Positions 1-64,000 of a stretch of DNA of 64,000 nt are shown one piece after another. The stretch's first letter is position 1. The number at the start of each line of letters is the position of its first letter. Both the position numbers and the translations under genes were made by a program. Under the pieces are notes generated by a model, which was not told where the DNA came from, did no database searches, and saw nothing but the letters and a program-made list of their open reading frames with translations. The stretch is from Phorcus lineatus (lineage: Eukaryota; Mollusca; Gastropoda; Trochida; Trochidae), in the NCBI GenBank assembly GCA_921293015.1, contig OV121097.1, forward strand, positions 13,083,940 to 13,147,939, given 5' to 3'.

Positions 1-319
1 TATGTCTCCTTTGTATGCACATCTAAATGCCTACTTTTGATAACTTAAAGATTGGTTCCAAATATCATGATGCCTTAGGAAAAATTAAGCTCAAATTGTG
101 TTCACAATAGTGCCTTTTCAACATAAAAAAAATTATGGATAGAATTGGAAACATTTAGATCTATAACTCCAGGAACTGAAATTTCTAAAATTCATTTTCA
201 TAATTAGAAATTGTTGAGAAGATGATACTATTTATTCACATTTTAATTGATTGAAGATTATAAAAAGGATGCTTTGAGGTCTTTTTATTGAGCAAGATGT
301 ACCTTGCTGTTTGTAACAG
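1..319 (+). other. Intron of NOS1AP
   Basis: AT-rich sequence ending in a clear polypyrimidine tract and AG acceptor. No coding signal seen on either strand. Confidence 0.7.
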
Positions 320-460
320 GCACGAGCTCATCAGCTGTTGATGCACAACCGCGACCTTCTGGACCACGTGACCCAGCTGGTGAACCGGATACAGGACCTT
401 GAGGTCAAGGTCAATGGAGTGTCATCGTCGTCAGACATGCTCTTCCAAACACCTCCCCAG
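320..460 (+). CDS. NOS1AP: NOS1AP penultimate coding exon (coiled coil)
   Basis: Acceptor TTTGTAACAG precedes GCA and donor GTAATG follows CAG; both ends are phase 0 and the exon gives 47 residues. It encodes the amphipathic helix HQLLMHNRDLLDHVTQLVNR plus a short Ser-rich linker (GVSSSSDMLFQTPPQ). Residue-by-residue similarity to the human NOS1AP coiled coil is high. Confidence 0.88.
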
Positions 461-2022
461 GTAATGATGACATTATTATATCTGAACTCAGCTGATAACA
501 AGAAGTATGTCAATATGTAACAGGTCACAAAGGGTTATTTAGGACAGCACCCTCCTTGCATTTTTAAATTCGTGAGTCACAATCCATTTTGAACAGCTGT
601 TAAAATTTTTACAAATCACATGCCATTTACTAAGGGTATCTTGGATGGGTCAATAGGATATTTGAATCATCAAAGTTTGAGTGATCCTTACCTTAACATT
701 AATGAATGCCTCGTATTGCCTCCTGAACCTGATAGAGATAAGGTCATTGAAGGACCTCCGCATATTCAAATATGCTGATGTAGCCGGATGATTGGCTACT
801 GGCTTATTTAAGGTTAGACAAGGATGTTCAGAGACCATCAGATAAAGTGTTCATGGTGATCTTTGTCTCAGCATGGGTGCTGTTTGCCAGAGCATATCTT
901 ATTCCTTGAGTGTCAAAGTTAAGGTAATTGTTGATCTGTAGATAACAGATAACAGATAATGGCCTTATTATTATGGCCTATTGTGTGAAACTTAGTTCAT
1001 GTGTATATATATTGATAAGATAAGTTGACTGGTTGTAAATTTAGTTCAATTATGTTTATCATAAATATTTTTTTTGGTTGCTTTTGTATTAATAACATTC
1101 AGCGAGTTTCAGTGAAATTCATTGAAATAAAGATAATTTTGAAAAGTGTGTCATGAAACTTTCACCTCTATTTCAGGTCCCGATGCTGCCCGACCCAACA
1201 ACCCCACGACCAGGACCAGTGTACGTCCCCGAATTCCGCGAGGTCGACAACTCATATATGAGCAACGTCTCTGACAACGCCATGTTCGAAAACACCAAGG
1301 CAGGACTCGACACTGATTCACCAGACAGCGGTCATCGTGAGATGTCGTCCGAGAGCCTGTCATACAACTTGACCCACGCTGACACCAACGGTTGGTGCAT
1401 GTCCTACAATAGTTCAATGCCACAGAGCACACCGGCAAACCACCACAACATCAACAACGGGAACCCATTCCGTCATTCGTACTTGAACAATTCTGACGAC
1501 GATCGAAAGGAATTTAACGACAAGGTTAAGATAATTACTCCCTGCCCGCCACAAGATGCTAGCGGGAATCGGCTCGACCTTCAACTGTCGAATCCGACTC
1601 CCAAAATTGACCCGCCTCCAAAATTTCGACGAGCTGTGAGGTCAGGTCATAATTCAATGGCCGGCAATGACAGTGTGAATATCCCGTCGGATAGCGATTA
1701 CTACTCCACTTACGCGAGTAGTAACACAAGCACTGTGAAAAGTAGTCACGGTTGTCGCCATGACAGTTCGAACTATAATGACAACCGGGATGCTCAAAAT
1801 GTCGGCTCGCCCCGGCAGAAGCTTGACCTCAAGGTCAACAATTTGAATGGAAGTCCACAGCGCCCCCTAGTGGCAGCTGGACAGAATCGATGGAGAATGA
1901 GAATAAGCTACACGTCTGACGACGCCAGTGATAATTCAGAAGAATCGAATACACCGTCTCAGAACGGACCACGAAGACTGGAAGCGATGACTTTTGATGA
2001 GTTTGAAGCTTTGAGTAGTTAA
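320..2022 (+). CDS. NOS1AP: NOS1AP (CAPON) orthologue, last two coding exons, 5' truncated by window
   Basis: Two exons (320-460 and 1177-2022) join in phase 0 and encode the C-terminal part of a NOS1AP-like adaptor. In vertebrates NOS1AP carries an N-terminal PTB domain and a C-terminal region that binds neuronal nitric oxide synthase; it also works in Scribble/Vangl polarity complexes. Seen here: a coiled-coil helix (ARAHQLLMHNRDLLDHVTQL) that lines up with the human ARVHQLLLQNKDMLQH helix, then PMLPDPTTPRPG, matching human LPVLCDPTTPKPED. The PTB-domain exons must lie upstream of base 1. The remaining roughly 270 residues are Ser/Asn/Asp-rich and look disordered, much longer than the equivalent human tail. 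The protein ends FEALSS, which is not a canonical class I PDZ ligand. The gene converges on the minus-strand CDK5RAP2-like gene. Family assignment is firm; tail function is unknown. Confidence 0.88.
461..1176 (+). other. Last intron of NOS1AP
   Basis: Runs from donor GTAATG to acceptor TTTCAG. No exon-like segment is visible; short open frames on both strands are AT-rich and unsupported. Confidence 0.8.
1177..2022 (+). CDS. NOS1AP: NOS1AP terminal coding exon
   Basis: Acceptor CTATTTCAG then GTC CCG ATG; stop TAA at 2020-2022. It encodes 281 residues starting VPMLPDPTTPRPGP, the signature that follows the coiled coil in NOS1AP. The rest is low-complexity and rich in Ser, Asn and Asp, with an acidic patch TSDDASDNSEESNTPS near the end. 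The in-frame ATG at 1156 lies in the intron and is not used. Confidence 0.88.
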   Translation, partial: VPMLPDPTTPRPGPVYVPEFREVDNSYMSNVSDNAMFENTKAGLDTDSPDSGHREMSSESLSYNLTHADTNGWCMSYNSSMPQSTPANHHNINNGNPFRHSYLNNSDDDRKEFNDKVKIITPCPPQDASGNRLDLQLSNPTPKIDPPPKFRRAVRSGHNSMAGNDSVNIPSDSDYYSTYASSNTSTVKSSHGCRHDSSNYNDNRDAQNVGSPRQKLDLKVNNLNGSPQRPLVAAGQNRWRMRISYTSDDASDNSEESNTPSQNGPRRLEAMTFDEFEALSS

Positions 2023-2801
2023 CCTTTGACCTCTGATGAAGACAGTGTGCGTGTGACCTAACCCTCCGTAGACTAGGGCCAATCTGGTATCAGTGCTACA
2101 GTGTTTCGAGAAAGGACTATTTTCATGTTGCTTCTGTTATGTCTCAGAGTTTGTACAATTTTGTGATGAATGCTTAAGCATGGTCGCAAACTGTTTGTTT
2201 CTTACAACGTTACCTTTTGTAACTATAATACTCAATATATCACGTGTAAATCAGTACACTTTTTCCCCTTGTACACTTTAGTTTTTGTGGCATTTTACAC
2301 CAAGTTTAGTGCTCATTTTTCAAGTATTGTTTTAGAGTCAAACTGTCTCTTTTTGTAAATATATTTCAGTATCAGGCTGTTTGGTTCATATATCTGTTTG
2401 CAGTCAATTTTTGTACCCAATTTTTTGACGAATGTACTTTAGTAACAGGTCAGTTTGTATTTTGTAAATATGTATAGCATTGTAAATACAAGCTTTTGAT
2501 TTATTACCATATTATTTTTCATGATAATCTAAAAATTATTTTCAAAATTTTTCAGAAATATCACTTGAGCATTATAACATTATCTTAAAGAAAATCTTTC
2601 AATTTGAGATTAAAATATTGATACCATATTATCTATAATATAATATCATCAGCATGAAATGTTCAAGGAAGACAATGAATTTTATGGATTATCAACTTCT
2701 TCATTATAATGATAGTGCCGGTTTGACAGATACCTTTTTAGGTTTGAAAATGGTATAAGAACCTAAACTGAAACATTCCTATCATTAAAATAAAGAAATA
2801 A
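2023..2801 (+). other. NOS1AP: NOS1AP 3' UTR (approximate extent)
   Basis: AT-rich sequence after the stop, with many TTTGTA and TATTTA tracts. Two AATAAA hexamers lie close together at 2789-2794 and 2796-2801 and are the best candidate polyadenylation signals. The true end is not provable from sequence. Confidence 0.5.
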
Positions 2802-5800
2802 AATTCATTGTCATCTGAAACTGCCCAATTCTAAAACATATATGCCACTCTAACAGTTCATGAAATACTCAATTACCAACTCCCAGTTCAAAAATTAGAA
2901 AAACCTTGTGTTTGACTGAAAAAGAAGAAAATGGCAAGTATTTTTCGTAAAAGTATTCTTCTTAATTTGTGCAACCAGACCCAAGGTTTCGAGGGGTTGC
3001 TTTCATGAGCAGGGTTTTTTCTACATTGGAGTTGGTGATTGAAAATGAATGTCGTGAAATTTAATACGAGATATTTTGGATACGTACTGTTGAACTTTCT
3101 GGTCAAAATTGCGTGCAATATCTGTATCGAGAGTTTGACACTTTTTTTTTCAATTTAGGATTTGATTATATATTGTTTCATATCATTTAGTTTGATGGAT
3201 ATTTTGTATAATATATATGTAATTATGAGATGTTATGAAATTGGGACACTATTCTCAAAAGGATCTTAGCATTAAGTTTGGTTTAGCTGAGGTGCTTTTG
3301 AGTCCAGAGTCCAAGTTCTCCCTTCTATAAGGTAGAGAGATGAATCCACATGAATGGCTTAGCGATAACAGCTTTGGAAATGTGGGCTCGGTTGATTTAG
3401 TCATGTTTGCACATATTGTATAATTGCACATAATGATACCCCCTTAATATGATATCCACTAATGATATCCCCCTCATAATCTGCTGATATTGATGACTTA
3501 ATTAACGTAGGAAATATTTTTATACTCTGATCTTCGCTTAATGTACAGCACAGTTAAGCATTTAGAGAATTGTACATACATATATATCTAGATAATTGCC
3601 ATGACATTTGCACGGATTGATTTCTTTGTACTATTTTTGACAATCACAAAAATATTGCATAATCAGCAGCGGTCACAAAACTGAGTGAAGCTTTCATAAA
3701 ATCTCCTTAGCTGAGACATATTTGTAAATCAACAAATATCAAAATACTTTAATTTTGAATATAGATTTTGAAATATTGGTTATATTGGATAAACGGAATC
3801 CAATTCACACAATTTTGTGTTCTGGTCTAAAAGTTGTTTGTTGTTTTTATTTCAGATATTCAGCTTGCATATACTCTATCAATATAATCTGTATTCATAT
3901 CAAGATTGGGCGTATTGTTTTAATTCATATGCATCTTATCATATTTTAGCTTGACCACCTTAATTTGAAAATCATCTTAATTGACCCTAAACTAATTTTT
4001 CAAATAACAGATATATAGACATAATTGAAACGTCATTTACTTATATATTGAAAATAACCATTATTCATAATTCACTTCAGTATGTATCAGTAGAACTATT
4101 TTGCAATCAGCTGGGGGACGTTGCAAAAAAACAACTTAACGCTAAGGTTAGCCTTAGTGCCATCTTTTAACATTACACCAAGGCTACCTACTCACCTTAG
4201 TGTTTTGTGCAACAGGACCCTTGGAGTCGTTGCACAATGCAACTTAACGCTGAGGTTAACCTTAGTGCCATTCTTTAACATTACACTAAGGCTACCTTAG
4301 TGATTTAATATCACCTAAGGGTTTTGTGCAACAGGACTCTATCTGTGAGGATGCCTCCTTCAAAACGATTAAATTTCTAAATTTTTCAAGATTTTTATTG
4401 CAGAAAGGAATTCGCTTTTGAGAAAAATCTTGATTGCTAGGCCAAAATATTTAACAATTTTGAAGTCAACAATACTTATCATAATACATGATAATGTAAC
4501 TTGATACATCTATCGTCAGATTAAGTATCAAGATTTTACAATATTTTGTGACACCTCTTCTCAGTGAAGCACTGATTAATTTCAAAACATATAATTCTGT
4601 TTATGTATATGAGTAACATTGCTAAGTCAAACTTAGCTTTGTTAGAGAATGCAACTTGAAGGTCCAGTAAGTGACATCCTTCTAGATCATTTAGCTAGTT
4701 TAGGTTTCTTTTGAGTTTGTTATGAACCTTGAGAATGCTTGGATTATGGTATGCCTTTAGTTTGACAGATTTCAACTGCATTATATCTCTGATCAGGTTA
4801 AATAAACTAATACATGGAAAATTAACATTTGTTTGTGTTTGATTTGCAACCTGTGAAAATTAAGACTTGAGAAATGTCTTCCAACCAAAGGGTGACTATC
4901 ACTAGAAACTTCTTCAGAAATATATCATCTGGGGTGGCACAAATTATCCCAGGATGGAACAGGTAAAAGTTGAGTGAGATTTGCAATTTCAAATCCAAGG
5001 ATATCGCATACAGTATGGCTTTTTTTAAAGGAGAGGTGAAATAAACTTTATTGTCAAATGATAAAAAGACTTTTATTGTTATGTTCGAGGCACTTTTATA
5101 GTTCTTCATTCCCAGGTAACGATAAAAGTTTTTATCTTTATATATTGAGTTTATTACCGTTTGCCGGCTTTAACCCCTCATCTCTAAAATTAGAGCTTGA
5201 GCCATAAAACAATCATTCAACTAAATGACAGCACACCTTCACCTTCTTTTACCACTAGTTTTCACTGCATATGTACCGTAATGATTCATCTATAGTATCA
5301 ATGTTTGCATCGTCTACTACGCGATACAAGTGTACAGTTACAAAACATATTTGGGCAATGAATCAGGAAATGAGAAATGATAATTTTATATTCTTGTTTG
5401 TGCAAACATAAATGTTTCTTTTTATAACTTCCTTTTGATATGCTAATCACCTTCCTTTCTTGATTATTTCTCAAATCCCTATATAAAGTTACTGTCAGGC
5501 AATACATAATTCTACGCAAGTATCTGGTTATGCACAGAAGATAATTTCTTTTGTTTTACTTCCCACACTCCCTTACAACTTCCTTCTTCTCCAAGCCATC
5601 GTATCAGTAACAAAAACTGATAAAAAAATTAACAAATATAATGACAAAGAATTATGTTCTGATATTCATTTATATTCCTTAAAATACAACTGACATAGGA
5701 TGAAGTACAGTATTTCAGGAGTTATCTCCCTTTAAAGATAAGACAGCGACAGAATAGTGGAAGAGAGAAATCGGAATCCTTCTTAGTTTGTGCCAGTTGC

Positions 5801-8797
5801 AAATACTGTATTGCACACAGAATTAAGCAAATTCAAGATAAGAAAAGCAAAATAATCTAAAGATTTTTTCCTTTCACAAGTTGGCTAGATGGAATTAACT
5901 ACATGCCACAATTACAAAATCATACAAGTATTTGATTCAGCTCAAAGGATATGGTGACAATTCAACATATGATATTCTTAAGTATGAATTTTAATAATTA
6001 TGCAGCACATGATTCATAGATAATTTCAAATTCAACAGTATTATTTCTATCACAGCTAAAGCCGTATGTATGTCTCTCATGACCTATGTACAATGATAGA
6101 TGAAGTTAATATTGAGTATAGCACAATTAAATTTCTACATGTAACTCAAGCAGGGGTACAATCTGATAAGAATTGGACCACATAAGTGATGTCTTTATAA
6201 AACAACTTCATTAAAATATCAAAGAAATGAATTTACATCAAAGTTGATATCAAACATGGCAGCAAGTTAACTTCCTCTAAGGGGGGTAATCAAGTTAACA
6301 GTTGCATACCACCAAAGAAAACGATATTGCAAACAGGCTTGTTTGGAATCAAATGAGATGAAATAAGAAGGCTAGACATGCCGGAGAAGATGTACAGATA
6401 ATAATTTTCAAAAAAAACAAATGTATTTTGAATATCAAAAAGCCTCTGATGCTCCTAGCTAGTTTATTCAATCAATCCCTGGTGTTTTCTGATTGGGGTG
6501 TTGTAAATGACATGTTATGTGATTTAATTATATCAGATTGGATAAAAGCATCAGACAGGACAAGCAAGCAATAATATACCGCACCATAAATACACAAGAT
6601 ATTTACTCATGGGTCCCACTAATGATAATAGTTATGCGATTGAATCAAACAATAAATGAGAATAATGACAAACAATGGTGTGAACCAATGTCAAATGCAG
6701 TGAAACTAATTCCTACAAAGCAGTATTGATCGATTTGTCTCGGATCACAATTAAGAGAAACAAAATATTACCATAAAAGAAGAAACTTTCTTGTGTACTT
6801 TCTTGACACCAAATCCATTTAAATGAAAAACTAAATAAAATAAATTTAATATACACAGATTATACAGATTTTAAATTGATATTTCGTACGACTTCCAACC
6901 CATCTACTCTAGAAATTTACTTTGGTAGGCATTACAATATTTCAGTCAAAATTGGAAAAATAAGTCTTATAAACATTTTCATATCTGCCTGCAAATGCTG
7001 CCTTTGGCAGCAAGCAGGAAAGACCTTAATAAATACAATGAATTGTAACTTAAAATTGCCTCATAACGAATAGTATAAATCTGACTGAAAAAATGAGAAA
7101 GCCTGGGTAGGTAAGCAATATCAAATATTCTCTACCCTACACTTGCAAAGGGCTGGTATCGGATAAAGTGACCATAACTCTCGAAGGCTAAGTGCAGCCT
7201 TAGGAGAAAGTACTTTTTGCCCTGGGTCCCATGAATATCAGTCAGTTGGAAGACTGTCTAGTTCATAAACTTTCAGCTCACAGCAAAAATCACTGTTATA
7301 GAGCATTTCAATACTTTTGAGTGTACATTTTTCAGCAATTTGCATAATCCTTACAGCTTGGGCAGCAACATTGATAGTCAACCAATCTTGGATTATTCCC
7401 CTTAGATGGTTTTGAGGATGTCATTCCTGTAACTTGGTCACTCAGAAAAGTTTGGCACTAGTTGATTCAGCAGCTTACATTTAAAATATGGTTGGAAAGA
7501 AAACATTAGAAAATATCTATCAAAACTTTGCATTATTCTTTGATATTATCTCTGGTATAAAATCTAATGCTGATAATTGATTAAAAGGAAGACATTGAAG
7601 AGTATAGATCTTATTCTTTTTAACAAACTTGTTTACATCTGTTAATACTAATCCTCCCTCATCGTAGTTCATCCACTAATTGGTATATTACAAAGTTCAT
7701 AATCAAGTCAAAATATAAATTTGCCATTTCTTTTTCATTTTAACCTTAAATCTATTACTAGGCTTGCTAGTATTGTCTTCAATGTGAGGTGTCAAATGTT
7801 TTAATTAAGTATGTTAGCCTGAAATGATGAATAAATGAATGAATGAACAATCGAAAGCGAAATTGGAGGGTCTGCAAACAGATGAATTGTTAGTAATGTA
7901 ATCAAGCATACAGTTTTTCAACAATCATAGCAATATACCAATAAAATGATACGACTAAGTTTGACAGATTTTGAGTCTTGGAACTGCATGTTAAAGGGTT
8001 GAAATACTTTAAAGAAGCAGGTAAACACACTGAATGAATTGATGTTTTGATGTTGGTCCCGTTATTTTCATAAATATTTGACATGAGAATAAACCATAAC
8101 AATTAACATGACATAAACAACTATATATTTTGACGTTGATTTCTGAATGAAATGTAAGTGGTAAACAATGGTTACTTACTCAAGTGAGACTTGAGTAGTC
8201 AAATGTACAGATTTTGATTTATGAGGAATCACAATTCACAAAATATCTATAAACACATGAATATCATGTGAAAAGATATTTCATAGTGAAATCATCAATA
8301 TCAATTCAGTTTGAAATGTTTTGATTCAATTCAATATCTTGCTGTGCAGCAGCAACGTTAATTTACTAAAATTTGAATCTAAAATATTGAATTCAAGAAA
8401 CATGATAACTTCATGAGTAATTAATATTCTTTACAAGTGATATTTCAATGAAACCAATCAGAAATTAAACATGCTCAACAATATCTCTTCCTAAGTAAAA
8501 TCCATAATCGATTCTTCTGAGTTTGAATAAAGGCAAAGATTATTTCACAGAGCCAATGTCCACTCTTTTGAGGAGTCATTGACGTTCAAAGTTGCCCAGA
8601 TTCCACAAGAATTCTTCCCACTTCTGAAATATCATCCAATAAACACATCAATTCCTGGATCAGTCTCCTAAGAGTTTTCAAGAATTAATTTTTTTCAGAT
8701 TCATCGAAGTTTTTTGTCAGCATAAGCACAATTCTCAACATCTTAGTTCTCAGTGCACATCCAAGTGAGATTTAAATAAGTTCCATACACTGAGGAC
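2802..8797. other. Convergent intergenic region
   Basis: Lies between the 3' ends of NOS1AP (+) and the CDK5RAP2-like gene (-). It is AT-rich; only short spurious open frames are present. It must contain the minus-strand 3' UTR, but I found no convincing polyadenylation signal just below 8798. It also contains the tandem palindromic element at 4111-4340. Confidence 0.65.
4111..4340. repeat. Tandem pair of palindromic MITE-like elements
   Basis: Two copies of about 110 bp (4111-4220 and 4221-4340) share CAACTTAACGCTNAGGTTA, CTTTAACATTACAC and TTTTGTGCAACAGGA. Each copy is internally palindromic: AAGGTTAACCTTAG-type sequence pairs with CTAAGGCTACCTTAG, with GTTGCAC/GTGCAAC near the ends. A related element lies at about 59955-60080. 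No coding capacity. Confidence 0.6.
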
Positions 8798-8928
8798 TCA
8801 CAAAGGTTTATTTTTGCTTGACCTGTGCTTGCTATGTACCGATGACGATGGAATCTTGAAACCTGACTCTTTTGCTGACCGCTCCAAATTTGTTTCGGCC
8901 TTTTCTAGCACTTTGTAAGTCTTCGATA
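8798..8928 (-). CDS. CDK5RAP2: CDK5RAP2-like terminal coding exon
   Basis: Acceptor TTTTTTTTCAG, phase 1 in; stop TGA at 8798-8800. SKTYKVLEKAETNLERSAKE, then a basic Ser/Lys-rich end finishing SKNKPL. A second, longer frame over the same DNA (8832-9080) is out of phase and reads through the acceptor. Confidence 0.85.
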
Positions 8929-11900
8929 CTGAAAAAAAATAGAGCAATATATTTACTTGCCATGCTATTATGAAATAAGAATGCATTTTGACAAATATCT
9001 GTTGGGTTTGATGAGGTAATTTCATAGTTCATAAATGAAATGCTACCTAATAATGCAATACAGAATTTAGTCAATGTCATTTGGAATGATTGAGAACTGT
9101 TTAAAATAATTTTTAAATGTTATGCCTTAATTTTGAATGATTTATTACTAAACTAAAACTACCATAAAGGGATAAAAATTGCTTAGACAGTCTAATTAAT
9201 CAATATATAAAAATTCAATTTTTTTCTCTCCAAAATTCATCTTCATTTAAATCTATAAAAAAAATGAAGGAATTTTTCAAAATGTGAATAAAGTACATAC
9301 AATTAGCACTCATAGATTGATATCTAATTTACATAATATATTATTTCACTCCACATCTATGAATATATAGAAATATTAAATGAAATCAAGAAGAGAAAAT
9401 AAGACGGGAATGGATCTGAAAATGTTTTGAATATATTAATTTTCAAGAAACAAGCATTATGGTTAACTCCATGGCAGAACAGAGTGAACTAAGCTGCGCT
9501 GACCCTCAATGAAAAGTTTTTAAGACACTGTGCACGTTTTCCAATTTTACTTCCTAAAGATTTCCCAAATATAAACATTAGCTTGTGCAAAAGGTATTAT
9601 CATCAGAGGGTCAAATATCATGTTACTCTATAAGTTGTATGCTTCTGCTGAGGGTAATACGGTCTGATGTACCATCTTTGTTGCGATGTCGCCCGAGCCG
9701 GTAGGAGGGAGGGGCATACAACGTCTTTATCTTACCGTTATGTTTCACGTATTATTTACTTTGAAATAAACATCCGCAATGAGTGACCTTATATTTATGG
9801 GGCTGGTGATTTGCCGAACTCGCAGAGGACAATAACAAAGATCAGCTGATTGATCAGCTGGTGTGTTTGCTGAACTTTGCGATTATGAGGGTTAATTTTC
9901 TTACAATTACGTTGATAATCTGAATAGTACAGTTCTGAAACATTGACGATGTTTGGTTCATTTTCACATTAATTTGATTGTTGAGAACTGAATAATCACA
10001 AAAGAGGTCGTTTATGTCCAGATCTTCTAAGAAAGTAAGCTGGTTTATATGTTGGAGTTTACTCGGAGTTATCGGCAGCAATGACATCCCTCCTGACCTT
10101 GAACTTGTGACGGCTTTAACAGTACTTGCGAGAGAAGTTGGCTCGAAAGCTGGGGTGGAAGGACGCATCCCGCAGGATAAAGCGTGGCTCATTTGCATTT
10201 TTTTTCGGTTTGACACTTGTTGATAAACGGCAAGTGAACTCTAGGAAATGCCTGGGCTACCTACAGTGTCGACATCCTCAAAACTAGGATTTTGCCCCTT
10301 TTCCGTCAGTTACTCTTTCATAATTTTGGCTGATGATAAGTTTGATTTCTAGGTATTGTCAGGAATCACTTTTGAACGTTTTTCTAATATTTCTTTTTGA
10401 GAATGTGAAGCGAAGCGTTAATTTGTCGCCATTGTGAAGGCCAGCTGACGAATGTTTACAAACACACTCTTCACATCATTTGCATCCGCAACATTGAAAA
10501 GAAAATTACGTTAACCGAAGCCGGCGTCGCTGGATAGAGCTTATATAACAGAGTTTGGCAAATAGCTGTTGTTATGGCATGTTGTCTTGGACGGGCGACA
10601 CGGAATATTTTAAGTACAACGTTGACCAATGAAATTAAAGTATTTTACATAAAGGTAAGATAAATACCAATTATTTGTAGTTGCAGAAGAAATCATGTAT
10701 CAAGCATAAAATCTTGATACAGCAATTTTAAAGTGAACATCCTTTCGAGTAAGGGAAATGGATTTGCATAGATAGCTCCTTTTATTGATCTTAAAGATTG
10801 TTCCGCTGTTTGGAACCTTTGTTTTCCTCATTGTAAGATTACATTTCTCCATTAGGATCGAAATGTGCTTCAGTGTCCTTAAAGGAGCGCATGACTCCTG
10901 TGGCTCAATGAACATGATACATATATTTAACACACATAATTAACCATCCCCTCTGCACAAGGAATGGATAGAATAACTTTCAATCAGGCCCGCTTGAAAG
11001 AACACTTAAAACATTGACACACAAATATTGACAAAGACACACATATATTTAGATCACACGGACACACTGTAATGAGACATACTGCCCGATGGACAGACGG
11101 ACGCACAGACAGACAAGGGAGGTAAGCACCTAGAGATCTTCCACCCACCGGTGTTTTTCCAACATGGACTGATCTGAGGAGCAATATATACATACAACAT
11201 AAGCATGCTGTGCATTTCCCTAGATATAATTATACCTACCTGGGCAAAATATCAGATAACTGATAAAACTGATTCAAACCAAATATTCTGTCACGGTAGC
11301 TACCAAAAATTTAGTGCAACTATTCTGTCTGTCACAGTAGCTACCAAAAATTTAGTGCAACTATTCTGTTTGTCACGTTAGCTACCAAAAATTTAGTGCA
11401 ACTATTCTGTCTGTCACAGTAGCTACCAAAAATTTAGTGCAACTATTCTGTTTGTCACGTTAGCTACCAAAAATTTAGTGCAACTATTCTGTCTGTCACA
11501 GTAGCTACCAAAAATTTAGTGCAACTATTCTGTTTGTCACGTTAGCTACCAAAAATTTAGTGCAACTATTCTGTCTGTCACAGTAGCTACCAAAAATTTA
11601 GTGCAACTATTCTGTTTGTCACGTTAGCTACCAAAAATTTAGTGCAACTATTCTTTCTGTCACAGTAGCTACCAAAAATTTAGTGCAACTATTCTGTTTG
11701 TCACGTTAGCTACCAAAAATTTAGTGCAACTATTCTGTCTGTCACAGTAGCTACCAAAAATTTAGTGCAACTATTCTGTTTGTCACGTTAGCTACCAAAA
11801 ATTTAGTGCAACTATTCTGTCTGTCACAGTAGCTACCAAAAATTTAGTGCAACTATTCTGTTTGTCACGTTAGCTACCAAAAATTTAGTGCAACTATTCT

Positions 11901-14900
11901 GTCTGTCACAGTAGCTACCAAAAATTTAGTGCAACTATTCTGTTTGTCACGTTAGCTACCAAAAATTTAGTGCAACCATTCTGTTTGTCACGTTAGCTAC
12001 CAAAAATTTAGTGCAACCATTCTGTCTGTCACGGTAGCTACCAAAAATTTAGTGCAACCATTCTGTCTGTCACGGTAGCTACCAAAAATTTAGTGCAACC
12101 ATTCTGTCTGTCACGGTAGCTACTAAACATTTAGTGCAACCATTCCGTCTGTCACGGTAGCTACTAAACATTTAGTGCAACCATTCTGTCAAATTTGCCT
12201 TCTGGTAGCTACCAACAAGATTTTCTGTCACTGGAGAACATAATTCTTACCAAAAAAAAGTCAGTTTGATATGAAAGACAGTTTAGAAATTAAATAGTGT
12301 TTTCAATTGGCAAATTTCAAATAGGCAATTTTGAAGGAACCAAGAAAAATGACCCACTTGGTACAGTGGGGAGAGACGCCTACTGATACTCACATTGTTT
12401 ATAGAGCACGCCCTCCATGTCTGCTCGCTGCTTGTTGGTGGCCTTCAGCCTCTCGTTGGCTTCCCGCAGACTCAGCTTGGAGAGGTCGTACTGAGATCTC
12501 AGCTTCACCAAGTGCTCCTTCAGTTCGCTGTTCTGTAACGGGAAGAATTCATCCAAGTCAAATCACAATTCTCAATTTTGTTGCTATATTCAAATGCATT
12601 TGCTGAAATTGAAGAAATAATTTGGTCCTAATCATGTACATAGAAAAGATAGGGATAGATTGGAAAAGTTTAAGCTATGTTTGTTATGTTGTATCACAGA
12701 AGGTTTAAACAACTATGCATTTTGATAATTATACCTCAGCTCAGTTCAGTTATGTTCTCTGCTTATAGGACTTCAAAGTCAGGACCATATTTCTCAAAGA
12801 AATTTTCAAGAAGACCTAAAGCGTTGTTGCAATACTTCATAACTTTCTGTTTCTAGTGACAAAATCTCCAGCAAGCAAGATTTCAGTATTCTCCAAATGA
12901 TCATAACTCCTAAATCACTACTTTTTGGGGATGTGAAGTTGTGCTCAGATTAAAAGTTACGAATTGAAGCCTGACCTCCGAGGCTAGTTTGGGGTCGAAG
13001 AATTCCCCGAGCTCGTTGATAGGCGGGAGCTGGGAGAGCCAGAAGGCTGAGATGAGACGTTTCTCCTCCTTCATACAGATGTGTAGGTTCTCTGTCGCCA
13101 TCTCGATCTCTCGCAGCGTACTGTAGTCAATGTTCTGAACCGGAGAGGGAATAAAATGGTTACATGGATATCAATGATAAGGGTACATATGCAAACATTT
13201 GGAGCCACATTTCATCTTTTTTAAAGAATTTGTATTGAAGATTTCATTTTCAACAGTATATTGTGAGACAAAGTTCTCTGTTTTCCAAACTTGAACATTA
13301 TTATAATCATAATCTGAAGTGCTTGTAATTACTATTTGTTGCTCATATTTTGTACAAACATAACTTATGCTCCTACAATTATCAGGCCCTGATTTTGTAT
13401 TTACAACAAAGAATAAAAACTTATTCAAGTCATTCGCAGAATGAAAATGTTACACTAAACTACCATTATAAATGTTTATATTACAAGATATTTCTATAAT
13501 GTTGACTTATACATTGATCATTCATGAAAAACAACTGCATGAGCAAAAATAGACAAATTTGAGAGTTCATATTTCTGATCTTTCAACAATTCACAAATCT
13601 AAATGGTTTTCAAATATTCCATTTGGCATGTATACTAATGCAGCATACAAAAAAATTAATATCTAATATCATTGAATTAATATCTAAGATAAATGACAAA
13701 ATTATATAAGACAATCAACAGATTCAATTGACAAAAATTATATAGCAATCAAAATATTACTTTCCGCAAGACGGACACATTCCTTTACTTAATCAAAAAA
13801 AAAAAACTGTCATGTTAAAAGTATAATCTGCATGCAAACAGAGATGATGAGATGAAAATAGACTTCAACATTTCACGATGGCTTGTATTTACAGGCTATT
13901 GGAATCCAGAATTTTAAGTAATGATCATAACATGCAATGGCAACTAGCCAAAAAGATCTCATGTTAGATTACTGGTACCTTTTTGAGAAAGAAATGTACC
14001 AATGTTTTGTTTACAGATCAAAATCAATTATTTTCCCATTAAAAATGAATCAATGAATTACTAGTATATTTGTGTTGAAACTAATATATTTCATAAGATA
14101 TGCATGCAATAAACATGGGTCAATGAAATGCATGCCTCAATATATATATATTTATATATGTATAGATATGATTCAATTGTAATCAGTAGATTAACCCTCT
14201 TCTTTTTAAAATTTTTCAAAATCAATTAATGTTAAATTTTCCAGCTTTATTTTGATGAAATTCTTCTTAGATTTTCTAATGATTAGAACTTTTAAAACTG
14301 CAAATTCAATTAACAGTCACCATATATATATTAAACACTTGGTTTTACATTGACAAAATGATGGCGTACTTCAAGAAGACACATGAAGGAAATGCTGATG
14401 TGTTCCCCTAATTTCATGCTATCATCCAAGCATCCAACACTTAAACATATTTTTTCTTTTTTAACAAAACTCATTCGACATATTAGATTCTGAAGACAAA
14501 TAGGACAGAACAAGGGAACCACATGACCACAATGCTTGAAATTCGATACTTTTTCTAGCATAGCAAACATCACATTACTGGCTGCATGCAGATAGCAAGA
14601 CTAAGGAAATATACCTTCAGTAACTGTAGAAACAGAAAATGTATAGATTTATATATTTACCAAATAAATTCAATCTTAATTTGACAATAATACTTTATTT
14701 TGTGTTTTTCTTATCCAAATTCACATGAAACTTAAGCGCCTGACTTTGACACACCATTTCAAATACCTGTATTAAATATATAACACATTGATGTAATTCA
14801 TCCTCAAAATCATCAACACTTTGACAAAATTCCATCTATGATTTATCTTTACAAACCTAATACTTCTGACTCATAAACTCAACTAAGGGCCACCATTTCA

Positions 14901-17900
14901 TTTAATATTTATGCATCGTATTGATTATTATATAAATTATAGAATATCTTGAATTTGAAAATTGGAATGGTCCTTACTTTTTTTGTTGAGTTTGAAATTC
15001 GAAGTAATCTAACACAGTGATGAAACTCAATGGCTACATCAACTTAAAAGGCTTATGAAAGTGTTTTGGTTTGGCTCATTCCAGCCCAGGAACATGTTCA
15101 ACTTGTGACAGAGATTACTTGAGAAGATATGGCTAGAGAAGCCTTTAAGGGGAGAGAGTGGTCTTGTGACGGGAGAGTATCTCACCTCTGAGATAGGTTT
15201 AGACTTAAGACTCTTGAGCCTGTCACTGACGCGAGCCTGTATGCCGCTGAGAACCCCTTGCATCTCACTGTTCTCTTTCCGCAACTTCTCGTAGTCGTCA
15301 ATCTTGCCGATCGCAAACAGGCGGCGGATGTCGGAGTCCACTCGTACGATTGGGAAATCTGAAATTTCCATATATGAATTAGGGTATTCATTGATCAAGC
15401 TTCTTTGAAGCACAATCTTAAACAAAATGAGGTAAAGACATTCATTATAAACTACATGAGATAATAATTCAATTCATGAAATAAAATACAGTTTCAGCTT
15501 CTATAATGCTCAATATTTGTGAAACAAGATGGTGATAAGATCCATGATAAAACGTGAGGCAAATGTAGTAGCAGGAAGGTTAAGATGATATTACATATAT
15601 TAGTGCATGTTCCATATATGAAAAACAAAGTTTTTGTTAATAGATATTTATGTATAAATTTTCTTTATGATAAAAAGCTTGTCATAAAGTCAATCAATTT
15701 CTTTTAGTTTCCCCTGAGATTCTCCAATTGAGATTGGAGTAATTTCCATTACATTTATGAATTTACTTCATAATCATAGACATAAAAATAGAAAATGATA
15801 AACAAATATATGCTGTACTTAATAGTCACTTATCACACAGCCGAATTAAATCTAAGTTGTTGACAACTCACTTTCTAAATGAAAATGATAGTTTCTTAAT
15901 TTCAAACCTTGAAAATGATATATAGATATAATCTATTTTAAGGAAACAAAATGTGTCTGGATTAAAAAGCAAACAACAAATTGTGAAACAATATATCCAG
16001 ATCATTGATTTTCTTGGCAAGAGCACCCTATCTCCAAATCTCATGCACATGTGCAAGTACAGATTGTTCCACCTTTCATGGCGTCTGCGGGGGAACTGTC
16101 CACCCAGTATTTGAGATTCTCCATTGACGACAGATGACGCCGTTGAGCCACATGACCAAGGTTGTCAGGAAGTGACATCATACTTGACTCCTTTGTCACG
16201 TCATGGGTTGGCATGGTGAATGACTGTGACATATGTACCTCCTGCCCACGAGAGCTATGTTTCTCGGCACTACTGTCGCGCATGGATCGTTTGTGAGATT
16301 CGGTGGTGGTGCTAGTGAAATCACTCATTAGGTGGTCTGTGTTAGAGATAGAAGAAACACACGGGTTAGTTCACTCACTTAGACTGGTTATGTGAAGAGC
16401 TTCAAACAGAAATAAGGTATTGCCCACGTAAAGGATTAAGATTTTTATTTCCCTGTAAGTTAAAGCAAAGATTTGCACTAACTGGATTACTATTGTATAG
16501 TACTACAATTTCTCAGCACTTAAAGTGTTGTGAAAATATAGGTCAAGAAAATGGTAACACAATTTGCCCAAGAATATTAGTGATGCTTAGATATTGGTTG
16601 AAAAATTATTACATATATCAGATATTTGAAACATTAAAGGCACTTATTCAAGAAATTATCTATTAAGTTAATGTCACTCAAATCTACTTAAATCAAGTTA
16701 TATAAAGAAATTAGCAATTCCAGCAGTCATTCTCTGAATTTGGCACCTTTGCCAAACTCTTCAGTGTAAATACAGTCAAGAGTCAACATACTAGATAGAA
16801 ACTCTTAGAACTAAGAGAGCTTTGAAATCTGGGCCTTTGTTTTTCAAAGCTCTTTGAGCCAATGTCGAAAGTTGCTTATGTAGCACTCATATGGCTATCA
16901 TTGCTCCATATAAGTTTCTTGACCCAACAACCAGATATGTTTTCTTTTACCAATTTAAACTAATCCATCATTAAAGATTGTTAAGAAATATCAATTTTTA
17001 TTTAGATGAGCTCGAGGTGTCACATATTTTGTGCAATGCTTTCAGGTTCCTAACCCCCGATTAAAAGCCTGGGCCTCGATTTTCTAAGCTCTCTTAGCAC
17101 TAAGATAGTTGTAAGTACTATACATTAGCATTGGCTTAGCCCTGTTTATAACCAATCTTAGCACTAAGAGAGTTTCGAAAATCTAGGCCCTGGTCTGTGG
17201 TCAACAATTTCTTCTAATTTTCACATTCATTCAAGTTTTCTGTTTCCGAGATAATACTTGACGCACCTTCCTCCCCTCCAGCCTCCCGTGTGACAACGTT
17301 AAACTTGTACTCCTTCTCAGACAGAAAGTTGCGGATGTACGTCTCCTTTGTTCTCGGCTCTGACTGATCTTGACGCAGAGTTGATTCAGGACTCGGTCGA
17401 CCATCTGGGGCATCGGTTGCTGTAGATAAAGAAAATGGATCACTTTACCTGATGAAGTTAACATGTAATCCAAAACATTGTTAATTTCAACATAAAGAAG
17501 TTGTTATCAAGAAAATCTTGTGTTCCTTATCATATTTTAAAGTGGAAACGCTGCTAATGGCAAAAACATTGCCAAAACTAAATAGCCAAGCAAATTCATA
17601 AAGCACATTTCTTTAAATGTCATACGATGATTTGTATAATAGTCTTCAATAGTTCTAGAAAACAGATCTTGTGAGCTGTTTCATAGCTTAAAAGGTTTGT
17701 GCTACAGTCAATTTTCATTAGAACTGAGGTTGATTATGTGAAAGTATTCCTAGACATCTTATAAAGTTTACACAAAACATTTAAACAAACAATCTCTATT
17801 GAGCAAAAGACAGAGGAAGGTTAATATATATAATATATATATCCATGACTTTGATTACTATTTATGGTGTGTTGGAAAAAGATGCCTGAACACGGCTAAA

Positions 17901-20900
17901 TGCCGAGAAGAGGTCAGTAAGACCTCTGGCTTGTGTGACTTTAGCTAATTCTAGTGTCTACGCATTGCAGGGCTTGTCAAAATCTTTAGGAGGGCTAGAC
18001 GATTTTTCAAACCATTAGCCCTGTTGGCTTGTATTTAAGGTCTGAAAACTATTTCAAATACTGTATGTATGTAATATTCAAAGACACTGACTGTGAGATC
18101 CTGCAGGACTTCTGTTGAGTTTTTGTTCATGCTTATGTTCCAGCATCTCTTCCAGCTTTGAGCGCAACAGTCCGTTTGAATCGATGCTCCGCTCGAGCTG
18201 CCGCCGCAGTCTCTGTACCTCCAGCAACAGTTCATGGATGCACGACGTCTCGTCGTTCTCTGTTCAATAGGATCAATAATGAAATAGTTCTGTTGATACA
18301 TGATCAGAACAAGGCAGAGCTTAATTCCTTTGGAGCAAGTTCAATATAGAGGCACAACTACAAATAGAACTATCATGATTTCAGGAATAATCTCACAATT
18401 GTAAGTTTTGTAAGATTACTTCATAAAAATGGAATATAAAAACACAATAAACCTATATTTAGAACCATTTAGGGGTCCATCACAACTTTCAATAGTTTAG
18501 CAATTCTTTCATGCATGAATATAACTGATTCACAAATAAATTTCTACAGATTTATGGGAATTATTTCTTACAAATGATGAAATGCATAACGTTTGATAGA
18601 GATAACACAAAAGCAAGCATATCATAGCATACTCTGTCAAGTCATCAAAACATTTGATGAAACAGCTGGTCCAACATACATATGTATACCATTACTAGGT
18701 AGAAGAAGAAGGATGTGTTTATATGGTTCAACATTTTCTCGCCTTCTTATTGCTACACTGATATCTTCCCCTACATGTGCACCCACCTTTCTGGTTGCCC
18801 TTGAGTTTCTCGTAAACAGACAGCTCCAGCCGGAGAGACTTGTTCAGCTCTGTACGCTCCATGTCTCGCTCTCTCAGGTTACACAGCTCCAGATTCAGTC
18901 TGCAGATGAATGTAAACATATAACCATTTTTATATTGTTACGGCAAAGATCAAGGTCACGCTACAAAAACACAAAAGTTAGCCGAAATACCTATGGTAGA
19001 GTTAGTTGTTGAAGAATGGCACAAAGATTTACCTTAGTGTTGAGTTTCTTAGTGTACCGGTAATGAACCCTGAAGGCAGTGTCAACCTTTATACTGAATT
19101 TAAGCTTTGCTGTGTCAAAGATAAAAGGCATCGTGAAATCTTTATTCTGCAATAAAGAACTGTTTTTTGGTGACCTCATGACGGTCTATGCATGGTGTCA
19201 ACATTGCTATGAAAACACCAGCCCTGGTTAAGAATGTTTAATTCAGGGCCAAATTTGATTCACTGAATTACGTTTTCTAAGTGAGATTATTACCTAAAGC
19301 ATGCTTAAACTCTGGTCACAAGAAATCTTTAGGAGTTAAACATGCAACACACCTCTTGATCTCCTTAGACGCTTTCTTAAGCATTATCTCCAGTTTCTCT
19401 TTCTTCTGCTGCAGACCGCTGTGTCTGTGATCTTTGTCCCCGAGCCTCGTCTCCCTCTCTACAATTGTTTTCTCTCGCTCTACAACTCCCCTCTCCCTCT
19501 CCACTATGCTCCTCTCCCGCTCTGCAAACGTCTTCTCTTGGTGCCTCACGGTCTTTTCTCGGTCTGAGAGGGTCTTCTCGTTGTCTCGTAGTGTCTTTTC
19601 ACGATCTGCGAGGCTCTTCTCTTTTTCCATCATCTCAGTTTGGTACTTTTCGAGAACTGACTGAGACCTGGAGAGATCGTGCTGAAGCTTTTCCATCATG
19701 GCTTCTCGGTCCGCAGCCTCCTTTCGCTGCTTCTTGATAATTATCTGTGTTGGGAAAATCAGTTATAAAGTTTAATGAATTATCATCACATCTAATGTAC
19801 AATGGTGCAGCTTAACTGTTAATTTATTGAGAGAGGGATTATGTGCTGTTGAATATAGGATCATCCTTGACCATATTGTCAGTTTTGCCAGTTTGTACTT
19901 TGAAACAAAAGATACTGCATCAAACTTTTATCAAAGAAATCAGTGTCCTTTCTTATAAAGCTGATTAAATGAGATAAACATGACTTGTCTTTTCAGATAC
20001 AAGAGTTCAGATAGGTGCAAATAGAATTTCACTAGGGGAGATAATTCAGTGGTTAAGTTGCATACCACTTATGATAAAACTTATCAACACTCTTTAATCC
20101 ACAATTGAGGAAGGCAGAAATGAAAAAGAAATGTTGATGCCAATAAGTATATCAAATCATATAATAAATATCTGGTAGACACCTTGGTATCATGTATGAT
20201 CTTTTCCCTCTCATCCATGAGGAAGATCTTCTCGCTGATGCTGGCCTGTCGGGATGTGAGTTCCTCCTGCAGATGGCGCACGGTCCGCTCCAGATCATGG
20301 ATTCTCTTCTCACAGGTCTGGTGTAAGTGCTCTTGGGCCCCTGGGTTTGAAAAAATTAATCATTGGAATGTTAGTCAAATATTTTCAGGACATTTATCTT
20401 GTATTGACGATCTTCATTAAGGTCATAAGGCCATGTCAATATCATCTTGCTATGATATGGAATGTATAATGGGTGGTGCCTCCATACAGAAATAAACACA
20501 CATTTGAATTTGAATTAAGCTCATAAGCGTATCATGACATTATGAGCACACCAATACACAAGTCCCATTTGAAAACTCCTCTCTACTCTATTCAAGAAAC
20601 AAAAAACTTTAATTTTCACTTAAACTCTTATTATATGTGATAAAACAAGTTTAATCTTAACCTTCGGAGTCCTCCAGTTTATGCAGCAGCTCATCTCTGA
20701 TCTTGTCATTCTGGTCGAGTCCTTCCTCCAGCCTCTTCCTCATTGCACGGATCTCAGCTAGATGCTGCTTCAGTGTCAGGTCGTCAAGCGACCCTGGACG
20801 ACTGAATGACTCCTGGACCAGAGACTTACCAGGAGAGGCTTGGCTGCCCATGGACTTGCCAGGTGACCCTTGAACTCCCATGGACTTGTACAAGGTCTCG

Positions 20901-23900
20901 TAGATGCTGAGTTCACCCTTCAGGGTCAGGTTGAGATCTTCCATGGCATGCAGCTTAGCTTGAAGTTGGTTCACCTCGTTAGATGGAGTCTGGCTGCGTT
21001 CTCGTGAACTCGTTTCACTTTCACAGTATGATTTTCTGTTGGTGAAATTATGGGTGTCACTGTCCCTCAGAGTAAGATCATAGCTCAAACCTCCCACTGA
21101 CGTGTTTGAGAACATTGTGAAGTCATTATTGTCCGTCACAGTCCTCTGGAATGACCTTTCTGGAATACCTGGAGAGTTGGTGAACACTGTGGAGTCTCTT
21201 ACAAACTGTCCCTCTGTTGAAGGACGCGAACAAGCAGTTGCTCCACTAATTGTTCTATGTCGGAGTTTGTCCATGGAGTTTTCACTCTCCTTTCTTCCCT
21301 CACTATCCGGACTCCCTCCAGTGTGATGTCGGATCCTTTCAAAGCTTGTGTCACCTGCAGAATCTCTCAAAGGACGACCATAATTCTCATCTGTCATTTT
21401 ATGAATCTCGGCGATATCATCAGATTCCATACTCCCACTCTTAACCAATGGACCTGCCACTCTACTCAGCGCTGGGGTGAGATGAGGGTACAGAGGATGA
21501 GGCAGTCCATCACAAGGACTGCTTGAGTCAATTGTTTCTGCATCAGACTTCTTCCGACCAGACAACCGTCTGTTGGCAACAGGGCTGCCGTCTGCTTCCC
21601 CACTGTGTTTGGACCTGCCGGAGCTCTCCAGTTCTTTCTGGAAACGCTCTGAGATCATCTGGAGTTGTTGGATTTCCAGATTCTTGTTGTGTAAGTCCAC
21701 TCGGTACCTAGGATAAAGGGATCAAGTGGTAAAGTGGGTGGCTTCGTTATTATTTCAGCAAATGGTTGAACTTATTTGATATTTTTTATGCTGGGTAAAG
21801 ATTACGAACATTCATATATATATATATATATATAAATATGTAAATACCTCAAATATAAGGATAATTTCATGCCCCGTTTTAATTTTACAAAATACATATG
21901 GGCTGGGGTTTTTTAAAGCATATTTCATACACTGGATGTGCACAATATACTGACATGTCCTGGAGCTGAGCGAGCTGTTTGCGGAGCTGTTGGTTGCTGT
22001 GGAGGAGTTGCTGGTACTTGTCCTGGACCTGCACATCAGAGTTGGAGGACGACACACTCACTGCTTGTACTGGTACAGGCGCAGACTGAGACTCACATAC
22101 TGACACTGGTTAGGGGAGCAAATAAAGGATTATAAGATTTGGGTAAAATTTATGTGCACACATTGAGCACAGCAAATTCAGATTATATATCACAACATAT
22201 AACACATGAGACTATTTCAGTATACAGAGATGAGGTGAGGTGATTTGGGAGTTATATCAACGCTTCTAGTAATATTGAAGGGAAGTCCACAACACCATTT
22301 TGGATATGCATTGAATTGCAATCATCATCTGGAGCTAGCGAACCATGAGTGTTACTGTCAGTTTACAAAGCTTGTAAATTTGATGAATCATCTTCACAGT
22401 ATTAAAGCTGAAAAATTAATTTGAACTTACTCTTTTGACATTTAATTGCTGATGTTTGAAAATAGATTTTATAGAATAATATCTATACTTCAAGACAAAC
22501 CTTTGTTGCTATTAGAGTTGTTGATACAGACATTTCACAATATGATACATATCACAATATCTCAGAATAATATGATTCAATACATGTCACCATACCCTAT
22601 TTTTGTTAAAAAGAATGATTAACTTTAGACAAACAACTTGATTTTAAAGTAAATAATATTTATCCCAATACATAAAACACATAAGTAAACATATATCCTG
22701 AAATTAAGCATCATGATTCTTGATGCTACAATATATCGTCATTCCAAAAGTTGCCATCATGCTATATAAAATCCTAATTTCAAATGAACAATGAAAAGGA
22801 ACTCACTTTCAGAGGACGTTGTTCTGAGGACATCCAGACTATGATCCAGCTTATCTCTGATGTTGCTGACGTCTGCTTGTCCTACATGAGAGCCGCTGTG
22901 TCCATTCTGGTCGTGCACCATCAGCTCAGAGAGGAACTGACTCAACTCCTCGAGCTCATTCTTCAGCACCGTGTTCACATTCTGGCTGTTCACGAGTTGC
23001 TTCCGGAGGGAGGAAATCTCAAGCTCCATAGCCGCAACTGTGGGACCAGACTTAGGAGAAGAGACAGAAGATTGGTTGTTGAGGTGGTCCTGTTCTGAAG
23101 AGATCCTTGAGGGAGATCTGTAGGCTTCAGGGTCTTGTTCATTGTCCTTGTGTGCAGAGAGTCTCACTGGAGAAATCTGAGATCCTGTGTAGTCTTTGTA
23201 GTCTCTCAATTGGTTCTGCGAGTTCATTGAAGACCTGAGAGCTTGAGGATCTTGAACTTGGTCTTGTGCTTTACCCTGATGTGGAGAGAGTCTTGAAGGA
23301 GATTTCTGAGATGACCTGTAAGCTTGAGGATCCAAGAACTGGTCCTGGCCCTTATCATGATGGACCCTTGAGGGGGAATTGACCTTTGCCCTGTAGACTT
23401 GCAGGTCTCTGAGTTGGTCCTGAAGCTCCTGGTTGAGTGTCTGGCTGTCCTGTAGCTCTGCCTCCAGACTCCTGACCTGCTTCTGGAGCTTCTCCAGACT
23501 TCCAGACATCTGGCACAGCTGAGAGATATTGTCTGTGGACAACGTCAGTCTCCCATTAGCAGATGGAGATCGTCTCACAGGACTGGTCCCCCTGCTGGGG
23601 CTTGCACTCTGATATCTGTGAACCAGGGAGAAGGACTTCTCAAGCTTGCTCTGCATGTCCTTGATTTGATGCTTGAGCTCCTTTACATCGTCAGTGTTGC
23701 CATAGTCTCTCACAGACTCCAAGCTGACGTTGCGATATGTGTTGAAAGTGTCATGGATGTTCTTTGCAGGTGAGAGACTTTCTGCTGAACCTCTCCATGA
23801 CTTTTGAGGAGACATTTTCGAGAGACAGGTTTCGCTTTGAGATCTTGAATCGAGGAGGGGAACAATACCGGCATCCTTGAGAAGGCCTCTGTAGTACTTC

Positions 23901-26900
23901 ACCTTCTGGGACTGGTAGCGGACGGTTTCCTCTGTGGCAGCTAGAGTGTTCTCCACTTGCTTGATTTGTTCCTGTGCATCTTTCAGCTGCCTCTCAAGGA
24001 TCAGAGGATGATGTTCATGGGATGAATTGGAGGTCATAGGAGCTCTTTGCTTTGGCCTTGGGATCTGAGACACTTTTCCTCCACTTTTCACCGATGTGCT
24101 GCTACTGCTCTGGGATGCAGAGTTGACTCCACTTGAAGAAGCTCCATCTATCATATCAAGATTTGAAGCATCCTCATTCCAGGTCTGTCCTTTCTTGCTC
24201 TGATCAAAGGAAACTTGCCTTTGACCTGCTAGAAGCTTTCTTGATTTCTCCAGCTCTGATTTGAGAGCTTCAATCTCCCTAGCCATATCCACAATGAGAG
24301 CTGGGTTGAACCCTGACGGATAGTCCTCACTCTGACTACTGAGGTTGATCTGTTTCTTTAGGAGGTCATTAGCTTGTCTCACATCTTTCAGTTGAACCTT
24401 CATTCTATGTACTTCATTCTCCAGATCATTCAGATATGGCAGGCTGCTAAGGTCAAGCTGGGCAGTCTGGTCAAGGCCAAGATGAGATCTTAAGACCTCG
24501 TTCTCCTTGGACCTTCTCTCTAGTGATGACCTCAACTCCTGGACCTGTTTCTGCATCTGCTGAAAGTCGGCCATCGTTGGATCAGTATCATTCCGCCCAG
24601 GAATCTCTCGCACAGCACATTCTCCAAACACCTGGTCCTGAAGCTCATGGTTCTGTTTGAGAGCTCCAACAAGATCCTCCTGAAGCTGTTGAACAAGCTT
24701 CCTCAACATAGAAGACGACATCTTGGAGAGAGACTCTGTGTCTATGCCAGAAGCTGCTGTGCCTAGACCTGACGATAGTGAACTGTTTGGCGACACTAAC
24801 TCATTGAAGGATGCAATGGGCGAGGTTTGTGCATCATGGAAGTTTATATGGGGAGATCTCTTCAGTGAAAGATTCTTTGTTTTGGGTGAGAAACTTTCAT
24901 AACCATTTGGCAGATTATTCTCAGACTCTGATGATGGTGTGAGAAGACCAAGAGATATGCTCGGATCTACACTTATGGGAGATGTGTGGACATTCTTGTA
25001 TTGACTGTACTGAGGGGAAGTGCCTGTGGATCTACTGTGAGTCTGGACACTAGGGAATGGCGAGGTCTGGACACTGCGCTGGTCTGGTCTTGGTGATGTT
25101 CCTACACAACGTGAGTTGGTCACTGGCTTCTGTCCATTATGAAGATGTCTGTCAGATCCGCCAGATATTTCATGGTATCCACTTTCCCTCTGGCTGCTCC
25201 TAGATCTGACATGGGATTCAAACTCGGGTCTCGCACCTCTCTCCCACTCTGGGCTACTGTCAGAGTGTCTGTGATAGTGTTGGTTGTAAGAGTTAGTGTA
25301 GTTCACTGGAAATAAAAAAAAAAGTTCGGTATTATAGCTCTTTCAATGATAGCCATTACTCAACATTATCAAATTCTCAACCACAAATTTCAGTAAAACA
25401 AATGTCAACAAGAGAATGAGAATGAAAAATCTTTGTCTAATTCGTATCATCGTACCTAAATCAAAAGCTATTATTACTTTATATTATATTCTGCTAACTA
25501 TAGTAAAGTGTCGCAAACCTTTTTAGCATGCAAAACATTAAATGATGAGGATAAACCATATGCAGAAAATTTGAATATAAATCTTTTTATTCATCATTTC
25601 AGAATAACTCACCAACACCAGGGTAGCCTCCCCCAACAGAAGCTGAAGCTTGAGCACTAGACAATCCAGGATGCCCTTGACCAGGAGAATGACCATGTGC
25701 TTGTCCTTGACGTGCTTGACCAGGATAGGTCCCAGCAATAGGATTTTGCCCTTGAGGACTTGCAGGTGCTTGACCAGAGATAGATGTTTGAGCTTGACCA
25801 GGTGATCCTGATCCTTGTCCAAGATGTGTTTGACCAGAATGTTCCTGTCCTGGTGCTGGTGCTTGTCCCGAAGTAGATCCGCTGATCTGGTGCTCAAGGA
25901 CAAGTCTAAGGTTGTTGTTGCGCTCCACTCCTTCTTGAAGCTGTTGCCGCAGAGCTTGTACTGCTGCTAGCTCAGTGAGGAAGGCGGCCGACTGGTTCTG
26001 TGGAGCCTCTCTGTAACAAAGGAACATTGCATGCATGGTTATTTAGATCACTTTTTATAATGCATATTGTAACTTAAGTGTTAGAGAAATTTCCTCATGC
26101 ACCCTATCTCAGCTTGCAAGGCAGACCAGGCAAAAATTCATATCAGGGAGGTGGAACCAGAGGTAGGTAACATATATATCAACCATTTCATGTCCCATCC
26201 TGTATCAGTCCTCGACCAATTTCAGCACATAACTTAAGCTCTCAAAGTTGCTAAAGGCGGTGATATGAAATTACATATAATACAATCTTTAAAAATAGCA
26301 AAAAAAGAATTGTATGAAATTACAAAGACAATTTAATTTTAGAAAATTCTAATCCCTATTTCAAATACGAGCATCAAACACAAATCAAAAGAAACCTTGA
26401 CTAATTTATCAACAACTCTGATGTCTGATACAAAAGGCCTGACAAGTCACAGGTGAGGTATGTGAGAGAGGAGATAATAAAATATGCATGCGTTCTTGTA
26501 ACAGTACACCTGTATTGTAATTCACACCTGTCTGTCTCAATCTCTTTGTTGCACTTACAGTGACCCTACACTGATGTACGTTCTCCTCCTCTGAAATAAG
26601 TCTTCAGACATTTCATGAAATCTCATTTCTGTAATACTACCACAAATATCTAATATTATAATACATGTTCTCTTTATCACAACAAATTCTGAGATAACTT
26701 TTTGTATTCTTAATTGTTTAAAGATTTTACATGTGTTACACATACAGATGCAGGTTTGATGATCTGGTGAATAGCCATCTTTCCCTGCATGGGTTTCATT
26801 TGCACCAGTCTCTTTTCCTAGCTATTCTAAACGTTGCTGCCAACCCGTCAAAATGTGTGTTTTCAGTGCAATGCCCTGTTCGGTGTAAAGTTGCAATTCT

Positions 26901-29900
26901 TATATGACTTTGAACTATCAAGATTCGCAGCAGCTCAGTCTGATTAAAATCGACCCTGTTCCGAGGAATAAAAGTTTCAAAATATTGACTCTATCGAGAT
27001 TCGAACTCTATCTGTCTAGGCCATCCTCTCCACTGGGTCTGACCGCACCCTACTGTAGCGCACGTGCCGACACCAGTTTAGCGCAGACAAAACCTAGTCG
27101 ATAGCGAACCAATCACATCATCGCGTTTAAAATAAAGATAGCGGCGATCAAGGTTAACGAATGGTAAATGGGAGTTACTTGCCCCTAGCTACTGATACCG
27201 AATGCTTTTGCCGCACGCATTGTGATTGGTTAGCTTAGTTTACGCAAGAACGTGCGCTACAGTAGGGTGCGGTCAGACCCAGTGGAGAGGATGACCTAGA
27301 CAGATAGAGTTCGAATCTCGATAGAGTCAATATTTTGAAACTTTTATTCCTCGGAACAGGGTCGATTTTAATCAGACTGCGCAGCAGCTCAGACAACAAG
27401 CATAGAAAACTATGGGAAAGACAGCAAGGCCTATCTTCGCAAGTCATAAGGCCATGAGTGGGAAGATATGGTGGATAGACAGAGAATGTAATTTTTCTCA
27501 AGAAACATCACCATGAAATGTTAATAAATATTGCTGAGACAATTCATATTTACATTTACTGGTAATTCTTATCATTAAATGAACTACAATCAGAACTTTC
27601 AATTTCCACAAAAAAATTTCAATGAAACTTCAAACTCACAACATATCTGCAACAGACAGACGATCAGGGTTTTCTTTTCAAAGGAACAAAGACATTAAAC
27701 TAATTATCTTCTCCCATAAAGCAATAAACTGAATCATTTACAACAAAGCAAACCGACTGCAGGCAGAGGACAAACAATACACTAAATGTTATCTTCCCAC
27801 ATTATGTGATGTTTAACTCGTATATCACATTTCTTTAACCCTTAAAACTCTCAAAAATAATTTTATCCTTCAACAAAAAAAATGTTATATTTCATTTTCT
27901 TTAACCTTTCAACTATAACAAAAAAAACCAAACCTTTGCCATGTCTAAAGAAAATAATATAACATACCATTTTTTACTTTGATACTGAATCTATCTCCTT
28001 TTGAATTGTTGTTCACGAGTATAATCTCTTTACCACTTCAAAATTGTTTAAAATGAACACAAATGAATTTGCTTAATTTATTCACATCCATGAATATTCT
28101 AATTACAAACAAATTCAACTCCTCCCACCTGTCATAAAACTACATAGCGATTTCTTCTAACAAATTAAAAAGGGCTTATCTTGGCAATATATCATAACCT
28201 CAATATGTGGTCAACAGGTCAAATCAAAGGCATAGGCATATCTATGTAAGCGTTGCATGTACCGAAGACGTTAATTACTAAAGACTTGACAAGCTTAACC
28301 AATATATCCCCTAATGACCCTTGAGCCAATACCCTCGTATCTTTTTCGTCTCTAAATACATTACTACTCAGATATGGTGGGCGAATCAATGATAGGAACA
28401 TTTTATCTACAGGAAAACCATTAGAATATGTATATGGCTTATTGCATGTCATTCAACAATCACACTTGACCATTCAATGGCAGAACAATTGATGAGCTAA
28501 AACCCTATCTATGCTTACACAAAAACATGAATGAACAGGTGTCTAGTATGTAATCATTTTGACAAATCTCTAATATCACAATCGTGTTCTGTAATATGTC
28601 AATTCAATACAATTGGCTGTATTTGATTTTTCATGGTGTCAATGAACTACATTTAGAATGCATTTTGTAGATATAAATACATATATTGAGCTGGTCCTGA
28701 AACATGGTTTAAAAAAATAGAACACATGTTTGTGACAAAGTTATGAAATTGGGGAAAATATGCTCTCAAGTAAATATTGTCTTTGTCTCAAGAGTTTACT
28801 TAGATCTGATAATCTCCGCATATAAGAAATCTATGTCATTACTTTCTTTAAGACGTCACATCAATGTCGTTGGGGAACAATATATTAATAAAACCTTTCT
28901 ATCTTAAAATAAACATAAATTTTCATGCCAAATCAACAACTTAGCCTTTCATTCAAACATTACAAAACACATCTAATTATTTTCATAACCATCACAACAA
29001 AAGGACTAACAGGTGTGAGAATCTTTGGAATAAACATCTATCACTTATCATGTCTCGAAACATCTAGAAAAGCATTAGAAGCTAATTTTCAGGCAGGGCG
29101 CACATTTCCACCTAATCATGAGGGTAATTAACTGTGTTTGCCAGGGTTAAGTTCACAACTATCTGGCTTGTCTCCTTCAGAAGACACCGCTCATGTGTAG
29201 AAGTCAACTAGACTGATTGATTAATCACAGCAGGACATGATAGAATAAATCAAAGTACATAATGATCCATGAAATCTGTAGCTTTGACTTAGATTTGCAA
29301 GTTAACTTATTGAAAAGATGACCATTATTGATATGAGGAAAAAAGCTAGGGGAGGTAATTTGTGTGAACCATCTATGTGATCACCACCATGCTTCTTTTA
29401 AACTTCATGTGATTGGTCTCGTAATGCCTGGGTAAACTGGTACAAAACATGCGGGCATCAGGGCTGTTGTTAGACCATTGTTGAGAGGAAACACCTGATG
29501 GAATGAGTTCATATCCCGCTAGAGTAAATGTTTTACATCCTTAATTCCTCAGAACGCGGTCCATTTTCATCAGACTGCTAAATTTTACCATCGGCAGAAT
29601 TAAAAAAAATTCTAATGAAAATTTGCATCAAATATACAGATATACATATACCTGTTCAACAATGAAGCTGCCTTTTGGGATTAAAAATTCAAACTTCATA
29701 CCTCTTGATCCAAAGATGAACGCCAATCAGTGCACTAGTTGTCCACCCCTGTCAGTAAGGACCAGCAGTGTCAGTTTTGACAGGTGAAAACCATGACTAC
29801 AAACTGTCACTTCGTAAGACCTGGGCTGGATTTATGTAAATCCTTGATGAGCTGCTACAGATACCACGTCAATCCTTAACAAGCATAGATCAGATAGCTC

Positions 29901-32900
29901 AAAGATCCAAACCTCAGACTAATTCCTGTATCAATCAAACACTTGGGGATTCTTTGGATACGCGGAATGTTACTTCTCGCTCAACAGATCACAAAATTAG
30001 TAATATCCTTTATCAAGCAAGATGATTGTTACACCTACTATCAAAGTAGCAAAGAAATAAAGAAATTATCTCTTTTTAAGATAACCTTCAGTATAAATCA
30101 TGCAAAGACTGTGTTTTTAAAACATTTGAAGAGAACATTTATCCTTACATTTTCTACTATCACCTGATAAACAGAAGTTAAAAGATGAAAAATATTGTAG
30201 GTAAATCAGGTGACTGAACTATCATTTTGATAACATATGAAAAAGAATGGGGGAAAAAGTACGAAAATATTAAATTGAAGAAACATAATCACTGGTTAAC
30301 TGAAAGCAAATTTCCATATATCGTCCATCAAGATTACAGCTCAACTCAAAATTTCAAAAATAAGAAATAATTCATCAATTCTTACTTGTGATAAAACAGG
30401 CCAACATCTTGTACATGTCTCCCTTTAAGACTGTTTGCCCACTCAAAGCTATCCTACCATATGTGACCAGGCGTCAACCTTTAGCCCACGGCAGGGGCAC
30501 TAATCCTGCTCCTACACTCAAAGGTACGTAGTGTTAAGGAGATTATCGCCCTACATTGAACTAACTTCCACTCTTGCCTCACAATCCCCTTGTAATGGGT
30601 GCTTATAGAGGGTATAAGTCAAATGAGCCGTTATGTTGCCACCAATGCCGCCGGGCTGATTGCTGTTGTTTGTGTGGGTCATTTACATACAAACAATGTT
30701 TGCCGAGAACTATAGGAGCAAAATTCTCACACCTGGGAAAGGACTCAAAAACAGCAAAAGATAGACAAGTTAACATGGCATAGTCGACATACCCTTTGAG
30801 ACACTGGCATAATATTGTCAGCAGAAAATTGTTTTGAACACTTGATATTTTAAGGATTTTAAGAATGATCAACTCCTCTGTTTTCACACTGGCATGAAAA
30901 TGGAATAAATAGGTCTTAACCCCAACAAGGCTTGTGAAAATAATCACATCATCTATAATATCTGCTTCTTATAAAAAAACTTGTCTATATTTGCAGTCCA
31001 AGGAGATTTGACCATGATGTTATTTTCATGTACCATCTACAGAATTACAATACATCATCTTAAATATATCTAGGCTGCAAGTTGCATATATAGCTATCAT
31101 TTAGAAATCTCCGTTAAGAAATGTTTTCCAATAATAAAAAGTCATTTTTCAAGCTTGTGACAAAGTTTGGTAACCTTATGAAAACTTTCTGCGCTTGTAA
31201 TTTCATTACCTGTGTTCAAAGAAATTATTTTTCATTTTGTTTTATCACATTATCAAGTTACGACAACTCTTACTATAATATTACAAGATCAACTTATCAT
31301 CTATTGTTCAGCTGGTAGTAATAGTTAAGCCAATAAAGAGGTAATGTCCCTATTATCTACACCGTGTGTGTTTATCTCACTACTTCCACGCGTTGTTGTG
31401 CAAGACACAATCAGGATTTCTGCCGGTTCAACAAGCTGAGATAACACAGGCTAAAAGGATTTGTCTAACTATGCAACCACAAACCTGAAACTACCTGGCA
31501 AAAACACTTAGGCTCACTCAATGAATGTCAATGAATAAACAGCGATGAAATTTACCTTTAATTAATGTTCCAATGAAGCATTTTCTTTTTGTCACATATT
31601 ATAAATATATATATATATATAAATTTAAAAAAAAAAAAATATCAATTCACTATTCCAAATTCTTCTTTTAGTGATATGATAGTTTATTTCTGTCAAAGAG
31701 GCCACAGGCCCATAGGACATTACATACATAACATTTGCAAAATATATATGTTTCTTTTAGTGATATGACAAACAGAAAGACCAAAACAGGAGCCAGGTAA
31801 ATCCTTGGTTTACACATTTAAAAGAAGGCCATCTGAGGGTTCATAGTGAAAGTGAGTTTGACCCTGTTTTACAGAACATCACATCTCTATGCTGTTGTGT
31901 AACTGCATGGTAAAGCCTGCAACCTTAGTATTCAAATACTGCTGTGAAACCTGTCGGCTCGGGCTAAGACATCAATAAGGATTGTCCTAGTTCTCTGTTC
32001 TTTTTTCCAAGAGGTGGATAATCCATCATTAATATATAAAGTTATTTAGATACATTAAAGTTTTGTAGATACATACTATGGGATAGGATTCCCGTCAGAC
32101 TTCTAAATCCAAATTTGAATCGTTATCCAGAAGTGGCAAGATATTCCAGGTATATAATCATCCATGCCTGGAGACTTGGAGCTTTTAGGTATATCAATGT
32201 CGAACAATTCCTCCCAATTCACATAATTCCTTTTCAGACCCACTTGGTTTTTGAGCTTGTCAAAGTCAGTGGAGATTCTGTCAGTCATGAATGAACTCAG
32301 ACCCAAGGCATTAAGCACTCAAACATGTCCTTTGCAAAATAAATCAAGTCAATTGATGTCTTATTTAAACACAAATCCTCTCGTGACAAAATTTCGGCTG
32401 ATAAAGGCCGGGTTAAGACAATTGGTTCAAGACCTGCACAAGCTTCAAATATGCAATGCTTATAAGATTTCAAGGGTCGGTGAAGCACGGCTTTGAAGAA
32501 AGACGACAAGTCAACCGAGGCAGATCAGTTTCGATATGAAACGTTCTCAGTTTGCGTGATCAGAAAACCGTGTGATTTTATCAGCAATGATGTCTCAATT
32601 TCATGAATGCCACGACATTCAACTCATCATTTATCATTCAAGACCTGACCGAGAGCCATTAATTATTGAATTTCCACTCAGATGAGCCAATATGTGTTTT
32701 ATAACCTGCATGTCAAATAACCCTTCACTGAGTGACATAATGATCCCGATATTGACAGCAATTGACGATAATACATTTCAATATGTCAATCAAAACCCAT
32801 ATTTCATTAAAGCAAGATATTGTCTGGTAAGACGGTTCATTTGATATGAGGTAAATGGGTATTTATGTCAATCAAAACTCCCATTTTATTATAGTAAGAT

Positions 32901-35900
32901 TAAGTGTCATAAAATTATTTATCAGGGTGTTGGAAATTGCTAAGATGTTAATTGACCACCTAGTAACTTAGTCTTGTATGAGAAATAGGTTAACAATATT
33001 TAATTTAATAGGTTGGGGGAAATCAATATATTGGTAATAACAAGTCAAACGTTCCTTCTCACTGAAATCTTTCAAACTTGACATGTGATTGAAAATGTTC
33101 AATATACTTTTCTTATTACTAGGAGCCAAAATTGTTTTCTCCTCTAAATACATTTGAAACAAAGATGAAGTTATGATTTAAAATATGACATAATTAAAGG
33201 GGCAGTAGCAAGTTTTTTTAGACAATAATGATATAAAGATATAGACAATAAAGACATACACAAGATAAAAGTCATCAATTGGAAGACAAGGTTTTTTAAT
33301 CAAAAGAAGCAATTCTAAAACAAACATATCATGATCAGATAAGTTACCGGTATGCCTTTCCATTTCCCTTCCTCAAATGATTAAAAAGTGTTCACACCCT
33401 AATGGCGGCCAATGATTTTTGCTTGGCACTTGATAAATTCTTCTGCTGCTATGGATGACCGGGTCGAATAATAAAGTCAAAAGTCGCTAAATTTAACATC
33501 AAAACTTATATAATAGATAATTATTATGCCGATATTCAACGATCAGAGCTTACCTGTGAAATTTCCCAGGTAGAATATCACAAAACCAAATGAATCAGCC
33601 ACTCTATACTAATCAAGACTAATTGCTGGATAAAGGTAACCAAACTCCTCACACAGCCAATATATATATACTTGAATCATCCCTAAATTCCACAGACATT
33701 AACCCTGTGAGGAGCTGAGTGAGCTCTCTGCAGGGAACAAAGCTTGATGGCAGATAAACGATTGGGAGACAATCAGACGAATTATGTTTCTCCGGCTGGT
33801 TAATCTTCTAAAACATTTCAAGATGACGTTGATAGGCCAAGACTTGAGCTCCGAGACCAGGGGGGCTATAACTATGTCAAAGTCTCGTGGCATTTTGAGG
33901 GTTATAGTTCATATTCAATCATGCAAGTAATTTCTGCAGGATCTATAAATCAAATCGGGTACGTAATCATCAGCTTGTCTTTTGCTCGAAGGAAAAGATA
34001 CATATCTCTAGAGTTGCATATAAATGTTCTGTAGTACCATGTTTATTTGTCTACAAGTTTTTATGCAGAGAATAAACACATTTTATGTCATTTATAGTAC
34101 ACATGCGTTACCCACAAAATACTTTCTAACAAATCGTTATGAATTTAGAAGTAAATGGAAATTGTTAACTTGCATGCAAATGAAAACATTTTATCCAAGA
34201 TGGGGGTGTTCTCATGTTTCTTATATTCCACATCTAATGTAGTTGTGTGTGCTTTTATGTAAATATTCAAACAAATTTGATTTAATGATAGCTCATCTAA
34301 AAATTGGTCAGCTCAATTTCTGAAATTTTGCTTTCAGTCTTGACAAAGAGAGGAGGATACTTGATGGATTGAAAGTTTTTAATACTACGTTAGGAAATGA
34401 ACTTTCCTTACATCATTTTCAAGCACAACAATGACAAAGGGACGTGGACTTAAACAGTGCATTGATAGAAGCTTACTTCTTAGAATGCCATTCAAAGAAG
34501 TTCTCTTTTGCGTATGAAGCTGTAGACTCATAAGTGGGATTAGGCCCTGGTCCATTTGTTCAAAAGCAGAGTCTGCTAACCTGACATTCTTCTGACTGCC
34601 TGTTTTAGCATTTAAATAAGTAAAATTACACATATGACATTGGTGAACTGCTACTATTGCAGTTCCAAAACTTATTTATCAAAACATAATTATGAGTGAT
34701 GAAAATAGTGTCATACAAATTAATGTATTTTTAACATTTGGATATACAGAGTCTGCCCATATATTGTTCTCAAAAGCTTCAGCCCAGGACACAAGGTATT
34801 TGTCCACTTCACTACATTCATTGAAAAAGTTGCCATTGTTGTGGTTGGATGTTTTTGGCTTCAAAGAGTGACCTAAAGATTTTAATCTATGTGTGATTAA
34901 GTGTAGTGTCCAATAGACCATTACAGTCTAACTCAAGAATTCTGGGAATTAATGTTAATTACTACAAACTTGACACTCCAGAAATCACATTCTCTATCCA
35001 AAGAGGTATCTCAGTTACAAATTCCTTTACTAACCTCTGTCCTAATATGGGCTGTTCTCAGTCTAGAAATGCAGAAGCCTAATTGGTTGCAGTTGTGCAA
35101 TCTGCAAAGCTGTTCCAAAGTCATTATCTTTGAAATGCCTCACGTCTTTCATTTCTACTCTTCTAGGAAAACTCAACTTTATTTGAATGTGCCAAGTGCA
35201 CATCTAGCCTTCTTTTCAGAACATAATTGCCGTAATTTCTTTGTATAGGGATTGGTAACAACACAAAATTGTCCATGACTCTGGTTTCTCACTGGCTGAA
35301 ATAAAATATTCAATAGCAAAATAGGGAGTCAACGAGGTGAGATGAGGTGATTTGGGATTCTTTCAAGATTATTTCCCTTATTACAGCTGCTAGTATTTTT
35401 ACAGAGAGAAAGACAGGAACACTATTGTGGCTATGCATTGCAGTGAAACCTGCCAGCAATGGCTGATCTAGGGAACCATGGGTGGTAGTGTGCTAAGACT
35501 CAGTGTGCCAGTGGAGCAACTCCAAACTTCTTTATCTGAAGGAACATACGCTAGCCACTGCGCTATCCCACCCATGGAAGTCAAAGAAGGATTAACGGAA
35601 TGTCATAAGTCAGTTAAAACATGAATTTCAGTAGTGAGAATACTTGGCCATAAAGATGTATGGGGTAATCATTTGAACTCAATTCATGGAGTTATCTCTC
35701 TGAAAAGAAGATGAAGACAGCAAAACCACTTGAATTTTGAACACAGCATAGTCACGTCTACCAAAGAAAACCTACTGTGTAGATGAAGCTAAAAAAAAAA
35801 CTTCAACCTCTACATATATCTGAATATTAGTGATGTTATCAATATGATTGTGTAGGCTTTTCTGCACAGAGGGCAACTTTTCTTTGGTAGGTGTGAGACC

Positions 35901-38900
35901 AATAGAGAATGATAAAAAATAAGCGGTATAAATATTATTGAGAAGTGTTCAAAGATAATCTATAAAACACCAGTGGCAACAGATGTAACAAAGGGTTCAA
36001 CCTACCAAGAGTAATAAGGCAGTGGTACCAATAGACTGAGAGCCACAGTCAAGTGTTCAACCTACCCAGAGTAATAAGGCAGTGGTACCAATAGACTGAG
36101 AGCTACAGTCAAGGGTTCAACCTACCCAGAGTAATATGGCAGTGGTACCAATAGACTGAGAGCCACAGTCAAGGGTTCAACCTACCCAGAGTAATATGGC
36201 AGTGGTACCAATAGACTGAGAGCTACAGTCAAGTGTTCAACCTACCCAGAGTAATATGGCAGTGGTACCAATAGACTGAGTGCCACAGCAAAGTGTTCAA
36301 CCTACCCAGAATAATAAGTCAGTGGTACCAATAGACTGAGAGCCACAGTCAAGTGTTCAACCTACCCAGAATAATAAGGCAGTGGTACCAATAAACTGAG
36401 AGCCACAGCAAAGTGTTCAACCTACCCAGAATAATAAGTCAGTGGTACCAATAGACTGAGAGCCACAGCAAAGTGTTCAACCTACCCAGAATAATAAGGC
36501 AGTGGTACCAATAAACTGAGAGCCACAGCAAAGTGTTCAACCTACCAAGAGCAATAAGGCAGTGGTACCAATAGACTGAGAGCCACAGCAAAGTGTTCAA
36601 CCTACCCAGAATAATAAGGCAGTGGTACCAATAAACTGAGAGCCACAGCAAAGTGTTCAACCTACCAAGAGCAATAAGGCAGTGGTACCAATAGACTGAG
36701 AGCCACAGCAAAGTGTTCAACCTACCCAGTCCTGCTGGTGTTGCCTCCTGCTCCTTCCCCGGCTCCTGCTCCAGCTCCACTGTTGCCCATATCCTGGTTG
36801 AGAGTGATGAAGATCTGCTTCTCCTTCATCAACAGCTCACTCAGGTGTCGGATCTCATGCAGCTGCTCCTCCAGCAGGCGATACAGCTTCAATAAATCAA
36901 TCAATCAATCAAAACACTGTGCAGCTGTAATCAATCGATCAATTTATCAAAAACAAAATGCAGCTGTATTCAATCCATCAAAATACTGTGAAGCTGTAAT
37001 AAATTAATCAATCAAAACACTGTGCAGCTGCAACCAACTATTTCTTTTTTTAAAATCACTGTGCAGCTGTAAGCAGACAAATAACTTATCAAAAACACAG
37101 AGGAGCTATAATCAATCAATTTGTCTGTTAAAACCACTAAGCAGCTCTAATGAATCAATCAAAGCACTGTCCACCTACAAATAATAAGTGACAGAGTACT
37201 TTTCATAAAGAGTTTTGATGCATCCCCATCCCCATACATACTTATTTAGTTCTAATCATCTCGCACAAGATGCCTATTCACCTTTAATCAGAAATACTTG
37301 AAATCTAACTTTTACTTGAGATTATTACTTTGACAAGGTTGTAATTCCCTCTGTACCCACCTTCATGTCGTCTGTGCTTCCATTCTTCTCCTTGAGTTTG
37401 TTGATGAGGTCTCGGTTAGCTCGCTCGCTGTCCAGGACAGATTGGTTCTTCTCATTCATCAACTCCTGTAACAAACATACATTCATGTAGATGTCTTAAA
37501 AATCTATGATAAAGAAGCATGAGCAATTGAATGAAGGGATCTTTTGTTTTTGGAGATTCTTTATCATCCACTCTACTACAATTTAAATAAAAAAATGGAA
37601 ATATTCAGAAAGAGGCCTGCTTCGATTGTGATGGCCTAGCTACTAGTAAAGTCACAAATAATGATTAATAAACTAAATAATAAAATATTATAAACAACAA
37701 AAATAAGGAAGTCAAACTGTTGCTAGGCAAAAGTGATTTGTGTACATGTGCACATACCACATGTCACTACATAAGATTAATGATATGGGTAATAACTGGG
37801 CATAGCGCCATATAGATAATAGTATAATAGTAACTATTATTTAAGAGAGAAGTTTTGGTATCATCATGAGAGCAATCTGGGAAGATACATGTAGATAGAT
37901 ATTTCTTTTAAACTGTATGTCTTGAATACCATTATGCAATGAACTTTTCAAAAGCAAATAATAACTGAAAGACAACTTATTGTAAATATTTCATTCACTT
38001 TACCTCCAAAAGTTTATCCTTCTCTCGAAGCTGGTCCCGCAGTAATTTGAGTCTACTTCCATCAGACGTGTTGTACTCAAGGGCATCCTGTAAAAAAATT
38101 TAGTTTAAACAAAATTTTATTTAAGTAAGAAAAACAAATCAACAAATCATTGCCAACAATCCGAGTGGCAGAGTTACAGATATCTATGAAAAAAATGTGG
38201 CCAATTGACCACTGGCTAACATTAGGGTATTTCTGATATTAGACTATTAGTATAGTTCTAAACTTGTCCCTGCTGTAGGCGTTGTGTGACGCCCAGCAGA
38301 CTTTGACATATTGACATGTCAATGTTATTTGTCCCTTTGACATACATTTGATAAAAGTGTGTGACAAAGTTACTTTAATCCTAAATAAGTAAACATGAGG
38401 AGTGGGTGGATGAGATATTGTTTAACACCACTTAGGAAATATTTCAGCCATCGTGTAAAGTTTTAGGAAGACTCTTCAAAATATATATACATTTTTAAAA
38501 GAGAATCAAAACCTTGACACTTTTACATCGAATTGATAAATCATAAGAAAGTTGATGTTTATAAAGGACTATCATACATCATTGAATGATCTTTATTCAA
38601 TTTATAGCTTTAACTAGTTTGTGAAATTTGCTACTGTAACTACTTGCATCTAGAGAATCTAGATCTGCAAATTGACTTATGATAAACAACATCAAATCAT
38701 TGCTGTTTGGCTTTATAGTTCATCACCAGAAGTTTGAGAGAGTATGGCTTTATCTAAAGCAATATTTGTCCATCTACATCAGAAAATTTTGAGCCACTTG
38801 ACTAAGCAAAATCTGTGCTGTAAGAGCAAACAACTAACCTGAAGAGCAGCATCCTTGTCCGCCAGTAGACCCTCGAGATGTTTGACAGCCCGACCACGGT

Positions 38901-41900
38901 CACCGTTAGCCTGTATCTGACCATCAACTGCCGCCTAGGGTCAAGATAATGTAATCACATCAAATAAACATAGCTTCGGTAGAAATAATATAACTCAGCC
39001 CCATATTTAAAACAAAATCTGAATGTTACTGAAAGTTTTGCAAAACAACATTTTTACACCCCCAGGTGCTTTCACCAGAATTCATTTTTACTAAGGATCA
39101 AGGTTTAGTGAACAACTTGGAGAGGGAAGCTAGCTGTCAGTGATTATATGAGTGCTTGCATACATGCTTACAAGAATTGAGTGCCTTGCCAAAATTTAGG
39201 CTTTCATTTTTTTTATATACGGATAAGACATGTATGGTTATGCAGAATAATAGCGATCAAATGATCAACAACTACATCTGCTTATCATCGTATTTTGTTT
39301 TAGGTCCATACACCTTATTGTATTTTCAGTGTACATACATAATGCGGACTTTTCTTACTCATTTCATAAAGAATAATTATTATTTTTTCATCAAAATTGT
39401 TTTTAAGTTTGGCAGTCTTGCTACCTCATGTTCACAAGTACTGCAGGTAGGTAGACACATCAACTGACCTCAAGTTCCCCCTGAGCACTCCTCAGTTTGC
39501 CAGTCAACTGACGGATGTGGTCATCCTTTCCTCTTCTCTCCTCGTCCATTGCCTGTAGCAGGAGAAGAAAGTAGAGAAGCAAATTCATAGGTTTTATTAC
39601 TATCTTCCCATAAGTGTCATGTGTATTTCACATGGATATTTTAAAAGGTAAATGCTTAATATGATACTTTTATATGGTTCTGATAATTCAAATTTGGTTT
39701 GCCATCTTGGCAGAATTATCCTTATTACCATAATCAATAAATTGATTCTCCTCTAATGACAAACAGATTATCATACACCTTTTACATGTGAGGGTTAAAT
39801 ATGTTGTACCAAAATAAGAGAAAGGGTAGAGAAATCTGCATTTGTTCTCTAAAGAGAATTGTATTATCGTTTTGGAATAGTTTAATTCAATTCATCTTAT
39901 TCCATTTGATTCAAGCAAAACTGGCAGAAATAGACCACGTCTCATGCATTTGCTTGCTACATAAATATCACAAATAATTGTTTCATGATGTGCCAGTGCT
40001 AAATCCAAAAGCTGCCAGCCAAAAGTGATATGTGCACATATGAATTATATGACATTTGCTATATTTAACCAAGCAATAATTCTAGAACCACAACCCACCT
40101 CGATGGCATCCTCAGCGGTCTGAAGCTGTTTCTTAAGATCCTCCACCAACTTGTCCTGACCCGCTAGTCGTTGCCGAAGAGTCCGCAGCTCTGCGTTCTT
40201 GTCCCCGATGGTCTTGTGCAGGGCTGTGAGGTCTGTCTGCTTTCCGTCCTTGGCTAGCAGATCTACATACTCCTGCACCTGTCGATCCTTGTCCTTGAGG
40301 CGGTCCTCAACCGTCCTCAGGAGGTCTCCCTTCTGTTTGAGCTCACTCTCAGCGTCTCTCAGCAGCCTCTGTAACAGTGTCCGTGAAACGAAAGGTTTAG
40401 AACATTCTCATGTATAGTCAAAAATTGTCTGAGTAAGTGTCCTCTTATATAAAAAAAATCTCGTAAAATCGCAAAAAGTTAAGGCAGTGTACATTTAAAC
40501 GGTGTCATAGCATTGTGAGTGAACACTTGATGACGTCAAAGAATCATGATGTCACGTAATTGATGATGATGGCCGGGGCATTGTCACTTATCTATTGTAA
40601 CAGCACTACAAAAATCTCCTGCGGAACACAGTATAGATGACAGATATCGGGCAGCTAGTGACCTATTTGGGTTATTTTTACCTTGTAGTGTTGAGCCTGA
40701 CTGTCGAGTCTGTCCTTGACCTCCTCCCTCTCCTTCATAAGCTGGGCATGTAGGTTCTGTAATTAAATAAAACTCATCTGACATACATAAGGTGTGGGGA
40801 AAGTAATCCCTTTATCCCCTAACGAGATATGCATAAGGAATGTTACACTGAATTCACAATTCTGTTTCAGTACTTTCCAACCTTGCATTAAATAATTCAG
40901 AATTTCCCAACCTTAACAAATATGGTGACTTAAAATACCATTATTTCATCTAGCCTAGCAACAGCCTTAAATGCTGAAACAACTGTCATAGTGAACTCAA
41001 ATTATTTCTCATATGTGCATTTACTATAACAATGCAGAAAAGTGACTTTTCACAGCAGTAAATTTCGAACTTGATTAGGAAATATCGGTGCCATAATGCA
41101 AAACACAACATCTGATAACAGGCACTAGAAAAAAATATCTATGTAACATTTCAAGAAGGTTAGGCAATATCTGTAATTTTTTATTCTTTCCTATGCCAAA
41201 ATACGTTAAAATTGGTTCCCCAGGTCATTTACAATTCATAGACAGATCCCAGTTTTCCTTTCTAGGCAAAGATGAAAATAATATAAGCATATCTTGTCTT
41301 AAGTCACCTTCTTTATAAGTCAAAGACAGCAAACTTACTATTTCATGTCCGGCACCTGTGCGGCTCAAATCTTCCGTTGAAAGACTGAGAAATGACATAG
41401 GACTTCTACAAAACAAATGTTTGAGTGAACGACATACCTCGACAGCTGTGTCACTCTTCTTGAGAGCGTCTTCTGCCTTGTTGAGAAGATCCTTGAAGTT
41501 ACACAGTTCACCATCCTTCTTACCAAGAGCTCGCATCAGGTCCTGTAGGGAAGGAAAAGAAATATAAAGAGATGGCAACTGCTTTTATATAAAGCCCCCT
41601 CATGTATTTTGCATTATTTAGAAATAAATACAATTGTTACCCTTAGAATTGCTGGAGTTCACTGGATTTCTTTACCGAATTATATACACAAAATAAGTTT
41701 GTTAATTCAGTTTAGTATCTGGTATTAAGTATATTTAGTGAATTAATATTACTTTTTAAGGTAAGGAAAATGTGATTAGCTTAATATCATCTCGGAAATA
41801 AGTATGATATACATGTACACAGAATAGTGTATTTCTTATTTTGAAATTCAACAAAACTTTATAGCTCCGATTAGCTTATAATTGTGATATTTGCGATTTG

Positions 41901-44900
41901 CGATCTTTAAATCTAAGAAATTTTTACAATTTCTAAATGACATTCATTATGCAATGAAACTATATTGCATTAAACTCACAACCAAATTCTTAAGCATTAT
42001 GATGATATATTTCTGAACATGAAAAATCATTTTGAAAAATATTTTACACCAACCATCAAAAACAATCTTAATTCTCACGCATGATATCAGGGATGGCAAC
42101 ATAGCTTTTGAACAGCTAAAATTGCATGGAATGAAGGTTCCATGAATTTTGTAAATAAAAGGAACTACAGTTAAGACCAACCCAAAACAGCTTAAACCAG
42201 CTGATTGAAAATTGCCATCCTTGTGATATCCATGTGCATGCACCTTATGTATGGATATAGCGCTTAATAAGTACCCATTATTATAGCCATCATTACATAA
42301 AAAACACACAAATGCAAACACAAGGCATCCCTAGACAGAGTCCAATGAATATACCTCCAGCTTTAGTTCATTTTCCTGCAGATTCTGTTCCAGCAGGGCA
42401 AGCTTACTGTCCCTGGCGTCCAGCTCATAGTGATGCGTCTCCGCGTCCTGATCAACCGTTAACCACACAACACAATCAACACAACACAACTGTTAGTCAA
42501 CACAACAACCAATCAATAGCACCGGTGGTATCAAGTCAAGGAAATCTTCCATTCAATCTTTTTTTGGGGGTTGGGAGTTTGAAAATTCGTAGACAGATCC
42601 CAGTTTTCCTTTCTAGGCACAGATGAAAATAATATATGCATATCTTGTCTTAAGTCACCTTCTTTATAAGTCCAAGACAGCTAACTATCTATTTCACGTC
42701 CGGGGCCCAAGGTAGCACCCTTGGTATCAAGTCAAGGAACTCTACAATTCAATTCAATCATGTTTTGGGGGGTTGGGAGTTGGTGAATTCTTGTTCAAAC
42801 AGAAAACTGTCAAGTCAAAAATGTACCACACACACGTAAATAGGTCCTTAAACAGAGTTTTTACAACCATGCATCTTAAATAGATCTTGACTTTTTTGAT
42901 ACCAACAATGCAATAATACAACAATCATAATATTTAAAAAAGAAATACAAATAAAATACTTTATAAGTTTACAAAATAACTTTTACAATCATGCTAAAAT
43001 ACAATCAAATCTCAGGATGCAACAAATCAATTACATTTGAACTTTGAAAAGAAAAAAAATCACAATCTTAACAAAAACTTCATGCTCTGAAAATTTTAAT
43101 ACACAAAAGTGTTTGATGTAATCCTAATTCAACTAATTAACTTCATGCTCTGAATAATATTTCTGCACTCAAAATCCACTGCACTCAAACATTCGATTAT
43201 CTCCCCTTGCCTACCTTGTGCTTGGCCATCCTTGCTGCGTGTAGATCATCTCTCATTTGGGCCAGTTCCTCTCGGGATTTGGAAATAATGTCCTCCAGAG
43301 TTTTTGTCTGAGAACGTAATTGAATTTTTTGTTTATAAAAGTTTATCATTTTTTGTACTGTTCACTATTCTTATAATTTCAATAAAATTTGCACGACTTC
43401 ACAATATAAATCATGACACTGGGGCTGCTGTAATTAAAAGTCAACGTATTCTTGCCATTTTTGTTGGTTACAGAATGGATGAATTAATTGGTTTGACTTC
43501 AGGAATAGTCCCTGATCATGGACCTAGATTAGACCTCTTTGCATTAAATTAGCCACAGGCATAGGTATTTTACTCACAACTAAACTTCAAACCTTGATCA
43601 GCATGAGAACAAAACTTACTTTTGGTTATATCAAATACAATCTGAAGAATAATGTAAGCTCAAAACAATCTGGAGACTTAGGGCTTCTAAAAACACTCTA
43701 CAGACACAACTTCTCCACACTGAAAAATTGAACTCAGGGCCTATTTGAACAACTCCCTCTGCTCACGTGCCCCTAGTCCTTGGATATAGTGGCTGCATCC
43801 CCAAAGCTAAGGTAGCTCTCTGAACATGAGCTTAGACCTCAGTGCATGTGAAATGGACCTGCCGGACTCAACAAATCTCACCTCATTGTTCTTCTCATGC
43901 AGAGCAGCTACGAGTCCCTGGATGGTCTTGTCCCTCTTGAGCCTGTTCTCATCGTGTCTCACCATCTCACCCTTCATCTTCTCCATCTCACCCTGCTGTT
44001 CCTGTCATATGATGATAGAGAGGATAGCGAGGATCATTGTACAGCACAGTTCTATATACTTGACATGCGCATATTATCATTATTCACCTTGCCAAATACA
44101 CTCTGAATATATGGCTTTCACAATGTAACCTCAATATTATCATAACTCCTAGTTAAAAAGTAATGTTGGGATTCATTTTGTGCTCTAGGCACCTAGCAGT
44201 CACGGTTCAGGGCCATTTCGATTGATGTGCTATCCTTATATTGCTAGGCTTCGAGCAAGCAAACAACAACTCCGTCCAAGATCATCTTTTTGACGGACGG
44301 GATTGGGAATTGCAGACACTCTACCAACTAAGCTACATCGCCAGTTATCCTGTTACCATAACCAGTTATACTGCTAATATCATACAAATTTTCTTTTCTT
44401 TAATGTGTTAAGAGTTTTCTTAATCTTTGTACATAAAGTTTTGTCAACAGGATCATAGAATAGATTTTCTTACCTTATATTTCTTGTCTATATTCCTTAG
44501 AGCATCTTCAAGTTTCTGTGAAGATATAACAGACAAAAAATTACTTTTCTGCAAATTATGATTATGAGGAAAAAGTTGCAGTTTATTCAAAGATGGAAGT
44601 TGTTATTCCTTACACACTACCCTTCTTGAGGACCAGCACTGATAATTTTTCATTCTCAAATCTAGTTTTCATTTGGCCCTATAAGCTCATATACCTTAAC
44701 TCACCTTTCAAAACAGGTATCAAATGGTACCAGGGGCAACTTAAAAAGGACCTTGCTAAAGGTAACACAAGTTTAACAACCTATGCCTCAGTGTAGGGAC
44801 TCAACCTTTAGAACTCTCAGATTATCGAGCCATGAAGCAGGGCACCACGCAGATACAACAAGCTGCGCCGATTTTTGCTGAACTACACCAATTGTGATAA

Positions 44901-47900
44901 AAGGTGATATGCAAAGGACCAGGAGACATCACATATTACAGTGAAACATGTGAACATCAACTGAAACATCCAGCCATAATCTGTTGACTGGAGGATAATA
45001 AATAGAAGTTCAAAGTGTGAAACTGACCCCGATGGTATCGTCCTTGTTTCTGGCCTGATCCTGCAGTTGACCAAGCTTGACCTGCAGTTTGTCCATGCTC
45101 AGCCGCTGGTCATCAACCTTGTCCTGCAGGTAATTACAGGTAAATACAAGTAAGTACAAGACCTATAACTAAACAACTGTAAAGCTAAGCTGTTTCTTCT
45201 GTATCTTAGGTTATATACAATGATTATCTTAATTTGGACAACAGCAACTAATGAATCTTTTTTATGGATGTAAACTAAATGAAGGTTTTAATGACACCTC
45301 AAGATGCAAAATAAAATGCGAAAAAAAACTAACCAATGAGGTAATAAGATACCTGAAAGGTTAGATTTGTAAAGAAATGATAGACACTTAATTCTTAAGA
45401 ATTTGCAATGGCATTATCAATATGATTTTCATACGTTACGATCAAGATAATAAAACTTTTAAATTGATTTTCACACAAAAATTGGATGACAAACTATCCA
45501 TATAATCTATTGCATTACAGAACATGCACAAGCAATCTCATATATTTTTTTAACATATCCATGCAAATGATCAGACGGAAGTTTGTGAGTATAAAGAAGT
45601 GATGTTTGATATGATTTATTTTTAGTTACAGCACAAAGGACATGCACGATCAAAGACGGGAACAATTGTGGAAATCTGAAAAATTATCACAGACTTGATT
45701 TTACACAAAAGTTTAACTGATTTTCCTTTTAAAGAATGAATTTAAGTGCTTCCATTTAACTTGAACACAATAGCTTAAGTTTTTAATCTTAATAGTTTGC
45801 AGAATCAGTTATCAGTAATGTCAAAATTTTTGCTGATAGGTGAGAAGAGGAACTCACTTTTTAGACTGAATGAACATTATTTTATAGGAAAAAATCAAGC
45901 ACCAGCGATAGCAATATATCTAAATAAAGTGATATGGGTGGGTTAGGTATGGAAGGTATGAAGTGAAAAGGAATCCGTGTCTAAGAAGCTGTCAGCTAGA
46001 TGAGGGTATTTGTCACATGATATTGGCCACCACAACATAAGAAAAAATACAACACCATGATTTAGTGACATTTTGCCACGTACTGATATGTAGGAAGATC
46101 ATGACCACCAAGTTGATTCACCTGTGTTGATCTGATGTACCATAAATAACAAATCAATAGTTTGGGAAGAGGGCACTAAGTTGCTCTTTCTTTTTGGAGT
46201 CAATTCAGGGTTGGGAGTGCTAGTTAGAGGGATCACTCTTACACTTGTTGCATCATCAAGTTCAAGTGCATGGTTATAATGAGAGGTCACTTAATACGTG
46301 GAATACGGTAAGTACGAGTGCTGGGATGGATGGACCCACCTGGAGGTGGCTATTGGCTAGGAAGGAGTCGCTGCTCACAGCTTTCTCTTCCTTCAACACA
46401 CAAGACAGTTGCTGCATGCAAGAAAACATTCAGTCAGCCACGGACAACATCGCACGAACAACAGGTAAGAATACTTTACATCAGAATCATTAGGAAAAGA
46501 TTAAAGTTTACTTCAAGGTTCTGAACATGCAAGTAGTGAGTTGAGAATTAGAAAATTAATTGAAAATATTATAAGAGTTTCAGATTTAAGATCTGAGTGA
46601 TGAATCATCTTACAAAACTTGAAGTCCTTGATTTCACAGAATCTATTCCATGAAGTACAACAGATTTACAACATTCAACATGCAAAGGGAGAAGTGATTC
46701 AGCATTCAGGTTTCAGGATTGGTAGGTTTTCCTTGTATCAAATGTGAGCTTTCATTCTCCAATAAAACACATGCCAGATTTGTCAAAGGTGAGAAAAATA
46801 TCTAACTTCTCCACTCAAAGCTATAAGAATTTCACAATATCTAAAGCAATCACAACACAAAGCCAGAAAGCTTCATGGGATAACTAATTAACAAATTAAT
46901 TCAATTGAAATAATGAACCGATCAAAAAATTTATATTTTGGGACATTGATCTAAGTGAATACATTCATATTATGATGTCAAGAAGGACATTCTTTCCAAA
47001 ATATTCCTAAAGAGGAACAGATATATGAATTATCTGCAGTCATTCAAGTTGGGACAATGTAATTTTGAAAAAATCGGACACCCTGTAGTGTAAGTAAGAC
47101 ATTTCAAAGGGTCTTTTTAAAACTTAAGCTTACAGAATCCTGCAAAAAAACAGTTAATTAGTCATAAATCAAGGATATTCCTGCCAGGCGCTGTTCCTTA
47201 CGTTCATGTCCCGGTCCCTGCGGTCCAGTTCTCGCTGCAGCTGCTCTGTCTGTCCCCGCAAGGAGTCCAGTTCCCCCTGCTTCTCTTGCAGCTGGTCTGC
47301 CAGGGTCCGAGCCTTGTCAGCCGCTGTGTCCAGTTCTTCTTCAAGGTCCTCCTTCTCTCTGGAGGACAGAGGACAGGAGTGCCAAATCATTTTGAGTGTA
47401 TAATTCATTGGAATCATCCACAACTCAAATCCATCAATGTCAACTACACAAGTCAACAGTTTTCTTAGGTATATTTGCAACACTGTGTTTCTCCAATGGA
47501 TAAAACCAAGCATAAATGCTATCTTCATGGGAGAATCTAGCTAACAAACAAATCATGATCACAGAGAGTATTCATAATCCAAGACTATGTCATCAATGAT
47601 GATTTTAAAGTGATCCTTACTCATGCATTATTATAATGATCCTTATAAGCAATTTGGCCTTTGTAGATATTTATTCATGATATACTCACTTGTCTCTTGT
47701 TAACAGCAGTTTTTTGTAGTCCTGTGAAGTATAAGAAGAATTATTACTCACATGGGAAGATATTACAGTGTGATGTTAAAATAGTAACAAACGGTCATCA
47801 TCATAATGTTACTGGAAATATGAGTTTAGCACACCGCGTATTGTGTGCAGTGACCTCCTCAGCGAAAAGTGGCTATTCTCATAAGATTTCTCATTCGACT

Positions 47901-50900
47901 TTTGAGATCTGCTTGGACGACAAGCACAGAAAAGTTGGGTAAAAGCTACAGGGCCTAAATTAGCCAGTCATTTTGGCTGGAACAAGTTATGCCATGAGTG
48001 GGAAGATGACCATGGAATAGCAGAGGTTACAAACCTAGTTAAAATCAACATGCTGAAAGAAATAGTGGAGCTTCAACGATGACATTATTTACATGAACTT
48101 GTGCATCATTCTCATGTTTAAACAATAATCCCCAACGCATAACAGTATTTCATTGAAAATAATTTTATTGTTGTCCCCACGTCATATCTTTAAGTTCAGT
48201 ACTGTGTACTGCAAACAACCTCATTCCATCGATAGCTGTCACCTACCCCAAGCTCAGTGGTGAATTTCTTCTCCATTTCCTGAGCCTTCTGCAGTTCGAG
48301 TTCAAACCCCCTCTTCTCCAGTTCGAGCTGCCCAATCTTCTGCTGAGCTTCATTTAGCTGACCCTGGAGACCACTGGACTCCTAAAACAAACACAAAATG
48401 TCTCATACTTACTTTGCATATAATAAAGCTTAGAAACAAGCCAGCCTTGAAGATTATTTTCTCAACCATATTGCAATATCCAATAAGCTACCAGCTCTGA
48501 ACAATCACCATCACTTAAGATATGAAATAGGGCCATGGTTAGTATTTCATCAATCCTCATATCCTCAGATGAAATATTTCTCGTTTCACAAGTTCACCAA
48601 ATTGACGGGGATTCAAAACCTACACAGATGTCACTAACCAACAGTAAAGGGAAAACATAATCATTGTTTTCCACTCTCCCTCAAGTTTGAGGTTTCCAAC
48701 AAAGAAACCATGTAATTTTCATTCATTATGTCATAATATGGTCATAACTTGACATTTCTTCAACGAAATGTTTACTTCAGAGAGAAGATGCAAATAAGCA
48801 ATTTAGAGAGAGACGTTTTCTTTTAGGACATTGACATCTACATTAGAATATTTTACACTTTAAAGTTTTAAGAAGCTGCAAAATTTTCAGTTTTGAGGAT
48901 GACCTTATTGGAACCTGTCCTGCCTCAGGAAAGGAAGGAGCATATCAAAGGAAATATAAGTTATTTATTTCTTACCTTCTTCTTCTCCTGTTCTATCTGA
49001 GAGCGGTACTGATTCAGCTCCATCTCGTGGTTACTCGTCAAACTCTCCATGGCAGTGCTGCAGCATAAGCAGAATTATACACAACGAATTTACTACCTCC
49101 CACATAAACAGTGTAGTAGATGATAAACATTATGTACATGGGTCCAAACTACCAAACCCTACCACAAGTTACTTGTCAAGGCCTGTTTGGTAGGCTGTTG
49201 GTTCGGCCATCACCTCTAAGTTGTGGGTTCAAACCAATTTAATCAGCGTAATGGACTTACACACATTTAACATAGTTTTGTTTTTACAGTGTTATATTTT
49301 ATATCACACTATCTGACTGTACAAGATAGTTGACAAGACCTGATGGGTCAGTTGGTAGACTGATGGTATGGCAAATGCTCGACATTCAGGGTGAGGGTTT
49401 GAATCCCGCATGGGATTAAATCAAAAAAAGTACAGTCATAAGCCCCAATTCATAAAGTGCAATCCCAAACATAGTATGTAATATAAACAGTGTCATATTC
49501 ATCATAAGTGCAAAGAAAAAGTTTGTTGAAATACTACAAGGTAGAGGAATTGACTGAAGCTGTTGATGGTTTTGGAAACTGACCTGGCCTTCTTGAGGAG
49601 CTCGTGTTTGTCCATCAGTTCCTTCTTCAGACTCTCAACCTGCACCTTCAGCTCTATGTTCTGGGGACAAAATAGCATCACTGAATAATTGCACTGACAA
49701 AAATTAAAGTTAGATATACGGTGATGTGATTTCTGGTTAAAGACCCTTTTAAAGATATTAATCATTAATATCATAGCTGCTAGTATTCAGCACCGCATTC
49801 TGTGACCAGAATAGTATCACTGAATATTTGCAGAGACAAAAATTGATATATGGGGGGAAAATAACAAATATTGTTTTGAAGTCTAATCAGGCGTCTTTGA
49901 AGGGAAAATGATAATAGAAAAAGAAAAAGATACAGTTCTAGTCAGTCAATCTCATTAAAATCAGTCAAAACCTTATACTCATACCCGGCTGAGCTGACGA
50001 CTAAACTTATGGGGCTTGTCAAGTGACATGTCTGCTACCTTCATCTTTCACCGTCTTTACTTATCACAGACCTGCTTAGATATCTCAATATATACAAATA
50101 TGATTTCCTAACCTCATTGCTGATTGGCTGTAGTGAAAGGTCACTTGGCATGACCCCTATTGGGCAATACTCAGATTAGATACTAAACAATTAAATATCA
50201 GGTTCTACCTGAATTAAAATATTGAGTGTAGATTGAGAGATAATATAGGCTATTTGTAAAATACTAGGAAAAAACATATGATTCCACTTGACATTAACTG
50301 AATATTAGATGGAAGAAACTGAACATCAACAAATACGACACATACAGAATAGATGAATTTGTCAAGTAGAATGCATACCTCTCGCATTTCCTCCCCGACC
50401 AGAGAGCAAGCATAAAGAAGTCAGTCAAGATTCAAAGTGGATAGATGTACAAAATGAAAGTTTAAAGACTGTTTCTGTACAATTGGTGCAAACTACTACT
50501 ACTAAATTTTCTCTCAGTGAATTCTTAAACAAATATATCCGAAAACTTTATATAATTGTTCAATAAATGACTAAGTACACTTTCAAGCTTGTTACATTTA
50601 AAATTTTATCATAAACACTGAAAGAAGTTATTTTTATCAACATGGCAGCAATGTTAATTGACACCAAAATACAAGTCCCTGCTGCTGATGTGTGTATGAA
50701 TACTTACTGTTTTGAACACATCACCATCGCCAAACTTCTGCTGCATCCGCTCCTCCAAGAAGTAGATCCGCAGTTTGAGGCTGAAGTTCTCTTTCTTCAA
50801 CTCAGCAATTTGCTAAAACAGAAAAGAATGAATTCTCAAATCCATCTTTCACACAACCCAGACAAAATAAAACAAAAGAAAAGACATTTAATTTGAGATA

Positions 50901-52460
50901 AGCAACATATCAAGATCATCGGAAATTGAATTAACATTCATTTTTTTTTTTTAAAACTCAAAGAGTCTAATGGTAAAAGCTTACATTCATTGTGGAAACA
51001 CACTGCATAATACGAACAGTTTTAAGATGTTATAAATGCCTCTATCTTTATGTACCTAAAACCTATAGAAATAGCTTATAGACTTCATAGCAGTCTTTCA
51101 AATTCCAGCAAATATCTCCCTTAAAAACTACATGGTGCATAGGACTTTAAAACAAATGAAATTCAGATTTGTGTCGTCAAGCTTTTAAATTTTACCTGTG
51201 TTTGTTAACAGATCTAATATGATGAACATGATTTTTAGGAACTATATCCTTTCTACAGACCAGTAGTAGGCATGGAAAGAATATATTAGACTAATCACCA
51301 AAGTGCACACTTATGATAGATAACAAAATATCAAAGGGAGAGAACTCTGTAAGAACAGGTGCAACTTGGTACTGATTCTGGTTTCCCCTGCTTATCAAGT
51401 TTCTAGAGGTGAGGTGATTCGGGGTTTAATTTGCTTTCACAAGTATAATCACAGCTGCTGGTATTATTGCAGGCAGAAAGCTCACAATGCTATTGTGGCT
51501 ATGCATTGTGAAACCTGTGAGCATTGGCTGGAACTAGCGAATAATGGGTGCGGTACTGTGTTGAAATTCAGTGTAGCATTGCACCGAAGCTTACATAGCT
51601 GAGGCGTCCAAGTTGCTAATTTTACTTCACAAAAGATCACCAAAACAATCATATTTGTCTTTTTCAATTCCCTCATTAACAGCGACAATTTTACAGAGAG
51701 TTTTGGTAAAGACTGATTTTAATCCAAAACTTATTGAGAGTGATAGAATTTAAAACCTTGTACATCTCATGCACATATAATCAACAACACTATGATAGCC
51801 TTCACATGAAAAGCAGACGCACAGACTGAAGGGGTCAATTATATACCCAAAACCAAAATGGAGTTGTTGATGTCGCCGAGCTAACACATACCTGGTCATA
51901 TTCCTTCATTGTGCGGGCTCGGATTGGCGACATCCGCCCGTTGTTCTGTTTTGTCACCACTGTAAAAATCACCAGAGTATATAAAGAATAGATATCTTCA
52001 CTGATTTTCTAGACATGGAGCATATGTTTTATTTGGTAAATTTTATCATTTATCGCTGTAATTTAATATTAAACATGAATTCTGTTTCAAATTGTAAGGT
52101 TGATAAGCTATGGATGAAATACAGATTCAGTGTCAACTAATTCATTGAAGTAGGTAATAGAAATTCCAAACTGGCAAGAACTTCATTGTTTTGTTGAAAA
52201 CAATCATACAGTTTCTGTTGGATATGTTATTTTCTGTTGTTTGATGAGCGAGTTATTATTTAGAATCGCTTAGAAACTATTCCAGTCATTAGTACCATGG
52301 CAACAGTTTGGATGTAAGAACTTTTATGAGTTTGTATAAAGGATGTGAATATTTCAAAGACATAACTTCTGTGTTTGAGTATCACTTACTTGGAATGGAT
52401 CCATCTTGATATTCGAGGTGGTTGCCAAACGTCACCTCAGGCAGATGGTCTGGATTCGAA
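8798..52460 (-). CDS. CDK5RAP2: CDK5RAP2 / myomegalin (PDE4DIP) / centrosomin orthologue, 38 exons, about 2,725 residues
   Basis: Scaffold of the pericentriolar material and other microtubule-organising sites; in characterised animals its N-terminal CM1 motif binds and activates gamma-tubulin ring complexes. Seen here: CM1 across the exons at 51892-51959, 50708-50812 and 49584-49660 (MSPIRARTMKEYDQ, KKENFSLKLRIYFLEERMQQ, NIELKVQVESLKKEL), near-identical to the family consensus. Then come about 650 residues of coiled coil (residues 110-750), a Gly/Gln-rich linker, an 832-residue exon with TSP repeats and an SxIP motif, a Ser-rich domain, a 9-heptad run and a C-terminal coiled coil ending NKPL. 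All 38 exons join with compatible phase and GT-AG sites. Residues are numbered from the Ser of SNPDHL in the exon at 52390-52460. The start codon is uncertain: the ATG formed across the 52390/51959 junction, or an exon further upstream. Length is above human CDK5RAP2 (1,893) and PDE4DIP (about 2,350). Whether it is best called CDK5RAP2 or myomegalin cannot be settled; invertebrates usually have one copy. Confidence 0.88.
9857..10203 (-). CDS. Unrecognised open frame in a CpG-richer intronic island
   Basis: A minus-strand frame of about 115 codons beginning MQMSHALSCGMRPSTPAFEP and containing LEDLDINDLF. The block at 9640-10620 has clearly more CpG than its surroundings. TATATAAG lies about 330 bp upstream on the same strand (10538-10548). 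A GTAAGA donor-like site follows ATT near 9900, so this could be a first exon. An overlapping + frame (10014-10223, 69 codons) is equally open. No family recognised; it could be a nested small gene, an alternative promoter or a transposon fragment. Confidence 0.22.
11284..12192. repeat. 41-bp minisatellite with 82-bp higher-order period
   Basis: About 22 units of 41 bp containing GCTACCAAAAATTTAGTGCA. Through the central part two variants alternate strictly, CTGTCTGTCACAGTAG and CTGTTTGTCACGTTAG, giving an 82-bp dimer period. The last six or so units belong to a third variant (CAACCATTC). Lies inside the last intron of the CDK5RAP2-like gene. Confidence 0.95.
12394..12532 (-). CDS. CDK5RAP2: CDK5RAP2-like exon: C-terminal coiled coil
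   Basis: Acceptor CCGTTACAG, donor GTGAGT, phase 0 in and 1 out. NSELKEHLVKLRSQYDLSKL SLREANERLKATNKQRADME. A candidate CM2-like region, though CM2 is too divergent to call by eye. Confidence 0.93.
12976..13134 (-). CDS. CDK5RAP2: CDK5RAP2-like exon: C-terminal coiled coil
   Basis: 53 codons, phase 0-0, acceptor ATGTTCAG (extended in the raw sequence), donor GTCAGG. STLREIEMATENLHICMKEE KRLISAFWLSQLPPINEL. Codon content is GC-richer than the flanking introns. Confidence 0.92.
15186..15358 (-). CDS. CDK5RAP2: CDK5RAP2-like exon: C-terminal conserved segment
   Basis: Acceptor GAAATTTCAG, donor GTGAGA, phase 1 in and 0 out. VRVDSDIRRLFAIGKIDDYE KLRKEN, then a helix ending SKPISE. The LFAxGxxDxYEKLRKE pattern is, from memory, found near the C terminus of family members. 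Confidence 0.92.
16073..16336 (-). CDS. CDK5RAP2: CDK5RAP2-like exon: Ser-rich segment
   Basis: Acceptor TCTAACACAG, donor GTGGAA, phase 1-1, 87 full codons. HLMSDFTSTTTESHKRSMRD at the start, HLSSMENLKYWVDSSPADAM at the end. Predicted mostly disordered with one short helix. Confidence 0.88.
16795..17192. repeat. Palindromic MITE (17072-17192) and related fragment (16795-16862)
   Basis: GGGCCTCGATTTTCTAAGCT at the left end pairs with AAAATCTAGGCCC at the right, and CTCTCTTAGCACTAAGA pairs with its own inverted copy TCTTAGCACTAAGAGAG. A diverged single arm with CTAAGAGAGCTTTGAAATCT lies just upstream. Typical non-autonomous foldback structure, no coding frame. Confidence 0.6.
17267..17419 (-). 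CDS. CDK5RAP2: CDK5RAP2-like exon
   Basis: Acceptor TTTATCTACAG, donor GTGCGT, phase 1-1. DAPDGRPSPESTLRQDQSEP (disordered) then YIRNFLSEKEYKFNVVTREA. An alternative minus-strand frame of about 80 codons over this exon is a shadow. Confidence 0.85.
18092..18259 (-). CDS. CDK5RAP2: CDK5RAP2-like exon: third coiled-coil module
   Basis: Acceptor ATTGAACAG, donor GTCAGT, phase 1-1, 55 full codons. ELLLEVQRLRRQLERSIDSN GLLRSKLEEMLEHKHE matches the vertebrate family pattern of paired QLExSI and LRxxLE segments. Confidence 0.93.
18787..18899 (-). CDS. CDK5RAP2: CDK5RAP2-like exon: coiled coil with LELSVYEKL motif
   Basis: Acceptor TCATCTGCAG, donor GTGGGT, phase 2 in and 1 out. LNLELCNLRERDMERTELNK then SLRLELSVYEKLKGNQK. 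The LELSVYEKL step recurs as GELSIYETL in the exon at 20662-21707. Confidence 0.92.
19353..19744 (-). CDS. CDK5RAP2: CDK5RAP2-like exon: perfect heptad-repeat array
   Basis: Acceptor CCAACACAG, donor GTGTGT, phase 0 in and 2 out, 130 codons. After DREAMMEKLQHDLSRSQSVL there are nine consecutive 7-residue units of the type DREKTLR, DNEKTLS, ERERSIV and EREKTIV, then KKEKLEIMLKKASKEIKR. A continuous, exceptionally regular single helix or coiled coil of about 65 residues. Confidence 0.95.
20183..20340 (-). CDS. CDK5RAP2: CDK5RAP2-like exon: coiled coil
   Basis: Acceptor TCAAACCCAG, donor GTGTCT, phase 1 in and 0 out. AQEHLHQTCEKRIHDLERTV and LTSRQASISEKIFLMDEREK IIHDTK; highly charged heptads. 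Confidence 0.9.
20662..21707 (-). CDS. CDK5RAP2: CDK5RAP2-like 1-kb exon
   Basis: Acceptor TTATCCTAG, donor GTTAAG, phase 2 in and 1 out, 348 full codons. Starts YRVDLHNKNLEIQQLQMISE RFQKELE (coiled coil). Then comes a Ser/Asp-rich stretch of about 190 residues, a coiled coil with LKGELSIYETLYKS, a duplicated QGSPGKSMG/QASPGKSL step, and a final MRKRLEEGLDQNDKIRDELL module. Confidence 0.95.
21955..22105 (-). CDS. CDK5RAP2: CDK5RAP2-like exon: coiled coil
   Basis: Acceptor CCCTAACCAG, donor GTCAGT. The split codon makes ATG, then SVCESQSAPVPVQAVSVSSS and DKYQQLLHSNQQLRKQLAQL QD. I chose donor GTCAGT over the nearby GTATAT because only it (phase 2) fits the next exon. Confidence 0.88.
22231..22360 (-). 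mobile_element. SINE-like family, diverged copy
   Basis: Starts GAGGTGAGGTGATTTGGG and continues with the family's CAACACCATTTTGG and GGAGCTAGCGAACCATG. Truncated before the tRNA-like head. Same orientation as the four other copies. Confidence 0.6.
22807..25305 (-). CDS. CDK5RAP2: CDK5RAP2-like giant exon (832 residues)
   Basis: Acceptor TTATTTCCAG, donor GTGAGT, phase 1-1. Starts with split Val then NYTNSYNQHYHRHSDSSPEW. Features in order: Ser/Thr-Pro-rich N-terminal part with several TSP motifs (about residues 945-1060), coiled coils (LRKLVQQLQEDLVGALKQNH and following), an SxIP motif SQIPRPKQR at about 1290, a coiled coil with SPSRGTSPVRRSP, a tandemly repeated low-complexity block around DPQAYRS, and a final helix SSLRKQLVNSQNVNTVLKNE. 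The SxIP with flanking basic residues predicts EB1 binding, known for human CDK5RAP2. Open over 2.5 kb, so firmly coding. Confidence 0.97.
25613..26010 (-). CDS. CDK5RAP2: CDK5RAP2-like exon: coiled-coil module plus Gly/Gln/Pro linker
   Basis: Acceptor TTTGTTACAG, donor GTGAGT, phase 2 in and 1 out, 132 full codons. The first 45 residues hold LRQQLQEGVERNNNLRLVLE, a module shared with vertebrate family members and repeated twice more in this protein. The rest is a Gly/Gln/Pro-rich spacer built on PGQ and GQA steps. Confidence 0.9.
26559..26628 (-). CDS. CDK5RAP2: Candidate alternative first coding exon
   Basis: Minus-strand open frame with ATG at 26624-26626 reading MRFHEMSEDLFQRRRTYISV then GS plus two bases, followed by a perfect donor GTAAGT. 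Its phase 2 end fits the acceptor of the exon at 25613-26010, giving Leu-Glu-Ala-Pro-Gln. It cannot be a cassette between the exons at 36726 and 25613, because read from that upstream frame it meets TGA. It therefore makes sense only as an alternative 5' exon for a shorter isoform. The open frame extends upstream to about 26743. Unproven. Confidence 0.35.
26936..27379. mobile_element. Long-TIR foldback element, Mutator-like MITE candidate
   Basis: Two arms of about 125 bp are near-perfect inverted repeats, starting CAGTCTGATTAAAATCGACC and extending to CTACTGTAGCGCACGT. They flank a core of about 190 bp. CGCAGCAGCT is directly repeated immediately outside both ends (26926-26935 and 27380-27389), a 10-bp putative target duplication. 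Long TIRs plus 9-11 bp duplications are typical of Mutator-like elements. No transposase. It sits inside an older repeat shared with about 47820-48010. Confidence 0.78.
29505..29580. mobile_element. Solo, diverged arm of the same foldback family
   Basis: GAGTTCATATCCCGCTAGAG through TCATCAGACTGC aligns, with about 25% differences, to the right arm of the 26936-27379 element. No partner arm was seen nearby. Confidence 0.55.
31663..31768 (-). mobile_element. 5'-truncated retroelement end with 17-bp target duplication
   Basis: TTCTTTTAGTGATATGA occurs at 31663-31679 and again at 31752-31768. The intervening 72 bp, read on the minus strand, contains CCTATGGGCCTGTGGCCTCT and ends near GACAGAAATAAACT, like a LINE or SINE 3' tail. 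Long perfect direct repeats around a short fragment fit target-primed integration. Confidence 0.65.
32103..32509 (-). pseudogene. Possible frameshifted coding remnant, unrecognised
   Basis: Two overlapping minus-strand frames, 32297-32509 (containing LTRPLSAEILSREDLCLNKT) and 32103-32318 (containing STDFDKLKNQVGLKRNYVNW EELFDIDIPKSSKSP), abut as if one protein were split by a single frameshift near 32310. Composition is more protein-like than in neighbouring intron DNA. No family recognised and no fitting splice phases for the host gene. Confidence 0.25.
35334..35576 (-). mobile_element. SINE-like family copy
   Basis: GATGAGGTGATTTGGGATTC at the left end; ACACTATTGTGGCTATGCAT and GCAGTGAAACCTGCCAGC in the body; GCTAGCCACTGCGCTA at the right, which on the minus strand is the tRNA-like head TAGCGCAGTGGCTAGC. 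Confidence 0.72.
35993..36727. repeat. 60-bp tandem minisatellite, 12 units
   Basis: Twelve near-identical 60-bp units (for example CAGTGGTACCAATAGACTGA in each) run into the donor site of the exon at 36726-36886. Since 60 is a multiple of three, one minus-strand frame stays open for about 113 codons. That frame differs from the exon's own frame, which meets TAG immediately, so it is not coding. Confidence 0.95.
36726..36886 (-). CDS. CDK5RAP2: CDK5RAP2-like exon: coiled coil plus Gly/Ala linker
   Basis: Acceptor TTATTGAAG, donor GTAGGT, phase 0 in and 2 out. LYRLLEEQLHEIRHLSELLM KEKQ is coiled coil, followed by a low-complexity GNSGAGAGAGEGAGG linker. The split codon with the exon at 25613-26010 gives Gly-Glu-Ala-Pro. 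The exon lies between two tandem arrays that copy its splice sites (see findings). The acceptor has a weak pyrimidine tract. Confidence 0.82.
36887..37185. repeat. Degenerate short tandem repeat upstream of exon 36726-36886
   Basis: At least seven diverged units of roughly 30-45 bp, each built on CTGTGCAGCTGTAATCAATC with variations and ATCAATCAA spacers. On the minus strand each unit carries GATTACAG|CTG-like sequence, an acceptor look-alike. Confidence 0.75.
37361..37465 (-). CDS. CDK5RAP2: CDK5RAP2-like exon: coiled coil
   Basis: 35 codons, phase 0-0, acceptor TTGTTACAG, donor GTGGGT. ELMNEKNQSVLDSERANRDL then INKLKEKNGSTDDMK. Confidence 0.9.
38004..38087 (-). CDS. CDK5RAP2: CDK5RAP2-like exon: coiled coil
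   Basis: 28 codons, phase 0-0, acceptor TTTTTTACAG, donor GTAAAG. DALEYNTSDGSRLKLLRDQL then REKDKLLE. Confidence 0.88.
38839..38934 (-). CDS. CDK5RAP2: CDK5RAP2-like exon: coiled coil
   Basis: 32 codons, phase 0-0, acceptor CCCTAG (short pyrimidine tract), donor GTTAGT. AAVDGQIQANGDRGRAVKHL then EGLLADKDAALQ. Confidence 0.85.
39469..39552 (-). CDS. CDK5RAP2: CDK5RAP2-like exon: coiled coil
   Basis: 28 codons, phase 0-0, acceptor CTGCTACAG, donor GTCAGT. AMDEERRGKDDHIRQLTGKL then RSAQGELE. Confidence 0.88.
40099..40368 (-). CDS. CDK5RAP2: CDK5RAP2-like exon: 90-codon coiled coil
   Basis: 90 codons, phase 0-0, acceptor CTGTTACAG, donor GTGGGT. Starts RLLRDAESELKQKGDLLRTV and ends KKQLQTAEDAIE. 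Contains three similar units built on a Lys-Asp core followed by Leu heptads. Confidence 0.93.
40682..40756 (-). CDS. CDK5RAP2: CDK5RAP2-like exon: coiled coil
   Basis: 25 codons, phase 0-0, acceptor TTAATTACAG, donor GTAAAA. NLHAQLMKEREEVKDRLDSQ then AQHYK. Confidence 0.87.
41438..41542 (-). CDS. CDK5RAP2: CDK5RAP2-like exon: coiled coil
   Basis: 35 codons, phase 0-0, acceptor TTCCCTACAG, donor GTATGT. DLMRALGKKDGELCNFKDLL then NKAEDALKKSDTAVE. Confidence 0.9.
42355..42447 (-). CDS. CDK5RAP2: CDK5RAP2-like exon: coiled coil
   Basis: 31 codons, phase 0-0, acceptor TTGATCAG, donor GTATAT. DAETHHYELDARDSKLALLE onward to NELKLE. Confidence 0.86.
43215..43307 (-). CDS. CDK5RAP2: CDK5RAP2-like exon: coiled coil
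   Basis: 31 codons, phase 0-0, acceptor GTTCTCAG, donor GTAGGC. TKTLEDIISKSREELAQMRD onward to RMAKHK. Confidence 0.87.
43882..44001 (-). CDS. CDK5RAP2: CDK5RAP2-like exon: coiled coil
   Basis: 40 codons, phase 0-0, acceptor ATATGACAG, donor GTGAGA. Ends RDKTIQGLVAALHEKNNE, a pattern characteristic of the family's repeated coiled-coil segments. Confidence 0.9.
44291..44343 (-). repeat. tRNA-like SINE head fragment
   Basis: Minus strand reads GGCGATGTAGCTTAGTTGGT AGAGTGTCTGC, with a perfect box A (TAGCTTAGTTGG). The box B region is degenerate. Not a functional tRNA: no closable acceptor stem. Confidence 0.5.
44474..44515 (-). CDS. CDK5RAP2: CDK5RAP2-like short exon (42 nt)
   Basis: 14 codons, phase 0-0, acceptor TCTTCACAG, donor GTAAGA. 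KLEDALRNIDKKYK, two heptads of coiled coil. Confidence 0.82.
45028..45123 (-). CDS. CDK5RAP2: CDK5RAP2-like exon: coiled coil
   Basis: 32 codons, phase 0-0, acceptor ACCTGCAG, donor GTCAGT. Reads DKVDDQRLSMDKLQVKLGQL onward to NKDDTIG. Confidence 0.88.
46340..46411 (-). CDS. CDK5RAP2: CDK5RAP2-like exon
   Basis: 24 codons, phase 0-0, acceptor TGCATGCAG, donor GTGGGT. Encodes QLSCVLKEEKAVSSDSFLAN plus SHLQ. Both splice sites and phase fit. It is less heptad-like than its neighbours, so it may be a cassette exon. Confidence 0.72.
47202..47358 (-). CDS. CDK5RAP2: CDK5RAP2-like exon: coiled coil
   Basis: Acceptor GTCCTCCAG, donor GTAAGG, phase 2 in and 0 out. 52 full codons: EKEDLEEELDTAADKARTLA and onward to RDRDMN. 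Strong coiled-coil composition. Confidence 0.9.
47690..47721 (-). CDS. CDK5RAP2: CDK5RAP2-like short exon (32 nt)
   Basis: Acceptor TTCACAG, donor GTGAGT, phase 0 in and 2 out. Encodes DYKKLLLTRD plus the first two bases of Lys. Its phase fits both neighbours exactly, which supports this very short exon. Confidence 0.78.
47820..48010. repeat. Dispersed repeat shared with 26820-27480
   Basis: GACAAGCACAGAAAAGTTGGG and TGCCATGAGTGGGAAGAT match ACAAGCATAGAAAACTATGGG and GGCCATGAGTGGGAAGAT at 27393-27470. The left part matches 26850-26935. The second copy is split by the foldback element. Confidence 0.6.
48247..48381 (-). CDS. CDK5RAP2: CDK5RAP2-like exon: coiled coil
   Basis: 45 codons, phase 0-0, acceptor TTGTTTTAG, donor GTAGGT. 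Includes LNEAQQKIGQLELEKRGFEL and a further heptad-like stretch ending KFTTELG. Confidence 0.87.
48976..49057 (-). CDS. CDK5RAP2: CDK5RAP2-like exon: coiled coil
   Basis: Acceptor TGCTGCAG, donor GTAAGA, phase 2 in and 0 out. Reads STAMESLTSNHEMELNQYRS then QIEQEKKK. Charged helical sequence typical of this region. Confidence 0.85.
49175..49420 (+). repeat. Two tRNA-like repeat heads in one intron
   Basis: GGCCTGTTTGGTAGGCTG...GTGGGTTCAAACC (49180-49236) and GACCTGATGGGTCAGTTGGT...AGGGTTTGAATCCCGC (49335-49410) are homologous. The second keeps box A (GTCAGTTGGTAGA) and box B (GGTTTGAATCC). They look like two SINE-type heads about 155 bp apart. Confidence 0.5.
49584..49660 (-). CDS. CDK5RAP2: CDK5RAP2-like exon: end of CM1
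   Basis: Acceptor GTCCCCAG, donor GTCAGT, phase 0 in and 2 out. NIELKVQVESLKKELMDKHE is near-identical to the vertebrate CM1 tail NIELKVEVESLKREL. Confidence 0.93.
50379..50390 (-). CDS. CDK5RAP2: Candidate 12-nt microexon (EMRE) inside CM1
   Basis: On the minus strand, CTCTGGTCGGGGAG precedes GAAATGCGAGAG, followed by donor GTATGC. It adds Glu-Met-Arg-Glu in frame (phase 0-0) exactly between FKT and NIELK, which are contiguous in human CDK5RAP2 and fly Cnn. TGC-containing sequence (TGCTTGCTCTCT) lies just upstream, as is common near neuronal microexons. Probably alternatively spliced; unproven. Confidence 0.45.
50708..50812 (-). CDS. CDK5RAP2: CDK5RAP2-like exon: CM1 core
   Basis: 35 codons, phase 0-0. 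Contains KKENFSLKLRIYFLEERMQQ, the invariant core of CM1, which in human CDK5RAP2 includes the Phe needed for gamma-tubulin ring complex binding; that Phe (ENF) is present. Ends KFGDGDVFKT; donor GTAAGT. Confidence 0.95.
51406..51615 (-). mobile_element. SINE-like family copy
   Basis: GAGGTGAGGTGATTCGGGGT at the left, then GCTGCTGGTATTATTGCAGG, CTATTGTGGCTATGCATTGT and GGAACTAGCGAATAATGGGT. Lies in a CM1-region intron; same orientation as the others. Confidence 0.7.
51892..51959 (-). CDS. CDK5RAP2: CDK5RAP2-like exon: start of CM1
   Basis: Acceptor TTTTACAG, donor GTATGT. The split codon makes ATG (A+TG), then VTKQNNGRMSPIRARTMKEY. MSPIRARTMKEYDQ matches the human CDK5RAP2 start of CM1 (VSPTRARNMKDFENQ). 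The junction ATG is a possible translation start. Confidence 0.9.
52390..52460 (-). CDS. CDK5RAP2: CDK5RAP2-like exon: N-terminal leader
   Basis: Acceptor GTTGCAG and donor GTAAGT. Reads SNPDHLPEVTFGNHLEYQDG then SIP, phase 2 in, phase 1 out. It is open across its whole length and begins with an acceptor, so at least one more exon (coding or 5' UTR) lies upstream. Confidence 0.72.
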
Positions 52461-55400
52461 CTGCAACAAACAAACAGGAATTAAGTCATTTCTTCATCAT
52501 TAAAATCATTAAGTCAACAATACACACCAACAAGCAGCCAGATATATATACTAGAACTTTGTTTATGAGTAATAGTGAAAAGATGATGCAAAGATACTGT
52601 GAAGATGGTGCGGCAATGCTTTGGAAACTTTTTTGGCCAGTGCAAAGGGCTATGCAGTCATTAGTAATACAATCAGGTGGATGAATAATTGTGCATTGTT
52701 GTCGGGGGAATACTTGACATACAAATTTGAAATTGCTTTGGAGTATGGAAAATGAATGCATACACAATACTTGGGTAATTTTTTGTTAATTCTTAAATAA
52801 GGGAGTTATCTCTCTGAAATATTTATTTTGCACATCTATACATTTTCTTCAAAATAAACAAGATTATCCACAGGATATAATACATAATCATTGTCAGGTA
52901 AACATTCATTTGTCTTGGCCATTGGCTTAACCTTTTTCGATTATGATAAGTTTTTATCATGGGTAACGTGCCTAATATTTCGTCAGTATCTCAGGGCTAT
53001 AAGCAACTGTGAGAAGGGAGAGACAGCAGACATGATATATATAACTGCAGGGTGCAAGAGTGATATTCAACTTTCGGAAGCAAGTCGACTACTGTTTACA
53101 AGAACAAGACAACCAACCAGTATAATCTGTCATCAAGACACTTAAAAGGAGAGTCCTATTGGGGTATTTTTTGTGGAAATGAAAATCAAGGGGAAATTCT
53201 CCGTTTATACAAGTATGTTATTAGTGCATGATTATAACATAACCCAGTTGAAACATGTAACTGAGGGTAACATTTTGCGAGTGTGGGAAGAAGCAGTTAA
53301 GGAAGAAGCAGTTAAGGTCTCCTGTATCTGTGGACAAGATAACCCTCCAGATCACTGTGCCAGCTGTGGCGCTGGATCACCAGCTCTCGGCCACCTGGAG
53401 GCGAGTCTAGCACATTATCACAGGGGCAAGGGAGAGGACTCATAACTCGTAGATATCAAGGCGAGAGTGTTGTTTTAATAGAGATTTGTCTGCTACCTAA
53501 ATGTTAAATGTGCCACAATAGGACCTGAGTCTACGAAGTTGGAGTTCCTGAGAGTATGCTAATGAATACACAAATTTTGTATCATTTCACATACTCATAC
53601 ATATATTTCCATAATCAAAATAATGATGGTGTATTCACGTATTTTTTTTTGGGGTTTATCATTTGCACGAATTCTCACAAGTTATAGGATGTTGTTAATT
53701 TAACTGGAAGAATTTGCTCACCTGCAAAATTTTGTCACTGAGTTTGCCAATGATGTAAATAAATGTGAATAGAGGCAAACAATTTTAGATATTAATGCAT
53801 AAAGTTAACCTCATTTTTTTTTTATCAATTGGTTTTGAACGGCAAACAAATACCAATTAAACCATTCAAGTTTGAGTTGATTTGCCAAAAATTCAACAGA
53901 AAAAAACTGAGAATGATGCAGACATCAATAGATAATGGGAAGCAAAATTTTACAAAAATATCTTTGAATGAGCGTGTGAAAGCAAAGGTAAGAACATGAT
54001 CCACAGGGGTGAGGGTGGGGCAAGTTTGGTTTGGGAATATCTTCCGTGAGTCACACACGCAGTATCTGTGAGAGATAACACATGCATGGATATCAGCCCC
54101 TTGTGTCACATATGTGCTTGGTAATCAATTCGGCTCCTCGAAATAAATCTATTATCAAATATTTAAATTTTATCTCAGTTCCTTCAACTTAAATGATTGT
54201 CATTGGATAATGCATTGATAAGTGAAATTTAAATTTTGATAACCTAGCTAAACTTTAAAAAAAAGTCGAACTAAAAATATCATTATTAACAAGACATTTT
54301 CTAAATGAAAATATTTTCATTGAAATTATTTCAAATACCAAGCAAAATAACTCAACCTTAATAGAGCCTCTTTGATAACAAAGGCACAAAATCACAGCTC
54401 ATGGGACACAGAAAAAAACTTGTCTTTGATCTTTTTATCATTTAAAAGCCTCTTATATATCCTTTAAAACCAGTTACAAATTTATCAAAGAGAAAAACAT
54501 TTGAACAGCAACATTCAAAAATGTTATACAAAATAAGGAATTCATAATTACAACATTCTCACAGAATCACATCATCCACGCCTGTCCATATTATCAACAC
54601 AAACACAATTACTGTCAGCCTGCCAATTACAAATCTCAAGAGATTTCTGAACAACACTTTGGGCAGATTAGGGTCAACAGAACATGAGATTAGCCCCCTA
54701 ATCAGAGATAATCTGCTGTAACACAATTCCCGTAATGGTCAGTGATGAGTATATAAATCACACAGACCTGCTACATGGCATGTCATGTTACCCCAAGCTG
54801 ACAACTGTCTTGCTCTAATCAACACTGTCAACCTGGTGCAATCTGCTTGTATTGTACATACTCTTTAAAAAAACAAATTTGACAGAAAACTTGGTGGATT
54901 TTCTAAATCTTTTGTTTTAATTCACTTACATGCTTCATGATCGTGACACCATAATCAATATTTATTATTTAGGTTGACAGTGTTTTAAATTTCCAAAACA
55001 TTCCCAAAATGAAATTACTCTTTTGATATCGGCAAGGCTAAGACTTGTATTCTCCTTCATAGTCATAAAAGCACAGCACAAAACATTCTGGCAGAAATGT
55101 TTTTCTGCTAATCAAAACTTATTATTTCTTCTATGCCTTATGCCAAATTTCTGAATACAATATTTTGAAAGAAATGGACAAACAGCTGACATCATTACAA
55201 AGAGATCTGACATCTAGGAAATACCATAATTGGTCACCTAATTATTACACTGCCCCAAGCCCTCAGTGAACTAAATTGAAAATGAAGGGTTTATTTCAAA
55301 CAATGTTGGTCTGCCAGTAACTCACACTGGACATAATTACAGTGGACAAACCTTTGTGAGATCCTTGCTCTTGGACTTCACACCATCATGGTATATTAAC

Positions 55401-56304
55401 TACAAGGGTTGGTTGGTCAAAGTAATAGATCCTCTCTAAGTCCCTCTGCTAAATATGATTGAAGTAATTGTATCAAACTATGTGAACAAAACTATTTTGC
55501 AAAAGATAATCATTTCCACCAGGATCTAATTATTGACTTTTCAAAGTTCATAACTGGACACAGCGGAGAAGTGGATGTTATTAGAGATCTTTGATCTTGC
55601 ATAAAAGACTGGAATCCATCTAAATTCCTCACTGAGATCATTGGTGATCAAGGTTTGTCCATGACTCATATTGCAAGGAACACAACCACCATTGATGGTC
55701 AGTTTACCTCTGAAGTTCACAACAATATCAGCCTGCAAATACTTATGCTGGACAATGAGGTAAAGCTTCAAAGGATCCTTGCTCAGTGCTTTATGACCAC
55801 ATACCAAAGATTAGAATCAATTTTATTTCCTAATTATAGAATCTTGGTATCAGATTTCAAGAATTGGTGCTTACTGTTATTTAGGACCTTGTCACTAAAA
55901 ATACAAAGCTCTATCTAGTGCTAAAGATGTGTGAATATTTAACATGAATTTGTCCATGAATAATTTGCTTGTATCGAATACATTTAATGGTGCCAGAAGC
56001 TTGAGTACGAGATAAATTGTATTCCTGATCTCTCAATTATAGCATGCATGTCCTGAAAAAACCAATTCATTGTCAAGGTTTTTCTCAGATTAAGGAAGTT
56101 TGTTCAATCCCTCATATAATAATTGCTTCAAATAGTCCAGGAATCTGCTATGTTTTTGTTGGTATTAAATAAAAGTTCATTTAATGCTCTACAACTCAGT
56201 TCAAGATTGTTCATTTATGAAAATTTAATAGCTGTTCAAAGAACTTGATCATTTTTGTATTGCATTATAGTTCTGGAATTGTAAAGTTTGAATAGGTCAG
56301 ATTA

Positions 56305-56354
56305 AGGTGAGGTAATATGGGGTTTCAAGAGTATTTCACTTATATTGCGGCTGC

Positions 56355-56413
<59 letters not shown>

Positions 56414-56632
56414 TGCAGGAAGAGAGCCTGCAACACTTTTTGGCTATGAATTGCGGTGAAACCTGTGGGCATTGGCTGGAATTTGCAAACCATGGTTGGT
56501 AATGCACTGAAATTCAGTGTAGCATTGCACCCAAACCCTACTGCAGACAAAGATTCTCTGCCCCTTGCGGGATTTGAACCACTGATCTCTTGATCAAGAG
56601 CCACTGCGCTAACCACTGCGCTGTACGGCCCC
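56305..56632 (-). mobile_element. SINE-like family, most complete copy with tRNA-like head
   Basis: On the minus strand it starts GGGGCCGTACAGCGCAGTGG TTAGCGCAGTGGC and continues to box B GTGGTTCAAATCCCGC, a tRNA-derived head of about 75 nt. A conserved body follows (GCCAATGCCCACAGGTTTCA), then a tail ending in CCATATTACCTCACCTT. An (AT)n(AC)n microsatellite of about 53 bp (56357-56409) has expanded inside the body. Confidence 0.8.
56357..56409. repeat. (TA)n(CA)n microsatellite
   Basis: About 11 TA units followed by about 15 CA units, inside the SINE-like copy. Open frames through it are artefacts. Confidence 0.95.
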
Positions 56633-58279
56633 AGATCAGATCAAGGTTACTGTGTACCTTCTTTAAATGTAGGACAACATCTCATAAAATGACGAAATCA
56701 ACTTAGTGTCATTCAAGATGTTCCCCATATACTAACTTCAACACCCCTTTATATTCAAACAACTAATTCATATTTCATAGGTGCTTACTGTCAAATTTTC
56801 TCTCCACTGTCTGTTATGTAGTGAACACCATGTCGTTCCATTAATGACAGCTTGACACTCTATTAGGTCATCTAGACCTATCAAGTAACCAAATTAACAA
56901 TGGCAGCATGACATACTAGCAGCTTCTTCTGGAAGCATCAATTCTGACAACCCTGTCGATTTATTCCCAGACATCTAGTTCAATACTCCACCACCAGAGA
57001 GTCACAAAGGCTGGCTGGTAATAACCTGTCTGCAGGTGGCAAATTCGGCCACCAGGGGGCCTTTATGTTCTCAGGAGCTGATATCAATGACATAATCCAT
57101 CTGTAGCCGAACTTACCAAATTCAAAGACTTGATTAAGAGTCTTGTATTCTCTCGTGCCTATGCTTGTGCCAAAGCATGCTGAGGTATCTGATAAGGTAG
57201 CCTATGAACCATAAGGCATGAGGTCTTTGAGTCAATAATAGAACTGAGTGTTGGAGATGTATGAGTTGAAGGGAAGCTATTAAGGTCATATTCACATACT
57301 TCAGGACATTTAGTATTATTGAAACTTGCAATAAAATTGTGATTAAGATTTATGGTGTCTGCTGTGATGGGAATGAAATTTATCAATTAAGCATTGGAAC
57401 ACTCATATAGAACACTAATCTACAAACCAAGAAATAACATAAGTTATTATTGTATAAAAATTTTCTATCAGTATTTCTAAGTATACAAGGACATAAACAT
57501 CCCCTTATCTTCTCCAAACATCCTTATCATATCTTAAGATTTTGTTTGTTGTCTTGTGAGTGTTTTCAGCATGTTCCTGCTTGTGCCGGAAAACCAGTGG
57601 TGTGTAATTTGAAGGAGCATTGACCTAAAACTTGGTTGGTGTCAACTAGGTGGTACAATTATAACTCTTTGTGAGTTCTAATTACCATACTACGAGGTTA
57701 CAACATTGTATACGTTTCCTAGAAGCAATGAGGCATGAACATGACTTGGTATTGTAAATGTGTATATATGAATATATGCAGAATCGGTGTATGAACAAAA
57801 GACATTCATAAATTCAGGATTTAATACCTAGGAATTAGGATATTTCAAATCATCGTACAAGAGTAGACATACTTTGAAATGTAATTTGGGATAGAGCCAG
57901 CAACGCCATAAAATGTTGATGGAGATACTACTTATCTTGGCTGATGTCATTGGATGAAATTTGAGGATAAGAGGCCTCTAACAATTGTGAAACAGTGCCA
58001 AAGACAACTGTTCTAAAATTTCTCTTGCTCAAAAGGCTTCTGTATCATTCTGACTACAATGAGGAAACTGAAATGAATTTGAGGTCAAAGTTTTCAATAT
58101 CAAAAATGGACAAAAATAATTATATTCACTAGTTTTACAGAGAAGAGGCAAAGAGGTTTTTTTGTCTAATAACAGCAGTAAATAGGTAAATAAAATAATT
58201 AATAAATGATTAGTTCTTAATGCCAAACATTTCTTCCATTTATAATGTTTGTAGGGTTCCAGGATCTGGGGTAGTTTTA

Positions 58280-58460
58280 GTAAACTTCACGGAATGATAT
58301 CCGTTCAGATGAAATCACAAACAGGGTAAGGTCGCCATGATGTTTTTATTCCCAACCTCGTTTTCGTTACAGATTTTTACAACATCCGTTTCCGGCAAGG
58401 GTAACACTTCCGGGTTGTATCTATTTATAGCTGACAGCATCACGCTAATAATAATATAAA
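58280..58460 (-). promoter_or_regulatory. Candidate promoter and first exon of the CDK5RAP2-like gene
   Basis: About ten CpGs in 180 bp of otherwise CpG-poor DNA. Minus strand carries CTATAAATAG (58429-58438), then CCGGAAGTG (an ETS-type core-promoter motif), a second GCCGGAAA, and an ATG in good context (ATCATGG, 58336-58338) opening MATLPC. A TTT|GTGATT site would give phase 2, matching the acceptor at 52460, but the donor is weak. On the + strand, ACAGG|GTAAGG in the same block is a better donor, so the direction is uncertain. Confidence 0.3.
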
Positions 58461-59373
58461 GCAAGAATCCGTTTTGGATGGGTTGATAAAGATGTAAATA
58501 AATCAGGGATTCATTACACATTTTTTCTTCCTGGACAAACAGATAGAGGTAAAGATAGTTAATTCTGGAAAAAATTGTTGTACTGAAGGAGAGTAGGAAG
58601 AGCTGTAAAGAACAAGCAAATTAATCCTTTATGCCTTAACAAATGAATTGATACAAGCCAAAGATATGATAGACATGCATCAAGACGCTTACAAAATCAG
58701 GTTTTGCCACTCATTATCAAATAACAGTCACATCAGAAACACAAGAACATAATAAAAGAGGCGAGATATCCTGCCAGATGAGTTCTGAACCAGCAGACAA
58801 AGGGTTAAGAAAGTATCCATCCCAAACCAATATACTATTGAATCTGCGGACCATTTGTTCAATAACCTGACGCTATAAAGCAAGAGGTACTTGATTCACT
58901 TCCATGATTAGCAGTTTCATGGCACAGCATAACTAGATTAAGGCTTGATAGACAGCATTTGCTGCCTTGGTTAATTCAATCTCTGTTGATGAGCACAGAC
59001 AGTGGTTCACATCTGCAGTGATAACATGGCTCCATGAAACTTCTTTGAGTAGAGTAACATCTAAACATCTGACACTGCAGGATGGCAACAGTATAGATCA
59101 TAGACTGACTCTTAGTCTCAAAAACTATCTGAGCTAATACTGAATGGTAGTCTCACAAACTATCTGAGCTAATACTGAATGGTAGTCTCAAAAACTATCT
59201 GAGCTAATACTGAATGGTAGTCTCAAAATCTATCTGAGCTAATACTGAATGGTAGTCTCAAAAACTATCTGAGCTAATACTGAATGGTAGTCTCACAAAC
59301 TATCTGAGCTAATACTGAATGGTAGTCTCAAAAACTATCTGAGCTAATACTAAATGGTAGTCTCACAAACTAT

Positions 59374-59548
59374 CAGGGATTGGGAAAGGCAGGGGCCATG
59401 GGCCATTTTGCACATTGGATGAAAAAATGGCCAATTCAAATTTGAAATTTTACCATTGCTATTAATGGGAATGGCCCATTCAAAATTCCGAAAATGACTA
59501 AAAGTTCTATAGATGGCCCATTATCAAAGGTGTCTTTCCCAATCCCTG
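59374..59548. mobile_element. hAT-like MITE, copy 1
   Basis: 175 bp with perfect 15-bp TIRs CAGGGATTGGGAAAG / CTTTCCCAATCCCTG, flanked by the 8-bp direct repeat CAAACTAT (59366-59373 and 59549-59556). An 8-bp duplication and CAGGG ends fit the hAT superfamily. No coding frame. Confidence 0.85.
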
Positions 59549-59591
59549 CAAACTATCTGAGCTAATACTAAATGGTAGTCTCACAAACTAT

Positions 59592-59766
59592 CAGGGATTG
59601 GGAAAGGCAGGGGCCATGGGCCATTTTGCACATTGGATGAAAAAATGGCCAATTCAAATTTGAAATTTTTCCATTGCTATTAATGGGAATGGCCCATTCA
59701 AAATTCTGAAAATGACTAAAAGTTCTATAGATGGCCCATTATCAAAGGTGTCTTTCCCAATCCCTG
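59592..59766. mobile_element. hAT-like MITE, copy 2
   Basis: Same 175-bp length as copy 1, very few differences, same 15-bp TIRs and the same CAAACTAT flanks. Produced by duplication of the surrounding array, not by a second insertion. Confidence 0.85.
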
Positions 59767-59954
59767 CAAACTATCTGAGCTAATACTGAATGGTAGTCTC
59801 ACAAACTATTGGAGCTTAGGTAGATCTCAGACTAAACCTTAGCCTAAATAGCTGTTGGAGCTCAGAAGGAATGGTAACCAGAGTCCTGCAAACTATTGGA
59901 GCTCACAATGGATCTCTAAGTTTCAGAGTTGAGATTGGGTTTAATTTTTGCAAA

Positions 59955-60080
59955 CTATCAGTGGGCCCTTTCACAAAGCAACCTTTACTAAGGTTAACCT
60001 TAACTCCCATGCTTTAACATTACACTAAGGTAACCTTAAGGACTTACGATCACCTTAGGGCTTTGTGAAAGGTGGCCCAG
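59955..60080. repeat. Palindromic element related to 4111-4340
   Basis: GGGCCCTTTCACAAAGC at the left and GCTTTGTGAAAGGTGGCCC at the right are inverted. The interior ACTAAGGTTAACCTTA and CTTTAACATTACACTAAGGT matches the 4.1-kb pair. Confidence 0.6.
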
Positions 60081-60966
60081 GCCACCACTTAATGCAAACT
60101 ATCAGGACTGAACTTGAATCTTAGTCTAACACTTTCTAAACTCAGGCTGAATCTTAGTGGTTTTAGAAATATTTACAAAAATAATTCAGATTAGGAGAGT
60201 GAAAGAGGCTTGGTCAACAGTAGCATCTGCAAAAAACTCTCCAAGCCTGGCCCTCTCTTCTGTGTTATCAAGGGAATTAGCAAGAGATAAGATACACACC
60301 AAAGTACCTACGCTAAGTAGGGTCAGACAGTGGTCGTCTAAGGAACATTTGATTAGTACAGGTAGGCTTAGGATGCTGAAAGCATAAACAACTATCAAAG
60401 GTAGACATAGATTCAGGAAGGTAGTCATGATTGACAGAAAAAATAGATTAGCACAGTTAACCATTTGCAAAATCCATCAAAATAAGACTATCTGAGTCAT
60501 ATACTTAGTATTATGATGAAGTTTGTTATGATAATCAAGTGATTGCAGAAGTAAAAGCCCCATGGCCTTTTGAATTAAAAAAATCAAAAAAAGAAAAATA
60601 TTGTTAAAATATTTGCAGAAAAATCGCACCTTAGGCTACCTTTGTCCTGTGTTAAGTATTGTTGCTAAGGTGGCCATTACCTTCTAGTGGACTGAACAAA
60701 GCTTGTCATGATCAATTACAGAAGATTCTGATACTAAACTTTTAGCATCTCAGGTCATTTTGCTTTTCTAACAGTGACACACAAGTAAAAATTTCAGGCT
60801 AATCATTTCTCATTCAAATAATTCAAGAATCTATAATATTGTTTGAAATTGAAACAAGTAAAATGGTATATCTTTATCCTCCTCTCTTTCCAATGCAAAC
60901 ACATTATGAAATCTTACACAGAGTGCTGTTGAAGAAAACATTAACACTAAACAAACAGGCTCCACA

Positions 60967-61033
60967 TCAACAGGAGCTCTTTTTCTTATCAGGCGTAATC
61001 CCTAGAGATGTTTTCTTCTTGAGCTGGCTGTCA
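60967..61033 (-). CDS. Possible terminal exon of an unidentified upstream gene
   Basis: Minus strand: acceptor CCCTACAG, then T|GAC AGC..., reading DSQLKKKTSLGITPDKKKSS C and TGA. Codon use and the Lys/Ser-rich C-terminal end look genuine, but 22 codons cannot be assigned to a family. If real, a second minus-strand gene ends here and the CDK5RAP2-like 5' end must lie between 52461 and 60966. Confidence 0.25.
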
Positions 61034-61954
61034 CTGTAGGGTAGAGACACCTGTTTTGGGAAACAGCGGCTACTTGTGGAATATCAACACTGACATTCAC
61101 CTTCAGTGTATCAGAACTTGTTGATATGTACTGGCTTCCAGTAAACTGTTAGAAATCTTCAATTTATTATTCAGCAGTTGCTTGGAATAAGAAATATGAT
61201 CATGTTTTCATAATGTACATGTGTGAAGAATTCTATTGAATGTAAAAACAAGATCATCAGTTCGAAAGATATTCCAAAAATATCTTTTTTTTCTGTTGCT
61301 GTTAAAATCAAAATACTCTTTGGCAAAGTAGCCAAACATTTGTAGTTGCCATACATCTGCTCTTTTCAAACAGTTTGTATTCAAAGACCAACTTAATAAC
61401 ATAAACAATATCAATAAAAATACTCGAAAGACCAGTATCAATTTTATCAATTCAAATGCTAGATAAATCAGTTCTAAATAATTCTCATCAGCAAGTTTTC
61501 AGATATTAAACGGGAATAATCTGAGATGGTCACTGACAATATAGATTCCTCGTCAAGAAAAGTACGACACGCCAAGGCAAACTCCAATATTCTTGACAAA
61601 TTTACATATTTTTAATCTATCTTTCTTTCTTCATCCACTTACTCTGAGAGTAGCATCAGTCTAAAAACAGTGAACTCTGATAAGATCACAAGCTGCAGCT
61701 CTTGAACCGTGCCAGGTACCCGGTAATGTTAATCACGACAGCATGTTCACCTGACACATGAGGCTTTTGCTGCACCCACTGTACTGAGAGGATTCATCTG
61801 GATTCATAGACAAGACTGACACCAGTCCACTGTAGGGTAGGAAGCTGAAGTGATTGTCAACACTATTCTGCCTAATGAATGTTCTGGACTGATTCACGTT
61901 GGCAAATTTAAAGGAATCACAACTTAACACAGGAATCAACACACTTAAGATGTA

Positions 61955-62015
61955 GCACAGTTGGTAGAGTGTCCGCTCATCACATGGAAATGAGGGTTTG
62001 TTTTCTATTGTGTCT
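61955..62015 (+). repeat. tRNA-like SINE head fragment
   Basis: GATGTAGCACAGTTGGTAGA GTGTCCGCTC resembles a tRNA 5' half with box A; box B is degenerate. Non-functional as a tRNA. Confidence 0.4.
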
Positions 62016-63708
62016 TGCCAAGAGACATTATAGATGTGAGTTCTTGCTGCTCTGCTTGACACTCAGCATTATATAAGGACAGAACAACAACTTAGCTGGT
62101 GATGCACTGAAGCTGCCATGTGCAAAAAAATTAACAAATGGAATTGCAAGGTGTACAATGAAATGTGGCAATTAATGAGTTCTGTCATTATAAACAGTTA
62201 ATCATAAGGAGACATAATGACGTTATTATTTAAAGGACATAAAGTTGCTGGTTACTTTCAGATGTTCTTCTGCAGAAGTGGCCAGATTCTATCTGTCTGC
62301 ATACAGGGTCTGTCATATCTTGCAAATGGGGTTTTAATTTTAAAACCATAAACACACCTGCGAGTAATGACTGTAAAGTTTTCTGTTAACTGGTAAAAAG
62401 TGAATATCACAACTGACAACAAGATTGAGCTGCACAGGTATGGAAAATATATATCAGCATTGGGAAAATTGCAATCATAATCGCACTTAAGAGTCAAGGT
62501 GCAAAATCTCGAAGACTCTCAAAGGGTAAAGGATAAAATCAGAGCTAGGTTGATAGAACTCCAGCCTTAGAAAAAGACCTTGCTGACGGAGAGAGTCTAG
62601 ATGCCAGAGCCTACAAACTGAAAGAGTACATGATAGAAAGAGTGCTAGCCGTCAGACTACCTGTTGAGTCCACAGAAAATGTAGAGGGGGGAACCAGGAT
62701 AGACTATAAATACACAACTGCCTTGCTCGCTATTACTTCCAGGAGTCTGATCGACTTCGAATTGGACCATATTGGATGTGACTTCACAGGCTAAAGCATT
62801 TTTTAAAAAACCTAGTTAGATTGAACAATGTTTTTTAAAAATTAACAGAATATTCCTGACGGAAGAACAGACATTGAGTTACTTAAGTCAAATTAAGGAT
62901 ACTTAACGGTTCCGACTGCTTTAGCATTGAAAGGACGGGTTCCACAAAATGTCAAATTGATCAGGAAGGAATCACAAATTGATCATATATAGCATCAATG
63001 AGGTTTTAGCCTTTTTCTGATTACTTCAAATTTGCTTGAATTAATAGCAACAAAATGCCTACATTGTCAAAACAACATTTGCAACTGTTAAATAACCACA
63101 CCTCCTGTAAAGTTTACCAAAACAACTATTTCTCTTACAATTGATAAGCAACATGATAAACCTCTTTGTCAGACACTCCAATCTAAGATGTATCTAAGTA
63201 TTCTAGGGTTTATGTGCCCTGCCAGACATATAATGCTGGACAGTGGTAAACTCTATAAATATCTAGCCGCATACATCAGTAATTTCTACCAGAAGGTCGT
63301 TGGGCTATAGTGGTGTTTGAGTCAGAGCACTGGTGGAGACTGATGAAAACTAACAATTAGATTCTGAAATGTAAATGTGGTCATTGCATCTAAAATTTGA
63401 AGAACAAAATATAATAGAAAAAGAGACAGATATCTTCATTTTCGTAAAATCAATCTCTCAAGTTTTCTTGTAGACATACATGTGCTTTTATCTTCTTTCA
63501 GAATCTCACTGACAGACTAGTAGTAAAGGTCAGACTTCATTACTTTTACAACTAAAATGAACTTGACAAGAGATCTTAGAAATTAGAAAATACTGTGCAC
63601 TTTTTTTCAAACAATGTCTCAATATGTGTATATTATTGATAAACAAAACACAAGGATCAAACTCGCTTTCAAGTAAAAGAATTTTAAGTTAGTTCATTAG
63701 TTTCCTTT

Positions 63709-63890
63709 GAGGTGAGGTGAGGTGATATGGGATTTAATGCCGCTTTCAAGAGTATTTCATTATATCGCTGCTGCTAGTATTATTGCAGTGAGAAAATCTG
63801 CAACACCATTGTGGCTAAGTATTGCGGTGAAACCTGCGAGCTTCGGCTGGAACAAGCGAACCATGGGTGGTAATTCGCTGAATAGTTTCC
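63709..63890 (-). mobile_element. SINE-like family copy
   Basis: GAGGTGAGGTGATATGGGAT, GCTGCTAGTATTATTGCAGT, ACCATTGTGGCTAAGTATTG and GGAACAAGCGAACCATGGGT. The head is truncated. Same orientation as the other four copies. Confidence 0.72.
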
Positions 63891-64000
63891 GTTGAACAAT
63901 GTACTCAATGCATAGTAACTTTTAAACATCCAGCATTTATGGACTCAAGGCTGAGATCTATTAATTTAAGGCAGTGATTCCTTGTCAAAAACAATTTGAA

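Follow-up and report, generated by a model that had tools for sequence, protein, structure and literature searches.

How is an exon recognized when both of its splice sites are copied, over and over, in the introns that flank it? This question is raised by a 161-nt exon located in the 64,000 nucleotides of DNA analysed here (hereafter the window), which the original prediction placed between an array of acceptor-like repeats and an array of donor-like repeats, and for which it proposed that changes in copy number could alter the splicing of this exon, taken to code for a Gly/Ala linker. The locus offers a naturally occurring test of exon choice in the face of identical donors and of acceptors that score better.

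The gene that hosts this exon was modelled with a home-made exon chain, which combines codon scores with splice matrices retrained from their initial values. The minus strand carries the gene, the exon and both arrays, a strand that the original prediction does not name, and around the exon 36886→36726 the model shows coiled-coil exons, most of them in phase 0. Three other exons of this model are needed here (a slash marks a splice junction throughout):

50725..50812, minus strand: exon of the model that carries centrosomin motif 1 (Cnn_1N, Pfam PF07989), which identifies the gene family
37361..37465, minus strand: upstream exon of the chain, phase 0 to 0, ending AAG/GTGGGT (donor score 12.2 bits)
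25613..26010, minus strand: next downstream exon of the chain, with a high coding score and a matching phase (Pfam 28.1 bits, cut-off 27)

The match to Cnn_1N in exon 50812-50725 has an E-value of 1.1e-10 (41.9 bits, cut-off 28.5), and the exons joined around 36886→36726 match CC_CDK5RAP2 (PF23246) with an E-value of 1.2e-9 and scores of 38.9 and 40.8 bits (Pfam cut-off 27). Tested for membership of the CDK5RAP2/myomegalin/centrosomin family, the host gene thus exceeds the cut-offs of both domains, which identifies it as a CDK5RAP2/myomegalin-like centrosomal scaffold, in agreement with the original prediction. The dosage of genes of this family is important for centrosomes. The C-terminal part of CC_CDK5RAP2 is held by exon 26010-25613, which requires exactly one base to be joined in frame to 36726 over an intron of 10.7 kb; the small low-scoring exons that the chain proposes between 36726 and 26010 are probably spurious.

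The exon under study and a part of it that may bear on its recognition can be described as follows:

36726..36886, minus strand: exon of 161 nt, LYRLLEEQLHEIRHLSELLMKEKQIFITLNQDMGNSGAGAGAGEGAGGNTSRTG, with phases that match those of its neighbours, an open joined peptide and a Pfam match across the upstream junction
36744..36783, minus strand: purine-rich stretch coding for Gly and Ala, whose end lies 18 nt short of the donor; a candidate exonic splicing enhancer

The exon is entered in phase 0 and leaves 2 nt over at its exit, where its donor reads TGG/GTAGGT, and 99 bases of its sequence occur only once in the whole assembly (957.8 Mb in 74 contigs, of which the window is part). When the upstream exon is joined to the first residues of the exon (LYRLLE and following), the peptide gives one unbroken match to CC_CDK5RAP2, in which residues 6-66 align with profile positions 17-76 (20.8 bits, E 4.7e-4), and the exon alone, read from 36886, matches the same family with 17.3 bits. 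Homology therefore suggests that the exon starts at 36886, with a support that is moderate because both scores lie under the Pfam cut-off of 27. In the purine-rich stretch, the density of GAR-like triplets amounts to 0.40, a value reached by 2 of the 31 reference exons (median 0.23).

On the donor side, the exon runs directly into a tandem array:

35989..36729, minus strand: 60-bp minisatellite starting at the exon's donor (delimited by TRF, register and pairwise identities)

TRF describes this array as 12.4 copies of a 60-bp period with 93% matches, and the exon's donor belongs to its first unit, as had been claimed. The heptamer GGTAGGT occurs 13 times, first in the exon's own donor and then in all 12 intronic units, nine of which read TGGGTAGGT (TGG/GTAGGT) and three TTGGTAGGT (TTG/GTAGGT), and the earlier count of nine identical copies is therefore correct. 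At the edge, exon and unit have CTGG in common, which means that the array extends about 4 nt into the exon; beyond these letters no similarity between exon and unit was found by alignment (score 15; shuffles averaged 16.1). The units are 90-100% alike, and the identical ones are exon-proximal (units 1 and 3; units 2, 4 and 6), while units 9-11 are 97% alike mutually and 90% like units 1-6. This pattern suggests recent turnover through an exon-proximal higher-order repeat of 120 bp (units 1-2 equal to units 3-4). All six matches to the 60-bp unit in a whole-genome search fall inside the array itself.

Other features considered within this array were rejected. A decayed 13th unit beyond 36005 scored 28, against 19.5 ± 4.2 for shuffles with a maximum of 35 among 500, which is not significant. 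For a hairpin that would hide the decoy donors, the stem GUAGGUUGA/UCAGUCUAU is present in the best fold of unit 1, yet the sequence folds no better than its shuffles (z of 0.90, 0.92 and -0.10 for three whole units and 0.21 for one 40-nt piece); locally, the real donor is the most open of the 13 (0.013 versus 0.000-0.004), a difference too small to use. Acceptors within the units could have created pseudo-exons of 30 nt; every AG at the CTCTCAG position scored 0 bits or less, and four other AGs within the array scored 0.3 to 1.3.

On the acceptor side, the repeat is shorter in period and more degenerate:

36887..37174, minus strand: degenerate acceptor ladder with a period of about 39 nt (defined by spacing and a shuffle test; TRF rows 36895-37037 and 36884-36981)

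Seven AG/CT junctions stand in register, at 37144, 37105, 37066, 37027, 36993, 36963 and 36924, separated by 39, 39, 39, 34, 30 and 39 nt and followed after another 38 nt by the start of the exon at 36886; by eye, an eighth unit may be made out at 37174 (AG/GT). The tetramer AGCT is found seven times in 37200-36888, against a mean of 0.84 and a maximum of 6 in 2000 shuffles, and since the junctions were picked by their AGCT, it is their spacing that constitutes the independent evidence. Together, the registers of the two arrays bear out the predicted layout of an exon lying between acceptor-like and donor-like repeats. The description of the upstream copies as “ATTACAG/CTG-like” stands for the seven in-register AG/CT junctions but was generous in its wording, as five of the seven read NCAG/CTG or NCAG/CTT and the others GAG/CTG and TAG/CTC. 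The ladder is GATT-rich, of low complexity and decayed (69% matches and 15% indels by TRF), and it overlaps the exon by about 3 nt, CTG only. A query made of 36898-37043 also matches 37053-37180 at 70%, and the two genome-wide matches to the acceptor repeat both lie inside the ladder, the second being this same upstream part. A dispersed element was thus rejected as the source of the repeats, given that both units are found at one locus only; as the search skips very common words, this result is strong rather than absolute. TTGAT motifs are present 11, 15, 19 and 23 nt ahead of 36886 with no AG in between, and among five copies inspected, AG-free TTGAT motifs also precede 36993, 36963 and 36924 and are missing from 37066 and 37027. 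Several units of the ladder may be small 3′ splice-site cassettes, the last of which would feed the real exon.

How strong are the authentic sites with respect to their copies? Splice sites were scored with matrices built on 31 other modelled exons. The donor at 36726 scores 5.2 bits, a value that five of the 31 reference donors fall short of and that nine decoy donors equal; the other three decoys score 3.9 bits. The acceptor at 36886 (GAAG/CTG, preceded by a tract of the GATT repeat) scores -7.2 bits and falls under all 31 reference acceptors (lowest leave-one-out score -2.8), a contrast that is biased, as the reference exons were computed and partly chosen by splice score and the chain took 36868 at this exon. 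In order from the most upstream, the seven in-register copies reach -6.8, -6.6, 2.8, 1.3, 1.6, -0.2 and 0.5 bits, and all of them hence outscore 36886 on the same matrix, five by at least 7 bits; this comparison is independent of the reference minimum but depends on the matrix, in which A at position -3 is strongly disfavoured. The junction is preceded by ACAG or GCAG in five of the seven copies versus GAAG at 36886. Out-of-register AGs of the ladder score higher still (5.5 bits at 37058 and 4.1 bits at 36985). Tolerance of the copies by simple strength thus fails for 36886, since the authentic acceptor is outscored by them, and it is puzzling that the acceptor supported by homology should be a degenerate member of its own ladder.

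As a control, the 1 kb next to each edge of the 32 modelled exons was searched for copies of the 18-mer that spans this edge. The exon 36886→36726 is the only one of the 32 for which either boundary word has at least two copies, with 12 donor matches and 6 acceptor matches, five of them in register and the sixth out of register at 37581 (shuffles: 0.00 and 0.25, respectively). Single matches were obtained for two other exons, 49660-49584 (one per side) and 21707-20662 (one acceptor).

The consequences of using a copied site can be read from the frame. Splicing of the upstream exon to an AG between 37327 and 36916 would extend the exon and, for each of the 30 such AGs examined, bring in a stop codon, and all 12 decoy donors read ACT GGG TAG immediately. 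If the exon is skipped, the frame is shifted and early stops follow; acceptors that lie within the exon and keep the frame, among them 36868 and 36862, open no stop. Since the array's own sites are all unproductive, copy number can at most vary the share of productive message and not the Gly/Ala linker, which contradicts a reading in which isoforms of this linker would change with the length of the arrays.

Repeats that copy a splice-site boundary have been reported in amphioxus and in human. The amphioxus “mirage” minisatellites, as portrayed in excerpts of two reports, occur in Adh3, the globin genes BflGb6 and BflGb9, troponin C and PGBD5 and are made of tandem units of 10-160 bp at 5′ or 3′ intron-exon boundaries, many of them with AG/GT signals (PMC3087553, PMC3902484, the latter citing troponin C as a mirage case). 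They are unstable in length, and the Adh3 data together with RT-PCR of the globins are said in the excerpt to suggest that regular splicing is undisturbed by them (PMC3087553). In PGBD5, repeats of 60 and 108 bp abut splice sites that belong to different exons, for which the excerpted text offers no proof from transcripts (PMC3902484). In intron 18 of the human gene ABCA7, a VNTR with a 25-bp unit starts at the donor, retention of one unit leads to a premature stop, and skipping of exon 19 increases with the length of the VNTR, according to the available portion of that report (PMC5954066). Dual-specific splice sites in tandem repeats have also been described, for instance in UBC, where one AGGT of a coding repeat serves as donor and acceptor (PMC10809524, in part).

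The arrays described here resemble the mirages in that their units cross the intron-exon boundary, by about 4 nt at the donor and less clearly at the acceptor (CTG and the 38-nt register), and in that splice signals are kept in the units (12 of 12 donor copies and seven acceptor junctions); PGBD5 also has a 60-bp repeat abutting a splice site. In contrast, the amphioxus globin mirages, as far as the excerpts describe them, involve one boundary per exon, whereas both boundaries of a single exon are copied here. Moreover, the unit of BflGb6 is reported to include the 5′ part of exon 2 and its cluster edges to escape homogenisation, whereas the overlap between exon and unit is here limited to 3-4 nt and the units nearest to the exon are among the identical ones. 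Amphioxus is a cephalochordate; the host genome of the present locus is, to judge from its COX1 protein, probably that of a protostome, and probably of a mollusc. As in ABCA7, the array opens at the donor GT of the exon and repeats this GT (in the one assembly analysed), each unit starts with the donor, and retention of one unit would lead to a premature stop. However, the ABCA7 unit is of 25 bp, lies on the donor side only and has a measured effect of length, whereas the present case involves 60-bp units and both sides of an exon. Splice motifs recur at the repeat period as in UBC, but with donor and acceptor copies located in separate intronic arrays. Word searches of the open literature gave, among the matches listed and as far as their text was accessible, no case in which both edges of one exon are copied. 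While boundary-copying repeats as such are known, the two-sided layout, probably in a protostome, is therefore the unusual part; it would probably extend boundary-copying minisatellites past amphioxus and human, and past chordates if the protostome reading is right.

The explanation that we regard as the most likely, and as reasonably probable, is that two independent boundary duplications of different age produced a two-sided mirage, which is mostly tolerated and leaves 36886 and 36726 as the main splice sites. Short tandem duplications overlapping each edge of the exon would have grown into two separate minisatellites, the one at the acceptor old and decayed, the one at the donor young and homogeneous; two events appear to be required, as the arrays differ in unit and in decay. 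Because the duplicated segment would have ended a few bases inside the exon, every unit would carry a splice site without any selection for decoys. On the one hand, the authentic AG, weak as GAAG is, would be recognized as the first one past the last TTGAT run, whose motifs 11-23 nt upstream may act like a branch site. On the other hand, the authentic donor would be the one closest to the purine-rich end of the exon, and such an end may tie exon definition to the acceptor and the donor lying nearest to it. Any leak into an array copy would result in a premature stop, and growth of an array would cost at most some message. This explanation is supported by the register of both arrays with the edges of the exon, the finding of their units at this locus only, their different decay, the AG-free TTGAT motifs ahead of 36886, the unproductive frames of the array copies, and the amphioxus mirages, which are reported at 5′ and 3′ boundaries as compatible with normal splicing. 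Several observations count against it: exon and units share 4 nt at the donor and about 3 nt at the acceptor, an overlap so short that part of it could be due to chance; the acceptor at 36886 is outscored by its copies, at least three of which have AG-free TTGAT motifs as well; and the exon chain itself took 36868 as the acceptor.

Published precedents point both ways as to an effect on splicing, the mirages of amphioxus being reported to have none and the VNTR of ABCA7 a length-dependent one. It is worth weighing, although unlikely, that the arrays modulate output, the decoys diverting transcripts, in a proportion set by copy number, into messages with a stop codon and acting as a brake on a centrosome gene, much as VNTR length shifts splicing in ABCA7. 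Decoy donors identical or nearly identical to the real one, in-register decoy acceptors that outscore the real acceptor in seven of seven cases, and frames that are unproductive for every one of the 12 donor copies and the 30 upstream AGs examined speak for this reading, as does the ABCA7 VNTR, located at the donor, with its retention of single units and its rise of exon 19 skipping with length (PMC5954066, in part). However, the same excerpt gives the retention of one unit in ABCA7 as constant with length (PMC5954066), and the mirages are reported, in the accessible text, without disturbance of splicing (PMC3087553, PMC3902484).

We consider it improbable that the 5′ edge of the exon is misplaced, i.e., that the acceptor is 36868 (GGAG/GAG) or 36862 (GCAG/CTG) and the mirage exists on the donor side only. 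The first of these sites scores 7.3 bits versus -7.2 at 36886 and is the one chosen by the exon chain itself, and both are in frame without a stop. Nevertheless, a start at 36868 removes LYRLLE, and neither the upstream-joined peptide nor the exon alone then has a listed match to CC_CDK5RAP2 (from 20.8 and 17.3 bits, respectively), while the score of the downstream-joined peptide is cut from 40.8 to 37.0 bits; 36862 scores merely -1.7 bits (the homology comparison covered 36868). Furthermore, the register of the ladder runs out at 36886, 38 nt past the last copy. Very doubtful is a copy-number rheostat, in which the weak acceptor, the stronger decoy acceptors and the identical decoy donors would set the amount of productive CDK5RAP2-like message, with array length as the dial.

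Fourteen minisatellites (period 15-200, at least 3 copies, score of at least 100) were found in 240 kb sampled from two contigs with a GC content of 0.352, i.e., 58 per Mb, from which contact within 5 nt is expected for about 6e-4 of boundaries and, assuming independence, on both sides of one exon for about 4e-7 of exons; for an assumed number of exons in a genome this size, hundreds of one-sided contacts would be expected and, given the same independence, hardly any two-sided ones. That unrelated minisatellites or insertions of dispersed repeats came to abut this exon and resemble its splice sites by chance has in its favour the expected abundance of one-sided contacts and the GATT-rich, low-complexity acceptor repeat, but is very improbable in view of the register and the copied sites on both sides, the rarity of two-sided contacts, and the lack of either unit at another locus in a search that skips very common words.

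Scans of the window with Rfam and, for tRNAs, with ARAGORN in its bacterial setting returned nothing. At 1126-2022 on the plus strand, an open frame of 298 residues may belong, as an exon, to a neighbouring gene transcribed from the opposite strand; it matches no Pfam family (best LAG1-DNAbind, E 0.11). With AGR and TGA taken as sense codons, the mitochondrial COX1 on contig C74 of the assembly has an open frame of 516 residues; translation table 2 (vertebrate mitochondrial) cuts it at an AGR codon, while it is open in tables 4, 5 and 9 and further in 14, and no single code is thereby singled out. An open frame at 56302-56640 on the minus strand contains VALDQEISGSNPARG, which resembles translated tRNA-type SINE repeats. 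Two other arrays are present in the window. A 35-bp array (7.5 copies) at 59113-59809 runs into a repeat of 218 bp (98% matches over 2.2 copies), and a 41-bp minisatellite at 11287-12190 (22 copies, 93% matches) touches no high-scoring modelled splice site and lies about 200 bp past the modelled donor 12394.
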